The notes under the pieces are model-generated. The model was given only the letters and a program-made list of their open reading frames with translations. It made no database searches and was not told the DNA's origin. A DNA stretch of 64,000 nt from Aquamicrobium zhengzhouense (lineage in GTDB: Bacteria > Pseudomonadota > Alphaproteobacteria > Rhizobiales > Rhizobiaceae), in the NCBI RefSeq assembly GCF_016124105.1, contig NZ_JADGMQ010000004.1:62001-126000 (forward strand). Reading direction: 5' to 3'. A program made the translations under genes and the position numbers. Positions 1 through 64,000 of the stretch are shown here, one piece after another. Numbering within the stretch: the first letter of the stretch is position 1; every line of letters starts with the position of its first letter.

Positions 1-1471
1 ACAGGGTTACATTGTTGACGAGTGCATCCACAGACGCGGTCGTCACGTCAAATACGGGCGACGGATAGACACCGAAGAAGATCACCAGCAGCACCAGCGG
101 ATAGATGATCACCTTTTCCCGGGTCGACATGTCCAGCAGGCCCTTGAGGTTTTCCTTGGTCAGCGCCCCGAACACCACGCGACGGTAAAGCCACAGAGCG
201 TACGCGGCGGACAGGATCACACCGGTCGCCGCGAAGAGAGCAACCCATGTGTTGACCTTGAACACACCAACCAGTGTGAGGAATTCGCCAACGAAGCCAG
301 ACGTACCCGGCAGGCCGACATTCGCCATCGTCAGGATCAGGAACACGACCGCATATTTCGGCATGTTGTTCACGAGCCCGCCATAGGCATCAATGTCACG
401 CGTGTGCATCCGGTCGTAGACAACGCCGACGCAAAGGAACAGTGCGCCCGAAATCAGACCGTGCGACAGCATCTGGAAGATCGCACCCTGAACACCTTCC
501 ACGTTCATCGCGAAGATGCCCATCGTCACGTAACCCATATGCGCGACGGAGGAATAAGCGATCAGCTTCTTGATGTCCTCCTGCATCAGCGCAACCAGCG
601 ACGTGTAGACGATAGCGATTACCGACAGGACGAAAACCAGCGGCTGGAAATAAAGGGACGCATCCGGGAACATCGGAACCGAGAAGCGCAGGAACCCGTA
701 TCCACCCATCTTCAGCAGGATTGCTGCAAGGATAACAGAGCCAGCAGTCGGTGCTTCAACGTGTGCGTCAGGCAGCCAGGTGTGAACCGGCCACATCGGC
801 ATCTTCACTGCGAAGGAAGCGAAGAACGCCAGCCAGAGCCAGGTCTGCATCGAGGCCGGGAAGTCATGCGCGAGCAGCGTCGGAATGTCGGTCGTGCCGG
901 CATTCCAGAACATCGCCATCATCGCGAGCAGCATCAGCAACGAGCCAAGCAGCGTGTAAAGAAAGAACTTGAACGACGCATAGACGCGGCGCGCACCACC
1001 CCACACACCGATGATGATGAACATCGGTACGAGGCTCGCCTCGAAGAATACATAGAAGAGGACGAGATCAAGCGCACAGAAGACGCCGATCATGATCGTT
1101 TCCAGGATGAGGAACGCGATCATGTACTCCTTGACGCGCTTCTCCACCGACTCCCACGATGCCAGGATGCACAGCGGCATCAGGAACGTGGTCAGGATGA
1201 CGAACAGCATCGAAATGCCGTCGACACCCATATGGTAGGAGATACCGGCGTCGAGCCACGGTGCCTTCTCCACGAACTGGAAGCCGGCATATGAGTTGTC
1301 GAAGCCCGTCCAGATAAAGAGCGACAGGATGAAGGTGAAAACCGTCGTCAGCAGCGCGATATTACGAATGTTTCTGCGCGCAGCAGTACCCTCGTCCCTG
1401 ATCAGAAGGATCAGGAACACGCCTACCAGAGGCAGAAAGGTAACGGTCGAGAGGAGCGGCCAGCCGGTCAT
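1..1471 (-). CDS. nuoM: NADH-quinone oxidoreductase subunit M (partial, C-terminus off the left edge)
   Basis: Antiporter-like, proton-pumping membrane subunit of complex I. The 490 codons present encode a string of hydrophobic helices with the family hallmarks: a membrane glutamate in the segment [13 protein letters not shown] and the lysine-containing stretch [16 protein letters not shown]. The start ATG at 1471 overlaps the nuoL stop (ATGA), so the two are translationally coupled. Only the last few residues should be missing, since NuoM is usually about 500 aa. It is the most distal nuo gene visible; nuoN is expected just outside the window. Identification is secure from sequence and position. 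Confidence 0.97.
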
Positions 1472-3453
1472 CAGAGGGAGCCTCCCAGCATCATCCAGGT
1501 GACAAGGGCAGCGACACCGATGAGCATTGCGAATGCGTAGTGATAGAGATAGCCCGTCTGCATTTTCACGACGCGGTCGGTGATATCGACAACGCGCGCG
1601 GCGATGCCATTTGGCCCGAAGCCGTCGATGACAACGCCATCACCCTTCTTCCAAAGGAAGTGGCCGAGCCGCTTTGCAGGACGAACAAAGATGAAGTCGT
1701 AGAGCTCGTCGAAATACCACTTGTTCAGCAGGAACTGGTACAGGCCAGAATGCTGCGCAGCGAGGCGCTTGGGTGTTTCCGGCGAGCGGATGTAGAACTG
1801 GTAAGCCAGCAAGAAGCCCAGGATCATTGCAGCGAACGGCGAAGCCTTCACCCAGAACGGCACCGAGTGGTAGTCGTGCAGGATGTGATTGTCCTCGAGC
1901 GTGAAGAGTGCGCCCTGCCAGAAGCCGTCGTAATTGTCGCCAAGGAAATAACCGTAGAAGACAAAGCCCGAGAAGAGCGCGCCGACCGCAAGGAGGTAGA
2001 GCGGTACAAGCATTACCGGCGGAGATTCATGCACGTGATGCATGACTTCTTCCGACGCACGCGGCTGACCGTGGAACGTCAGGAAGATCAGACGCCATGA
2101 GTAGAAGCTCGTGAACATTGCGGCGACGACCAGCATAATAAACGCGAACGTTGCAGCCGCGCTGGAAGATGCAAATGCACCCTCAATGATCGCGTCCTTG
2201 GAGAAGAACCCTGCTGTACCGATGTAGGTTGCGGGGAGACCGACACCTGTCAGCGCGATCGTACCGATGATCATCATCCAGTAGGTCGTCGGGATCAGCT
2301 TACGCAGACCACCCATCTTTCGCATGTCCTGCTCATCAGACACGGCGTGAATGACCGAGCCCGAGCCAAGGAACAGAAGTGCCTTGAAGAACGCGTGCGT
2401 GAAGAGGTGGAAAACGGCTGCAGAGTAGAAGCCCAGACCGAGCGCGACGAACATGTATCCGAGCTGCGAGCAGGTCGAATATGCGATCACGCGCTTGATG
2501 TCGTTCTGGACGAGACCGACGGTCGCCGCAAAGAACGCGGTGATCGCGCCGATGATCGTTACCACCAACAAAGCAGTGTCAGACAGTTCGAATACCGGCG
2601 ACAGACGCGCAAGCATGAAGACGCCTGCCGTGACCATGGTGGCGGCGTGAATGAGAGCCGACACCGGGGTCGGGCCTTCCATCGCGTCGGGCAGCCAGGT
2701 GTGAAGCGGAACCTGTGCGGACTTGCCCATTGCGCCCATGAAGAGGAGCAGACAGATCGCAGTCAGAGCACCGGCCTGCGTCAGCGACCAGCCCAGGAAC
2801 TGGAACATCGTATCGCCAGAAGTGTCCGGATTTTGTGCGATCGCAGCCGCGTTGGCGAAGATGGTGTCGAAGTTCACCGAGCCGAACATGACGTAGACGC
2901 CGAACATTCCGAGCAGGAAGCCAAAGTCACCTACACGGTTGACGACGAACGCCTTGATCGCAGCAGCGTTCGCCGACGGCTTCTTGAACCAGAAGCCGAT
3001 CAGCAGATACGAAGCCAGACCCACGCCTTCCCAGCCGAAGAACATCTGGACGAGATTGTCCGACGTCACCAGCATCAACATCGCGAAGGTGAACAGCGAC
3101 AGATACGCGAAGAAGCGGGGCCGATGCGGATCGTGGTGCATGTAGCCGATGGAGTAGGCGTGAACCAAAGCCGAAACCGAGTTCACGACCACCAGCATCA
3201 CCGTCGTGAGCGTATCGATGCGGAACGCCCAGGACACATCAAGTGAGCCAACCTCGATAAAGCGTAGCACCGGGACGCTGAACGCCGCGGTATCGCCAAG
3301 GCCGACCTGGAAAAAAGCAACCCAGGAAAGCAATGCTGCAACCAGCAGGAAGCCTGAAGTGACGAATTCCGATGCCTTGGCTCCGATCGCACGACCAAAA
3401 ATGCCAGCGATCAGGAAGCCCGCAAGCGGAAGAAAGACGATGGCGTGATACAT
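1471..3453 (-). CDS. nuoL: NADH-quinone oxidoreductase subunit L
   Basis: Largest antiporter-like membrane subunit of complex I (660 aa, a usual length), forming the distal proton channel and the long lateral helix. It shows the Proton_antipo N-terminal domain ([19 protein letters not shown], with the conserved glutamate), the central [20 protein letters not shown] motif, and a C-terminal region with further hydrophobic helices ending near [10 protein letters not shown]. It sits 7 bases downstream of nuoK and overlaps nuoM by the ATGA junction. Nothing is odd in the reading frame. Confidence 0.98.
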
Positions 3454-3460
3454 TGCCCGC

Positions 3461-3769
3461 TCAGCCCTTCATCATGTTGACGTCTTCGACGGCAATCGAA
3501 CCACGATTTCGGAAGAAGACGACGATAATAGCGAGACCGATGGCAGCTTCGGCCGCCGCGACCGTCAAGATGAACAGCGCGAAGACCTGACCGACGAGGT
3601 CGCCAAGGACGGCCGAAAAGGCCACGAAATTTATATTCACCGCGAGCAGGATCAACTCGACCGACATCAAGATCACGATGACGTTCTTCCTATTGAGGAA
3701 GATGCCGAAGATGCCGATCGTGAAAAGTACAGCCGAGACGGTGAGATAATGAGCGATACCGACTTCCAT
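3461..3769 (-). CDS. nuoK: NADH-quinone oxidoreductase subunit K
   Basis: Small membrane subunit of complex I (102 aa, the standard size) with three predicted transmembrane helices. The conserved membrane glutamates that form part of the proton path are present in [20 protein letters not shown] and [19 protein letters not shown]. The start gives [16 protein letters not shown], typical of the family. It lies four bases after the nuoJ stop and seven before nuoL. Confidence 0.98.
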
Positions 3770-3773
3770 AGCC

Positions 3774-4394
3774 TCAGAGCCCCTTGCCCGACTGCACTTG
3801 CTTGATCTCGATTGCAGTTGCCGTCGTGCGCGCGACCTGAGCCGGAATGCTCTGGCGCTTGGCGTTTGGCTTGTGGCGCAGCGTCAGGACAATCGCGCCG
3901 ATCATCGCGACCAGGAGGATCAAGCCCGCAATCTGGAAGAAGAAGATGTAGTCCGTATATATGATGTCACCCAGCGCAGCCGTATTGTGGCGCTGGTCGA
4001 TCGGCGGCGTCGGACGCGCGGTCGAGCCAGCCAATTCGGGCGCAAACGTGTAGCCGCCGAGAACAATGATGAGTTCCGCTGCAAGGATCAGCCCGACCAG
4101 GGCACCGACCGGAGCGTACTGCAACGCACCCTGCTTCATCTCTGCAAAGTCCACGTCGAGCATCATGACGACGAAGAGGAAGAGAACTGCCACTGCGCCG
4201 ACGTAAACAACCAGCAGGATCATCGCCAGGAATTCAGCGCCTGTCAGGAGGAACAGGGCCGCGGCGTTGAAAAAGGTCAAAATCAAAAACAGCACAGAGT
4301 GCACCGGGTTGCGCGACGAGATGACCATGAAGGCCGCCGCGACCGCAATGAAGGCGAAAACGTAGAAGAAGATCGCCTCAAGTCCTGTCAGCAT
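3774..4394 (-). CDS. nuoJ: NADH-quinone oxidoreductase subunit J
   Basis: Membrane subunit of complex I (206 aa) with five predicted transmembrane helices. The family signature [20 protein letters not shown] is seen around residues 62-81. The tail after the last helix is short and basic ([10 protein letters not shown]), as in other alphaproteobacteria. It is separated from nuoI by about 130 bases (4395-4524), the widest gap in the visible operon apart from the region between nuoG and nuoF. Confidence 0.97.
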
Positions 4395-4524
4395 GGGTTC
4401 CCCCGGGTTCCGTTAAAGGCACTATGCATTTTGCAACGCCCTGCTCCGCGTCGCCCGCGCCGAAGCGCGAGCAGATGCGCGTGTTCACTAGAACAGCCGT
4501 TACCGGCCGTCCACTTCACCCCAC

Positions 4525-5016
4525 TCAGCGGTAGGGTGCGTCCAAAGCTATATTGCGCGCGATTTCGCGCTCCCACCGATCGCCATTGGCGAGCAGCTTT
4601 TCCTTGTCGTAGTAAAGCTCTTCACGAGTTTCTGTGGAGAATTCGAAGTTCGGGCCTTCGACGATCGCATCCACCGGGCAAGCTTCCTGGCAGAAGCCGC
4701 AATAGATGCACTTCACCATGTCGATGTCGTAGCGCACGGTACGGCGGGTACCGTCGTTACGGCGCGGACCGGCCTCGATCGTGATCGCCTGTGCCGGGCA
4801 GATGGCTTCGCAGAGCTTGCAAGCAATGCAGCGCTCTTCACCATTCGGGTACCGACGAAGCGCGTGTTCACCACGAAAGCGCGGTGAGATCGGCCCCTTC
4901 TCGTTCGGGTAGTTGATCGTGTGCTTGGGCGCAAAGAATTGGCGCATCGACAGGAAAAATGCCCCGACGAACTCCTTGAGCAGCAGCGACTTTGCAGCCT
5001 GGGCTAGCGCTGACAT
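4525..5016 (-). CDS. nuoI: NADH-quinone oxidoreductase subunit I (two 4Fe-4S clusters)
   Basis: Electron-transfer subunit of the complex I peripheral arm (163 aa). Two ferredoxin motifs bind the N6a and N6b clusters: C63/C66/C69 with C73, and C103/C106/C109 with C113 ([12 protein letters not shown] and [12 protein letters not shown]). I chose the ATG at 5016 ([16 protein letters not shown]) over an upstream in-frame TTG/GTG because it gives the usual family N-terminus and falls one base after the stop of the small membrane gene upstream. Confidence 0.97.
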
Positions 5017-5017
5017 C

Positions 5018-5209
5018 TTATTCTCCACCAAACAGCGAGCCGGCGAACCAGCCCAAAACCGGGAGCACCACAATCTGGGCAGCCCCCGAAACCTTTAATA
5101 CGAGCTTTGTTTCGGACAACTCCACACGCCTTGAAAGCGCGTGGAGGAAACCGGCGCCGATTAGCGCCAATATCAGTCCGAGCAAAGCTCCTATGGCGCT
5201 GCCGCTCAT
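5018..5209 (-). CDS. Small two-helix membrane protein inserted between nuoH and nuoI
   Basis: A 63-aa protein ([19 protein letters not shown] at the start) with two hydrophobic segments, about residues 3-22 and 40-60, separated by a charged stretch ([13 protein letters not shown]). The ATG at 5209 overlaps the nuoH stop as ATGA, and its TAA ends one base before the nuoI start, so it is packed into the operon like a true nuo gene. It is not one of the 14 standard subunits and I do not recognise a named family. Inference: it is translated with complex I and could be an accessory or assembly membrane factor. A lineage-specific protein of unrelated function is also possible. Confidence 0.8.
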
Positions 5210-6255
5210 GCCGCGGTGAGCTCCATGACCTTCAGGAATGTCGCGGTCGCGACCACCATGAAGAGCGAGATCGGCAGGAAGACCTTCCAACCCAGACGCA
5301 TCAACTGGTCATAGCGGTAGCGCGGGACGAATGCTTTCACCATGGCGAACATGAAGAAGACCATGCACACCTTGAGCACGAACCAGATCACGCCCGGCAC
5401 CCACGTAAACGGTGCGAAGTCGAACGGAGGCAGCCAGCCACCGAGGAACAGGATCGTGGTCAGCGCGCACATCAGGACGATGGCGACGTATTCACCAAGG
5501 AAGAACAGCAGGAACGGCGTCGACGAATATTCGATCATGTGACCGGCAACCAGCTCCGACTCGGCTTCAACCAGGTCGAATGGCGGGCGGTTCGTCTCGG
5601 CGAGCGCCGAGATGAAGAAGATGATGAACATCGGGAACAGGCCGAGCCAGTGCCAATCAAGGAACGTGTTCGGCAGGCCAAGATGGGTGCCAAGACCGTC
5701 CCGTTGCGACAGCACAATATCGGTCAGGCTCAGAGAGCCGACACAGAGCAGGACGGTTACGATCACGAAACCGATCGAGACTTCATACGAAACCATCTGC
5801 GCAGCCGAACGAAGCGCGCCGAGGAAGGGGTACTTCGAGTTCGAGGCCCAACCGCCCATGATCACCCCATAGACCTCTAGCGAGGAGATGGCGAATACGT
5901 AGAGAATACCGACGTTGATCGTTGCGATGGCCCAGCCTTCACTGACCGGAATGACGGCCCATGCCGCAATGGCGAGGACTGCCGAGATAAACGGCGCCAG
6001 AAGGAACACGGCCTTGTTGGCGCCTGAGGGGATCACCGGCTCTTTGAAGACAAACTTCAGCAAGTCGGCAAATGCCTGCAGAAGACCCCACGGACCAACC
6101 ACGTTGGGACCACGGCGAAGCTGCACCGCCGCCCAGATCTTACGGTCGGCGTAGAGAAGATATGCAACCAGGATCAGCAGAACCACGATCAGCAAGACTG
6201 ACTTGCCGAGAATGATCAGCGCCGGGAGCACGTATAATGCGAAGAAGGAATCCAT
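5206..6255 (-). CDS. nuoH: NADH-quinone oxidoreductase subunit H
   Basis: Membrane subunit of complex I (349 aa) that joins the membrane and peripheral arms and forms part of the quinone site. Motifs seen include [19 protein letters not shown] near residues 47-65 and [20 protein letters not shown], the acidic quinone-chamber loop. About eight transmembrane helices are predicted. It begins 9 bases after the nuoG stop, and its own stop overlaps the small membrane gene downstream. Confidence 0.98.
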
Positions 6256-6264
6256 TGCCCCGCC

Positions 6265-8346
6265 CTATTCCGCCGCCTGCCTGAAGCCATCACGCGCCAG
6301 GGCCGAGCACTCGGCCATGACAGCGGACGCCCGGGCAATCGGGTTCGTCAGATAGAAATCAGTCACCGGCGAAACAAATGCCGCATTGATCACCGAGCCG
6401 CCCTTACCAGCCAGCGCCGAGACATCGGCCGGATTTCCGGCTTCGATTTCGTCGATTGCCGCAAAATGCGGGTAGTCGGCATAGAGCTTTGCGCGCAGCT
6501 GCGTGAGCGAATCGAATGGCAGACGCTTGCCGAGGACATCGGAAAGCGCGCGAAGAATCGCCCAGTCTTCCTTTGCCTCGCCCGGTGCAAAGCCTGCACG
6601 GTTCGCCAGCTGAACGCGGCCCTCGGTGTTCACGTATGTACCCGACTTCTCGGTATACGTCGCGCCTGGCAGAATAACGTCGGCGCGGTGCGCACCGGCA
6701 TCACCATGGCTGCCAATGTAGACCGTGAAGGCAGAGCCGATCTGCTTCATGTCGAACTCGTCAGCGCCGAGCAGGAACAGAACATCGAGCGCGCCCATCA
6801 TGGCCGCAACATCCTTGCCCCCCTCTCCCGGCACAAAACCGAGATCGAGACCACCAACGCGGGCAGCTGCAGTGTGAAGTACAGCAAAGCCGTTCCACTC
6901 GTCAGACACTGCACCAACGTCAGCTGCAACACGCGCGGCGAGTGACAGTACAGCAGCACCATCGTCACGCGCGAGTGCGCCCTGCCCAACGATGATCAGC
7001 GGACGTTGAGCGTCCTTCAGCGTCTGCAGGAAGCCGATCGAGCCTGAAGCCAGCTGCGCCAGAGTCTCCGGGCCGTTGCCGAGCGCTTCATAGTCATAAC
7101 GCAGGTCACCCACCTCGCCGATCACTCCGATCGGGAGAACGCCGGAGCGCCAACGCTTGCGGATACGTGCATTCAGAACCGACGCCTCAAAGCGCGGGTT
7201 GGAACCGATAATCAGGATCGCGTCTGCATCTTCGATCCCCTCAATGGTCGGGTTGAAGATGTAGCTTGCGCGACCGTTTGCCGGATCCAGTGCAGCGCCA
7301 TCCTGGCGGCAATCGAAGTTCGCCGAACCGAGCGATGTCATCAGCTGCTTCAGCGCGTACATTTCTTCGACGGCAGCAAGGTCACCGGCGATCGCGCCGA
7401 TCTTATCGCCAGAGGTCCGTGCAACTGCGTCATTGATCGCGCCGAACGCCTCGGCCCAGCTTGCCGCCTGCAGGCGGCCATCACGGCGCACATAGGGCCG
7501 GTCAAGCCGCTGCGAGCGCAGACCGTCCCAAATGAAGCGGGTCTTGTCCGAGATCCACTCTTCGTTCACCTGCTCATTGATGCGCGGCATGATGCGCATC
7601 ACTTCGCGGCCACGAGTGTCGACGCGGATTGCCGAACCGACAGCGTCCATCACGTCAATGGATTCGGTCTTGTTCAGTTCCCACGGACGAGCCTGAAACG
7701 CATAAGGCTTCGAGGTCAGCGCACCGACCGGGCAAAGGTCAATAACGTTACCCTGCAACTCGGACGTCATTGCCTTTTCGAGGTAGGTGGTGATCTCGGC
7801 ATCTTCGCCGCGACCAATCAAACCAAGCTCGGAAATACCGGCAACTTCGGTGGTGAAACGTACACAGCGCGTGCAGTGGATGCAGCGCGTCATGACCGTC
7901 TTAACCAACGGCCCAAGATACTTGTCTTCAACCGCGCGCTTGTTCTCGGCGTAACGCGAAGCGTCCACACCGAAAGCCATGGCCTGATCCTGAAGATCAC
8001 ACTCGCCACCCTGGTCGCAAATAGGGCAATCCAGCGGGTGGTTGATGAGCAGGAACTCCATCACACCTTCGCGGGCCTTTTTGACCATAGGCGAATTGGT
8101 GAACATTTCCGGCAGTTCACCATTCGGCCCCGGGCGCAGGTCGCGCACGTTCATGGCGCATGATGCCTGCGGCTTCGGAGGGCCGCCCTTAACCTCTACC
8201 AGGCACATGCGGCAGTTGCCTGCGATCGACAACCGCTCGTGGAAGCAGAAGCGTGGCACCTCTGCACCTGCCTCTTCCGCCGCCTGAAGAAGCGTGTAGT
8301 GATCGGGTACCTCGATCTCTTTGCCGTCGACCTTCAGTTTAGCCAT
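6265..8346 (-). CDS. nuoG: NADH-quinone oxidoreductase subunit G (iron-sulfur, molybdopterin-fold)
   Basis: Largest peripheral-arm subunit (693 aa). It carries the N-terminal 2Fe-2S ferredoxin domain (C34, C45, C48, C63), the His-Cys 4Fe-4S region ([17 protein letters not shown]), a further 4Fe-4S motif ([10 protein letters not shown]), and the long C-terminal domain with the molybdopterin oxidoreductase fold that lacks cofactor. Length matches alphaproteobacterial NuoG. It is separated from nuoF by the helix-hairpin-helix ORF at 8412-8919. Confidence 0.98.
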
Positions 8347-8411
8347 ATTGCCTCAACTCCGCGGATATCCGCAAACCCTGCTGCGGGACAGCAAGCTGCC
8401 CCAGTAGTTCT

Positions 8412-8919
8412 TTACCTGCGACCGGATAGGGCCGTTGCTTGCCCGCTCCAATCGTCACGTTCAATGCGGCCTGCCAGGCCAAACCCGGCGCTCAACGTCG
8501 CAATCACGTCCGCATACCAGCGTCTCGATATTGCGATAGGTCGTAACACCGCGCTTCTTCAGCACTTTCTCGAGCCTGGGCCCGATTCCGCTGATTTTCT
8601 TCAGATCCCTTGCGCCAGCCGCCTTGTTAAGGATTGAGCCTTTCGCAGGCGATGCCTTATCGAAGAGCTTCAACCGCGAAACAATTCCTTCCGCGACGGG
8701 GATCACAGCTTCAACGAAGCGACGCGACAGCCGCGCTGGAGCAGGAAATGCTCCTAGCCACTCACCAGATGGGTGGCTTGCACGGTTGAAAATGATCGTT
8801 CTGGCAACAGAAGCTGCACCGTCCGGGGACGCTTGCAGGCAAATCGACGATGCGACTTCCCTAGCTTTCCCAGGCATCCCGGCGCCGCCTATGTCACCAT
8901 ACTGCTTCATTCTTGGCAT
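8412..8919 (-). pseudogene. Helix-hairpin-helix ORF between nuoF and nuoG, frameshifted near its C-terminus
   Basis: The continuous frame from 8919 stops at 8461 (152 aa) and contains a helix-hairpin-helix motif, LKKISGIGPRLEKVLKKRG, followed by VTTYRNIETL. After codon 8515-8517 the frame degrades into CGRDCDVERR. A different frame from 8513 down to a TAA at 8412 reads ADVIATLSAGFGLAGRIERD then DWSGQATALSGRR, which matches the end of the homologous domain in NuoE of this window ([15 protein letters not shown]). So one base appears to have been gained at about 8512-8517. Such ORFs are usual at this place in rhizobial nuo operons. The N-terminal 90 residues are of unknown function. It is either a real lesion or a sequence error. 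Confidence 0.75.
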
Positions 8920-8972
8920 CGTTCCGTTGGGGCCAGATCGATCCGGCCCCTGCGTGAGACTTTCTTCTGATC

Positions 8973-10277
8973 CTATTCCGCAGCAACCAGCACCGGTTCG
9001 GCGCGATGGGAGTTGCGGGTAAACTCGTCAATCCGACGCTCGATCTCAGGACGGAAATTGCGGATCAGGCCTTGGATCGGCCACGCCGCAGCGTCCCCAA
9101 GAGCACAGATCGTGTGGCCTTCCACCTGTTTGGTCACGTCGAGCAGCATGTCGATTTCGCGCTTGTGTGCTTCACCACGCACGAGACGCTCCATGACGCG
9201 CCACATCCAGCCCGTGCCTTCACGGCACGGTGTGCACTGGCCGCAGCTTTCGTGCTTGAAGAAGTACGACAGCCGAGCAACCGCTTTGATGATATCGGTC
9301 GACTTGTCCATGATGATCACGGCAGCCGTTCCGAACGACGACTTGCGCTCACGAAGACCGTCGAAATCCATCGGGCAATCGATGATGTCTTCTGCCTTGA
9401 CCACTGGGCACGAAGCGCCACCGGGGATCACGGCGAGAAGATTATCCCAGCCGCCACGGATACCGCCACCATGCTTTTCGACGAGCTCACGGAAGGTGAT
9501 GCCCATTTCTTCTTCGACGGTGCACGGCGTGTTGACGTGACCGACGAGCATGAACAGCTTGGTGCCAACGTTGTTTGGACGCCCCATCGAGGAGAACCAG
9601 GACGCACCACGACGCAGAATCGTCGGAGCAACTGCGATCGACTCGACGTTGTTGACGGTTGTCGGGCAGCCATAGAGACCGACGTTCGCAGGGAACGGCG
9701 GCTTCAGGCGCGGCTGGCCCTTCTTGCCCTCGAGGCTCTCGAGCAGCGCAGTTTCTTCACCGCAGATGTAAGCGCCCGCGCCGTGGTGGACGTAGACGTC
9801 CATATCCCAGCCGCACTTGTTATTCTTGCCGAGGAGACCAGCGTCGTAAGCTTCGTCAATCGCGCGCTGCAACGCCTCGCGCTCACGGACGAACTCACCG
9901 CGGATATAGATGTAGGCCGCGTGAGCGCCCATCGCGAAACCAGCGAGAAGGCAGCCCTCGACCAGCGTGTGCGGATCGTGCCGAAGAATGTCGCGATCCT
10001 TACATGTGCCGGGCTCGGATTCGTCAGCATTTACGACCAGGTAGTGCGGACGGCCATCGCTCTGCTTAGGCATAAACGACCATTTGAGGCCTGTCGGGAA
10101 GCCAGCGCCTCCGCGACCACGCAGACCGGATGCCTTCATCTCATCGATGATCCAGTCCCTGCCCTTTTCTACGAGCGCTTTGGTGTTGTCCCAATGGCCG
10201 CGACGCATTGCGCCGGCCAGCGACTTGTCGAAATGGCCATAAATATTGGTGAAGATGCGGTCTTTATCGTGAAGCAT
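8973..10277 (-). CDS. nuoF: NADH-quinone oxidoreductase subunit F (NADH/FMN binding)
   Basis: NADH-dehydrogenase flavoprotein of complex I (434 aa): it binds NADH, FMN and the N3 4Fe-4S cluster. The glycine-rich nucleotide motif [18 protein letters not shown], the FMN-site segment [19 protein letters not shown], and the cluster cysteines in [15 protein letters not shown] with a later CALGD are all present. It starts 10 bases after the nuoE stop. Reading frame is intact. Confidence 0.98.
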
Positions 10278-10287
10278 CCCGACCTCC

Positions 10288-11496
10288 TTAACGCGGCTTC
10301 TTGCCGAAGACGCGGATGTATTCCGCTTCGCCGCCTGTTGCCAGTGCGGATGCCTGCTTCACCCAATCGTCGCGATCGATACGGCCCTTGAAGTTCAGGT
10401 AGCCGTCGACCCAACGACGCTCGGCCTCAGTCCACGCGGCGATCTGCGCGAAGGTGAAGATGCCGAGCTCGTGAAGAATACCTTCGATCTTCGGGCCGAT
10501 CCCGGAGATCAGCTTCAGATCATCGGCCTCCGCCGGGCGCTCAATGCCGGCTGGACGATTTTCGTCATCCAGCGATGGCTTTGCCGTCTCCTGCGACAGT
10601 TCGGGCGCCTTGTATGCCGACGCCGGCTCTGCAACCTTGTCAGCATGCGCACGCGGCTCACCGTCGACAGACTTGTCGGCCTCAGCCTTATTCTCTGCGG
10701 GGGCCGCTACACTCGCTGCGGCTTCCGTGCTCGGGCTCACTTTAACCGGAGACGGCGTCGCAAAAGCGGGATTGGTTTCGATCGCATCTGTACGAGGACG
10801 CGCTGCCTCTGACGGAGCCTCGACACCCGCAGCAGAAGCACCGTTCGCACGTGCTTCCGCATCGCGGGTCGTCTTCAGAACAACCGTCTCGTCGGTCAGG
10901 CTGGTGAACCCCGTTGCAGGCGCAGAGAAGACGCGATCGGTCTGCGGACCTGTCTTGACCTGGTCACCACGTCCCGCCTCGAATTCATCGATAATTTCCG
11001 CAAGGCGCTCCGGGGTCAGATCCTCGTAGGTATCCTTGAAGACCATGACCATCGGCGCGTTTACGCATGCGCCCTGGCACTCCACCTCTTCCCACGAAAG
11101 CGTACCGGCATCGTTAAGATGCATCGGCTCCGGGTGAATCTTGGAGCGGCAGACGTTCATCAGGTCCTCAGAGCCGCGCAGCATGCACGGCGTGGTTCCG
11201 CAAACCTGGATATGAGCTTTCTTGCCCACCGGAACGATCTGAAACTGCGTGTAGAACGTCGCAACTTCCAGAACGCGGATATAGGCCATGTCAAGCATGT
11301 CGGCGACATATTCGATGGCCGCCTTGGTCACCCAGCCATCCTGCTCCTGAGCCCGCATGAGAAGCGGGATCACGGCGGACTGCTGACGGCCTTCCGGGTA
11401 CTTGTTGATGGTATGCTTCGCCCACTCCAAATTCGCCTCGGTGAAGGCGAAACTGGCTGGCTGAAAGGCTTGCTCTGCGAGACGGCGAACGGACAT
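10288..11496 (-). CDS. nuoE: NADH-quinone oxidoreductase subunit E with a C-terminal helix-hairpin-helix extension
   Basis: The first 165 residues are standard NuoE, a thioredoxin-fold 2Fe-2S protein with cluster ligands C99, C104, C140 and C144. The protein then continues to 402 aa, more than twice the length of E. coli NuoE (166 aa). The extension has an Ala/Pro/Glu-rich, probably disordered linker (about 190-320) and a helix-hairpin-helix-like domain from residue 327 ([19 protein letters not shown] to [15 protein letters not shown]). Long NuoE proteins of this type are known from rhizobia. The function of the tail is not established, and DNA binding is only suggested by the fold. It directly abuts nuoD. 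Confidence 0.96.
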
Positions 11497-12687
11497 TTAG
11501 CGGTCGACCTCACCAAACACGATGTCGAGGGAGCCGAGGATGGCTGATACGTCGGCGAGCATGTGACCCTTGCAAAGGAAATCCATCGCCTGGAGATGTG
11601 CAAAGCCCGGCGCACGCAGCTTGCAGCGGTAAGGCTTGTTGGTGCCGTCCGAGACCAGATAGACGCCGAATTCGCCCTTAGGCGCTTCAACGGCGGCATA
11701 GACCTCGCCCGCCGGCACGCGGTAACCCTCGGTGTAGAGCTTGAAGTGGTGGATCAGCGCTTCCATCGAACGCTTCATCTCGCCCCGCTTCGGCGGGACG
11801 ACCTTGCCGTCCACGGAGGAGACCGGCCCGACACGCTCGCTGCCAAGCAGCCTGTCGATGCACTGGCGCATGATACGGGCGGACTGGCGCATCTCTTCCA
11901 TACGGATGAGATAGCGATCGTAGCAGTCGCCGTTCTTGCCGATTGGGATGTCGAATTCGAGTTCGTCGTAGCACTCGTATGGCTGCGACTTGCGCAGATC
12001 CCACGCAGCACCCGAACCACGAACCATCACACCCGAGAAGCCGAGCGCCCAAGCATCTTCCAGTTTGACGACGCCAATGTCGGCGTTACGTTGTTTGAAG
12101 ATACGGTTTTCGGTCAGAAGTGCATCGAGGTCATCGATGGTCTTCAGGAACGGATCGATCCACGCACCAATATCTTGGATAAGCTTCTCGGGCAGATCCT
12201 GATGGACGCCACCAGGACGGAAGTATGCGGCGTGCATGCGCGAGCCGGAAGCACGCTCGTAGAACACCATCAGCTTCTCGCGCTCTTCAAAGCCCCACAG
12301 CGGCGGGGTCAGAGCACCAATATCCATGGCCTGCGTCGTCACGTTCAGGATGTGCGACATGATGCGGCCGATCTCGCTGTAGAGCACGCGGATCAGCTGG
12401 CCGCGCTTCGGCACCTCAATACCGAGCAGACGCTCAACTGCCAGGCAGAAAGCGTGCTCCTGGTTCATCGGCGCGCAATAGTCCAGACGGTCCAGATATG
12501 GGACAGCCTGCAGGTATGTCTTGTGCTCCATCAACTTCTCGGTGCCGCGATGCAGCAACCCGATATGCGGATCAGCACGATCAACAACCTCACCATCGAG
12601 CTCCAGAACGAGGCGAAGAACGCCGTGCGCTGCTGGATGCTGCGGGCCAAAGTTGATGTTGAAATTACGAACGGATGTCTCAGCCAT
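11497..12687 (-). CDS. nuoD: NADH-quinone oxidoreductase subunit D (49 kDa-type)
   Basis: Quinone-site subunit of the peripheral arm (396 aa), related to the large subunit of NiFe hydrogenases. The N-terminal [20 protein letters not shown] segment and [19 protein letters not shown] are diagnostic, and the C-terminus ends [14 protein letters not shown] as usual. It is followed without a gap by nuoE and preceded by nuoC 8 bases upstream. A separate, unfused nuoC and nuoD is the alphaproteobacterial arrangement. Confidence 0.98.
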
Positions 12688-12695
12688 AACGCGCC

Positions 12696-13301
12696 TCAGT
12701 TCGGCTTGGCTTTCTCATCGCCGGGCAGCACGTAATCCGTGCCTTCCCATGGCGACAGGAAGTCAAAATTGCGGAACTCCTGCTTGAGCTCCACGGGCTC
12801 GTAGACCACGCGCTTGATCTCGTCGTCGTACCGGACCTCCACGAAGCCGGTAAGCGGGAAGTCCTTGCGGAGCGGGTGCCCCTCAAAGCCATAGTCGGTG
12901 AGGATGCGGCGAAGCTCGGGGTGGCCCGAGAAAAGAATGCCGTAAAGGTCATATGCTTCGCGCTCAAACCAGTCGGCACCTGCATAAACCGAGGTGATCG
13001 ACGGGACAGGCGTGTCCTCATCGGTCTGCACGCGGACACGAACGCGAAGGTTCTTGTACGGCGAAAGCAGATGATAGACGACATCGAAGCGATCTTCGCG
13101 GGCCGGATAGTCGGCACCGGAAACGTCGACGAAGGAGACGAAACGGCAGTTCTCATCGTCGCGAAGGAACTTCACCACCTCAACGATGGCTTCACGCACG
13201 ACGTGAATGTTCAGCTCTCCATAAGCGATCGAGACATCGATGACCTTGTCGGCCAGACGTTCGCGCACATAGGATCCAAGACTGGAAAGGGCTTCACTCA
13301 T
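12696..13301 (-). CDS. nuoC: NADH-quinone oxidoreductase subunit C (30 kDa-type)
   Basis: Peripheral-arm subunit (201 aa) that helps hold NuoD and NuoB. The family signature is clear: [20 protein letters not shown], followed by [20 protein letters not shown] and the [11 protein letters not shown] segment. The start [19 protein letters not shown] is typical of rhizobial NuoC. It lies 9 bases after nuoB. Confidence 0.98.
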
Positions 13302-13310
13302 AGTCGCTTC

Positions 13311-13892
13311 TTACCGCTCAATCGTGCCGGTGCGGCGGATCTTCTTCTGAAGGAGAAGAATGCCGTACAGCAGCGCTTCCGCCGAGGGCGGGCAGCCAGG
13401 AACATAGATGTCCACCGGAACAACGCGGTCACAGCCTCGAACCACCGAATAGGAATAGTGGTAATAGCCGCCGCCATTTGCGCAGGAGCCCATCGAGATC
13501 ACGTAACGCGGCTCCGGCATCTGGTCATAAACCTTGCGGAGCGCAGGCGCCATCTTGTTCGTCAGCGTACCCGCCACGATCATAACGTCCGACTGACGCG
13601 GAGACGCGCGCGGCGCAATACCGAAGCGCTCGCTGTCGTAGCGCGGCATTGCCGAGTGGATCATCTCGACGGCGCAGCAAGCGAGACCGAAGGTCATGTA
13701 CATGAGCGAACCGGTGCGCGCCCAGGTAATGAGAGCTTCGGAGGACGTGACAAGGAAACCCTTGTCCGAAAGCTCGTTGTTCAACTCGCCGAAGAATGGA
13801 TCATCAGAACCGATCGGCTTGCCCGTGTTAGGATCGATGAGACCCTTAGGCTTCGGGGCAACCAAAGTCTGGGAGGCGTCGTTCAATCCCAT
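13311..13892 (-). CDS. nuoB: NADH-quinone oxidoreductase subunit B (N2 cluster)
   Basis: Carries the terminal 4Fe-4S cluster N2 that reduces quinone (193 aa). The ligands are seen as the tandem pair C72-C73 ([10 protein letters not shown]), C137 (MGSCANGG) and C167 ([14 protein letters not shown]). I chose the ATG at 13892 ([17 protein letters not shown]), since it gives the normal N-terminus. This start overlaps the end of nuoA by 10 bases. An upstream in-frame start would add seven residues with no support. Confidence 0.97.
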
Positions 13893-14248
13893 TCCAGTGC
13901 TCCCTTCTTCCATTCATAGATAAAGCCGATGGTCAGCACTGCGAGGAAGACCATCATCGATGAGAAACCCAGCCACCCGATCTGCCCAAAGGACACTGCC
14001 CACGGGAACAGGAACACCACTTCCAGGTCGAAGATGATGAAGAGGATCGCAACCAGGTAGAAGCGAATGTCGAACTTCATGCGCGCATCGCTGAAGGAGT
14101 TGAAACCGCACTCGTAGGCCGACAGCTTCTCCGGATCGGGATTGCGGTACGCGACCAGGAACGGCGCCACCAGGAGCGCAATACCGACCAGCAGCGCGAC
14201 GCCGATGAAGATTACAATTGGAAGGTAGGAACTCAGAAGTTCGCTCAT
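13883..14248 (-). CDS. nuoA: NADH-quinone oxidoreductase subunit A (first gene of the nuo operon)
   Basis: Small membrane subunit (121 aa) with three transmembrane helices and the conserved loop [20 protein letters not shown] that closes the quinone chamber. The ATG at 14248 ([16 protein letters not shown]) was chosen; an open frame extends upstream but reads as low-complexity sequence unlike NuoA. No nuo gene precedes it, so the operon promoter should lie in 14249-14458. Confidence 0.97.
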
Positions 14249-14458
14249 CTTGTTTTCCGTTTGCACCTCAACTTGGCTCGACACTACAGCTGCGAACCCA
14301 AGGGTGGAACCGCTACAGATACTCCGGGTGGAGCCTCTTGAAGCGAGGAGTGATTGCGGGGCGAGCGTTAGCGCAGGCGCACCCACGAAGCAAGCCCAAC
14401 ATTCGCCAGAATGCCCCGTAACGCCCTGCTACCGTTACGGCATGGCGCTGCTTTTGCC
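14249..14458 (-). promoter_or_regulatory. Intergenic region upstream of nuoA, presumed nuo promoter
   Basis: This 210-base gap separates nuoA from the phosphatase gene on the same strand and is the only space before the first nuo gene, so the operon promoter is expected here. I could not pick out a convincing -35/-10 pair, FNR box or other operator by eye. The placement is by inference only. Confidence 0.35.
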
Positions 14459-14986
14459 CTACAAGTTAACGTTACCCCGCTCCCCAACCGCGATGGAAAA
14501 TGGCGTACCCTCAAAAGCGTCGGCCCCACGTCCGATCGCCTCGATCGCAGCCACCATTCGCCCGTTTCGTCCCAGAATCTCGTCTGCGTGGCGGATCAGA
14601 CGCAAATTCGGCGTTGCCGAGGGTGATGAGCGGCGCAAAGTCTGGGCGAGTTCTTCCTCGCAGCGTATGGGCGACAATGCCGCAACCGATATGTAGGCGG
14701 CTGCGGTTGAGCGGCTTATCCCGGCGAAACAGTTAATGACCAGCGGCGATGTCCTGTCCCACTCCTCAACGAAGGAAATCAGTTCCTCCACATGCCTGCG
14801 TGCGGGAACGATCATTCCCGGCTGCTCGGCCAGCACATCGTTCATTTCGAGGAAAAGGTGATTCGCGGGAACAATCGAATCCGGACGTTGAAAATCTGCC
14901 CGGTGGGTCAGCAAAGTCACCAATCGGCTTGCGCCGACCGCCGAGATGGTTTCTGCGACTTTTGTCCTCGAGCAAACGTAGATCAT
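14459..14986 (-). CDS. Tyrosine/dual-specificity phosphatase-like protein
   Basis: A 175-aa soluble protein with the cysteine phosphatase active-site loop CFAGISRS: nucleophile C86 and phosphate-binding R92 in the C-X5-R pattern, preceded by a hydrophobic strand (PLVI). This matches rhizobial proteins usually described as protein-tyrosine-phosphatase-like. No general-acid aspartate can be assigned with certainty. It stands alone between the nuo promoter region and an aldo-keto reductase and is transcribed on the same strand as both. The substrate is unknown; a role in phosphorylation control is only a family-level suggestion. Confidence 0.75.
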   Translation of the reverse strand: MIYVCSRTKVAETISAVGASRLVTLLTHRADFQRPDSIVPANHLFLEMNDVLAEQPGMIVPARRHVEELISFVEEWDRTSPLVINCFAGISRSTAAAYISVAALSPIRCEEELAQTLRRSSPSATPNLRLIRHADEILGRNGRMVAAIEAIGRGADAFEGTPFSIAVGERGNVNL

Positions 14987-15051
14987 CGGACGACCTTTCA
15001 GCGACCGGCCTTCAGGCCGGCCGCCTGAGCTTCAGATAGGCAAGCCTAACA

Positions 15052-16104
15052 TCACGGGCAAGGGTTGCCACGCAGTTGGTGCTCCGCATCAATCGCCGCC
15101 TGCATCTCTTCCGTCCATTTGACGTCAGCAGACGACAGCGCCAACTCGAGATGGTTCATGCTGGTCGCGCCAATGATGTTGGACGTGACGAATGGCTGGT
15201 TCGTCACAAACGCATTGGCGAACAGCGCCGGCTCCATTCCGAACTGGCGTGCGAGTTGGTTGTAGGCTTTGATCGCCTCGGCCGCTCGTGGGGTTTCATA
15301 GCGTTGAAGGCGATCGAACAATTGCTTGCGAGAGCCCGCCGGGAGAGCGCCGTCATCATATTTCCCCGTCAGGTACCCCTGCGCAAGCGGAGAATAGGCG
15401 AGAAGCCCGACCTCTTCGCGATCGCAGACTTCGGCAAGGTTCACTTCCAAGGTTCTATTGACGAAATTATACGCATTCTGGAGCGATACCGGCCGGGGCC
15501 CGACGCCTTTTTCCGCTTCAGCGATGAACTTCATCACTCCCCAGGAGCTTTCATTCGAGAGGCCGAGATGGCGGATCTTGCCTGCCTTCACGATCTCGTC
15601 GAAGACAGCGAGCGTCTCGGCAATCGGCGTCTCGTCTTCGGCGCGCTTTGCCGGCCATTCAGCAACACGGCTCGGGTTCGATCCCCAGGGAACCAGACGG
15701 TCCGGAAAGTGGATCTGATACAGGTCCACATGATCGGTCTGCAGTCGCTGCAGCGACTTATCGATGGAATCCAGAATGTCGGCACGCACAAGCTTCGAAG
15801 GACGCCCTCCGCGAAACCACTCATTTGCGGTGCGACCGACGACTTTGGTGGCGAGAACGATCTTGTCGCGATTTCCGCGCGCCTTCATCCAGTTGCCGAT
15901 GTAGCGCTCGGTACGGCCCTGCGTCTCCGGCTTGGGTGGAATTGGGTAGAGCTCGGCCGTGTCGATGAAGTTGACGCCGCGGTCGATCGCGAAGTCGAGC
16001 TGCTGGTGCCCCTCTTCTTCAGTATTCTGCTCGCCAAAGGTCATCGTCCCAAGGCAAATTTTCGAGACGAAAATGTCCGTGCGCCCGAGCCTGCGCTTTT
16101 CCAT
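15052..16104 (-). CDS. NADP(H)-dependent aldo-keto reductase, Tas/YajO-like
   Basis: A 350-aa TIM-barrel oxidoreductase. The N-terminus MEKRRLGRTDIFVSKICLGT, GTMTFGEQNTEEE and the stretch FIDTAELYPIPPKPETQGRT closely match the E. coli Tas group of aldo-keto reductases. The AKR catalytic residues can be placed as Asp and Tyr in DTAELY, Lys in ATKVVG and His in LYQIHFP. The C-terminal NADPH-site region (IIGATSMNHLELAL) is intact. It is a single gene with no clear operon partner. The physiological aldehyde or ketone substrate cannot be read from the sequence. Confidence 0.88.
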   Translation of the reverse strand: MEKRRLGRTDIFVSKICLGTMTFGEQNTEEEGHQQLDFAIDRGVNFIDTAELYPIPPKPETQGRTERYIGNWMKARGNRDKIVLATKVVGRTANEWFRGGRPSKLVRADILDSIDKSLQRLQTDHVDLYQIHFPDRLVPWGSNPSRVAEWPAKRAEDETPIAETLAVFDEIVKAGKIRHLGLSNESSWGVMKFIAEAEKGVGPRPVSLQNAYNFVNRTLEVNLAEVCDREEVGLLAYSPLAQGYLTGKYDDGALPAGSRKQLFDRLQRYETPRAAEAIKAYNQLARQFGMEPALFANAFVTNQPFVTSNIIGATSMNHLELALSSADVKWTEEMQAAIDAEHQLRGNPCP

Positions 16105-16181
16105 GTTTGATACTCCAAGATATTGAGGAGCGACGGTTGAACCGCGTGCTGGTGAAAGTCAATGTCGCGGCAAGATCCTCA

Positions 16182-17425
16182 TCATCGCGAGAGATAGACA
16201 GACCGCTGCCCTGCCCCAGCAGATGTGAGCCCGTCCAGCTTCCAGTCTGCCTGATTGATGATGAGCGTGTTGACCACCAGAGCAGTCTTGTGGCCATTGA
16301 TGTTCGACTTGGCATTGTAGGTCACGTCGCGGTTCGGCAGATAGATCGCGCCCTCCAGTCGCTGTAGCTCCATCCGATTGAACACGAATTGCTGCTTGTG
16401 CGAATTGTTCGACGGATCGCTTGTACGTTCGAACATCAATATTCCCTGATAGGGCCCGGAGGCAGGTGCCGAAGCGCTCATCGTGATGTTGTCGTTCAAC
16501 TGGATCCTCGATTGCGTGTTCGGGAAATAGAAGGTCACCCCTTCAGCCTTCACCGTCCCGGCATTGATGATCATGGTGCCCCTGACGATATGGAGCCCCG
16601 GTTCGAAGGTCACGTTTGCAGTGCCGTTGAAGGTGACGTCGCAATGGATGCCGCTCTTCAGCGTGTGAGTGCCAGGGCTTTTAGGTCCTGAGGTTGTGCA
16701 ACTCGCTGGCAATGTCGGCTCAGGAATTTTTCCCGCGTAGGGATCGGCTGGCGGCCTGCACCCGATCTCGAGCCCGCCAATTCGTCCGCCATTATTAAGA
16801 ATGCTCTTTCCCGCAACACACGTCCGGGAGACGTCTAGGCTCGACTGCGCGTTCATGATCATGGCGTTATGTTCGGTGGAGTGAACGTTCACCTCACATC
16901 TTTCGGCGTCGATCTTTGCCCCTGAGTTCACCAGCAACGCCTGTGTCTTGTTGGCAAGCACGGGATGCAAGGGGCCCCAGCTTCGGAGACAAAAAAGCGC
17001 GCTTGAGAGACGACCGAAATCTCCTTGCCTTCGGTCAAGCGGCCAAAGCCGAACATCGGCTCCATCGGCCGACTAGCCCACCCGTCAAGGACCCCTTCGC
17101 CGAGAGAGAAACCGGCTTTAATGACGCTGCCAGCGCCATCGGCTGACTGATTTTCTGAATTGTCCTGGAACGTCGCCCGGAAAAAGCGTTCCGCCTCGGC
17201 GATCTGGGCGTTGCCGTGACTGGCACCAGCGAGCACGGCGGCGTCAAGTCTTTGCTGCAACTCCGAACGCATACGCGAGGCGTTGGCGTATTCCATAGCG
17301 ACCGCCACACTCGTCAGCAGCGGCAAGCTCGTAATGGCTGCGATGATTGCGTAATTGCCTCGCCGGTCGTGCGCGAAGCTGCGAACAAGCGCTCCCAGCC
17401 GCCCGCTCAGACGTGAAATGTTCAT
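16182..17425 (-). pseudogene. Tad-like (TadG/TadE-type) pilus assembly protein, interrupted by a frameshift
   Basis: The 5' part (17425 to about 16964) encodes a basic start, MNISRLSGRL, then the TadE-like segment RRGNYAIIAAITSLPLLTSV with one transmembrane helix, as in rhizobial Tad-type proteins with a vWA/repeat C-terminus. At GAPCI the frame is lost; the continuation VLANKTQALLVNSGAKIDAE lies in another frame and runs to 16182. The shift maps to about 16962-16963, where one base seems missing (ATC-CC-GTG). The C-terminal part is rich in Asn and beta-strand patterns (MIMNAQSSLDVSRTCVAGKS). No other tad genes are next to it. Either a decayed gene or a sequence error. Confidence 0.75.
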
Positions 17426-17645
17426 ATTGGCCCCCAGCCGATGGATTTGTGTGATCGCCGTGTAGGAAAGGGGTATAAAGTTCTGCTGAATCCCGGCGGA
17501 AATGTTTGCTTTTTCCGTAACGGAATTGACAATCGAGCCTGCATAAGTTCCGTTCCCTACCTTCGCGCCGTCAGGTAGGTGGCGGAAGATGAGGGATGAC
17601 CTAGAGCGCAGCTTCACGCGAACGCGTTCGTCGATGAGATTTGCC

Positions 17646-18950
17646 ATGACCAGAACCGACATCGCCCGCAGGGTGTACAATCACACCTGGAAGCTCGACC
17701 CGATCGTGCGCAGCCTGCTCGACACCGACTTTTACAAGCTGCTGATGCTGCAGATGATCTGGGGCGTTTATCGTGATGTCGACGCTACCTTTTCGTTGAT
17801 CAACCGGACCAAGTCGGTCCGCATCGCCGACGAAATCGATGAGGAGGAGCTAAGGGCACAGCTGGACCATGCCCGTACGCTTCGCTTTACCAACAAGGAG
17901 ATGATCTGGCTCGCGGGCAACACTTTCTACGGTCGCAAACAGATCTTCGAACCTGATTTCCTCGCCTGGCTCGAAAACTTCCGCCTGCCGGAATACGAGC
18001 TCTTCAAGCGCGACGGCCAGTACGAGCTACACTTCCATGGCCGCTGGCACGACACCACAATGTGGGAAATTCCCGCGCTCGCAATCATCAACGAATTGCG
18101 CTCACGCGCTGCGTTGAAGTCTATGGGTCGGTTCGCGCTTGATGTGACCTACGCCCGCGCCAAGGCGAAGGTCTGGGAGAAGGTCGAGCTGCTCAGGAAA
18201 TATCCGGATCTGCGGATCTCGGATTTTGGCACCCGTCGCCGGCACTCTTTTCTCTGGCAACGCTGGTGTGTTGAAGCTCTGAAAGAAGGTATCGGCTCAG
18301 CATTCACCGGAACTTCAAACGTGCTGCTTGCCATGGATACGGATCTTGAAGCGCTTGGAACCAATGCACACGAACTGCCTATGGTCCTTGCTGCGCTCAC
18401 CAACTCGGATGAAGAGTTGCGCGCCTCACCCTACCGGGTGCTTGAGGCCTGGCAGAAATATTATGGCGGCAATTTGCTGATCGTGCTGCCGGACACTTTC
18501 GGTACGGCGTCTTTCCTGCGCGACGCGCCCGACTGGGTCGCCGACTGGACCGGCTATCGCCCCGACAGTGCACCTCCGATTGAGGGCGGTGAGCGGATCA
18601 TTCAGTGGTGGAAAGAGCGGGGCCAAGATCCGAAAGACAAGCTTCTGATCTTTTCCGACGGCCTCGACGTGGCAACGATCGAGAAGACCTACCTCCACTT
18701 CAAAGGGCGGGTGCGGATGTCATTCGGCTGGGGCACCAACCTGACGAACGACTTCAAGGACTGCGCGCCGGCGCACAATGACCGCCTCAAATCGATCTCT
18801 CTGGTCTGTAAGGTGACGCAGGCCAATGGCCGACCTGCAGTCAAGCTTTCGGACAACCCGGAAAAGACAACGGGCGATCCGAAAGAGGTCGAGCGATACC
18901 TCAGGGTCTTCGGCGAGGAATCCCGGGTAAGACAGCCGGTCCTCGTTTAG
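17646..18950 (+). CDS. pncB: Nicotinate phosphoribosyltransferase
   Basis: Salvages nicotinate to nicotinate mononucleotide with PRPP and ATP for NAD synthesis. It is 434 aa from the ATG at 17646, the usual length. Diagnostic segments are [16 protein letters not shown] near the N-terminus, [14 protein letters not shown] in the middle (its active-site His is followed by SFLWQ), and [10 protein letters not shown] plus [10 protein letters not shown] near the C-terminus. Its 3' end faces an aldo-keto reductase gene, with a hairpin between. Confidence 0.95.
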
Positions 18951-18957
18951 ACCGGCT
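18934..18957 (+). terminator. Hairpin at the pncB stop codon, between convergent genes
   Basis: AGCCGGTC (18934-18941) pairs with GACCGGCT (18950-18957) around an 8-base loop that contains the pncB stop codon. No T-run follows on the plus strand, so Rho-independent termination is not certain. Position between two converging genes makes a terminator or 3' end stabiliser likely. Confidence 0.4.
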
Positions 18958-18963
18958 GAGTGC

Positions 18964-19791
18964 TCAATTGTCCCATTTGGGCGAAAACGCGTAGTCGCAG
19001 ATGCGCGGTGCCTTGCCACGAAGGGCGGAGATCTGTTGCATCTCCTCTCCGCTCAACACGAAATCGAAAACGTCGATATTTTCGGCGAGGCGCTCCTTCT
19101 TAGTCGTCCGTGGAATGGCTACCATCCCGTTCTGCTGCACGTGCCAGCGCAATATTATCTGACCCGGCGTCTTGCCGTGCGCCGCAGCAGCAGCTCGCAC
19201 AACCGGCTCATCGAACAAACCGCCACTACGATAAAGCGGACAGTAGGAGACCATTGCCATTCCAGCGGAGCGGCACGCGTCGTAGACCTTGCGCTGATCC
19301 AGATATGGATGATTTTCGACCTGGTTTGCCACAAGCGGCGCTTCCGACAGAGACAGCGCTTCAGACAGCAGCGCCGTGGGGAAATTCGAAACGCCTATGT
19401 GGCGCGCGAGCCCCTCGGCTCGAACCCTGTTGAGCGCTTCAATCGACTCCCGGAGCGAAATTTCGGGATTCGGCCAGTGGATGAGGAGAAGGTCAACATG
19501 GTCGAGCCCGAGGCGGCGCAAGCTGTCTTCGGCGGAACGCCGCAGATCATCCGCAGCTAGGTCGGTCCACCAGACCTTGGTGGTAACGAAGACATCCTCA
19601 CGAGCGACCCGCGCAGCGCGGAGCCCCTCGCCTACCGCTTCCTCATTCTTATAGGCGGCGGCGGTGTCCACGTGGCGATATCCCAGTGCAAGGGCATCGG
19701 CTACCAATGATGCACATGCGTCGCCTTCAAGGGTCCATGTACCCATCCCCAGGGCTGGTATCGAAGCGCCATTTGCGTCAACGTGGTGCAT
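18964..19791 (-). CDS. Aldo/keto reductase (2,5-diketo-D-gluconate reductase-like, AKR5-type)
   Basis: A 275-aa soluble reductase. It has the AKR signatures GYRHVDTAAAYKNEEAVGEGL in pieces (DTAAAY with catalytic Asp and Tyr), Lys in VTTKVWW, and His in LLIHWPNP, then GVSNFPTALL and a C-terminal IPRTTKKERLAENI NADPH-binding segment. I placed the start at ATG 19791 because an AAGGA motif sits nine bases upstream; an in-frame start 39 bases earlier is possible. It faces pncB and is divergent from the DUF1624 gene. The substrate is unknown. Confidence 0.88.
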   Translation of the reverse strand: MHHVDANGASIPALGMGTWTLEGDACASLVADALALGYRHVDTAAAYKNEEAVGEGLRAARVAREDVFVTTKVWWTDLAADDLRRSAEDSLRRLGLDHVDLLLIHWPNPEISLRESIEALNRVRAEGLARHIGVSNFPTALLSEALSLSEAPLVANQVENHPYLDQRKVYDACRSAGMAMVSYCPLYRSGGLFDEPVVRAAAAAHGKTPGQIILRWHVQQNGMVAIPRTTKKERLAENIDVFDFVLSGEEMQQISALRGKAPRICDYAFSPKWDN

Positions 19792-19876
19792 CCATTTGTC
19801 CTTCTGCTTGGCCGGTTCCCGGGTGATCATGCTATCTCTTCAGCGGCGGATGGGGACCGATTCGGAAAGGAAACTA

Positions 19877-20857
19877 GTGCAGCGTTCCGCAATCGACAAA
19901 CCCCGGCTCGAGGCGATCGATCTTGCCCGTGGCCTGGCGCTCGCGGCAATGGCAATTTACCATTTTGCCTGGGATCTGGAATTTTTCGGCTATGCGCCGC
20001 ATGCGATGACGGCCCAGGGCGGCTGGAAGATATTCGCGCGCTGCATTGCCTCATCCTTCCTGTTTCTGGTTGGCGTCAGCCTTTTTCTTGGCCACGCGAA
20101 GTCGATCAGGTTGCCGCCCTTCCTTCGCCGCCTCGCAAGGGTCACAGCAGCCGCCGCAGCAATATCTCTCATCACCTGGTTCGCAGTTCCGGGTGGCTTC
20201 ATCTTTTTCGGGATACTTCACCAGATCGCCCTCGCCAGCATCCTTGGCCTTGCGTTCGTGCGGGTACCCGTTGCGATCACCGTTCTGCTAGCGCTATTTG
20301 TGCTGTCCGCACCGCACTTCCTTCGCTCGACGTTCTTCGACCATCCCGCACTCCTTTGGATCGGACTATCAAGCGTCAACCCGCGCTCGAATGACTATGT
20401 GCCCTTGTTCCCGTGGTTTGGTGCTGTCCTCTTCGGCATCGCTGCCGCAAAGGTCGCCGCCGACCAGGGCCTCTTTGAAAAATTGTCCAGGTGGCGACCT
20501 GGAAGCTGGTCCACGCCTTTCCAGGCTGCCGGACGGCATAGTTTGGCGGTCTACCTCATTCATCAGCCAGTCCTCATCGGTGCAATATGGCTGTTCGCGC
20601 AGGTCTCGCCTGCACCGCAGCCAACAGCTGAAACGCAGTTCATGCGCGCATGTCAGGCGCAGTGCCAGAACATCGAAAGCGGTGAGTTCTGCGATTTTTA
20701 CTGCGTCTGCGTCATGGGTACACTTGAGAATGAGGGGCGGATGGAAGAGGTCGTTATGGGCACTGTGCGCCCTGAGACGTCAGAAAGATTGCAGGAAATC
20801 GTTGCTGCCTGCACAGTTGATGCCGAATATGTGACGAAGGGGGAGAACGATGGATGA
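19877..20857 (+). CDS. DUF1624 (heparan-alpha-glucosaminide acetyltransferase-like) membrane protein
   Basis: A polytopic membrane protein of 326 aa if it starts at GTG 19877, which has AAGGA six bases upstream; in-frame ATGs at 19829 and 19850 lack a good ribosome site. The N-terminus carries the family motif RLEAIDLARGLALAAMAIYHF, and HSLAVYLIHQPVLIG lies near the last helix. Eight or more hydrophobic helices follow one another. After the last helix there is a soluble tail with six cysteines (CQAQC and CDFYCVC). The catalysed transfer and substrate are unknown for the bacterial members. It overlaps the next gene by 8 bases. Confidence 0.82.
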   Translation: MQRSAIDKPRLEAIDLARGLALAAMAIYHFAWDLEFFGYAPHAMTAQGGWKIFARCIASSFLFLVGVSLFLGHAKSIRLPPFLRRLARVTAAAAAISLITWFAVPGGFIFFGILHQIALASILGLAFVRVPVAITVLLALFVLSAPHFLRSTFFDHPALLWIGLSSVNPRSNDYVPLFPWFGAVLFGIAAAKVAADQGLFEKLSRWRPGSWSTPFQAAGRHSLAVYLIHQPVLIGAIWLFAQVSPAPQPTAETQFMRACQAQCQNIESGEFCDFYCVCVMGTLENEGRMEEVVMGTVRPETSERLQEIVAACTVDAEYVTKGENDG

Positions 20858-21326
20858 CATCCGGACAAGACCGAACCGCCTGCCCTGGCCACCAATGATC
20901 TACCTCGCCAGCGCAGCAATAGCTGTCGTTCTCAACTGGCTATACCCCCTGCCCTGGATTACTCGCCCGCTCTCCGAGATCCTGTTCGCATTCGGCTGGT
21001 TGATTGGTGCCGGAGCCATTGCGATGGATGTTGCGGCCATACGCGCTTTCAGGCGTGCCAAGACGACAGTGATGCCCCATCGCGCTTCAGACCATCTGGT
21101 CACGAGCGGCCCCTTCGCGATCACCCGCAATCCAATCTATGTCGGCAATACGATGCTGATGATTGCCGTCGGTCTGATTACCGGGATCACATGGTTCATC
21201 CTGTTCGCTTTCGTGGCAGCCTTCATGACCCAGAAGCTGGCGATCGAGCGGGAGGAGAAGCATCTTGAGGCGCGCTTTGGAAAGCGCTGGCGAGATTACG
21301 CGAAGAAGGTTCGCCGCTGGGTCTGA
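20850..21326 (+). CDS. Isoprenylcysteine carboxylmethyltransferase-like membrane protein
   Basis: A 158-aa membrane protein with about four helices. The C-terminal half shows the ICMT/PEMT pattern: VTSGPFAITRNPIYVGNTML (residues about 79-98), a further helix pair, and EEKHLEARFGKRWRDYAKKV, which together form the SAM-binding region. Its ATG overlaps the end of the DUF1624 gene, so the two are likely co-translated. The methyl acceptor in bacteria is not known from the sequence; lipid or small-molecule methylation is a family guess. Confidence 0.85.
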   Translation: MDDIRTRPNRLPWPPMIYLASAAIAVVLNWLYPLPWITRPLSEILFAFGWLIGAGAIAMDVAAIRAFRRAKTTVMPHRASDHLVTSGPFAITRNPIYVGNTMLMIAVGLITGITWFILFAFVAAFMTQKLAIEREEKHLEARFGKRWRDYAKKVRRWV

Positions 21327-21334
21327 GCGCTCGC

Positions 21335-21880
21335 TCAAACTGCAGAAGCTGTAAATCCTCCGCCTTTCGGCATCTGGTCACTTACGCTCTCCACCGGCAG
21401 CATCAGCCTCAGGGCCGGCGGCGCGTCCAGATTGACATCATGCGGGTACTCCTCCCGATGGTCACAATTCGTGCGATCACGACGCAGCCCGTTTGCGCGC
21501 AGCCAATCGAGTATCTGCCCGTAATGAGCCAGCACGTCTCCATCCTCGTGGCCGTGCCAGGAACTTGCGACTGTCATTTCGGGAATATGCTGTAGCTCGA
21601 AACCTGCGGGCATCGCTTCGGCTGGTTCAACGGAAATACCAGCAAAATATTCGAATGTTGCATCATCAACGGTGCGCGAGAGTGCCACGATCGGGCTCTT
21701 CCACATTGCTTTCCGGACATCTGAGAACGCCTGTACCTTACGCAGCAACTGTTCCGTCTCTCCCAACGCTGCTGCTTTGTATGTGCCGATCCAACGCAGT
21801 CCGCAGAGAATCTCCTGCGGCCTCTCGGAAAGCGCAATTGCGTGAGCCGCAAATGTTCCCTCACCGCAAAGCTGGCACAT
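21335..21880 (-). CDS. GyrI-like (effector-binding) domain protein
   Basis: A 181-aa soluble protein that starts MCQLCGEGTFAAHAIALSER and shows the GyrI/AraC effector-binding pattern: alternating strands with DATFEYFAGISVE in the middle and the segment MTVASSWHGHEDGDVLAHYG. It has no DNA-binding domain of its own, so it is a stand-alone ligand-binding type, possibly a small-molecule binding or antitoxic protein. The identification is at fold level only. It ends facing the ICMT-like gene and is divergent from the GntR gene. Confidence 0.6.
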   Translation of the reverse strand: MCQLCGEGTFAAHAIALSERPQEILCGLRWIGTYKAAALGETEQLLRKVQAFSDVRKAMWKSPIVALSRTVDDATFEYFAGISVEPAEAMPAGFELQHIPEMTVASSWHGHEDGDVLAHYGQILDWLRANGLRRDRTNCDHREEYPHDVNLDAPPALRLMLPVESVSDQMPKGGGFTASAV

Positions 21881-21937
21881 GATCTTCCACCTGTTCTCCT
21901 GAGTTCATCCGCCAAATGGCGTCGACGCACATGCTTC

Positions 21938-21949
21938 GTCAACGTTGAC
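21938..21949. promoter_or_regulatory. 12-base perfect palindrome in the gap before the GntR gene
   Basis: GTCAACGTTGAC is a perfect 12-base palindrome. It lies 58 bases before the GyrI-like start and 99 bases before the GntR start, in the only space shared by the two divergent genes. It has the shape of a dimeric operator. No regulator can be assigned from sequence alone. Confidence 0.35.
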
Positions 21950-22048
21950 ACTACGTCAGTTCGCCTGACTTTCGCGCAACACGCGGCGAAACTTCCCATG
22001 ACGCCACATATCTCGTAAGGGAAACACACAAGGCCCTTGAGATTTTGA

Positions 22049-22951
22049 ATGAAGACACCTGGCCTCGCAGCACGCATTGCAGCCGCTATCGGGAATGAGA
22101 TACGCGAAGGTCGCCTCGCCCCCGGTACACATCTTGTCGCGCAAATTATTGCTGATCAGTACGCAGTTTCACGCTTTCCCGCCAGCGAGGCGCTTAACCT
22201 CCTCGTGAAGCAAGGCCTTGCCCGCAAGGTTAAACATCGCGGGGTGTTTGTGAATGACCTGTCGCCCGCCCAGATGGCGCCAGCGGAAATCGAAATCGAC
22301 CTGATCGAGAAGACATATGCGCTGCTGGCAGACGATGTTCTAGAGGGTCGTCTGCCACAGACTGTCTCCGCTACGTTGCTGCGCGAGAACTACGGACTGA
22401 CCCAGGCACAGGTACAGACGCTGCTGACCCGTATCGTCAAGGAAGGCTGGCTGGAGCCCCGATCGGGATACGGCTATGCCTTCACGGAAATGCTGACGTC
22501 GCCCGATGCTCTGGTTCAAACTTATCGGATGCGCAGGGCGCTTGAGCCGAGCGCGCTGCTTGAACCCAGCTATCACATCGAATCATCCGTCGTGCAGCGG
22601 TTGCGAGGTATCGAAGAGCACCTTCTGAACGGTGGAATCGAGACGATGTCCGCCGAAGAACTCTATGATCGCGGTGTGAACTTTCACGAAGCGATCGTCG
22701 GTGCATCGAGAAATCCGTTCTTTCTCGATGCCTTGAAGCGGATCAACAGTATCCGCCGTCTGCTGGCCTATCGCTCCATGGGTTCCCGCGGCCGCTACTT
22801 CCAGCAAGCTCGAGAACACCTTGAAATTCTTGATCTTCTTGAGCGCGGAGAGAACGAAGAAGCTGCCGCAAAGCTCGAAGTTCATCTCTCGACCGTGATC
22901 CAGAATCTGGACGACATTCGCCCTCTCCTCGAAGGGAGATCGGTGCAGTAA
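22049..22951 (+). CDS. GntR-family transcriptional regulator (FadR-like)
   Basis: A 300-aa regulator. The N-terminal winged helix (about 1-70) shows IRAGRLAPG-type features as EIREGRLAPGTHLVAQIIA, then SRFPASEALNLLVKQGLA and a basic wing VKHRGVFV. A second winged-helix-like stretch (about 90-150) and a C-terminal helical FCD-like ligand domain (from about residue 155, TYRMRRALEPSALLEP) follow. It sits directly before the aconitase and tripartite tricarboxylate transporter genes on the same strand, so it probably responds to the transported tricarboxylate. An inverted repeat lies just after it. Confidence 0.88.
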   Translation: MKTPGLAARIAAAIGNEIREGRLAPGTHLVAQIIADQYAVSRFPASEALNLLVKQGLARKVKHRGVFVNDLSPAQMAPAEIEIDLIEKTYALLADDVLEGRLPQTVSATLLRENYGLTQAQVQTLLTRIVKEGWLEPRSGYGYAFTEMLTSPDALVQTYRMRRALEPSALLEPSYHIESSVVQRLRGIEEHLLNGGIETMSAEELYDRGVNFHEAIVGASRNPFFLDALKRINSIRRLLAYRSMGSRGRYFQQAREHLEILDLLERGENEEAAAKLEVHLSTVIQNLDDIRPLLEGRSVQ

Positions 22952-22957
22952 ATTGAA

Positions 22958-22985
22958 ATTGCATTTGGACACATAAATATGCAAT
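22958..22985. promoter_or_regulatory. Inverted repeat between the GntR gene and acnA, candidate operator
   Basis: ATTGCAT (22958-22964) and ATGCAAT (22979-22985) form a perfect inverted repeat with 14 A/T-rich bases between. It begins 7 bases after the GntR stop and ends 28 bases before the aconitase start, a natural place for an operator or promoter. Which protein binds is not shown by the sequence; the adjacent GntR protein is the obvious candidate. Confidence 0.4.
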
Positions 22986-23012
22986 CTGCGCACCAACTGG
23001 AAAGGTGGTGGT

Positions 23013-25631
23013 ATGGGTTTGCTTCCCCCGATTGTCGAAATTCAAAAACGGCGCGCGGTCGATCTCAAGACCGCGTTCCCCGGTCTTGAGCGTCTTCCTG
23101 TTGTCCTGCGGATTCTTCTGGAGAACCTGCTGCGCAACCGACCTGGGCCAGAAGTGGTCCGCCTGTTCAGGGACTGGCTGGCAACCGGTCACAGCGAAGC
23201 GGAGATCGAATTTCTCCCGAACCGGCTTTTGATGCACGACACCACCTGCGGCCCTGCTCTGGTCGATATTGCCGGACTTCGTGACGCGGTCGCAGAAGCC
23301 GGTGGAGATCCGCACCTCCTCAATCCGATCCTTCCGATCGACGTGTCGACTGACCATTCCATCGCGATCGATCGCTACAACGACAGCAACGCAGCTGCGT
23401 TCAACATGGCGCGCGAAGCAGAGCGCAATGCTGAGCGCTTTCGCCTGACCAAGTGGGCTGAATCTGCCCTGTCGAACTTCCGCGTGCATCCACCCGGCAC
23501 CGGCATCCTGCATACGATCAACATGGAGCAGCTTGCGACCGTGGTGGTCCGCGAGGATGCTGTCGGCGGATGGGTTCATCCCGATACGCTCATCGGCACC
23601 GACAGCCACACGCCGATGATCAACGGCGTTGGCGTTCTCGGTTGGGGCGTCGGCGGCCTGGAGGCCGAGGGCGTCATGTTCGGCCTTCCTGTCGTCATGC
23701 AATTGCCCGATGTTGTCGGCGTGCGCCTTACTGGTGCGCTGCCCGAAGGCGTTCTCGCGACTGACCTTGCCCTGCGCATCACCGAAATGCTGCGCAAGGA
23801 AGCGCTCGACAGCGCGTTCGTCGAGTTCTTCGGGCCCGGCATCGGGTCTATTTCAGTTGGCGACCGGGCGGTTGTGGCAAACATGGCGCCAGAATATGGC
23901 GCGCAGACTGCGTATTTCCCGATCGATTCCCACACCCTTGCGTATCTGCGCATGACAGGACGGCCGGACGATCTGGTCAGGCTGGTTGAGGAATATGCGC
24001 AGCTGAACGGCCTTTGGTATGATCCATCAGCTTCGCCCACCTATACCCGCGTGCTCGAGCTTGACCTCTCGTCAATCAGCATCAGCCTTGCGGGCCCTCG
24101 CCGCCCGCATGATCGTGTCGTCCCTTCCGAGGCAGCGGAAGCAATCGCCCAGATCTCTCAGAACAAGCAGCCATCGCAGTTCGCTCTCGGTCACGGCAGC
24201 GTTGCAATCGCGTCGATTACCAGTTGCACAAACACGACCGATCCCCGTCTGACGCTAGCGGCGGGGCTTCTCGCGCGTAAAGCCAGAGCACGTGGCCTAA
24301 AGGCTGCTCCCTGGGTGAAGACGGCGTTCTCTCCAGGGTCTCCTGCCGCCGAGCGCTATCTGGAACGCGCGGGCCTTCTTGATGATCTGGAGGCCATGGG
24401 CTTTGCCATAGTCGGCTACGGCTGCATGGCGTGCATCGGCAATACGGGGCCTCTGTCACCCGAGATGGAGCGAGCGATTGCCGAGGGATTGACTGCAACT
24501 GCGGTCATTTCTGGCAACCGCAATTTCCCGGGACGGGTGCATCCCCTGCTCGATGCGGGGTTCCTCGCCTCACCTCCTCTTGTCGTGGCCTATGCAATCG
24601 CAGGCACCAGCGCGATCGACATCCTTTCCGAAAAAATCGGCACCGACAAAGATGGCCAGCCGGTCTATCTGCGAGATATCTGGCCGTCATCCGCGGAGAT
24701 CGATGAAGCGTTTCATAAATCACATGACGCTGACGACTATCGCGAGGCATTTTCCAAGGCGAGCGCAAGCCGCCGCTGGCGAGAACTGGAAGCCCCTGCC
24801 GGCGCGCGCTTTCCATGGGATGAGACCTCCACCTATCTGCGTCGTCCTCCGTTTACACGCGGCGGACCGCAGAGCAGGCTCGGAAGCTATGATGCCGTGC
24901 CGCTGATGGTTCTTGGTGACGACATCACGACCGACCACATCTCACCTGCGGGTTCGATTGATGCGCGCAGCGAGACGGGCAAATATCTGATCGCGAACGG
25001 CGAAAATCCGCTCGATCTCAATGTCCATTCTTCTCGGCGTGGCAATTTCGAGTCGATGATCCGCGGCCTGTTCACCAATAAAAGCGTTGTGAACCACCTC
25101 GGAGCGGACATTCCTCCGGGATCTACGGTCGATGCGATGAGCGGCGAGATCGTTCCGCTTTACGTCGCGGCCGAGCGATACGCGGAGGCTGAAGAGAGCA
25201 GCGTGGTCTTTGCAGGCAAACGCTATGGGCAAGGTTCATCGCGCGACTGGGCCGCAAAGGGTCTGGCTCTTCTCGGAGTACGGGCAGTTCTTGCCTCTAG
25301 CTTCGAACGCATTCACCGTACTAACCTTATCGGTATGGGAATCCTGCCGCTGCGGTTACAAGATGAGATAGAGTCGACGGCGCTTGGACTGCGGCCCAGC
25401 GACAGAGTTCGGATCAATGCGGATCTGTCGCAATTGCGCGCTGATTTGTCGGTTCCTGTAAAAATACTTCGTGACGGGGCGGAGATAGTCCGCCTGACTG
25501 CCTTTGCCGAGGTCAAGACCGACCTCGAATTCCGTCAACTCGAAATTGGCGGCGTCGTGCCGCTGATCCTGACGCGAACCCTTGAGGGTACCGCGTCGGG
25601 GCAAACGACCTCACACGACAAGGTCAACTGA
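23013..25631 (+). CDS. acnA: Aconitate hydratase A family protein, in a transporter operon
   Basis: An 872-aa aconitase-type hydro-lyase that isomerises citrate and isocitrate via cis-aconitate, or a related tricarboxylate. The 4Fe-4S ligands are seen as Cys in ASITSCTNTTDPR and the pair in GYGCMACIGNTGPLS. HPDTLIGTDSHTPMINGVG and GDDITTDHISPAGSIDARS, both active-site segments, are intact, as is RYGQGSSRDWAAKG in the swivelling domain. It starts at ATG 23013 after AAAGGTGG. Its place between a GntR regulator and a Tct transporter suggests a dedicated catabolic copy and not the housekeeping TCA enzyme. Rhizobia normally have a separate acnA elsewhere. Confidence 0.92.
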   Translation: MGLLPPIVEIQKRRAVDLKTAFPGLERLPVVLRILLENLLRNRPGPEVVRLFRDWLATGHSEAEIEFLPNRLLMHDTTCGPALVDIAGLRDAVAEAGGDPHLLNPILPIDVSTDHSIAIDRYNDSNAAAFNMAREAERNAERFRLTKWAESALSNFRVHPPGTGILHTINMEQLATVVVREDAVGGWVHPDTLIGTDSHTPMINGVGVLGWGVGGLEAEGVMFGLPVVMQLPDVVGVRLTGALPEGVLATDLALRITEMLRKEALDSAFVEFFGPGIGSISVGDRAVVANMAPEYGAQTAYFPIDSHTLAYLRMTGRPDDLVRLVEEYAQLNGLWYDPSASPTYTRVLELDLSSISISLAGPRRPHDRVVPSEAAEAIAQISQNKQPSQFALGHGSVAIASITSCTNTTDPRLTLAAGLLARKARARGLKAAPWVKTAFSPGSPAAERYLERAGLLDDLEAMGFAIVGYGCMACIGNTGPLSPEMERAIAEGLTATAVISGNRNFPGRVHPLLDAGFLASPPLVVAYAIAGTSAIDILSEKIGTDKDGQPVYLRDIWPSSAEIDEAFHKSHDADDYREAFSKASASRRWRELEAPAGARFPWDETSTYLRRPPFTRGGPQSRLGSYDAVPLMVLGDDITTDHISPAGSIDARSETGKYLIANGENPLDLNVHSSRRGNFESMIRGLFTNKSVVNHLGADIPPGSTVDAMSGEIVPLYVAAERYAEAEESSVVFAGKRYGQGSSRDWAAKGLALLGVRAVLASSFERIHRTNLIGMGILPLRLQDEIESTALGLRPSDRVRINADLSQLRADLSVPVKILRDGAEIVRLTAFAEVKTDLEFRQLEIGGVVPLILTRTLEGTASGQTTSHDKVN

Positions 25632-25661
25632 GAACACCATTAACCCATGGGAGGTTAGAAA

Positions 25662-26630
25662 ATGCGTGGTTTGTTGAAAGCATTCGCCATCACCGGAGTG
25701 GCGCTGACATTGGGGCTGTCGTCTGCCTCAGCTCAGGACTCTCTTGGTGATGTTAGCCTGCTTGCTCCAGCTGGCGCTGGTGGCGGCTGGGACGCTGCGG
25801 CCCGTTCGCTGCAGCAGGTTCTGACCAGCGAGAAGCTGGTTTCGTCGGCGCAGGTGCTTAACGTTCCGGGCGCAGGCGGCACGGTCGGCCTTGCACAGTT
25901 TGTCAGCTCGGCAGGCAATGACCCCCGTCAGCTTTTCGTCGCGGGAATCACCCTCGTCGGCGCGATCATCTCAAACGGTGCTCCGGTCGATCTGACCCAG
26001 GTGACACCGATCGCACGTCTGACCGGTGACCCGCTGGCGATTGTCGTCCCGGCCTCATCTGACATCCAGACGGTCGATGACCTTCTCGCCAAGATCAAGG
26101 AAAACGTCGGTGGCACCATCTGGGCGGGCGGCTCGGCAGGTGGCGCTGATCACATGCTCGCAGCGATGATCACCCAGGCCGCAGGCGCTGATCCTGCAGC
26201 CGTCAACTACGTTGCCTATTCGGGCGGCGGCGAGGCGCTTGCAGCAATGCTCGGAAACCAGGTCACTGCGGGTATCTCCGGTTATGGCGAATGGCAGGCT
26301 CAGATCGAGTCTGGCGACCTGCGCGCACTGGCTATCTCCTATCCGGAGCCCATCGAGGGCATCGATGCACAGCCACTGAAGGCCCAGGGCGTGGATGTTG
26401 AGCTGGTCAACTGGCGCGCGCTCTTCGCTGGCAAGGATATCACGCCTGAGCAGAAGGCTGCGATCGATGCAGCCATCGAAAAGGTTGTGACTTCAGATGC
26501 GTGGAAGGAAATTCTGGCCGCCCGCGGCTGGAGTGACTACTACATGAGCGGAGATGAATTTGCTTCGTACCTCACTGAAGAGACCGAGCGTGTAAGGGGT
26601 GTCCTGACCTCCCTGGGTCTCGCGAAGTAA
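25662..26630 (+). CDS. tctC: Tripartite tricarboxylate transporter substrate-binding protein (TctC family)
   Basis: Periplasmic receptor of a TTT system (322 aa). It has a clear Sec signal peptide, MRGLLKAFAITGVALTLGLS, with cleavage after SASA, then the family opening VSLLAPAGAGGGWDAAARSL, where the P-loop-like segment binds a carboxylate. NVPGAGGTVGLAQFV and IWAGGSAGGADHMLAAMI are further family segments. A strong ribosome site (GGGAGG) precedes the ATG. It is the first transporter gene, with a strong hairpin after it. Confidence 0.92.
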   Translation: MRGLLKAFAITGVALTLGLSSASAQDSLGDVSLLAPAGAGGGWDAAARSLQQVLTSEKLVSSAQVLNVPGAGGTVGLAQFVSSAGNDPRQLFVAGITLVGAIISNGAPVDLTQVTPIARLTGDPLAIVVPASSDIQTVDDLLAKIKENVGGTIWAGGSAGGADHMLAAMITQAAGADPAAVNYVAYSGGGEALAAMLGNQVTAGISGYGEWQAQIESGDLRALAISYPEPIEGIDAQPLKAQGVDVELVNWRALFAGKDITPEQKAAIDAAIEKVVTSDAWKEILAARGWSDYYMSGDEFASYLTEETERVRGVLTSLGLAK

Positions 26631-26651
26631 GCTCCGTTCGTCAACTTGATC

Positions 26652-26672
26652 GCCGGGGCTACCAGCCCCGGC
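26652..26672 (+). terminator. Strong hairpin between tctC and tctB (intercistronic attenuator)
   Basis: GCCGGGGCT (26652-26660) pairs perfectly with AGCCCCGGC (26664-26672) with a 3-base loop, followed by CTTTC. It lies inside the operon and so would act as a partial terminator or 3' mRNA stabiliser. This would raise binding-protein expression relative to the membrane subunits. That is inference from position. Confidence 0.6.
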
Positions 26673-26686
26673 CTTTCGAGGGTGGT

Positions 26687-27157
26687 ATGAGTACATCGAC
26701 CAAAATCGCTAACAAGCCCGCGCTGGTGGTTGGGATCGCCTTGATCCTCGTAGCCATCCTCACGGCGTATGATGCAAGCACCATGAACATCCGCTCCGGC
26801 TACGGCGTCGGACCGAATGCAACGTCCTATCTGGTCGCGGGCATCCTTGCCATTCTTGGCTTTAGCCATCTGCCCGTCGCATTGAAGCGGATGGACGGCG
26901 ATGTGCCGTCGGCTGATTGGAAGGCGGTCGGCCTTGTGGGCCTGGCGCTCGCAAGCCTGATTATCTGCATCGCCATGGGGGGGGGCTTTGTGCTCGGCTC
27001 AGCGCTGCTCTTCGCCTTTACTGCTCGGGCATTCGGCAGGACGCGGTTCATCGCTGACTTCGCTATCGGTGTCGTTATCGGCTTCCTGATCTTCCTTCTC
27101 TTCAACAAGCTGCTTTCACTGTCCCTGCCTGTGGGACCGCTCGAGCGGCTATTCTGA
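26687..27157 (+). CDS. tctB: Tripartite tricarboxylate transporter small membrane subunit (TctB)
   Basis: A 156-aa membrane protein with four predicted helices, the layout of TctB. The segment GYGVGPNATSYLVAGILAIL near residues 37-56 is the typical first-loop motif. A ribosome site GAGGGTGG precedes the start. It lies 9 bases before tctA. Sequence identity is low across this family, so the assignment leans partly on gene order. Confidence 0.88.
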   Translation: MSTSTKIANKPALVVGIALILVAILTAYDASTMNIRSGYGVGPNATSYLVAGILAILGFSHLPVALKRMDGDVPSADWKAVGLVGLALASLIICIAMGGGFVLGSALLFAFTARAFGRTRFIADFAIGVVIGFLIFLLFNKLLSLSLPVGPLERLF

Positions 27158-27166
27158 GGCTCGGCT

Positions 27167-28666
27167 ATGGAAGTATTTAGCCTGCTCATTGATGGCTTCA
27201 GCGGCGCATTGACGCCGATGAACCTGCTTTTTGCTGCCATCGGCGTCTTTCTCGGCACTGCGGTCGGCGTATTGCCAGGCATCGGGCCAGCCCTGACAGT
27301 AGCCTTGCTTTTGCCGATCACCTTCCGCATGGATCCTGCGGGCTCGCTGATCATGTTCGCGGGTATTTACTATGGCGGCATGTATGGCGGCTCCACCACC
27401 GCTATTCTTTTGAACACGCCTGGTGAGGCTGCATCCGTCGTGACCGCAGTCGAAGGTAACCAGATGGCGCGTCAGGGACGCGGTGGTCCAGCGCTTGCCA
27501 CTGCCGCAATCGGCTCCTTCGTCGCTGCACTCGTCGCCACAATCGGCCTGGCATTCCTGTCGCCCTATATGGTCAAGGTAGCCGTCCGCTTTGGTCCGTG
27601 GGACTATTTCGGCCTGATGCTGATTGCCTTCGTGACCGTCTCGGCAACGTTCGGCGCTTCTCCTTTGCGCGGCTTGACCAGCCTTGCCGTTGGCCTGTGG
27701 CTCGGCCTTATCGGTATCGATCAGCTGACCGGTCAGGCTCGCTTGACCTACGGGGTGCCTCAACTGCTTGACGGTATCGAGGTGACGACACTCGCGGTCG
27801 GCATCTTCGCGCTCGGCGAATGCCTCTTTGTCGCCTCGCGCAACCTGATCGCTCCGGAAAAGCCGATCCCCGTCAAGGGATCGGTCTGGATGAGCCGCGA
27901 GGACTGGAAGCGCTCTTGGAAACCTTGGCTGCGTGGAACAGCGATCGGGTTCCCTATTGGGGCCCTGCCAGCTGGCGGTGCGGAAGTTCCGACCTTCCTC
28001 AGCTACAATATCGAGCGCAAGCTCGCTACCAAGCCCGAGGAATTTGGGCACGGTGCCATTGAAGGTGTGGCAGGTCCTGAAGCCGCAAATAATGCGTCGG
28101 CTGCAGGTACGCTCATTCCGCTTCTGACGCTCGGCCTGCCGACATCGGCAACGGCAGCTGTGATGCTTGCCGGGTTTCAGCAGTACAACATCCAGCCGGG
28201 ACCGCTTCTGTTTGCACAGCATGCGGACCTCGTTTGGGCGCTGATCGCCAGCCTGTTCATCGCCAACGTGATGCTGCTCGTCCTCAACCTCCCGCTCGTC
28301 GGGCTGTGGGTGAAGCTACTCGCCATCCCGCTGCCTTGGCTCTACGCCGGAATTCTGGTGTTCGCGACGATGGGCACCATCGCTGCCAACCCGTCCGTTG
28401 TCGAGCTGCTGCTGCTGGTAGGCTTTGGCTTATTGGGCTTCCTGATGCGGCGGTATGATTATCCGATTGCTCCAGCGATTGTCGGCCTGATCCTCGGACC
28501 TCTCGCGGAACTTGCATTGCGGCGTTCGCTGCAGATCAGCCAGGGCGACCCGATGATCCTGTTCCAACATTGGAGCTCGGCGACGATGATAGGCATCGCA
28601 GTCATCGCGTTGATCGTACCCTACCTCTTCAAGGGACTGTCGCGGATGGGGGCTGACGAAGACTAA
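27167..28666 (+). CDS. tctA: Tripartite tricarboxylate transporter large membrane subunit (TctA)
   Basis: The 499-aa permease of the TTT system with 10-12 predicted helices. It has the TctA family motifs [20 protein letters not shown] near residues 36-55 and [20 protein letters not shown] near 69-88, then the repeated half: [16 protein letters not shown] and [18 protein letters not shown]. It completes the GntR-acnA-tctCBA set. The sequence cannot say which tricarboxylate is taken up. A good terminator follows 27 bases after the stop. Confidence 0.94.
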
Positions 28667-28693
28667 AGCTGCCCAAGCCTAACCTCACAGAGC

Positions 28694-28724
28694 AAGGCGC
28701 CGTTGCAACGCGACGGCGCCTTTT
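28694..28724 (+). terminator. Rho-independent terminator after tctA
   Basis: AAGGCGCCGT (28694-28703) pairs with ACGGCGCCTT (28713-28722) around a 9-base loop and runs into TTTTCTT. This is a classic intrinsic terminator, ending the tct transcription unit and separating it from the glycan genes. Confidence 0.85.
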
Positions 28725-28852
28725 CTTCGCCTACCGCAGCAACACACCAGGCTCATATGGAGGCTGATGCGGGTCCCCCTTTCGGCTGAATGGACGCCAG
28801 GTTGGTGCCGCGGATATCCTGCGGGACATCAGCCGCAGAGGTTCAACTTCAA

Positions 28853-30103
28853 ATGCCGCAGCCGACCTCGCCAGTACGTGTGCTGGTTGCCCCGCATAAT
28901 TTCGAGATCGGGGGAAGTCAGATAAACGCTTTGGAGCTGGCCGTGGCCGTGGCGAAGCTCCCCGGCTACGAAGTCATCTTATACGCGCCTGATGGTGAAC
29001 TGACCGAACGCGCGCGTCAGACCGGGCTTGAACTTCACCTCAGCACTCTTCGTGAGCACGCGCCGTCGCTTCCGCGTATCCAGGAGCTTTCGAAACTGGT
29101 CGATCATGCAGCCATCGACCTCGTGCACACATATGAATGGGCTCCAACTGTTGACGCTGTGATAGCCCTGGCATGGACCCGGCGGCTGCCTCTTCTATCG
29201 ACCATCCTCTCGATGGATTATCCGTGCTTTCTGCCCCCGGAGGTTCCAACGCTGTTCGGCACCAAGGAGATGTGGACCCAGGCCCTTTGCGAAGGCCGGA
29301 AAGCCTACCTTCTGGAGCCACCGGTCGACACGGAGCGCTTCCGGCCGGACGCGGTCGACGCATCGACAGTTTCCGCGGTGAGAAAAGAGTGTGATGCCGC
29401 CGCAGACGAGAAACTGATTGTCGTCGTCAGCCGCCTGAACGCGGTACTGAAGCTTGATGGCCTGCTTGCCCTCGTCAAAGCGGCTGGTGAGGTGGCGCGC
29501 AGCTTTCGTATCAAGCTTGCGATAATCGGTGATGGCCCTGCGCGTGAGCTGGTTCATCAGGAGGCCGAAAACGTAAACAAATGCGCTGGTCGAACAGTCA
29601 TTCACCTCCTCGGCGCAAGACATGATCCGCTTCCCTATTATGCCGCCGCCGATCTGGTCGTCGGGATGGGCAGTTCAGCACTGCGGGCGATGGCAGTCGG
29701 CAAGCCGCTGCTCGTCCAGGGTGAGAAAGGCTTCTGGAAAGTCGCGGACGAAGACTCGGCGGAGCTCTTCCTGTCGCAAGGTTGGTATGGGATCGGCGAC
29801 GGCGGCGCTTCAGTTAAAAACTGCGTGGCGCAGCTCAAGAAGCTGCTCGAAGCGCGAAAGGAGAACCTCGATCTCCTGGGGCGCTTTGGACGCAAGCTGG
29901 TTGTGGACGAGTACAGCCTGACTTCTGCAGCGGAATACCTGGCATGGATCTATCGTCAGGTTCTCGCCGCCCCCAAGGTCTCGAAGGGCGATGGCCTCGT
30001 GAACATAGCCCGACTCTTTCGCGAAATGACAAAATATCACACAGCGACGAGGTATCCGTGGGTTCGCACCGCCTCACGCAGACTTAGAGGCTTCCCTTCG
30101 TGA
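28853..30103 (+). CDS. Glycosyltransferase, GT4-like GT-B fold
   Basis: A 416-aa cytoplasmic transferase from ATG 28853. It opens with the GT-B N-terminal pattern RVLVAPHNFEIGGSQINALE, which includes the GGxxxN nucleotide-sugar loop of many GT4 enzymes, and in the C-terminal half it has IVVVSRLNAVLKLDGLLAL and the donor-site region SSALRAMAVGKPLLVQG. The normally conserved EX7E glutamates are not both evident in that region, so the donor and mechanism are uncertain. Its stop overlaps the next gene's GTG start. With the flippase and GT2 that follow, it likely builds a surface glycan. Confidence 0.85.
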   Translation: MPQPTSPVRVLVAPHNFEIGGSQINALELAVAVAKLPGYEVILYAPDGELTERARQTGLELHLSTLREHAPSLPRIQELSKLVDHAAIDLVHTYEWAPTVDAVIALAWTRRLPLLSTILSMDYPCFLPPEVPTLFGTKEMWTQALCEGRKAYLLEPPVDTERFRPDAVDASTVSAVRKECDAAADEKLIVVVSRLNAVLKLDGLLALVKAAGEVARSFRIKLAIIGDGPARELVHQEAENVNKCAGRTVIHLLGARHDPLPYYAAADLVVGMGSSALRAMAVGKPLLVQGEKGFWKVADEDSAELFLSQGWYGIGDGGASVKNCVAQLKKLLEARKENLDLLGRFGRKLVVDEYSLTSAAEYLAWIYRQVLAAPKVSKGDGLVNIARLFREMTKYHTATRYPWVRTASRRLRGFPS

Positions 30104-31590
30104 CGGCTTCGGAAACCAGCGGGCTGTCAGGTACAGCCGCCGGCAGTGTCCTTTGGATGACCGCCCAGAAATGGTTCAACAGGATTGGGGGGCTGGTGAC
30201 GGTGGTCATTCTGGCACGCCTGCTTGAGCCAGCCGATTTCGGTCTGGTCGCAATCGCGCTGTCCATTATCCCTTTCCTGTATCTGCTCGCTGATCTCGGA
30301 TTTTCGGCGTACCTGATCCAGACCGACGACCCTTCGCCCGAGCTTTTCAGCACCGCGTTCTGGTACGCGTTAAGCGCGGGCCTCATCCTGGCTCTTGCGC
30401 TTGGATTTCTCGGCTATCCACTTCAACTACTTCTGGGCGTCGAACATGTTGTGCCGATCATGTGGGCGTTGTCGCCCGCAGTTTTCATTGTCGCGATCGG
30501 CTCCGTTCCAAACGCTATCCTTCGGCGCAACATGCGCTTTGACGCGATAGCGCAGCAGGCCATGATCGCGGGGACTGTAAGCCAGATCGCCGCCATCATT
30601 CTCGCGCTCAACGGCTTTGGCGTATGGGCCCTTATCGCGCAAACGCTGGTTTCGCAGGTCATCACAACCTTGCTGATATGGCGCGCAGCGAAATGGCTGC
30701 CGTCATTGGCCTTTGGCTTCACCGAATTCCGCCGCATGGCAATCTATGGCGTCAACGTTGTGGCGGTCGAGTTTGTCGCCCTTGGCCGCGGATGGGCCGA
30801 GAACACCATTGTGGCGAGCACGCTCGGATTGAACGGGCTTGGCTATCTCAATGTGGCTCAACGCCTGATTGTTGTGGCTCAGGATTTGACTGTAACTGCG
30901 ATCACGCCAGTGTCGGTCGTCGTCTTCTCGCAATTGCGTGTCGACGCGAGGAAGATTTCCGCTGCCTACGAACTGGCTCAATCAGCGGTCTACGCCCTCG
31001 TTATCCCGGTGATGGTTTTCATAGCGGTTTGTGCGCCCACTCTGATCCCAATGGTGTTTGGGGAGCAGTGGGGCGCGAGCGTGATCCCGGCGCAAGCGCT
31101 GGCAATCGCCGGCATTTTGACCACCGGCGCGTCACTTGATCACGGCCTCCTTTACGGACTTGGCAAGCCGGCAATCTGGTTTTTCTACGCACTGGCAGTA
31201 GATGCCGCGACCGTTGCAATGACATTCATGCTGGCCCCGCACGGCCTGGGCGCGGTCACCTTCGGCTTCGTTTGCGTGGCACTCTTCGCAACCCTTGCTC
31301 GATGGCCGCTGATTGGCAGGCAGATCCAGCTGAAGGTCTGTGATCTTGCGGAGCAATTTGGCCGAGCCCTGATCCTCGCATTGGTCACCGGAACCATCGG
31401 AGCGCTGGCATATGTTCTTGGCAATGAGCAGGGTCGCATCGTTGCGATCCTGGCTGCGGGGCTCTCCATAAGTGTCAGCTGGCTCGGTGCCGTCTATCTC
31501 TTGTTTCCCTCGGCACTTGCTGAAGGAAAGCGTCTTGCACTTCAGTTCCTTGGCAAGTTTCGCCCTGCTCCAGCGGTTGTGGATGGATAA
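30100..31590 (+). CDS. Wzx-type polysaccharide flippase/exporter
   Basis: A 496-aa polytopic protein with about 12-14 hydrophobic helices. It begins with a GTG at 30100 overlapping the GT4 stop (GTGA). The N-terminal WMTAQKWFNRIGGLVTVVIL and the segment RLLEPADFGLVAIALSIIPF match lipopolysaccharide O-unit translocases (MATE/Wzx-like, polysaccharide biosynthesis family PF13440/PF01943). No loops suggest enzymatic activity. It would move a lipid-linked oligosaccharide across the inner membrane. No polymerase gene is next to it. Confidence 0.88.
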   Translation: MTASETSGLSGTAAGSVLWMTAQKWFNRIGGLVTVVILARLLEPADFGLVAIALSIIPFLYLLADLGFSAYLIQTDDPSPELFSTAFWYALSAGLILALALGFLGYPLQLLLGVEHVVPIMWALSPAVFIVAIGSVPNAILRRNMRFDAIAQQAMIAGTVSQIAAIILALNGFGVWALIAQTLVSQVITTLLIWRAAKWLPSLAFGFTEFRRMAIYGVNVVAVEFVALGRGWAENTIVASTLGLNGLGYLNVAQRLIVVAQDLTVTAITPVSVVVFSQLRVDARKISAAYELAQSAVYALVIPVMVFIAVCAPTLIPMVFGEQWGASVIPAQALAIAGILTTGASLDHGLLYGLGKPAIWFFYALAVDAATVAMTFMLAPHGLGAVTFGFVCVALFATLARWPLIGRQIQLKVCDLAEQFGRALILALVTGTIGALAYVLGNEQGRIVAILAAGLSISVSWLGAVYLLFPSALAEGKRLALQFLGKFRPAPAVVDG

Positions 31591-32620
31591 CACAATGTTG
31601 CGTTTGCCACATTCGAGGCCAAGCCGACGTGCACGTGTCTCAGTCGTCATCCCTTGCTACAATTATGAGCGGTACGTGGAAGCGAGCATCCAGTCAGCGC
31701 TTGCTCAGCGAGATGTGGACGTCGACGTTACTGTCGTCGATGACGCCTCAACCGACGACAGCGCGCATGTGGTGGCGCAGATTTGCGAACGCGACACCCG
31801 GGTCCGCCTGATCAGGCATGCGACAAATCTGGGACATCTGAAGACTGCAAACGAAGCCATCCAGTCAGCGACGGGCGAGTTCGTCGTCAAACTCGACGCT
31901 GATGATCTACTGACGCCAGGCTCCCTCGCGCGATCGGCCGTTCTCCTTCTTTCACACCCGGATGTCGGTTTCGCGTATGGCTATGCATCAGATTTCCAGG
32001 GGGAGCCGCCACAGATTGAAGACCGCGCAGCGGGATACTGGAAACTGCGTCAAGGTGATGAGTGGCTTCGCCGCGTACTTAGACGAGCACATAACGTCAT
32101 CACCCAACCCGAGATCATGATCCGGCGCGACGCCCTCCTCGAGATCGGAACAGCGTATGACGAACGCCTCCCTTGGGCAGAAGATTACCATCTGTGGCTT
32201 CGGCTCGCCGCGCGCTGGAACGTCGGATATGTCGGGGGTTGCGTGCAGGGGCTCTATCGCGTCCACTGTCAGAGCATTATGCGTTCAGCGAAAGATCTGC
32301 ACCTCTCTGACCTTCGTGCCCGCGTGGATGCGACCCGCCTCTTCCTGGAGAGTTCGCCGGAGATTTCGCGGCGATACTCACATTTGGCGCTGAGCGCCTT
32401 GGCAAGGGACACGCGCATCTTGCTGGCTTCGCGTCGTGAAGACAACGAAACGCCCGCCGCCACTATCGCGGAATATCGACGAATCTCGCTCGAACTCGAG
32501 AAAATGTCAGGAATGCGCCCGTGCCAAGCGCCGGCCACTTGGGACGGTACGATCGGGCGAGCGCTCCGCACATTGCGTGAAAAGGTGCGCTGGAGGCGAT
32601 GGCGGCTCACTGGAGTGTAG
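31583..32620 (+). CDS. Glycosyltransferase family 2
   Basis: A 345-aa transferase from the ATG at 31583 (MDNTMLRLPHS), which overlaps the flippase end by 8 bases; a longer upstream frame has no support. It has the GT-A fold pattern VSVVIPCYNYERYVEASIQS, VDDASTDDS and the DXD metal site KLDADDLLTPGSL around residue 108, then LPWAEDYHLWLRLA with the ED acidic pair. The C-terminus is helical. It adds a sugar in the same pathway as its two upstream neighbours, by context. Confidence 0.88.
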   Translation: MDNTMLRLPHSRPSRRARVSVVIPCYNYERYVEASIQSALAQRDVDVDVTVVDDASTDDSAHVVAQICERDTRVRLIRHATNLGHLKTANEAIQSATGEFVVKLDADDLLTPGSLARSAVLLLSHPDVGFAYGYASDFQGEPPQIEDRAAGYWKLRQGDEWLRRVLRRAHNVITQPEIMIRRDALLEIGTAYDERLPWAEDYHLWLRLAARWNVGYVGGCVQGLYRVHCQSIMRSAKDLHLSDLRARVDATRLFLESSPEISRRYSHLALSALARDTRILLASRREDNETPAATIAEYRRISLELEKMSGMRPCQAPATWDGTIGRALRTLREKVRWRRWRLTGV

Positions 32621-32668
32621 CTTGGGTCAGCCTGTCACGCTCCAATCATGGAGCCATGAAACAACAAA

Positions 32669-32698
32669 AACGCCAACGGCGTGAAGGCCGCTGGCGTT
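32669..32698 (-). terminator. Terminator for ssb, between convergent genes
   Basis: AACGCCAACGGC (32669-32680) pairs with GCCGCTGGCGTT (32687-32698), with one mismatch. On the minus strand the second arm is followed by GTTTTTGTT, so it best serves ssb; the plus-strand side is weak in T. Confidence 0.75.
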
Positions 32699-32726
32699 CT
32701 TCAAAACATTGATAGATCGGCGAGGC

Positions 32727-33242
32727 CTAGAACGGGATCTCGTCATCCAGGTCGCGCGAATAACCGCCGCCGCCACCGCCGCCGCTGCCGCCGCGGTCAT
32801 CACCGGCACCGGAGTAACCGAAATCTCCACCGCCGCGATTGGTTTGACCGCCACCGCGATCGTAACCTACCTGGCCGCCCCCGCTCTCGCCGCCCCGGTC
32901 GAGCATCTGAAGCTCACCGCGGAACTTCTGTAGCACAACCTCGGTGGTGTAGCGGTCCTGGCCCTGCTGGTCCTGCCATTTGCGAGTCTGAAGCTGTCCC
33001 TCGACATAGACTTTCATACCCTTCTTCAGGTACTGCTCAGCGACTTTGGCAAGATTGTCGTTGAAGATGACGACGTTGTGCCACTCCGTCTTTTCACGAC
33101 GCTCACCGCTCATCTTGTCACGCCAGCTTTCGGACGTAGCGATGCGCAGATTGACGACTGGGTCGCCTGAATTGAGCCGCCGGATCTCGGGATCGGCGCC
33201 CAGATTTCCTACCAGAATGACCTTATTGACGCTGCCGGCCAC
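32727..33242 (-). CDS. ssb: Single-stranded DNA-binding protein
   Basis: Binds ssDNA during replication and repair (171 aa). It starts with GTG at 33242, preceded by AGGAG, and reads [20 protein letters not shown], the standard SSB start. The OB fold covers about residues 1-110 ([20 protein letters not shown] in the middle). A glycine-rich disordered linker follows, and the acidic tip ends DLDDEIPF, the partner-binding motif. It is divergent from uvrA with a shared SOS-type regulatory region. Confidence 0.97.
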
Positions 33243-33355
33243 GACACTCTCCTGCGCTCGTCCGAAACAAAGAAATTTCGCGGTACTCTACGACAAGTGG
33301 GCGAATGGCGCGCCGCCTGCTGCAGCAAGTAGGCCTCTCGTCCACAGTAAAGTTT

Positions 33356-33370
33356 GTTCACTCTTTGTTT
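33356..33370. promoter_or_regulatory. SOS-box-like site on the ssb side of the gap
   Basis: GTTC-ACTCTTT-GTTT departs by one base from the alphaproteobacterial LexA operator GTTC-N7-GTTC. It lies 114 bases before the ssb start. On its own it is weak, but a perfect copy lies nearby at 33887. Confidence 0.5.
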
Positions 33371-33886
33371 CTATCGGATTTCTTCGAATGTGACAATCGC
33401 ATTCTCGCAAGCCAGTCACTGAAGGGCCCCGCTGGCCCTTCAAGGTCCAAGCGAGGCCATAGGAACCTCTGTTCCCTGTACCGGCACAAGATCGCCGGAT
33501 TGATTTCGGATGCGTCTCGAGCTGAACTCGATGATCCGACCATCTGCCAGATTTTTAGCGGAAACAGCAGCCTAAACGCCCAAGCTAGCCAGCGCCGTAG
33601 CGTTTTCGAACTACTGCGGCTTCGCGGATGCGCGAAGCCCGGTACGTTGGTCAGGCGGGGTCATGCCTACCTCCGGGTTCGAGTTCGTCCAGTGCCAGCG
33701 CGCTCCGAGCTTAGACGCGTGCCTCGCGCCTCCGAGGCTTTGCGGGCAATGCATCAGCGAGCTCAACCAGCCCTATGAAATCTAGCGGCAGGTTCCGTTA
33801 GGTCAACACTGGAATTGGATGTCGAAACAAATCGTGATCTGATGGCCGAAGCGCCCCTTCTCCTGCCAAATGGGTGTCAGCAGCTT

Positions 33887-33901
33887 GTTCGCACTCTGTT
33901 C
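33887..33901. promoter_or_regulatory. LexA (SOS) box upstream of uvrA
   Basis: GTTC-GCACTCT-GTTC is an exact match to the alphaproteobacterial LexA operator GTTC-N7-GTTC, 145 bases before the uvrA ATG. Control of uvrA by LexA is known in several alphaproteobacteria. A T-rich stretch follows directly, suiting a promoter. Confidence 0.8.
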
Positions 33902-34046
33902 TTTTTACTTGCCCTTGTGTGCGGAACACGCGAGAAGCTTTATCCGCCTGGATCCGTCGGCCTCGACGGGGAGCATCACAAACACCATATAGGCTGGGCC
34001 GGTCCGTATACCGGCCTCAACCAATAGGCAGGGCGACGGACGGCTC

Positions 34047-36971
<2,925 letters not shown>

Positions 36972-36981
36972 GGAGCCGAGC

Positions 36982-37782
36982 ATGGCGGGGAAAATTCGTG
37001 CCGGAATGGGTGGCTGGACTTTCGAGCCTTGGGACGCGTCGTTCTATCCAAATGACCTTCCCAAGTCTCGCCAGCTACAATTTGCCTCGCGACAAGTGAC
37101 GACCATCGAAGTCAACGGCACCTATTACTCCAGCTTCAAACCCGCGACGTATGCGAAATGGGCCAAGGAGACACCTGACGATTTCGTCTTCGCTTTGAAG
37201 GCAATCCGTTATTCCACCAACCGCAAGGTCCTGGCGGAAGCTGCTGAGTCGGTTCAGAAGTTTCTGAACTCCGGCATCAGCGAGCTTGGGCCAAAGTTGG
37301 GACCGATTGTCTGGCAGTTCGCGAACACGAAGAAATTCGACCTTCAGGACTTCGAGGCTTTTCTTGAGCTTCTGCCGGATGCGCAGGACGGTGTTCCCCT
37401 CCGCCACGCATTGGAGGTTCGTCATGACAGCTTTCTGGCACCTGAATTTGTTGCCCTGGCGCGAAAGTACGGCGCGGCGATTGTCTATGCGCACCACGAT
37501 AGCTACCCGGAAATCGCGGACCTCACCGGTGACTTCGTCTATGCCCGCCTTCAGCGCGGCAAGGATGACAACGAGCACTGTTATACCGATGCAGATTTGA
37601 AGCGGTGGAGCGAGCGCGTAAAGGAGTGGGCCGAAGGTGCCCTGCCTGAAGACCTGCCATATGTGACGGCCACCGCTCCCTCCCAGACCAAGGCGAGGGA
37701 CGTTTTCGTCTACTTCATTCATGAAGGAAAAATTCGCGCTCCGCACGGCGCGATTGCATTACAGAAGCTGGTCGACTTCTAG
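36982..37782 (+). CDS. DUF72 (YecE-like) protein
   Basis: A 266-aa soluble protein from ATG 36982. It has the DUF72 TIM-barrel pattern: RAGMGGWTFEPWDASFYPND at the start, TTIEVNGTYYSSFKPATYAK near residues 35-54, and WAKETPDDFVFALKAIRYST. It begins 10 bases after the uvrA stop, so read-through is likely. The function of DUF72 proteins is unknown. The end overlaps the convergent NAD(P)HX repair gene by 24 bases. Confidence 0.9.
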   Translation: MAGKIRAGMGGWTFEPWDASFYPNDLPKSRQLQFASRQVTTIEVNGTYYSSFKPATYAKWAKETPDDFVFALKAIRYSTNRKVLAEAAESVQKFLNSGISELGPKLGPIVWQFANTKKFDLQDFEAFLELLPDAQDGVPLRHALEVRHDSFLAPEFVALARKYGAAIVYAHHDSYPEIADLTGDFVYARLQRGKDDNEHCYTDADLKRWSERVKEWAEGALPEDLPYVTATAPSQTKARDVFVYFIHEGKIRAPHGAIALQKLVDF

Positions 37783-39261
37783 AAGCTCGGCAAGCAAGGG
37801 CGGCAGGAGGCCTGGCAGGTCGTCCGCGATCAGCCCCGGGCCAAATCTTGTCGCTGCCTCGGCGTGAAGCCAAACGCCGGCACAGGTAGCCTCCCACAGA
37901 GGCATTTTTTGCGCGGCAAGTCCCGCAATCACTCCTGCAAGGACATCGCCGGACCCTGCGGTTGCGAGCCACGGGTTGCCGTTGGCATTGATGGCGATAC
38001 GACCATCCGGCGATGCGATAATTGTGTCTGGCCCTTTCAAGACAATCACGGCACCCGATACTCTGGCCGCCTCACCCGCCCTTTCCAGCCGAACCTTTCC
38101 AATGAGGTCCGGGAACAACCGGCTGAACTCTCCTTCGTGCGGTGTGAGAACGACCGCTCGTTCAGACCCCTTTATCGCGGTGAACAGCGCCGCTGGTTCG
38201 TCCCGGAACGCGGTGATTGCGTCGGCATCCATTACCAGGGTCCCACCGCCCCCACGCTGGAGGATGGATATTGCGAATTCGCGGATTGGACGTCGCAGAC
38301 CAAAACCCGGCCCCAGAACAAAAGCGTCCGGCGCACGAGCTGAAATTACCTCTTCCAGATCATCAACCGTATCGACCTTGGCGAGCATGATAGAAGTAAG
38401 CTGCGCAGCATTGACCGCGATTGCACTTGCTGGTGAGTAAATGGTCGTTGCACCCGCCCCGGCGCGGGCTGCCCCCAATGCTGCCAGCCGCGCCGCACCG
38501 GTTGAGAAAGCGCCGCCGGAGAACACTGTCGCGTGTCCACGCGAATATTTGTGCTGGTTGCGGCGGGGCTTCGGAAAATCCCCGCGCCACAAGGGCGGCT
38601 GATTGATCCAGTTTCGCGGAGCAATGGGGCCCAGAACACTATCCGGGATCCCAATATTCGCGACGATCGTTTCGCCACACAACTCGCGACCTGGCTCAAG
38701 CAAGTGTCCCGGCTTCAAGCGGAAAAACGTGATCGTCAAATCCGCTGCAAACGCGTCGCCGAGCACTTGCCCGTCAGCGCCTGACACTCCCGTCGGAAGA
38801 TCGACGGAGATCACGGCGACGTCCGCGTTCCGACATTCCTTCGCCACCCGCGAAACGGCATCGTCCAATGGACGCGACAGCCCTGCCCCGTAAATCGCGT
38901 CAACAATTGCATGTCCTTGCAGAACGGAGAATTGCGACAGCGACTGAGCGCCTATCGGGCAATCTTGTACCGCCTTTTCGGCATCGCTCCCGGGCCGCGG
39001 CGATCCGTGTGCAAACAGCCGCACCATGACGCCCATTTCCACCAGCAAGCGAGCGACGACGTAACCGTCGCCGCCATTATTGCCGGGGCCGCAGAGCACG
39101 TCGAAGCCATTGCAGTGCGGGTAACGGCGCAGCAACTCAGACACGATTGTCTGCCCGGCCCTTTTCATCAGACCATATCCGTCCACTGCACCCGAACTGA
39201 TGGTCAGACGGTCGGCTTCTGCCATTTGCGAAGGCGTCAACAGGACCAGGGAATTGCTCAT
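37759..39261 (-). CDS. nnr: Bifunctional NAD(P)HX epimerase and ADP/ATP-dependent dehydratase
   Basis: Repairs hydrated NAD(P)H (500 aa). The N-terminal YjeF_N epimerase domain (about 1-215) has the motif CGPGNNGGDGYVVARLLVEM and a lysine-rich groove. The C-terminal YjeF_C dehydratase domain has GPGFGLRRPI, VVLTPHEGEFSRLFPD and the ATP/ADP site ATAGSGDVLAGVIAGLAAQK. Fusion of the two is usual in bacteria. Its 3' end overlaps the DUF72 gene. Confidence 0.95.
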   Translation of the reverse strand: MSNSLVLLTPSQMAEADRLTISSGAVDGYGLMKRAGQTIVSELLRRYPHCNGFDVLCGPGNNGGDGYVVARLLVEMGVMVRLFAHGSPRPGSDAEKAVQDCPIGAQSLSQFSVLQGHAIVDAIYGAGLSRPLDDAVSRVAKECRNADVAVISVDLPTGVSGADGQVLGDAFAADLTITFFRLKPGHLLEPGRELCGETIVANIGIPDSVLGPIAPRNWINQPPLWRGDFPKPRRNQHKYSRGHATVFSGGAFSTGAARLAALGAARAGAGATTIYSPASAIAVNAAQLTSIMLAKVDTVDDLEEVISARAPDAFVLGPGFGLRRPIREFAISILQRGGGGTLVMDADAITAFRDEPAALFTAIKGSERAVVLTPHEGEFSRLFPDLIGKVRLERAGEAARVSGAVIVLKGPDTIIASPDGRIAINANGNPWLATAGSGDVLAGVIAGLAAQKMPLWEATCAGVWLHAEAATRFGPGLIADDLPGLLPPLLAELLEVDQLL

Positions 39262-39419
39262 TGCATATGCAACCTGCTTACTATTTCATCACCTGCTAAG
39301 CCCCTGCAAAAGTGCCTCATCTGCTAGTGGCAGCTGAAACCTTGCGGCGGGGCCAATGATCGTGCACTTCCTGATGAATATGCAGCCTTTGCCACGTAGG
39401 GCAAAATTTTCACCAAGTT

Positions 39420-39831
<412 letters not shown>

Positions 39832-39874
39832 CGCGCGCCGCCCCCCAAGAAATCTGAGCACAGGAAACCTGGAA

Positions 39875-41284
39875 ATGACCACAGCCGCAGACATCATGAA
39901 ACAGATTGCGGACAACGACGTGAAGTTTGTCGATCTGCGCTTCACTGACCCGAAGGGCAAGATGCAGCACGTCACCATGGACGTGATCGCTGTCGACGAA
40001 GACATGTTTGCCGATGGCGTGATGTTCGACGGCTCTTCGATTGGCGGCTGGAAGGCCATCAACGAGTCCGACATGGTCCTGATGCCAGACCCAGAGACGG
40101 CGCATATGGATCCGTTTTTCGCGCAGTCGACCATGGTCATCATGTGCGACATCCTCGATCCGGTTTCGGGCGAGGCCTATAACCGAGATCCGCGCGGCGT
40201 CGCCAAGAAGGCGGAAGCTTACGTGCGTGCCGAGGGCATCGGTGACACCGTATTCATCGGCCCGGAAGCCGAGTTCTTCGTCTTTGATGATGTCAAGTAC
40301 AAGGCCGACCCCTACAACACCGGCTTCAAGCTCGACTCCAGTGAGTTGCCGTCCAACGACGACACTGACTACGAAACCGGCAATATGGGACACCGCCCCC
40401 GTGTCAAGGGTGGCTACTTCCCGGTTCCTCCGATCGACAGCCTGCAGGATATGCGCTCCGAAATGCTGAGCGTCCTCTCCGAGATGGGCGTCGTTGTCGA
40501 AAAGCATCACCACGAAGTGGCGGCCGCTCAGCACGAGCTCGGCATCAAGTTCGACACGCTGGTCCGCAACGCCGACAAGATGCAGATCTACAAATACGCC
40601 GTGCATCAGGTCGCGAACGCCTATGGCAAGACCGCAACCTTCATGCCGAAGCCGATTTTCGGCGATAATGGCTCGGGCATGCACGTCCACATCTCGATCT
40701 GGAAGGACGGCAAGCCGACCTTCGCAGGTAACGAATATGCGGGCCTTTCGGAGAACTGCCTGTTCTTCATTGGCGGCGTTATCAAGCATGCCAAGGCGCT
40801 GAACGCCTTCACCAACCCGTCGACCAACTCCTACAAGCGCCTGGTGCCGGGTTATGAGGCTCCAGTCCTGCTGGCCTATTCCGCGCGCAACCGTTCAGCC
40901 TCCTGCCGGATTCCCTTCGGCACCAACCCGAAGGCCAAGCGTCTTGAAGTGCGCTTCCCGGACCCGACTGCGAACCCGTATTTCGCGTTCGCGGCGCTGC
41001 TTATGGCTGGTCTCGATGGCATCAAGAACAAAATCCATCCCGGCCAGGCGATGGACAAGGATCTTTACGACCTGCCGGCCAAGGAGCTGAAGGAGATCCC
41101 GACCGTCTGCGCCTCGCTGCGTGAAGCTTTGGAAAGCCTCGACAAGGACCGCGGCTTCCTCAAGGCCGGTGGCGTCTTTGATGACGACCAGATCGACTCC
41201 TACATCGAGCTGAAGATGGCTGAAGTCATGCGTTACGAAATGACTCCCCATCCAGTCGAATTCGACATGTACTACTCGGTCTGA
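39875..41284 (+). CDS. glnA: Glutamine synthetase type I
   Basis: Condenses ammonia and glutamate with ATP to make glutamine (469 aa, exact class size). The start ATG 39875 gives [20 protein letters not shown]. Active-site segments are [37 protein letters not shown], and [19 protein letters not shown]. The adenylylation site is the tyrosine in [15 protein letters not shown]. It forms a dodecamer, regulated through GlnB and GlnE. Transcribed with glnB, with a clear terminator after it. Confidence 0.98.
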
Positions 41285-41311
41285 TCCGGCCGTAGTTTCG
41301 AACTGAAAAAG

Positions 41312-41343
41312 ACCGGCGGAGAGACAACTCCACCGGTTTTTTT
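41312..41343 (+). terminator. Rho-independent terminator after glnA
   Basis: ACCGGCGGAG (41312-41321) pairs with CTCCACCGGT (41328-41337), with one mismatch, followed by a run of seven T. It ends glnBA 28 bases after the stop. Confidence 0.85.
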
Positions 41344-41391
41344 CTTTTGGGCGTGGATCGTCCGCGTAGAAGCGCATTCCCTTCAAATTAT

Positions 41392-41417
41392 CAGGCCCGA
41401 CATTGCTGCCGGGCCTG
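41392..41417. terminator. Hairpin between convergent glnA and glnII
   Basis: CAGGCCCG (41392-41399) pairs perfectly with CGGGCCTG (41410-41417). It lies 43 bases beyond the glnII stop on that gene's 3' side. There is no T-run on the minus strand, so its role in ending glnII is likely but not proven. Confidence 0.4.
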
Positions 41418-41459
41418 TCAGAGTGTTCCCCTACTCTTTTATCTGGATTTTTAAGCGTC

Positions 41460-42500
41460 TTAGGCAGCAACCTTCTTCATCGCTTCAACAGGCACTTCCG
41501 AAATCGTCTTCAGAACCTGCGAAGCGATCTGGTAAGGATCGCCCTGCGAATTGGGGCGCCGGTCTTCGAGGTAGCCGCGAAAGCCATTGTTGACGAAGGA
41601 GTGCGGGACACGGATCGAAGCGCCGCGGTCAGCAACACCGTAGGAAAACTTGTTCCACGGTGCCGTTTCATGCTTGCCCGTCAGGCGCTTGTCGTTGTCG
41701 GGGCCATAGACCGCGATATGGTCCATCAGGTTTCGTTCGAACTGTGCCATCAGGGATTCGAAATATTCGCGACCACCCACCTCGCGCATGTATCTCGTGG
41801 AGAAGTTGCAGTGCATGCCCGAGCCGTTCCAGTCGGTATCGCCGAGCGGCTTGCAGTGCCACTCGATGTCGATGCCGTACTTTTCTGTCAGCCTCATCAG
41901 CAGGTAGCGCGCAATCCAGATCTGGTCAGCGGCAGTTCTTGAACCCTTTCCGAAGATCTGGAACTCCCACTGCCCCTTCGCCACTTCAGCATTGATGCCT
42001 TCATGGTTGATGCCTGCAGCAAGGCACAGATCCAGATGTTCCTCGACGATCTGGCGAGCGATGTCGCCAACGTTCTTGAAGCCAACGCCCGTGTAGTAAG
42101 GGCCCTGAGGTGCCGGATAGCCGTGCTCCGGAAAGCCTAGCGGGCGACCATCCTTGTAGAAGAAATATTCCTGCTCAAAGCCGAACCACGCATCCTCGTC
42201 ATCGAGGATCGTCGCACGCTTGTTCGATACGTGCGGCGTGACACCATCCGGCATCATGACCTCGCACATGACCAGTGCGCCATTGGTGCGTGCGGGATCT
42301 GGAAAAAGCGCGACAGGCTTGAGCACGCAATCGGACGAGCGCCCTTCGGCCTGAAGTGTGGATGAGCCGTCAAACCCCCAATAGGGAAGTTGCTCGAGTG
42401 TCGGGAACTCGGCAAATTCCTTGATCTGGGTCTTGCTCCGCAGATTAGGGACCGGAGTGTAGCCATCGAGCCAGATATATTCGAGCTTGTACTTCGTCAT
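41460..42500 (-). CDS. glnII: Glutamine synthetase type II (eukaryote-type)
   Basis: A 346-aa glutamine synthetase of the octameric/decameric class, common in rhizobia and plants. It starts MTKYKLEYIWLDGYTPVPNL and has EFPTLEQLPYWGFDGSSTLQ, FGFEQEYFFY, AGINHEGINAEVAKGQWEFQ and the ATP-site stretch NGSGMHCNFSTRYMRE. Unlike type I it is not adenylylated. A near-perfect sigma-54 promoter lies upstream, so it should be induced on nitrogen limitation. Its 3' end faces glnA. Confidence 0.97.
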   Translation of the reverse strand: MTKYKLEYIWLDGYTPVPNLRSKTQIKEFAEFPTLEQLPYWGFDGSSTLQAEGRSSDCVLKPVALFPDPARTNGALVMCEVMMPDGVTPHVSNKRATILDDEDAWFGFEQEYFFYKDGRPLGFPEHGYPAPQGPYYTGVGFKNVGDIARQIVEEHLDLCLAAGINHEGINAEVAKGQWEFQIFGKGSRTAADQIWIARYLLMRLTEKYGIDIEWHCKPLGDTDWNGSGMHCNFSTRYMREVGGREYFESLMAQFERNLMDHIAVYGPDNDKRLTGKHETAPWNKFSYGVADRGASIRVPHSFVNNGFRGYLEDRRPNSQGDPYQIASQVLKTISEVPVEAMKKVAA

Positions 42501-42579
42501 GTGAGCCTCTCGTCCTGCTCCTATTCAACTGCCTGCGCCCGGCCCGGCATTTAGCGAGCAGCGCAATCACAAGAAGAAA

Positions 42580-42595
42580 TGCAATGGGCGTGCCA
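42580..42595 (-). promoter_or_regulatory. Sigma-54 (RpoN) promoter of glnII
   Basis: On the minus strand TGGCACGCCCATTGCA matches the sigma-54 consensus TGGCAC-N5-TTGCA exactly. It lies 80 bases before the glnII start. NtrC-activated sigma-54 promoters are known for rhizobial glnII. No full NtrC palindrome was found by eye in the 200 bases behind it. Confidence 0.85.
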
Positions 42596-42816
42596 GTTTG
42601 GAAACGAGATGTAGAAAGCTTCGAAAACAACCACTTGGGGTGATTACCGGGTAGTCGGCCATTGCCAATGCCGCATCACCACCAAGAGCAGACGCTCATG
42701 AAAAAATCAGGCTGCATATTTTTTCGGCAGCTACCAACAATGCAATGAAAGAGAGCAGCAGGCTCCGAGAAATGTCCATTCAAGCGTGCCTCGAGCCCAA
42801 GCCTGGCTCATAAATG

Positions 42817-42852
42817 CAAAACCTCCCGGCTGAGCAAGTCGAACCGGGAGGT
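42817..42852 (-). terminator. Rho-independent terminator after the lrp-type gene
   Basis: ACCTCCCGG (42821-42829) pairs with CCGGGAGGT (42844-42852). On the minus strand the second arm runs into TTTTGC. It lies 17 bases past the regulator's stop. Confidence 0.8.
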
Positions 42853-42868
42853 CAGGGATGGCGACGCA

Positions 42869-43360
42869 TCAAGCTGCGTTGGCGCCGCTTTCCTTATCCA
42901 GCACCAAATAGTCCAGCGGCAGCTGTGTGGTGTATTTGATCTGCTCCATCGCGAACGAGGATGAGACATCCCTGATCTCGATCTTGGCGATCATGCGCTT
43001 GTAGAACGCGTCGTAGGCCGCGATGTCCGGAACAACCACTCGCAACAGATAGTCGACGTCGCCACTCATGCGGTAAAACTCGACGACTTCAGGAAACTCC
43101 TGGATAACTTCCGAGAAACGCTTCAGCCACTCAATGTTGTGGGTGTTGGTGCGGATCGAGACAAACACGTTCACGCGCGTGTTCACCTTCACCGGGTCGA
43201 GGATCGCCACACGGCGCTGAATAACGCCTTCTTCCTCCAATTTCTGGATGCGGCGCCAGCACGGCGTCGTTGACAGGCCAACTTTTTTGGCGACATCGGC
43301 CACCGCGAGTGTTGAATCTTCCTGCAGCAGGCGAAGAATCTTTCTGTCGAGACGATCCAT
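42869..43360 (-). CDS. Lrp/AsnC-family transcriptional regulator
   Basis: A 163-aa feast-famine regulator. The N-terminal helix-turn-helix (about 1-60) starts MDRLDRKILRLLQEDSTLAV and has LSTTPCWRRIQKLEEEGVI; the C-terminal RAM ligand domain (about 70-150) has EFPEVVEFYRMSGDVDYLLR. It resembles Lrp-like amino acid regulators. It is monocistronic, between the UDG-type gene and the glnII region. Targets and ligand cannot be read from the sequence. Confidence 0.93.
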   Translation of the reverse strand: MDRLDRKILRLLQEDSTLAVADVAKKVGLSTTPCWRRIQKLEEEGVIQRRVAILDPVKVNTRVNVFVSIRTNTHNIEWLKRFSEVIQEFPEVVEFYRMSGDVDYLLRVVVPDIAAYDAFYKRMIAKIEIRDVSSSFAMEQIKYTTQLPLDYLVLDKESGANAA

Positions 43361-43459
43361 TGGGGACTCCGCTAGAATATTTATCCGATTGTGGCGACGA
43401 TCTTATACCTCGACAAGAAAATTTTTCTTCCCAAACCTCCCTAAGAGAGGACATCCGGA

Positions 43460-44095
43460 CTAGGAACGACGGATAAGACGCATGGAGATTTCAGCCCGCA
43501 GCACAGGCAGCAATTCCTCCGAGAACCAAGGGTTACGTTTGAGCCATGCGGTGTTGCGCCAGGAGGGATGCGGCAGCGGAAGCACGCGAGGCTTTTCGTT
43601 GCGGGAAAACACGGCACGCCAATTGGCGACAGTCTCGGCGAGACTTCCCTTGCGGTCCTCGGACATATGCCATGCCTGCGCATATTGTCCGATCACCAGA
43701 ATGAGTTCGACCTGCGGCATCAGTTCCATCAAACGCTCACGCCAGGTGATGGCGCATTCGCGACGTGGTGGCAGATCGCTGCCTCGGGCATCCTGTCCTG
43801 GAAAGCAGAAGCCCATTGGGACGATTGCGAAATTATCGGGCTCGTAGAATTCTTCGTAAGTCACTCCGAGCCATTCGCGCAGGCGGTCACCTGACCGATC
43901 CGTAAATGGCATCCCGCTCGCATGCACCCTCGTCCCCGGAGCCTGGCCCGCGATCAGGATGGGGGAACGCGAAGAAGCCACCACCACAGGTCGTGGCTCA
44001 TGCGGGAGCGGCGGCCCCAGAAACGGCGCATCGCTGCAGATACGACACGCGCGGATCTGGGCAAGAAGTTGCGTCAGCTCTGACTTTTCGTTCAT
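43460..44095 (-). CDS. Uracil-DNA glycosylase family protein
   Basis: A 211-aa protein of the UDG superfamily, from the ATG at 44095. The first active-site motif reads ILIAGQAPGTRVHASGMPFT and the second is LPLPHPSWRNT. The cysteine-containing N-terminus LAQIRACRICSDAP is seen in related families. The motif GQAPGT differs from classical Ung (GQDPYH), so base specificity is unsure. The start overlaps the GST stop as ATGA, so the two are co-translated. Confidence 0.85.
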   Translation of the reverse strand: MNEKSELTQLLAQIRACRICSDAPFLGPPLPHEPRPVVVASSRSPILIAGQAPGTRVHASGMPFTDRSGDRLREWLGVTYEEFYEPDNFAIVPMGFCFPGQDARGSDLPPRRECAITWRERLMELMPQVELILVIGQYAQAWHMSEDRKGSLAETVANWRAVFSRNEKPRVLPLPHPSWRNTAWLKRNPWFSEELLPVLRAEISMRLIRRS

Positions 44096-44703
44096 GCCTT
44101 CGCACTTGGACGGGCCGACACGTTGTCGTACCAACGCCTCACGTGAACGAATTGCTCCGGCATCTGAATACGCGCCGGTTTCATGAAGTCGACCGCGATC
44201 ATCCCGGTAATGTCTGCGATCGAGTAGCGATCGCCAGCCATGTACTCGCGCCCGGCAAGTTCGCGGTCCACCAGAGATAGAAACTCGAGCACCTTGGGGC
44301 GATTGGCTTCGCCCCATTCTGCGACTTGCGGAGCCTCCCACTCCTTCATTGCAGGGTGCGTATGACGAAATGCGTGGCCGACCCGTAAAAGAAAGTCGAG
44401 CTCCAGCCGGCGCTGCCATTCCTCGATCCTGGCCACCTCCAATGCGGTTCTTCCGAATAGAGAAGGTTCCGGATGAAGCTCTTCGAAGTATCGACAGATC
44501 GCGATTGACTCGGTGAGGATAGTTCCATCGTCCAACTCAAGTACCGGCAGGCGAAGCATCGGGTTTCGATCTGCTATAGCGGGGGCACGATGGCCTCCTT
44601 GCCCCATATCCACCGTGACAAGCGGAATTTCGATACCTTTCTCGGCGAGAAAGACCCGCACCCGGCGAGGATTTGGTGCTTTGCCTCCATCGTAAAGCTT
44701 CAT
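44092..44703 (-). CDS. Glutathione S-transferase family protein
   Basis: A 203-aa GST from the ATG at 44703, preceded by a strong AAGGAGG site. The thioredoxin-fold N-terminal domain (1-80) opens MKLYDGGKAPNPRRVRVFLA and has the glutathione-site LPVLELDDGTILTESIAICR, with the conserved cis-Pro and the ES pair. The helical C-terminal domain follows (YSIADITGMIAVDFM, the N-capping box). Substrate unknown. Confidence 0.92.
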   Translation of the reverse strand: MKLYDGGKAPNPRRVRVFLAEKGIEIPLVTVDMGQGGHRAPAIADRNPMLRLPVLELDDGTILTESIAICRYFEELHPEPSLFGRTALEVARIEEWQRRLELDFLLRVGHAFRHTHPAMKEWEAPQVAEWGEANRPKVLEFLSLVDRELAGREYMAGDRYSIADITGMIAVDFMKPARIQMPEQFVHVRRWYDNVSARPSAKA

Positions 44704-44856
44704 TTTTTCCTCCTTGCACGGTGAGTTCAAGACCGGCTGAGAGATGCATAAACCAATGCCTCGATCAACCGCTCCCCTTACCTGCCAGTGAAGTTTCTTA
44801 ATCATTCAAGATTAGGATGCGGCTGGTATTTCTCGGGGGGAGTCTGTCCGCGAGCA

Positions 44857-46398
44857 ATGGCGCTGCAGGGCTCAACTATCGCTGACAAGAACATTGTGGA
44901 CCGCACAAGAGTGCACCGCAACAGCGACGTCGTGCGCGCCATCAAGAAAACCCGCGACAAGCTTTCCCAACAGGCTGGCAACCCGGTTTACGACCGCGAA
45001 TTGCTGAAGCTCCATGCCCGCGCAATTTCCAACAGCACCATCGCGATACCAATCCTCGTACTTGGTATCCTCGCGGGAGGTCTCTTCGCTGGTCTCGGCA
45101 CCAGCATCATCGTCTGGGCCATGGTAACGCTCTGTGGCTATGCGGGACTGGCACTTGTTGCTCGCCAGGTCGATGAGGCTGACATCAGCGAACTCAAGCC
45201 AGATCAGGCACGACGCGGCTTCCTGCTGGCGCACCTGGTCAGCGGTATTGGATGGGCGTATTTCGCCTGGCTGGAGTGCCATGAATGCACGGTCGATCAG
45301 TTTGCAGTTCTGCAGGCTGTCATTTTGCTGTTGGCCGTGGCCGCAACCGCCATCATTTCATCGGCGCTGTCTGGCGCACTGGTGACGACCTTCTCGATTC
45401 CGATTGGAGTCTTCGCGATCTCCCTCGCCTTGAAGCCCGACTGGATTCCCGTCGAGATCATCATGGCCGCGCTGCTCATCACCTCTCTGCCGTTCTTCTC
45501 ATCGGTTGCCGGACAGCTGCATCAATCATCGCTGATGCTCCTGTCCTTCCGCTCCGAAAAAGATGCGCTGATCGCAGAGCTGGAAACCGCCAATGCCATG
45601 TCGGACGAAGCGAGACGCCGTGCAGAAGAGGCCAATTTGGCAAAATCGCGTTTTCTGGCGACCATGAGCCATGAACTCAGGACCCCGCTTAACGCCATCC
45701 TCGGCTTCTCCGAGGTCATGGCGAATGAGGTTCTTGGACGGCTCGAGAACGACACCTATCGCGAGTATGCCCACGACATCAACAATTCAGGACGCCATCT
45801 GCTGCACCTGATCAATGAGATCCTGGATCTGTCGAGGATCGAGGCGGAGCGGTACCAGTTGACCGAGGAGCCAGTCTCGCTTCACGCTGTCGTGGAAGAA
45901 TCCTGCCACTTGATGGAACTGCGGGCGCGCAACAAGGACATCAAGCTGTCGCAACACTTCGAGCGAGCACTGCCGCGGCTTTTTGCGGATGAACGCTCAC
46001 TGCGTCAGATCACGCTCAACCTGCTTTCAAACGCGATCAAGTTCGCGCCCAGCGGCAGCGAAGTCCTTGTTCGTGTGGGGTGGACCGCAGGTGGCGGCCA
46101 ATATGTCTCCGTGAAGGACAACGGGCCGGGAATTCCGGATGACGAGATCCCCGTCGTCTTGTCAGCTTTCGGACAGGGTACAATCGCCATCAAGAGCGCC
46201 GAACAAGGAACCGGCCTTGGCTTGCCAATCGTCCATGGCCTGATCAAGCTGCATGGCGGAGATTTTCAGCTTCGCTCCAAACTTAGAGAAGGCACCGAAG
46301 CTATCGCGATCTTCCCTCCTCAGCGCGTGATGGAAGAATTGCCGGCGCTGCCAGTAGAGCAGAAGCCGGCAACAGCGTCACGCAGACGAGTAGCCTGA
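44857..46398 (+). CDS. Membrane sensor histidine kinase, PdhS/DivJ/PleC-like
   Basis: About 513 aa from the ATG at 44857, preceded by GGGGGGAG; an in-frame start at 44788 is possible. The N-terminal half has six or so hydrophobic helices, then a coiled-coil stretch (EKDALIAELETANAMSDEAR). The HisKA box is LATMSHELRTPLNAILGFSE with phosphoacceptor His at about residue 272. The HATPase segment shows LLSNAIKFAPSG, KDNGPGIPDDE and GTGLGLPIVHGLI. The HisKA sequence is the type used by the alphaproteobacterial DivJ/PleC/PdhS group, but no PAS domain or response regulator is next to it. Signal unknown. Confidence 0.9.
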   Translation: MALQGSTIADKNIVDRTRVHRNSDVVRAIKKTRDKLSQQAGNPVYDRELLKLHARAISNSTIAIPILVLGILAGGLFAGLGTSIIVWAMVTLCGYAGLALVARQVDEADISELKPDQARRGFLLAHLVSGIGWAYFAWLECHECTVDQFAVLQAVILLLAVAATAIISSALSGALVTTFSIPIGVFAISLALKPDWIPVEIIMAALLITSLPFFSSVAGQLHQSSLMLLSFRSEKDALIAELETANAMSDEARRRAEEANLAKSRFLATMSHELRTPLNAILGFSEVMANEVLGRLENDTYREYAHDINNSGRHLLHLINEILDLSRIEAERYQLTEEPVSLHAVVEESCHLMELRARNKDIKLSQHFERALPRLFADERSLRQITLNLLSNAIKFAPSGSEVLVRVGWTAGGGQYVSVKDNGPGIPDDEIPVVLSAFGQGTIAIKSAEQGTGLGLPIVHGLIKLHGGDFQLRSKLREGTEAIAIFPPQRVMEELPALPVEQKPATASRRRVA

Positions 46399-46405
46399 GG
46401 CGAAA

Positions 46406-47353
46406 TCAGCCCCTGATCACCATGCCCGAATGGATCAGCGCAGCGTTCTTGATCAGGTCCGCGGCAAGAGCTGCAGCCATCCCCTCGCCGTCGCCCAGAT
46501 GCAGATAAAGGAGCGGGACGAGACCCATCTTCTTCGCTGCAAGTGCCATGCCGGGTTCAACGGAGATGTGAGAGAGGATGCAATGATCGATCGCAGTCGG
46601 CTCCATCGCCTTAAGGACCGCAGCTGCGGCTAGGCTGGCATAGCCATCGAGGACAACTGGAATTTTTTCCATGCGAGCCGCGAGTATGGCACCAGCCATC
46701 GCAGCAATCTCGCGGCCACCCAGGCGGCGGAGCGCCTCGAGCGGATCCTTGAGGTTGGCGCCATGGTGCGCAAGGGCCGCAGCCACGATTTGAGCACCCT
46801 CTTCATCCGAAGCCCACTGTGCCGGCTCGCCACCGTAAAGTGCAGCCATGATCGCGGCTGCCGAGACATTGCCCCCCGCACCGACGCCGGCCACACAGGC
46901 AAGATCAATCCCTCCCGCGACCGCCTCCATGCCGAATGCCATCGTCGCAGCGCAGCCGCGCTCATCAAGCGCAGGCTCAACGGCGATGTTGCCGACCGGC
47001 AGGTGCAAGGCGAGATCGAAGATCTTCAGACCGAGATCATGTGCAGCGCAGATCTGGTTGACCGCTGCGCCGCCAGCCGCAGCATGCTCGACCCCGGCCT
47101 GTGTCGCTGCGACGCCGTCTTTGGCGATACCGTGCGTACCGGCAAACAACGCCACGAGCGGACGGAGTACCTGCGGGTCGCGTCCCGTCCATGCTGCCAG
47201 CCATTCCGCCACGCGGCCAAGACGGCCGAGCGCCGGACCTTGGGCGGAAAGTTGCTGGTTGCGGCCGGCGACGCGTTCACGTGCCCTTTCGTCAGGGCCC
47301 AGCATTGTTTTCAGCAGGTTGCGGTAGTCGTCGAAGGGAAGACCGGTGGTCAT
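46406..47353 (-). CDS. cobT: CobT-like phosphoribosyltransferase, divergent at the active site
   Basis: A 315-aa protein of the nicotinate-nucleotide:dimethylbenzimidazole phosphoribosyltransferase family, which activates the lower base of cobalamin. Overall similarity to CobT/CobU is clear (LVALFAGTHGI, GGAAVNQICAAHDLGLKIFD, LGGREIAAMAGAILAARMEK). The catalytic regions differ: the usual GEMGIGNTT is CVAGVGAGGNVSAAA here, removing the first key glutamate, and the C-terminal GEGTGA is GDGEGMA. It is about 20 residues shorter than usual. No other cobalamin gene is near. It may be an altered-specificity or inactive CobT. Start ATG 47353 has GGAG upstream. Confidence 0.78.
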   Translation of the reverse strand: MTTGLPFDDYRNLLKTMLGPDERARERVAGRNQQLSAQGPALGRLGRVAEWLAAWTGRDPQVLRPLVALFAGTHGIAKDGVAATQAGVEHAAAGGAAVNQICAAHDLGLKIFDLALHLPVGNIAVEPALDERGCAATMAFGMEAVAGGIDLACVAGVGAGGNVSAAAIMAALYGGEPAQWASDEEGAQIVAAALAHHGANLKDPLEALRRLGGREIAAMAGAILAARMEKIPVVLDGYASLAAAAVLKAMEPTAIDHCILSHISVEPGMALAAKKMGLVPLLYLHLGDGEGMAAALAADLIKNAALIHSGMVIRG

Positions 47354-47369
47354 GTGTGCTCCGGTTTTT

Positions 47370-47396
47370 GAGGGGTTAGCGAGGGAATACCCCCTC
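47370..47396 (-). other. Hairpin in the leader of the CobT-like gene
   Basis: GAGGGG (47370-47375) pairs with CCCCTC (47391-47396) just 17 bases before the start codon. It resembles no known cobalamin riboswitch; I see no B12 box. It could modulate translation or be chance. Confidence 0.3.
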
Positions 47397-47510
47397 ATGG
47401 CCGTTGGCACAATGCCGGTTAAGGCCCCCTCTTGATGTTCCCTGCCCTGCCGTGGAAAACTTGCACCAAAAGAAGCCGAACAAACGGCTTGCACAGCGAG
47501 AGGGAACGTC

Positions 47511-48764
47511 ATGCCTGATGGGAAGCAGACGAACCGCCCCGGCAAGGGGCTGAGACTCACGCAGGAGAATTTTGAGGAGGTTGTGCGCCCGCTGCCGCGT
47601 CACGCCCGCTTTGTTCTGGGCGTCATCATGAAGCTACCGCACGGAACCCTGACACTCACGACACCCGAGGGTCTCGTACTGGAAGTCGGCGGCAACGGTC
47701 CCGGACCACACGCTGAACTGATCCTGCGCAACTGGAAATTGCCGGCGCGGGCCTTCTCCGCAGCCACCATCGGTGTCGCTGAATCATATATGGATGGCGA
47801 TTGGGACAGCCCGGACGTCACCACGTTGCTGGAACTCTTCGTGATCAACGAGGAAGCTGGCGAAAAGCTGGCGGGCGGTGCCAACTGGCTGGTAACCGCA
47901 CTTCAGCGCGTGCGTCACTGGCTAAACCAGAACACTCAAAGCGGTTCCAAGCGGAACATCAGTGCCCATTATGACCTGGGCAACGGGTTTTATCGGCAGT
48001 GGCTCGACCATTCGATGACCTATTCATCCGCCCTGTACGCGGAAGGGGCAAATGACCTCGAAAGTGCTCAGCTTGCCAAATATCGCGCGCTGGCACGCGA
48101 TACCGGCATCGGGCCGGACGATGATGTGCTTGAGATCGGCTGCGGCTGGGGAGGCTTCGCCGAATTTGCCGCCCGTGAGGTCGGCTGCAAGGTGACCGGG
48201 CTGACGATCAGCCGCGAGCAATACGACTTTGCCCGGCAGCGCATCTTCAATGCCGGCCTTGCGGACAAGGTCGAGATCAAGCTGCAGGACTATCGGGACG
48301 AAACCGGAAAATATGACCGTATCGCGTCAATCGAGATGTTCGAAGCGGTTGGTGAGAAATACTGGCCCACTTTCTTCTCGAAGGTCCGCGACTGCCTCCA
48401 CGCTGACGGTACTGCCGGACTTCAGATCATCACGATCAAGGAGTCCGTGTTCGATGCCTATCGGGTGCGCCCCGATTTCATTCAGCGGTACGTTTTTCCG
48501 GGCGGGATGCTGCCAACGCCGACCATACTTCGGCAATTGGGTTCCGATCATGGTCTGATTTTCGCCCGGGAACGCATTTTTCCTCAGGATTATGCGCGCA
48601 CCCTTGCCGAATGGCGGGAACGGTTCTGGACGGCTTGGGAGAGGATTGTTCCGCTTGGTTTTGACGACCGCTTCAAGCGGCTATGGGAGTTTTACCTTCA
48701 CTATTGCGAAGCGGGATTTCGAGCCGAATACATCGATGTGAGACAGGTAATCTACAAGCGGTAG
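47511..48764 (+). CDS. cfa: Cyclopropane-fatty-acyl-phospholipid synthase family methyltransferase
   Basis: A 417-aa SAM-dependent enzyme of the CFA synthase family, methylating unsaturated chains of membrane phospholipids. An N-terminal lipid-binding-like domain (about 40-125) is followed by YSSALYAEGANDLESAQLAK, the SAM site VLEIGCGWGGFAEFAARE, and GLTISREQYDFARQRI, with IASIEMFEAVGEKYWPTFFS then FIQRYVFPGGMLPT. Several CFA-type paralogues exist in rhizobia and this may be one. It is divergent from the CobT-like gene across 157 bases. Confidence 0.9.
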   Translation: MPDGKQTNRPGKGLRLTQENFEEVVRPLPRHARFVLGVIMKLPHGTLTLTTPEGLVLEVGGNGPGPHAELILRNWKLPARAFSAATIGVAESYMDGDWDSPDVTTLLELFVINEEAGEKLAGGANWLVTALQRVRHWLNQNTQSGSKRNISAHYDLGNGFYRQWLDHSMTYSSALYAEGANDLESAQLAKYRALARDTGIGPDDDVLEIGCGWGGFAEFAAREVGCKVTGLTISREQYDFARQRIFNAGLADKVEIKLQDYRDETGKYDRIASIEMFEAVGEKYWPTFFSKVRDCLHADGTAGLQIITIKESVFDAYRVRPDFIQRYVFPGGMLPTPTILRQLGSDHGLIFARERIFPQDYARTLAEWRERFWTAWERIVPLGFDDRFKRLWEFYLHYCEAGFRAEYIDVRQVIYKR

Positions 48765-48823
48765 CGTCACTAACAGTGCAGACCGAGGCGCAAATCGCCC
48801 CGGCCTGTTCCGGTTCATCCTTA

Positions 48824-49381
48824 TCAGCGCAGGAACTGATCGATGCGGCGGATGGTGACGCGGCGGTTCTGCCAGTTTTCCCGTTGCGTGTTCACCAAGA
48901 GATACTCTTCGCCGTAGCCCACCGTCTCCATGGCCCGAGATGGCACCCGGAATTCACGCGACAGAACCCGGCGCAAGGAAGCCGCACGGCGCTCTGACAG
49001 TGCAAGGTTCGACTCGTATGAACCAACGGCGTCCGTATGACCTTCGATCAGGAAGCGTGCGCGCGGGTTGCGGTTGAGGATGCGGCGAAGAGCAATGCCA
49101 ATCTCTTCGACCTTGGGATACTGCGAAGCCGGGATAGTTGCCGATCCGGTCGCGAAATTGATCGACTGAATATCGATGGAAGGAGCGGCACGGCGGAGAT
49201 CTGGACGACGCTTGAATTCGTTGATCGTCACGCGGCGCTCTGGCGACATCCGCATGCGCGGCTGTGTTTCCAGTTTGCGCAGGATATGGTCTGCCGAAGG
49301 CATATCGCGGGACTGAGCCATTGCAGCGCCCGGCATGGCAAGAGCGGCGACGAGACCTGCAAGGACGAAACGACGTTTCAT
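48824..49381 (-). CDS. OmpA-family outer-membrane/peptidoglycan-associated protein
   Basis: A 185-aa secreted protein with a Sec signal peptide MKRRFVLAGLVAALAMPGAA (cleavage after AMA). The C-terminal OmpA-like domain (about 70-180) starts INFATGSATIPASQYPKVEE and has the peptidoglycan-binding motif FLIEGHTDAVGSYESNLALS then RAASLRRVL. No transmembrane beta-barrel is present, so it is a periplasmic anchor protein. Monocistronic. Confidence 0.9.
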   Translation of the reverse strand: MKRRFVLAGLVAALAMPGAAMAQSRDMPSADHILRKLETQPRMRMSPERRVTINEFKRRPDLRRAAPSIDIQSINFATGSATIPASQYPKVEEIGIALRRILNRNPRARFLIEGHTDAVGSYESNLALSERRAASLRRVLSREFRVPSRAMETVGYGEEYLLVNTQRENWQNRRVTIRRIDQFLR

Positions 49382-49491
49382 GAGAGCCTCCTTCTTTCGA
49401 AATGTTGTGAAGGAGACTATTGGGTAATTCGGCTGAAGTCAGACTGAACGGCTTGTTGTCTGGCGTTCAGCTTCGTTAACAAACACGGGAA

Positions 49492-50034
49492 TCAGAGCCA
49501 CGGCTCGACCTCCTCCTGCGACCAGGCGAAGGGGATGAAGCCCATCCGCTGATAAAGCTGTAGCGCCCGCGGGCTGTCGAGCGTGTTGGTATGGATGACC
49601 AAGCGCTCCGGATTGTGCGACCAAGCAGCGAAGATCGCCTCGGAGAGAAAAAACTTCGAGAGGCCACGCCCCTGATAGTGCGGCGTCAGGCCGAAATAAA
49701 TGATCTCCGTTTGACTGGGGAGCGACGAAAAATCTAGCTCGAAGAACCCAGCGGGACAGCCATCGACGTAGAGGACATGTATTTCCGCAGTCTCCGCATT
49801 GATGATGTCGGAGAGATGCTCATCCGGATCTTCACGGCGCAACATCCAGTGATGCGCCTTTCCAATCTCCCGGTAGAGATAGCGGTAGAAGGATGGCGGC
49901 ATGTCGCGCACGCGGAAGACGGCAAGCCGCGGCCCCATCGGCATCTGGACCCGATGCGCCGGCGGCGACAGCATTTCCAGATGTGTGATGCGCGCGAGCA
50001 ACGGACCGGCGCGCTCACCGAATTCATTCGTCAT
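49492..50034 (-). CDS. GNAT-family N-acetyltransferase
   Basis: A 180-aa acetyltransferase. The acetyl-CoA binding segment reads YFGLTPHYQGRGLSKFFLSE (Q-G-R-G-x-S type). The C-terminus VIHTNTLDSPRALQLYQRMG FIPF fits the family's last strand-helix unit. It starts directly at the end of sseA, with no gap, so it is in that operon. Substrate unknown. Confidence 0.88.
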   Translation of the reverse strand: MTNEFGERAGPLLARITHLEMLSPPAHRVQMPMGPRLAVFRVRDMPPSFYRYLYREIGKAHHWMLRREDPDEHLSDIINAETAEIHVLYVDGCPAGFFELDFSSLPSQTEIIYFGLTPHYQGRGLSKFFLSEAIFAAWSHNPERLVIHTNTLDSPRALQLYQRMGFIPFAWSQEEVEPWL

Positions 50035-50886
50035 CTAGTCACTTCCCGTCACGACAGGCGTGTCCTCTCTACCGCCCCATTCTGACCAGGACCCGTCGTA
50101 AAGTGCGTTATCCGTGTGTCCGACCGACGCGAGTGCGAGAGATATCACCGCCGCTGTCACTCCCGAGCCGCACGAGGTCACCACTGGCCGCGACAGATCA
50201 ATTCCCGCTGCCTCCAGTCGTTCCTTCAACTCCGGGATTGGAAGCAATGAGCCATTGCGTGACAATGATGTGGCGGGGACATTCTTCGCTCCGGGCATAT
50301 GACCCGAACGCATTCCGGCACGCGGCTCAGGCTCAGTTCCGGTGAAGCGACCGGCCGGACGCGCATCCGCGACCTGACGGTCACCGCGCTCCACGATCCC
50401 GCGCATTTCGTCCAGCGATACGACCCGACTTTCGTCGAATTCAACTTCGAAGAAACCCGGTGCGGTCTTGGTCGGCTCGCTCGTTACCGGGCGACCCTCT
50501 TCTTTCCAGCGGTCAAAGCCGCCATCGAGGATGTAGACCTCCTTTGCGCCCATAGTCCGCAACATCCACCAAACGCGCGCTGCTGAGAACATTCCCGGCC
50601 CATCATAGACAACGATCGTGTCCTTCTCGTCGATGCCCATGGAACATGCGAACTGACCAAACAGCCCGGGCCGGGGAAGTGTATGTGGAAGCGGGCTCTC
50701 AGGATCGACGATCTTGTCCTGGTCGAAGAATAGTGCGCCTGGAATATGAGCTTCGTTGTATTCGCTGCGCCCGTCGCGCTGATGCACCGGCAGATACCAG
50801 GAGCCGTCGATGATCGTCAGCGCCGGCGCTCCAAGGCGCTCCTGCAACCAATCCGCAGACACGATGAAAGGGCTCGTTTCACTCAT
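50035..50886 (-). CDS. sseA: 3-mercaptopyruvate sulfurtransferase
   Basis: Two rhodanese domains (283 aa). Domain 1 starts FIVSADWLQERLGAPALTII; domain 2 has the active-site loop VVTSCGSGVTAAVISLALAS, where the CGSGVTA motif is typical of mercaptopyruvate sulfurtransferase, unlike thiosulfate-type rhodanese. Moves sulfur from 3-mercaptopyruvate to thiol acceptors. Its neighbours are sulfur amino acid genes. Start ATG 50886. Confidence 0.93.
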   Translation of the reverse strand: MSETSPFIVSADWLQERLGAPALTIIDGSWYLPVHQRDGRSEYNEAHIPGALFFDQDKIVDPESPLPHTLPRPGLFGQFACSMGIDEKDTIVVYDGPGMFSAARVWWMLRTMGAKEVYILDGGFDRWKEEGRPVTSEPTKTAPGFFEVEFDESRVVSLDEMRGIVERGDRQVADARPAGRFTGTEPEPRAGMRSGHMPGAKNVPATSLSRNGSLLPIPELKERLEAAGIDLSRPVVTSCGSGVTAAVISLALASVGHTDNALYDGSWSEWGGREDTPVVTGSD

Positions 50887-50978
50887 AAAAGGCTCCGTTG
50901 CCTGATCAGGAGAAATTGCGCGCAATATAGACCGTTCCGCCGCAGCTTATGCATCGGTGCGGTCGCCGGCAATGCAGA

Positions 50979-51722
50979 TCAGGATGCTGGCGCAATCCCG
51001 AAGCGAATACGAAATCGGCGGTTTTCGCGCCCCTTCTTCTCGATCTTGCCGATATGAATGTCACCGACCTCGGCAGTGGATCGAACGTGTGTGCCGCCAC
51101 AAGGCTGCGTGTCGATCTTGCCTTCCTCACCGATACCAACGAGCCGGATCCGGCCGCTGCCCACCGGGGGACGCACATTCTTGGATTTGACCAATGTCGG
51201 ATTAGCGATCAGTTCCTCATCGGTAATCCAGCGCGTGAAAATCGGATGATCCTCGCGAATGAGCTCCATCATCCGCGCACTGACGTCTTCCTTCGTGAAG
51301 CTGGCGTCCGGAATGTCAAAATCGACCCGGGAATCATCCTCGCTCACTGACGCGCCGGTGATCGGAAAGGGACAGATCACCGTAAGCAGATGACAAGCCG
51401 TGTGCATCCGCATCAGTTTATGGCGTCGATCCCAGTCGATCTCACCGACAACCTCGTCGCCAACCGAGAGAACTGCCTCACCATCCGCCGGAAGATGAAC
51501 AATGTCGTCCTTGTTCTCGCCCGTGACTGTGCCTGTAATCTGGATCTGGGTACCATCGTTACGACGCAGATGTCCGGTATCCCCAGGCTGGCCACCTGAG
51601 GTTGCGTAAAAGACGGTCCGGTCGAGCACAATCCCGCCGGTTGGTGTGATCGACACCACCCTGGCGGTCATGATCTTAAGATAAGCGTCCTCGCGAAACA
51701 GCGCTTTCGTTACAGCTGGCAT
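50979..51722 (-). CDS. alaX: Alanyl-tRNA editing protein (AlaX-type)
   Basis: A 247-aa stand-alone editing enzyme that clears mischarged tRNA(Ala). It has the zinc motifs RMHTACHLL (HxxxH) and PCGGTHVRST (CxxxH) of the alanyl-tRNA synthetase editing domain, plus YATSGGQPGDTGHLRRN at the N-terminus. The ATG at 51722 overlaps the cysK stop (TGATG), so it is translationally coupled. An upstream TTG in-frame start is not needed. Confidence 0.92.
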   Translation of the reverse strand: MPAVTKALFREDAYLKIMTARVVSITPTGGIVLDRTVFYATSGGQPGDTGHLRRNDGTQIQITGTVTGENKDDIVHLPADGEAVLSVGDEVVGEIDWDRRHKLMRMHTACHLLTVICPFPITGASVSEDDSRVDFDIPDASFTKEDVSARMMELIREDHPIFTRWITDEELIANPTLVKSKNVRPPVGSGRIRLVGIGEEGKIDTQPCGGTHVRSTAEVGDIHIGKIEKKGRENRRFRIRFGIAPAS

Positions 51723-52756
51723 CAAGGCACCGGCTCGAAGGGAACATCGATATCGACCTTCTTTTCGAGCCAGGCCGGCACCGGAAGGTTCCGCCCACGA
51801 AGGAAGGCCGGGTTGAAGAGCTTCGACTGATAGCGAGTGCCATAGTCTGCAAGGATCGTGACGATCCGGTGGCCGGGGCCAAGCTCTCGTGCGAGCCGGA
51901 TCGCGCCAGCGATATTGATTCCGGTAGATCCCCCGACGCAGAGCCCCTCTTCCTCGATCAGATCGAAAACAATCGGAAGCGCTTCCTCGTCCGGCACCTG
52001 ATAGGCAAAGTCAGGCTTGAACCCTTCAAGGTTGGCCGTGATGCGGCCCTGGCCAATGCCCTCAGTGATCGAGTCGCCTTCGGACTTGAGCTCACCGTCA
52101 GTGTAGTAACTGAAGAGAGCCGCACCACGCGGATCGGCAAGTGCAACTTTTACGGCATTGCTCTTCTCGCGCAGACCCGCAGCAATACCAGCCAGCGTTC
52201 CACCGCTACCGACGGATGCAACGAAACCATCGATCTTGCCGCCGGTCTGCTGCCAGATTTCCTGTGCCGTGGTGGCGACGTGTCCGTCACGATTGGCAAC
52301 ATTGTCGAACTGATTGGCCCAGATCGCGCCATTGGGCTCAGACTTTGCGAGCTGTTCAGCCAGCCTGCCTGACAGCTTCACGTAGTTGTTCGGGTTTCGA
52401 TAGGGAACCGCCGGGACCTCGATCAGCTCTGCTCCCATCAGGCGCAGAGCGTCCTTTTTTTCTTCGCTCTGCGTCTCGGGAATGACGATCACCGTCCGGT
52501 AGCCGAGAGCCTTGGCGACAAGGGTGAGGCCGATACCGGTATTCCCGGCAGTCCCCTCAACAATGACGCCACCCGGGCGCAAGAGCCCCTTCGCCTCTGC
52601 GTCCCGAATGATGAACAGACCAGCGCGATCCTTGACCGATTGGCCCGGATTCAAGAACTCGGCCTTGCCAAGAATTTCACAGCCGGTTTCCTCGGACGCG
52701 CGATTGAGGCGGATCAGCGGCGTGTTGCCGATAACGTCAATCACTGAGGCAGTCAT
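51722..52756 (-). CDS. cysK: Cysteine synthase (O-acetylserine sulfhydrylase type)
   Basis: PLP enzyme making cysteine from O-acetylserine and sulfide (344 aa). PLP-binding K42 lies in PGQSVKDRAGLFII. The cofactor loop EGTAGNTGIGLTLVAKALG and SVGSGGTLAGIAAGLRE are intact, and the C-terminus GGSTGINIAGAIRLA is typical. The length, slightly over the usual 310-320, matches the group often annotated as cysteine synthase A in rhizobia. Precedes the alaX-type gene with overlap. Confidence 0.94.
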   Translation of the reverse strand: MTASVIDVIGNTPLIRLNRASEETGCEILGKAEFLNPGQSVKDRAGLFIIRDAEAKGLLRPGGVIVEGTAGNTGIGLTLVAKALGYRTVIVIPETQSEEKKDALRLMGAELIEVPAVPYRNPNNYVKLSGRLAEQLAKSEPNGAIWANQFDNVANRDGHVATTAQEIWQQTGGKIDGFVASVGSGGTLAGIAAGLREKSNAVKVALADPRGAALFSYYTDGELKSEGDSITEGIGQGRITANLEGFKPDFAYQVPDEEALPIVFDLIEEEGLCVGGSTGINIAGAIRLARELGPGHRIVTILADYGTRYQSKLFNPAFLRGRNLPVPAWLEKKVDIDVPFEPVP

Positions 52757-52906
52757 ATTCGCGTCCTTCCAATTGCATGCGTTGGCGCGAAACTAGAAAT
52801 GTGTGTCCGCGCTTTCAAGGTTGGATTTTCCCCGCAAGCAGCTTATTCCGTAGTTGAGTTTCTATCATCAACGTCCCAGCAACGCTTCAACGGCTTTCCA
52901 ACGCAT

Positions 52907-53722
52907 ATGGCATTATACAGGGCAGCACCAGAGGACGGGGTCGCCTGGATCACAGGTGCTAGTACCGGAATCGGCCGTCAGCTTGCCCTTCATCTTGCAG
53001 ATCTGGGTTTCAGCGTCGCCGCTACCGCCCGAGATCAGGACGGTCTTGCCGATCTCGTTTCGGCCGCGAATGGTTCACCCGGAAAGGTCACGGCCTATTA
53101 TTGCGACGTGACGAACGAAGCAGCGATGGAAAGCAACCTCAGGCAGATCGAGGACGAACTCGGACCAGTTGTCCTCGCAGTCTTCAATGCAGGAATCTAT
53201 TCGCCAACATTGGGCGAAAGGCTTGAGACGCTAAATTTCACGACCACCTTTTCCGTAAATGTCTTCGGCGTCTTGAATGGCCTCGTCCCGTTGGCCGACC
53301 GGATGCGCGATCGGGGCTTCGGGCATATCGCGATCATAGGGTCGGTTACGGCTTATGTCGGCCTGCCCACCGCTGCAGCCTATGGCGCATCAAAAGCCGC
53401 GTTGAACAACATGGCCCAGGCGCTTCGCCACGATTTTGAGCGCCTCAATATCCGCCTGCAGATCATCAATCCGGGTTTCGTCGAAACCGCGTTGACCACC
53501 CGCTATCGCATTCCCATGCCGATGAAGATGACAGTGGCCGAGGCAGCGTGCCGAATCACTCGCGGGCTGCGCTCGGGAAGCTTCGAAGTTGCATTTCCTC
53601 GCAGGCTCGTCTGGCCCCTGAAAGCGTTGCGCTTCCTGCCGCAAAACTTCGTTCACGCTCTCGTCCGCCGAGTGACCGGTTGGGACCGCCACCGGATCAA
53701 TCGGCGAAAGGTCAAGCGCTAG
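52907..53722 (+). CDS. Short-chain dehydrogenase/reductase
   Basis: A 271-aa Rossmann-fold oxidoreductase. It has the cofactor motif AWITGASTGIGRQLALHLAD (TGxxxGIG), NAG in VFNAGIYSP, and the catalytic SYxxxK as GSVTAYVGLPTAAAYGASKA. The start ATG 52907 (MALYRAAPEDGV) is chosen because the motif sits at the usual distance. Its 3' end overlaps the convergent MFS gene by 11 bases. Substrate unknown. Confidence 0.9.
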   Translation: MALYRAAPEDGVAWITGASTGIGRQLALHLADLGFSVAATARDQDGLADLVSAANGSPGKVTAYYCDVTNEAAMESNLRQIEDELGPVVLAVFNAGIYSPTLGERLETLNFTTTFSVNVFGVLNGLVPLADRMRDRGFGHIAIIGSVTAYVGLPTAAAYGASKAALNNMAQALRHDFERLNIRLQIINPGFVETALTTRYRIPMPMKMTVAEAACRITRGLRSGSFEVAFPRRLVWPLKALRFLPQNFVHALVRRVTGWDRHRINRRKVKR

Positions 53723-54914
53723 CCTTCTTTTCCGGACGCGCATCGCGCGCAAACAGGAATATGAAGAGCGCCAGTCCAAGCAAGACGGCGTAGAACCAGA
53801 ACAGGACAGCATATGCTGCAGACGGATCATTCGCGTCTGCAGCCGCAGTGTAGACGGCCCCTGACGCGAACTGCACCATCCCCACGACACCGATCGCGAA
53901 GAAGTTGAGAAGCGTAACCCCTCGCCCGGTGAGGTGGGCCGGAATAAATGCCCGTCCGTGCGCCATCAGGAGACCAAAGCCGGATCCCGTTATTCCGATA
54001 ACGACCAGAAGCATTGTCAGGGTCGAGAGATTCCCCATCGGCTGCAACGCCATCAGGATCAGCGCAACCAGGCCTATGCCGTTCCCGACGAACGCCACCC
54101 ACTTGCGGGTTCCAAACAAGGTATCAAGGGGACCGTAGACGAAGCTGCCAATGACCATCGCCAGCGCCATGTAGAGAGTGACCTGTCCGATCAGAATGGT
54201 ATCAGCGCCGTGGACTTCGGACAGGAACGGGCCTGCCCACAGGCCGCGGATGCCGGCGGCTGCCACGTAATTGAGGCCCATGAGCGGGAAGATCGGCCAC
54301 AGCGCGCGGATCTTGAGAAGATCGATATACCCGGCAAATCCGTTGTCAGATGATGCGGTTCCTTCCCGCCCGGGATCTCGGACGAGTGCCATGATTGCGA
54401 CGGCAACAGCGATCGTCAGCAACCCGAGGCCAAACATGACCGAGCGCCAGCCCCACGCGTCGGCAGCGGCCGCAAGCGGCGACGCGCCGACGACATTGCC
54501 CAGCGATCCAAACCCTACAAACGACGAGATCAACACCGCCATATGCTTGGGCGAGAAACTGCGCGCAAAGATGTAGACTGAGGCCATCAAGACAGGCGAG
54601 CAGCCCATCCCGATCATCACCATTGCGAGCGTGACCATCCATGGCGACGTCGCGCATGAAAACAGAAGTGCGCCGCCGCCGCCGGCCAGACCGATAAAAC
54701 TGGCCGCAGTACGTTTTGGGCCATACCGATCAAGGCAGACCCCCACCACGAACTGAGACAGCGCGAAGGCCAGGAACCAGGCACCGGAGGCAAGGGCCAG
54801 ATCGGCATTGGTGGCGCCGATCTCGGCTGAGAGCGAAGGTGTAAGGACGGCGAGAAACGAGCGATAAAACTGCGAGAGGACATATCCTATCGCGAGTGCC
54901 GCCAAACCTGCCAT
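53712..54914 (-). CDS. MFS transporter
   Basis: A 400-aa membrane protein with 12 predicted helices in two halves. Family features are the signature loop GVCLDRYGPKRTAASFIGLA between helices 2 and 3, and a matching loop, GSFVYGPLDTLFGTRKWVAF, in the second half. It begins MAGLAALAIGYVLSQFYRSF. Closest in style to the nitrate/organic-anion and opine-type major facilitators, but the substrate is not set by sequence. Confidence 0.88.
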   Translation of the reverse strand: MAGLAALAIGYVLSQFYRSFLAVLTPSLSAEIGATNADLALASGAWFLAFALSQFVVGVCLDRYGPKRTAASFIGLAGGGGALLFSCATSPWMVTLAMVMIGMGCSPVLMASVYIFARSFSPKHMAVLISSFVGFGSLGNVVGASPLAAAADAWGWRSVMFGLGLLTIAVAVAIMALVRDPGREGTASSDNGFAGYIDLLKIRALWPIFPLMGLNYVAAAGIRGLWAGPFLSEVHGADTILIGQVTLYMALAMVIGSFVYGPLDTLFGTRKWVAFVGNGIGLVALILMALQPMGNLSTLTMLLVVIGITGSGFGLLMAHGRAFIPAHLTGRGVTLLNFFAIGVVGMVQFASGAVYTAAADANDPSAAYAVLFWFYAVLLGLALFIFLFARDARPEKKASA

Positions 54915-54978
54915 CGCGGCCTCCCCCTAATGATCCGCAAACAATGGGAGAAGGCGTAAAGCAACGAATGGCTGCAGG

Positions 54979-55007
54979 CAACTGGGCCAGCCGAACTGGC
55001 CCAGCTG
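54979..55007 (-). terminator. Strong hairpin after the DEAD-box helicase gene
   Basis: CTGGGCCAG (54982-54990) pairs with CTGGCCCAG (54996-55004), extending to a stem of about 12-13 pairs, with TTCGG as the minus-strand loop. It is 10 or so bases after the helicase stop. No T-run follows, only TTG. Confidence 0.5.
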
Positions 55008-55017
55008 CAATTATGTG

Positions 55018-56427
55018 TCAGGCAGCAGCCCGACGGCCACCCTGCGGGCCGCGACGGGCCCGGAACGGCTTACCAGCATTTGCTGACGCGTTTGCAGAGC
55101 GTTCACCTGCATGTGCGCCACCGTTATTCTTGCCCTGACCACCACCAAACCGCTTGGGCTTGCCGGCTTTCGGCCCATTGCGATATGGCGCGCTGCGCTT
55201 GCGCTGGTGCCGAACCTCGTCGCTGTCGCCCTCAGGTTTTGCCGCGCGCTGCTCGCGTGGAAGGGGCGCAGGATCAGGCTGGTCGAGGTATGACTCGGCA
55301 ACATCCAGCTTCATGCGGATGATCTTCTCGACCTGCTTCAGCTTCGAGTTTTCAGTCGGATCGCACATGGTGATTGCAATGCCGTTTGCGCCGTTGCGCC
55401 CCGTCCGACCAATACGGTGGACGTAGCTCTCCGCCTCATCCGGCAGATCAAAGTTCACGACGTGGGTGATGCCGGGGACGTCGATACCGCGAGCCGCAAT
55501 ATCTGTTGCAACGAGGATACGGACCGATCCGTCACGAAAACCGTTCAGCGCCCGCTGACGTGCATTTTGCGACTTGTTGCCATGGATTACAGCGGCCTCG
55601 AAACCATCGCGCTCAAGATCGCGTGCGACACGGTCTGCGCCGTGCTTGGTGCGAGCGAACACGATGACCGACTTCATCGTCTCATCGGCCAGCATGCGGG
55701 ACAGGATCACGCGCTTCTGCTTGGTGCGGGCAAGAATGACGCTCTGCTTGATCTCACCAGCTGTGGTGCCCTGAGGCGCAACCTCTACCCGGACCGGGTT
55801 CTTGAGCAGCTCGCCCGAAAGCTTCTCGATCTCGGACGGCATGGTCGCTGAGAACAACGCGGTCTGACGATCCTTGTGGATCGCACGCGAAATGCGGCGA
55901 ACATCGTTGATGAAGCCCATATCCAGCATCCGGTCGGCTTCATCGAGAACCAGCCAGCGGGTCTCGACGAGGCTGATCTCACGCTCGCGCACCAGATCTG
56001 TCAGACGGCCAGGCGTAGCGATCAGGACATCGACACCCGGGAGCATCTTCTTGACCTGCGAGCCGCGCGATACGCCACCAAGCACCAGGGCGGTGGAGAT
56101 ATGCAGGCCCTTTGAAAGCTTGCGGATCGTTTCCTCGATCTGAACAGCCAACTCGCGGGTCGGTGCCAGGATCAGAGCTCGTGCAGTGCGCGGCGAGCGC
56201 TTCGTGCCAAGACCAACGATTTTGGCCAGGATCGGCAAGCTGAATGCAGCCGTCTTGCCCGAACCCGTCTGCGCTATTCCAAGAATGTCGCGACCTTCCA
56301 GCTGCGCCGGAATTGCCTGGACCTGGATCGGTTTGGGGGCGGCATATCCTGCGGCAACGGTGGCCTTGAGGAGCGCGCCGTCAATTCCCAGCGCGGCAAA
56401 ACCGTCTGTCGCTTCAGCGGCAGGCAT
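55018..56427 (-). CDS. DEAD-box ATP-dependent RNA helicase
   Basis: A 469-aa RNA helicase. Motifs: Q motif PKPIQVQAIPAQ, I AQTGSGKT, II VLDEADRMLDMG, III SAT in LFSATMPSE, and VI HRIGRTGRNG. A basic, glycine- and arginine-rich tail (KRSAPYRNGPKAGKPKRFGG) binds RNA. Similar to RhlE/CshA-type proteins of rhizobia. I chose ATG 56427 (MPAAEATDGFAALG). The ORF extends upstream with no supporting features. Role in cold adaptation or ribosome/mRNA turnover is family inference. Confidence 0.92.
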   Translation of the reverse strand: MPAAEATDGFAALGIDGALLKATVAAGYAAPKPIQVQAIPAQLEGRDILGIAQTGSGKTAAFSLPILAKIVGLGTKRSPRTARALILAPTRELAVQIEETIRKLSKGLHISTALVLGGVSRGSQVKKMLPGVDVLIATPGRLTDLVREREISLVETRWLVLDEADRMLDMGFINDVRRISRAIHKDRQTALFSATMPSEIEKLSGELLKNPVRVEVAPQGTTAGEIKQSVILARTKQKRVILSRMLADETMKSVIVFARTKHGADRVARDLERDGFEAAVIHGNKSQNARQRALNGFRDGSVRILVATDIAARGIDVPGITHVVNFDLPDEAESYVHRIGRTGRNGANGIAITMCDPTENSKLKQVEKIIRMKLDVAESYLDQPDPAPLPREQRAAKPEGDSDEVRHQRKRSAPYRNGPKAGKPKRFGGGQGKNNGGAHAGERSANASANAGKPFRARRGPQGGRRAAA

Positions 56428-56761
56428 AGCGGTATCGTTCTTCAAATTTATCACTTTCGTGCAGAAACCTTTTATCGGCTTGCTGCAAACAACTGCCGAC
56501 GCGGCGCAACCTGCCACGGTCGGAATATATATTGGACGACAAGGCGACGAACCATTCGGTTCGCTCGGCTGCGCTGCCGTGCCCACGGCCGATTGCCGCG
56601 GGACTCGTCTGACTGTCGAGCAATGCCCCGTCAGACAGATGCGCAACCAGTCCCTCAGGAAAGCCGGATCACCCGGCCCATGCGCCTCGTGAAAGCGCAT
56701 ATGGTGCAGTTTGCGGAGAAATGCAAACCAATTCTTGTGCGATGCAATAAATGGATGCTTC
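56428..56761. other. Intergenic region between ilvA and the helicase
   Basis: These 334 bases hold the helicase leader and, by position, its promoter. The 60 bases next to the helicase start are A/T-richer. I see no gene, RNA gene or convincing repeat. Confidence 0.4.
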
Positions 56762-58018
56762 TTAGATGATGAACTCCGCCATCATCGGATCATCTGTGAT
56801 GTCGCGATAAGTCCAGCCAGCTTCATCAAAGCGTTTTCGCATAGTCTCGAACTGCGTCGGGTCCTTTGTTTCGATGCCAATGAGCACCGAGCCGAAGTTC
56901 CGTGCCGACTTCTTCAGATACTCAAAGCGCGTAATGTCGTCGCCGGGTCCCAGCATGTTCAGGAAGTCGCGCAACGCACCGGGGCGTTGGGGGAAACGGA
57001 ACATGAAGTACTTCTTCAGTCCTTCAAAACGCAGCGCCCGCTCCTTGATGTCGGGAAGTCGCTCGAAGTCGAAATTACCTCCAGACACGACAGCCACAAC
57101 CGTCTTTCCCCGCAGCTCCTGCTCTGGAATCTCCTTTAAGGCGTCAATCGACAACGCCCCTGCCGGCTCAAGCACGATTCCCTCGACATTCAGCATCTCG
57201 ATCATCGTCGCGCAGAGGCGGTTTTCCGGTATGAGCTTCACGTCATCCGCCGAGAACTTGTTGAGTTGCGCGAAGTTCTCGGCGCCGATTTCCGCCACTG
57301 CGGCACCGTCCACGAAATTGTCGACCGCTGGCAGTTTGATGACTTTCCCGGCTTCCAGGCTCTTGCGCAGGCTGCCCGCGCCCTCGGGCTCTGCGAACAT
57401 TACGCGAGACTCGATGCCCTTGACGGACAGGTACTTGGTGACGCCCGCCGAGAGACCGCCACCGCCCACCGGCATGATAATGATATCGGGCGTCACGCCG
57501 TCTGGCAGTTGCGCCAGCATCTCCTGTCCAATCGTTGCCTGGCCTTCGATGATGTCCTTGTCATCAAATGGCGGGACCATGACCCCACCTGATTCAGCCG
57601 CAAACGCCTTGGCCGCGGCGTAACAATCGTCGAAAAAGTCACCCACCAACCGGATCTCGACCTGCCCGCCGCCGAACATCCTGGTCTTGTCGATCTTTTG
57701 CTGCGGCGTAGTGACCGGCATGAAGACGACACCCTTCTTCTGCAGGTGACGGCACACGAAGGCAAAGCCTTGCGCGTGATTGCCTGCCGAAGCGCAGACG
57801 AACAATTCTGCACCTGCTCCGTCCCCTACCCGCTTGCGGAAAAAATTGAATGCACCGCGGATTTTGTAGGAGCGAACGGGTGTCAAATCTTCCCGCTTGA
57901 GAAAGACCCGCGCACCGAATTTTCGCGACAGGTACATATTCTCCTGGAGCGGTGTCTCGGGGAACAGCTCCCTCATGGCGGCACCTGCCTCGCCGACGCT
58001 CGTTTCAAAGAAGGACAT
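56762..58018 (-). CDS. ilvA: Threonine dehydratase (biosynthetic-type)
   Basis: PLP enzyme turning threonine into 2-oxobutyrate and ammonia, the first step to isoleucine (418 aa from ATG 58018). The PLP lysine lies in LTPVRSYKIRGAFNFFRK, and the glycine loop CASAGNHAQGFAF and the phosphate site MPVGGGGLSAG are intact. The C-terminal 80 residues form one ACT-like regulatory domain (FRFPQRPGALRDFLNMLGPG). Standing alone, on the minus strand. Confidence 0.93.
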   Translation of the reverse strand: MSFFETSVGEAGAAMRELFPETPLQENMYLSRKFGARVFLKREDLTPVRSYKIRGAFNFFRKRVGDGAGAELFVCASAGNHAQGFAFVCRHLQKKGVVFMPVTTPQQKIDKTRMFGGGQVEIRLVGDFFDDCYAAAKAFAAESGGVMVPPFDDKDIIEGQATIGQEMLAQLPDGVTPDIIIMPVGGGGLSAGVTKYLSVKGIESRVMFAEPEGAGSLRKSLEAGKVIKLPAVDNFVDGAAVAEIGAENFAQLNKFSADDVKLIPENRLCATMIEMLNVEGIVLEPAGALSIDALKEIPEQELRGKTVVAVVSGGNFDFERLPDIKERALRFEGLKKYFMFRFPQRPGALRDFLNMLGPGDDITRFEYLKKSARNFGSVLIGIETKDPTQFETMRKRFDEAGWTYRDITDDPMMAEFII

Positions 58019-58144
58019 GGCTACCTCGTGTCGACCACTGCATCCATTTGGCGCCGGTGCCTTGTGCAAATGATCTCTCTGCTTATTGATGGCGACTGAA
58101 TATCGCCTGCTGAGCTACCTGTCACCATTTCACGGAACTACAGC

Positions 58145-59317
58145 ATGTCCCATGAATACGGCCTGACGTTCCGCGTCCTGATGGTCATCACATTGTCTCT
58201 GGGTCTCGCAGGATGCGCCGCCCGCTCCCACAGCCTGTATGATGCCGTTCCGGCCGAGGCAAACGCGATAGCTGCGGAACATTCGATACTGATCGCAACG
58301 TCACGCGGCAAAGCTGAGAACGCCGCAGAAGTGTTCGACGGCACGCGCGCCGAAGATCTGTCCTATGCCCGCGTCAACATAACAATCCCCGCCGTTCACA
58401 AGTCTGGAGCCCTCGAGCAGCCGAGAGCCGGGGGAGAGCGCGATGCATCACTCCATTTTGCTGCGCGTGAGGTGGCCGTTTACCGCGACGGCACGGAGTT
58501 CAACAAAGTGCTGAAGGAAAGGCTGAAAAAAACAGACGGGCGGGCGCTGGTCTTTATCCACGGTTACCGGACCCCGTTTGATGGCTCGATCTATCGGATG
58601 GCCCAGATCATTCACGATTCGGGCTACAAGGGAACGCCGGTCCTCTTCTCCTGGGCTTCGACGGGCCGAACCGTAGACTACATCTACGACAACAATTCCG
58701 CGACGGTCGCACGCGACGGGCTCGAGCGGACGCTGAGACATCTGCGTGAAGCAGGCGCTACCCGCATCGACATCGTCGCCCACTCGATGGGCAATTGGGT
58801 GACGATGGAGGCTTTGCGTCAGTTGGCGATCTCTGGCGAAAAGCAATCGTCACTTGGTCTTGGCGACGTTGTTTTGGCGTCTCCGGACATCGACGTCGAC
58901 GTGTTCAAGAGCCAGCTGCGCCGCATCGGCAAGCCTGAGCGCCCATTTATCGTGCTGATTTCGCGCGACGACCGGGCGCTCCTCCTGTCTTCCATCATCG
59001 CAGGCAGCAAGCCGCGTGTCGGCGATTATGATGGCGACCAGTCGCTCGCGGAACTAGGGGTCATCGCGGTCGATGTCTCGCAGCTTTCGAGTGGCGACAG
59101 CCTCAACCATGCCCGATTTGCCGACAACCCGCTGTTGATTCAGCTTCTTGGCGACCGCCTGAATGCCGGCGACGATTTTGGTGCCAACAGCGACCAGATC
59201 GCTCAGAACATCGGAAAGCTGACGCAAGGAGTGGGAAGAACGCTTGGTTCCGCGGCCGAGATCGTCATTACGACTCCATTCGAAGTCATCAACATCGCCG
59301 TTGGTGGTGGCGGCTGA
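58145..59317 (+). CDS. Alpha/beta hydrolase (DUF900) lipoprotein
   Basis: A 390-aa secreted protein. It has an N-terminal hydrophobic segment ending in a lipobox (LGLAGC), so a lipoprotein. The hydrolase domain has the strand VFIHGYRTPFDGSIYRMAQI, the nucleophile elbow HSMG in IDIVAHSMGNWVTMEALRQL, and a plausible Asp and His further on. DUF900 proteins are related to esterases; the substrate is unknown. It ends facing the Tim44-like gene. Confidence 0.88.
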   Translation: MSHEYGLTFRVLMVITLSLGLAGCAARSHSLYDAVPAEANAIAAEHSILIATSRGKAENAAEVFDGTRAEDLSYARVNITIPAVHKSGALEQPRAGGERDASLHFAAREVAVYRDGTEFNKVLKERLKKTDGRALVFIHGYRTPFDGSIYRMAQIIHDSGYKGTPVLFSWASTGRTVDYIYDNNSATVARDGLERTLRHLREAGATRIDIVAHSMGNWVTMEALRQLAISGEKQSSLGLGDVVLASPDIDVDVFKSQLRRIGKPERPFIVLISRDDRALLLSSIIAGSKPRVGDYDGDQSLAELGVIAVDVSQLSSGDSLNHARFADNPLLIQLLGDRLNAGDDFGANSDQIAQNIGKLTQGVGRTLGSAAEIVITTPFEVINIAVGGGG

Positions 59318-59362
59318 ACTCGGACGTACCCGCGCGGCTGGCGATTGGAGTCTGGCCCGGCT

Positions 59363-59389
59363 ATCGAGCGCCAGGAGACGGCGCTCGAT
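59363..59389. terminator. Perfect hairpin between convergent genes
   Basis: ATCGAGCGCC (59363-59372) pairs with GGCGCTCGAT (59380-59389), a perfect 10-base stem. It sits between the 3' ends of the hydrolase and the Tim44-like gene and may stop transcription from both sides. No T-run on either side. Confidence 0.5.
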
Positions 59390-59414
59390 GAGATCTAACT
59401 AGAAAGGACAGCTC

Positions 59415-60419
59415 TTAAGCGTCGGCCTGCTGAATTGCGGACAGCTTCCATTCTTCGCCCTTACGACGAACGAAGGTCCAGAGTTCAACGGTCTCTGTTG
59501 GCTGTTCGATACCGCCGGCAAGCGCACCGGTTGCACGGTCACGCAGGACATCAATCGCCTCATAGCGGAAGGCAGCCGTCGCGTAGTCGTTCTCGCCTTC
59601 GTTCCAGGCTTCCGCGACGTCGGCCTCCAGCAGATGCACGCCCGAAACCTCATTGCGAACGCCGCGCTTGGCGTTGTCAGCAAGCTCCTCCGAAAAATAC
59701 GAGACCATCTCGGGAGTCGAGAGGCGGCGCAGTGCCGCGTGATCTTCATCGGCAAGAGCGCGTTGCACTTCTCCGAGCCGGCGCTCGAACATGTCGAGGT
59801 CGCTCTGGTCAAGCGTAATATCGCTCATGAGCGCAGCGGAAGCAGCCGGGCTGCCGCCGACGCGCGGGAGAGTGAAGCCGGACGCACTCGTCGCAGCAGG
59901 CTGAGGTGCCGCTTCGCGCTGGCCTGTACGTCCGAAATCATGGGCCGGAGCGCCGCGGTTCAAGGGTGTATTGCCAGCCAGTGCCGGCTGCTTGCGCGAG
60001 CGGAAGAATGCCATCGCCAACCAGATCAGGCCCCCAAGCACAAGCAACTGGAGAAGAAAGCCAAGAGCACCGGCCATCCCGCCAAAGCCGTAGCCGAGCA
60101 ACATGCCAAACAGTCCGCCGAGCAGAAGCCCGCGCATGAGGCCTCCACCCATTCCGTTAAACAGGCCAGGGCGCTGCTGCTGTGCAGATGTCTGCTGGCG
60201 CGTTGCCGAGTTCTGGGTTGTTGGCGTCATGCTGCGCTCAACGGGGGCGGTCTGGTTCGGCGCGGTACGTGTGGGCGGAACAGCCTGCTGCGTGCGCAGA
60301 CCGCGGCTGCCGAAACTGCCGCCGCGCCGCGCCTCGGCAAAGTCGACTGAAACAAGCGTCATGGCGACAAGGGCCGCCGACAAAAGGGCAAGAAAGCGAA
60401 AGCGTCCGAAGCGCATCAT
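59415..60419 (-). CDS. Tim44-like domain protein
   Basis: A 334-aa membrane-anchored protein. It has an N-terminal signal/anchor helix (FRFLALLSAALVAMTLVSVD), a Pro/Thr/Gln-rich segment, a glycine-rich hydrophobic stretch (LLLGGLFGMLLGYGFGGMAG) and a second helix. The C-terminal Tim44-like domain (about 190-330) has LDMFERRLGEVQRALADEDH and ends LSAIQQADA. Alphaproteobacterial relatives of mitochondrial Tim44 are known. A role in membrane protein handling is inference. Confidence 0.9.
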   Translation of the reverse strand: MMRFGRFRFLALLSAALVAMTLVSVDFAEARRGGSFGSRGLRTQQAVPPTRTAPNQTAPVERSMTPTTQNSATRQQTSAQQQRPGLFNGMGGGLMRGLLLGGLFGMLLGYGFGGMAGALGFLLQLLVLGGLIWLAMAFFRSRKQPALAGNTPLNRGAPAHDFGRTGQREAAPQPAATSASGFTLPRVGGSPAASAALMSDITLDQSDLDMFERRLGEVQRALADEDHAALRRLSTPEMVSYFSEELADNAKRGVRNEVSGVHLLEADVAEAWNEGENDYATAAFRYEAIDVLRDRATGALAGGIEQPTETVELWTFVRRKGEEWKLSAIQQADA

Positions 60420-60750
60420 GTCGATCGTCTTCTCCAAATGCCTGAGTGAAGGAAAGAATCAGGCAGTTTCACGAACGGTCCGACATCGCGACGCTTCTAA
60501 CTTCGCCAAGGGTCTCGGTCCGCGCCTCGGATATGGCAACAACACACACCTGTTGCAAGGATCCCCCCCGGGGATGACACAGAATAGGCTACTTGGGCGC
60601 TGAGAAAGGCAAAACAATCCGGACGGGCACCGTCAGGCGCGAAATCCGAGATATTTCTGTTGGCCAATCGAGCGTACTAAAGCAGCCAGCCGGCAGAATT
60701 TCGTGCGCCTGAGATCGGCTTACAATTCGTGATTTCGACCATTTAATCAG
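60420..60750. other. Intergenic region upstream of the Tim44-like gene
   Basis: These 331 bases lie between the Tim44-like start and tRNA-Leu. I see the Tim44 leader, a C-run CCCCCCCGGGG near 60565 and nothing else; open frames here extend through the tRNA and are not genes. Confidence 0.4.
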
Positions 60751-60837
60751 TGGTGCGGACGACGGGAATCGAACCCGTAAGCCTAAAAAGGCGGCAGATT
60801 TTAAGTCTGCTGCGTATACCAATTCCGCCACGTCCGC
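60751..60837 (-). tRNA. tRNA-Leu (anticodon TAA)
   Basis: An 87-base tRNA read on the minus strand from 60837. The acceptor stem GCGGACG pairs with CGTCCGC, and the CCA end is encoded. The anticodon loop CTTAAAA in stem GCAGA/TCTGC gives anticodon TAA. A long variable arm is present, as class II tRNAs need. The T-arm GGGTTCGATTCCC is intact. Confidence 0.96.
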
Positions 60838-61078
60838 ACGGTGTCGTTTCTCATGTGTTTGTCGATGAAGGTCAACGGTAATTACACGCAACCGGCACAT
60901 TACCAGATCGCTTTGTGGAAACGCGCAGCACCTTCAGGCCACGGATCGAGGTTCTATTCATTTCTGGCGATAGAACAGGTTGACGTGGAGAGGCGAGGCG
61001 CTGTAAAGCCGGGATCATTGATGCGTGGCTGGCTCTGGCCTCCGCGCTCAGGTGAAGCAGCTTCTGCGCACCGACAGT

Positions 61079-61168
61079 GGAAGGGTGGCCGAGTGGTTTA
61101 AGGCACCGGTCTTGAAAACCGGCGAGGGTGTGAGCTCTCCGTGGGTTCGAATCCCACCCCTTCTGCCA
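61079..61168 (+). tRNA. tRNA-Ser (anticodon TGA)
   Basis: A 90-base tRNA. The acceptor stem GGAAGGG pairs with CCCTTCT (last pair G-U), followed by G and an encoded CCA. The anticodon loop CTTGAAA gives TGA. The long variable arm and T-arm (GTGGGTTCGAATCCCAC) fit tRNA-Ser. Confidence 0.96.
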
Positions 61169-61253
61169 TTCCAGCCTATCCGGCGCCCTCCAGATGGAAC
61201 CGGGTCATCTTCATCTACGTTCATAGCACGCAATCACGGTATTTGAGGGACCG

Positions 61254-62861
61254 ATGACTATGCGTGTCGCGATCGTAGGCTCTGGGCCCACCGGCCTTTA
61301 TACGTTTCAGAAGCTGATCCAGTCCGCTGAGCCGCTCTCGATCTATATATTCGAGAAGGGCGATCGCGCTGGCATTGGCATGCCATACACATCTGATGCC
61401 AACGACCGGCGCATGCTGGCCAACATCGCCAGCATCGAAATCCCGTCACTCGAGCAATCCTATTTCGACTGGCTGTCGACCCTGCCGCGGGCGATATTAC
61501 GCAGTTATGGCGTAGAGCCTGAAACATTTGACGTGCGAACCTTTACCCCTCGCATGCTGCTCGGCGAATATTACCGCGCGCAGTTTGTGTCTCTTGTCGC
61601 ACGAGCTGAAGCGAACGGGCACTCGGTCTTCATCCATGAAGGTACCGAGATCGAGGACGTTGTCCCGCGAGGCGCAAGAGCGAGGCTTGCAACAACCGTC
61701 GGGCCACTGAAGGAAGAATTCGACCGGGTGATCCTGGCAACCGGGCACATGTTTCCGATCGATGATGATCCGACGGACCACTACTACCCCAGTCCATGGT
61801 CAGGCTTGATCGACGCGGACATTCCAGCTTCGAGTGTTGGAATAATGGGTACCTCGTTGAGTGCGATCGATGCTGCCATGGCCGTCGCCTGCCAGCACGG
61901 CCGATTTGAGCAAGAGGCTGACGGCTCCCTGTCATATTCGCCCAAAGATCCCGACACCGCGCTGCAGATCGCGCTTCTGTCCCGCTCCGGGGTTCTTCCG
62001 GAAGCGGATTTCTACTGTCCGATCCCCTACCAGCCGTTGCAGGTGTGTACCGGCGACGCGCTGAAACGCGAAGTCAGTACAGGGGAAGAAGGGCTTCTCG
62101 ACAGAGCTTTCGAGCTCTTTGTAACGGAACTGAAGCTGAGTGACCCTGCCTGGGTGCGCAAGATGAAGCTAAGCGAGCTGGATGCGGACGGCTTTTGCGA
62201 TGCGTACTTTGCAGCGCGCCTTGCCAGCGATCCGTTCAAATGGGCCAGCCAAAATCTTCTTGAGGTTGAGCGGAACCGAGAAGCGAAAGTCACGGTTGCC
62301 TGGCGCTACGCTATCCTTCGCATGCACGAAGAGTTCGAGGAACTTTATCCAGAGCTTGATGAAGGGGACCGGGAACGTTTCGACCGGGGCCTGAAGAAGG
62401 TCTTCGTGGATAATTACGCCGCTGTGCCACCCGAATCCATCCGTCGTCTTCTGGCACTCCGGGACGCTGGCCTGTTGCAGGTCGCCGGGATCGGCTCTGA
62501 TTATGAAATGGACGTGCTTGCGGATGAGACCGTGATCTGTGCAGGTGATGAAACCTACCGCTTCCACGTCTTCATCGATGCGCGTGGGCAACAATCGCTG
62601 GGCTCAAAAGACATCCCCTTCCCTACCTTGCGAAACATGCTGGTTAGAACGGGCAGCGAGATACCGGAGGTAGGCGACGACTACAGCCTAGTCGATCCAC
62701 CGGAGTTAGAGGGGTTGATCAGTCTCGGCGCGCTGCCTTTCCTGATGCATGATCGTCCGTTTGTGCAGGGCATTACCGCGTGTGCAGAAATCGGCGCAGC
62801 GATGGGGCACGCGGTTCGCCAGCAGTCGCGTCGCAAACGTCGCCGTCTCGCGATGGCGTGA
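61254..62861 (+). CDS. FAD/NAD(P)-binding protein
   Basis: A 535-aa flavoprotein-like protein. The N-terminus RVAIVGSGPTGLYTFQKLIQ is the dinucleotide-binding fold (GxGxxG), and the second site is SVGIMGTSLSAIDAAMAVAC. It belongs to the FAD-NAD(P)-binding group of unknown function (PF13454-like). ATG 61254 is used, with an alternative ATG at 61260 that has better ribosome-site spacing. It sits behind tRNA-Ser with no operon partner. The substrate is unknown. Confidence 0.85.
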   Translation: MTMRVAIVGSGPTGLYTFQKLIQSAEPLSIYIFEKGDRAGIGMPYTSDANDRRMLANIASIEIPSLEQSYFDWLSTLPRAILRSYGVEPETFDVRTFTPRMLLGEYYRAQFVSLVARAEANGHSVFIHEGTEIEDVVPRGARARLATTVGPLKEEFDRVILATGHMFPIDDDPTDHYYPSPWSGLIDADIPASSVGIMGTSLSAIDAAMAVACQHGRFEQEADGSLSYSPKDPDTALQIALLSRSGVLPEADFYCPIPYQPLQVCTGDALKREVSTGEEGLLDRAFELFVTELKLSDPAWVRKMKLSELDADGFCDAYFAARLASDPFKWASQNLLEVERNREAKVTVAWRYAILRMHEEFEELYPELDEGDRERFDRGLKKVFVDNYAAVPPESIRRLLALRDAGLLQVAGIGSDYEMDVLADETVICAGDETYRFHVFIDARGQQSLGSKDIPFPTLRNMLVRTGSEIPEVGDDYSLVDPPELEGLISLGALPFLMHDRPFVQGITACAEIGAAMGHAVRQQSRRKRRRLAMA

Positions 62862-62919
62862 TTCGGGAACAATTGGGCCGCCGACATTGTTGACGAAAAA
62901 CAGAAACAGGAGGCTTACC

Positions 62920-63339
62920 ATGTCCCCCAATTCTCCCCGAGACGGTCAGCCCGGCACAACAGATCAATCCCCTCGCTGGGAGGGCCCGGAAGAAACCCGG
63001 CCCGCTGGATATCTGCCGGCAATTGATGCCCCTGAAACGCAGCCTGATGCAGCTGGCGAGACACTGAGCAGCGCTGAGGCGGATAACGCTGCAGACGCAT
63101 TGGCCGCTCGAAATCGGGCGCAGGCCGAAAAAGCTCCGAAAGACACGCAATATGCCGGTCACGAGGAGTTTTCCCAGGACGCGGCGGGCAACAAACCGCC
63201 TGAAGGCATCGGCAACAGTGAGACGCCTGAGGAAGTCGAATCCAAGACGCGACAGTCGGAAGGTGTAAATCCGCCGGCCTCGCAGCAACCTCCAGGTGGC
63301 GGAGGCCGGGAAACAGGGCGCCATGACCACGATGCGTAA
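62920..63339 (+). CDS. Small disordered hypothetical protein
   Basis: A 139-aa hydrophilic protein from ATG 62920, with a strong AGGAGG site. It is rich in Pro, Glu, Asp, Ala and Gly (PRWEGPEETRPAGYLPAIDA), with no hydrophobic segment, so it is likely disordered in solution. I do not recognise the family. The ribosome site, length and codon use support a real gene. The function is unknown. Confidence 0.7.
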   Translation: MSPNSPRDGQPGTTDQSPRWEGPEETRPAGYLPAIDAPETQPDAAGETLSSAEADNAADALAARNRAQAEKAPKDTQYAGHEEFSQDAAGNKPPEGIGNSETPEEVESKTRQSEGVNPPASQQPPGGGGRETGRHDHDA

Positions 63340-63480
63340 GGCCTGATCTGTTGGATGATCTCCTGTGGCAACGGTGCCGCAGCGCCGCAAAAGTCATAAA
63401 CGACGGGTGGAATGCGGGACCGATGCCCGGTATTGTGCCGGCGTTTGGCGTCTACGGCGCGAACTTTTCAGGAGACCCAT

Positions 63481-63729
63481 ATGACAGACGATTTCGAGAA
63501 ATCCGCGATTTTCATCATCGTCGTTTTCGGTGCGCTCACCATCGGCGGTTTGATGGCGGCTAATCTCGTTTATGGGCAACGGACCGGAGTTCTGTTTGCG
63601 CTGGGCAGCTCGACTTGCGCATGGGTTGCGGGCTACGCAATGATCTACAACAAGCCCAGCGCGTTCAGGTGGTTGCTGGCTGGAGCCTGCCTCTTCGGCG
63701 TGGCTTCCGTCCTCTATCTCATTCGCTGA
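63481..63729 (+). CDS. Small membrane protein of unknown function
   Basis: An 82-aa protein from ATG 63481 with a good CAGGAG site. It has three hydrophobic helices (about 9-28, 35-53, 60-80), split by short charged loops (MTDDFEKSAIFIIVVFGALT at the start). No family is recognised. Neighbours give no functional clue. Confidence 0.7.
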   Translation: MTDDFEKSAIFIIVVFGALTIGGLMAANLVYGQRTGVLFALGSSTCAWVAGYAMIYNKPSAFRWLLAGACLFGVASVLYLIR

Positions 63730-63819
63730 ACTCCTGCGCTCTGAGCTCCCAGTTCAGAATATTTAAGCATCAGGGTTGTCTTATGCGCGGGTAAACCGAT
63801 TCGTTCCGGGAACCTGCGC

Positions 63820-64000
63820 ATGAACCGTACTTTGGCCGCTTTCGCCCTGATATTCGTGCTGACCACCATATTGGCGGCGTTCAGCATTGCGGTGGAAATC
63901 AAGGGCTATCCATTCGGTGCGCTGGGGGTGGCGCGGTTGGATATTCTCGCCAGCGCAGCGACCTTCATACCCCTCGCCGCGCTCTACGCTTTCTGCGCGG
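63820..64000 (+). CDS. Membrane protein of unknown function (partial, cut at right edge)
   Basis: The first 60 residues, MNRTLAAFALIFVLTTILAA onwards, form two hydrophobic segments and continue past the window end. The frame stays open and uses normal codons. No family can be assigned from this fragment. Confidence 0.5.
   Translation, partial: MNRTLAAFALIFVLTTILAAFSIAVEIKGYPFGALGVARLDILASAATFIPLAALYAFCA

Follow-up and report, generated by a model that had tools for sequence, protein, structure and literature searches.

Probable decay of a frameshifted helix-hairpin-helix gene between nuoF and nuoG in Aquamicrobium zhengzhouense

The passages of PMC12079452 that deal with protein-O of Dinoroseobacter shibae describe a 239-residue subunit of RC-LH1 whose function is given there as unknown, whose N-terminus lies in the membrane, and which has its C-terminal domain in common with NuoE; the gene is part of the nuo operon, where nuoE and nuoF flank it. 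Chain O of PDB entry 8yy9, named reaction-center protein O and likewise 239 residues long, would be this same protein, to judge from name and length. NuoE proteins that end in the domain have a model of their own in NCBIfam (NF009040, PRK12373), and the domain, a helix-hairpin-helix (HHH) module, is a known, uncharacterised tail found on both NuoE and the reaction-centre protein. Literature searches returned nothing on an HHH protein with nuoF or nuoG, on a PhaH phasin with NADH, or on HHH with LivG and NuoE, and nothing relevant by title on a nuoE/F/G accessory subunit in Rhizobium or on a frameshifted or pseudogene locus at nuoF/nuoG. We also found no family name for the HHH-module protein encoded between nuoF and nuoG, a broken copy of which is the subject of this report.

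We analyzed a 64,000-nucleotide stretch (hereafter the window) of the Aquamicrobium zhengzhouense genome, an assembly of 29 contigs and 4.07 Mb. Its nuo genes, which we take to be such by recognition and in the case of NuoE additionally by NCBIfam, run on the minus strand from nuoA (~14.4 kb) to nuoL (~1.5 kb). A preliminary description of the sequence had reported an HHH reading frame between nuoF and nuoG that stops at 8461 and is interrupted by a frameshift, and both points hold (Table 1). The frame occupies the same nuoF–nuoG interval as an intact gene in relatives, and its start region can be aligned with that of the gene in the sister species (L003). Neither this frame (20.2 bits) nor NuoE (17.7 bits) reached the 27-bit gathering cut-off of Pfam HHH_5 (PF14520). 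Within the broken gene there was no promoter-like site, and one terminator-like site against 0.8 expected.

Table 1. Features at and around the broken HHH gene (window coordinates)
Feature	Position	Strand	Description
nuoF	8973–10277	−	Frame intact; last base 8973
nuoG	6265–8346	−	Frame intact; start 8346
nuoE	10288–11496	−	Intact copy of the HHH module at the C-terminus, residues 325–388
Broken HHH gene, first frame	8461–8919	−	152 codons, open, between nuoF and nuoG
Parts of the first frame			Eroded hydrophobic N-terminal segment, linker, first half of the HHH module (~8610–8518), 18-codon wrong-frame tail (8517–8464), stop
HHH module, second half	8412–8516	−	Next frame, own stop codon included
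Frameshift site	8512–8520	−	One base more than in 60/60 relatives between conserved anchors
Region of the hydrophobic segment	8767–8862	−	Window residues 20–51; in relatives hydrophobic, perhaps membrane-associated

A profile of the HHH module, built from 59 relatives with the window excluded, was searched against the window's 1685 six-frame segments of at least 20 amino acids. It matched the first half of the module (positions 2–31 of 66) in segment 9027–8464 (E = 2.1e-11) and the second half (positions 30–64 of 66) in segment 8558–8415 (E = 1e-9), the latter also detected by a profile of the second half only (E = 1.1e-11). For both module profiles, the sole stronger match was the operon's own NuoE, and all further matches had E > 1. 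A full-length profile returned the same three matches plus a weak one on the opposite strand over nuoE (10475–11026, E = 0.006), with nothing further below E 0.1 among the window's segments. Homology to one protein is therefore found on both sides of the break, and the two halves meet at the expected position.

Two conserved anchors, DLK and GR-[I]-x-R-D, stand 136 nt apart in the broken gene but 135 nt apart in the window's own NuoE and in each of the 60 relatives measured (59 distinct), so one extra base must lie near 8512–8520; the alignment does not fix its exact place within about that range. A single extra base had been proposed at 8512–8517, in agreement with this result. The second frame had been drawn from 8513 to 8412 and was correctly identified as a frame, but its boundary shifts, the continuation starting three bases earlier. 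It is readable and module-like over 34 codons, and its likeness to the C-terminus of the NuoE module, noted from the start, is borne out by the profile match. Together with the single frame of the relatives, the profile matches and the anchor spacing show that the second frame is no chance match, an explanation that the search of the window's segments also ruled out. At the shift, where a slippery sequence had been raised as something to look for, no run exceeds two identical bases.

For comparison, we used 84 loci containing both nuoF and nuoG, 83 of them distinct (L004 duplicates L014, genus-mate G001 and Aquamicrobium aerolatum DSM 21857 being sequence-identical at the locus); genus-mate G007 brings the distinct loci to 84. 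Left out of the counts were L016 and L091, which have no nuoF in the stretch, and L008, L009, L011, L012, and L013 (the window's own), which have NuoE matches and no nuoG in the stretch; L015, L026, L037, and L074, missed by the motif filter, enter the presence counts and lie outside the 60-row alignment tests. Among the first 84 loci, the standalone gene occupied a single frame in 64 (63 distinct) and two frames in none, and 20 had no match at the E 1e-3 threshold of the profile search. The corresponding figures for the 84 distinct relatives are 64, 0, and 20, and all seven genus-mates, G007 included, carry the gene intact. The designation "conserved nuo-linked gene" thus fits the 64 loci but not the 20, while the comparison with relatives, where the second half of the module is conserved in a single frame and no two-frame copy occurs, upheld the reading of the second frame as genuine.

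We placed the gene on a NuoG tree with 84 tips, the window among them, that was rooted on Kaistia and Pseudovibrio and read without support values. Parsimony calls for a single gain and six losses there, and these losses account for 15 of the 20 loci that lack the gene. The tree thus suggests that the standalone gene was probably lost six times in these 15 loci; it may never have been present in the other five (Kaistia, two Pseudovibrio, and two Aureimonas). In Nitratireductor luteus (L046), a frame that we named by eye as pentapeptide-repeat-like stands between nuoF and nuoG instead of the HHH gene. Across the 76 loci in which NuoE was found, 48 have both the NuoE tail and the standalone gene, 8 the standalone gene only, 8 the NuoE module only, and 12 neither, so the two are absent independently of each other. 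In L014, L019, L031, L052, L057, L070, L078, and L082, the standalone gene is intact and NuoE ends without the module; no second module was found in another forward frame of these eight standalone-only loci. Within the window's own genome, a whole-genome profile search (E up to 0.01) matched NuoE, both pieces of the broken gene, and a LivG-like ATPase that bears the same tail, and revealed no second intact copy.

We consider the broken gene to be a pseudogene in progress, undergoing ordinary decay, with a probability of about 0.75. In relatives, the gene encodes a small protein that begins with a hydrophobic segment, which may anchor it in the membrane, continues with a variable linker, and ends in the HHH module with its five predicted helices. 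Change counts suggest that selection on the gene relaxed in the window's lineage, where the N-terminal part changed roughly as fast as silent sites of the flanking nuoF and nuoG. A single extra base would then have split the HHH module, ending first-frame translation 18 codons past the shift, while nuoF, nuoG, and the NuoE module remained open. The gene is presumably dispensable, given its absence from 20 of the distinct loci.

What the truncated product would lack can be gauged from an AlphaFold2 model of an intact relative, L014 (mean pLDDT 72.7, pTM 0.43), in which the module forms five helices of at least four residues (pLDDT 91–97) and the N-terminal half and linker have low confidence. 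The break falls before the third helix, so the last three of the five module helices would be lost. Searched against solved structures, this model had no match at E ≤ 0.001; up to E 10 there were 75, headed by mitoribosomal proteins and Y-family polymerases, so no partner for the gene product was identified.

Changes were polarised with four outgroups and compared with the sister species L003. The broken gene has accumulated 28 amino-acid changes versus 5 in the sister, compared with 11 versus 12 in NuoF/NuoG (NuoG 6 vs 9, NuoF 5 vs 3); by part, the counts are 25 versus 5 of 89 upstream and 3 versus 0 of 23 downstream. Upstream changes on the window branch are spread evenly over codon positions 1, 2, and 3 (27, 24, and 25 of 108, 114, and 83 sites), unlike those of NuoG (7, 3, and 74) and NuoF (6, 0, and 64) on the same branch, and positions 1 and 2 together (51/222) do not differ from silent NuoF/NuoG sites (138/646, p = 0.64). 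The window branch is itself the faster one, with 138 silent-site changes versus 55 in the sister. The sister's intact gene is also even upstream, with few changes (7, 8, and 6), and its non-module part gave 10/162 versus 4/61. Pairwise upstream pN/pS is 0.58 for the window and L003; other intact pairs range over 0.39–0.69, except for one very close pair at 0.08. The even spread in the sister and this ordinary pN/pS indicate that the upstream part is loosely constrained anyway.

The HHH module behaves differently: over both halves, the window branch shows 16/117 changes at positions 1 and 2 versus 12/45 at position 3 (p = 0.06). The module therefore seems to have kept some constraint along part of the branch, which makes the shift young or, in the extreme case, an error. 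In the alignment tests, 36 positions are conserved in at least 85% of the other rows, and the window's row deviates at 10 of them, more than any of the other 59 (median 1); L081 follows with 8, and raising the threshold to 95% leaves both at 4. Its N-terminal hydropathy maximum (0.96) is the lowest of the 60 rows, next to 1.01 in L081 and a median of 1.49. The branch ratio, defined as changes at positions 1 and 2 of the gene over those at NuoG position 3, is 1.16 in the window (second of 60), 0.10 in the sister, and 0.39 at the median, with 0.85–0.97 in L018, L068, and L070. The standalone gene of L081 (L081:4175–4876) has the top ratio, 1.29, above that of the window copy, in an open frame. 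Against decay, then, intact copies elsewhere evolve loosely, and the open gene of L081 is about as divergent as the window's. A fair reading is that the N-terminal part eroded under little constraint and the module was constrained for longer. Given loose evolution in intact relatives, the divergent open L081, and the constraint on the module, the frameshift is probably recent.

The preliminary description had left the break as decaying, deliberately shifted, or mis-sequenced. Decay is favored by the upstream erosion and the excess of amino-acid changes. A sequencing or assembly error, which would leave the gene divergent but whole in the living organism, appears unlikely. It would be consistent with the residual constraint on the module and with L081 as an instance of an intact relative matching the window's divergence, and at least one other window gene (16182–17680) is split between frames relative to a same-genus relative. 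On the other side, the shift has no homopolymer longer than two bases, the upstream part eroded independently of the shift, and the frames of nuoF, nuoG, and nuoE are open. We further compared 146 kb in both directions with G004, a genome of the same genus (108 homologous frames in either direction; 53 frames for the window alone), which gave 11 and 10 split candidates, most of them judged by eye only, in a test that missed the broken HHH gene itself. The similar counts suggest that the window's assembly is no worse than that of G004.

Two of these candidates were followed into the reading-frame lists: the one at 16–17 kb is a split gene, and the one at 19–20 kb consists of overlapping neighbouring frames. 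By eye, most of the remaining candidates are end effects, and at least one (contig 23, ~18 kb left of the window start) is perhaps internal. The split gene, presumably pilus-assembly-like (TadG-like), lies on the minus strand in two frames (17680–16928 and 16970–16182), where G004 has one 431-codon frame.

A gain of function by the truncated protein as a short form is highly improbable: its frame is open and begins like the sister gene, but the upstream part has been changing as fast as silent sites in the flanking genes, and half of the predicted folding unit would be lost. Programmed frameshifting, which would join the two frames into one protein and could draw on the readable second frame, is the least probable reading and very unlikely, since none of the 84 distinct relatives has the two-frame arrangement and the site has neither the homopolymer run nor the stop codon at the shift point expected of such sites.

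Taken as ordinary bacterial gene decay, the broken gene is by itself of little consequence, and annotation should mark it as a probable pseudogene. Its use lies in the evidence it adds that complex I can do without the nuo-linked HHH-module gene, and in pointing to an uncharacterised module on several unrelated proteins. The same C-terminal module, joined to different N-terminal proteins, is found in the phasin PhaH (NF045508) and the ribosomal proteins L21 (NF008915, NF008916) and S2 (NF008966), whose NCBIfam models are matched over the C-terminal part alone, with scores below the cut-offs. It also ends a protein encoded on contig 6 of the window's own genome (L108:523–1866), again with a different N-terminal part, which we take by recognition to be a LivG-like ABC ATPase. 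A tentative and on balance doubtful reading is that the tail, common to a set of alphaproteobacterial proteins (NuoE, the LivG-like ATPase, L21, S2, PhaH, protein-O, and the product of the broken gene), is a general tag by which they dock to large complexes or membranes; the nuoF–nuoG product would then be anchored in the membrane and accompany complex I as an optional partner. If so, the repeated absence of either nuo copy and the decay reported here would mean that a dispensable factor in assembly or regulation has been lost.

Among known systems, the intact nuoF–nuoG gene of Rhizobiaceae/Phyllobacteriaceae-type relatives shares place, architecture, and module with the broken gene, which differs from it in the frameshift and the eroded N-terminal segment. 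NuoE of the NF009040 type is matched by the intact sister protein in its C-terminal part (1e-22), but the sister protein lacks the thioredoxin-like ferredoxin part and, at 81.4 of 514 bits, falls far under the cut-off. The C-terminal module is also shared with chain a of PDB 9wqv (profile E = 7.4e-35) and with reaction-center protein O (8yy9 chain O, E = 8.9e-31). The gene for protein-O, however, has a different place in the operon, and the protein has a membrane hairpin with a disulfide where the L014 model predicts one long, low-confidence helix.
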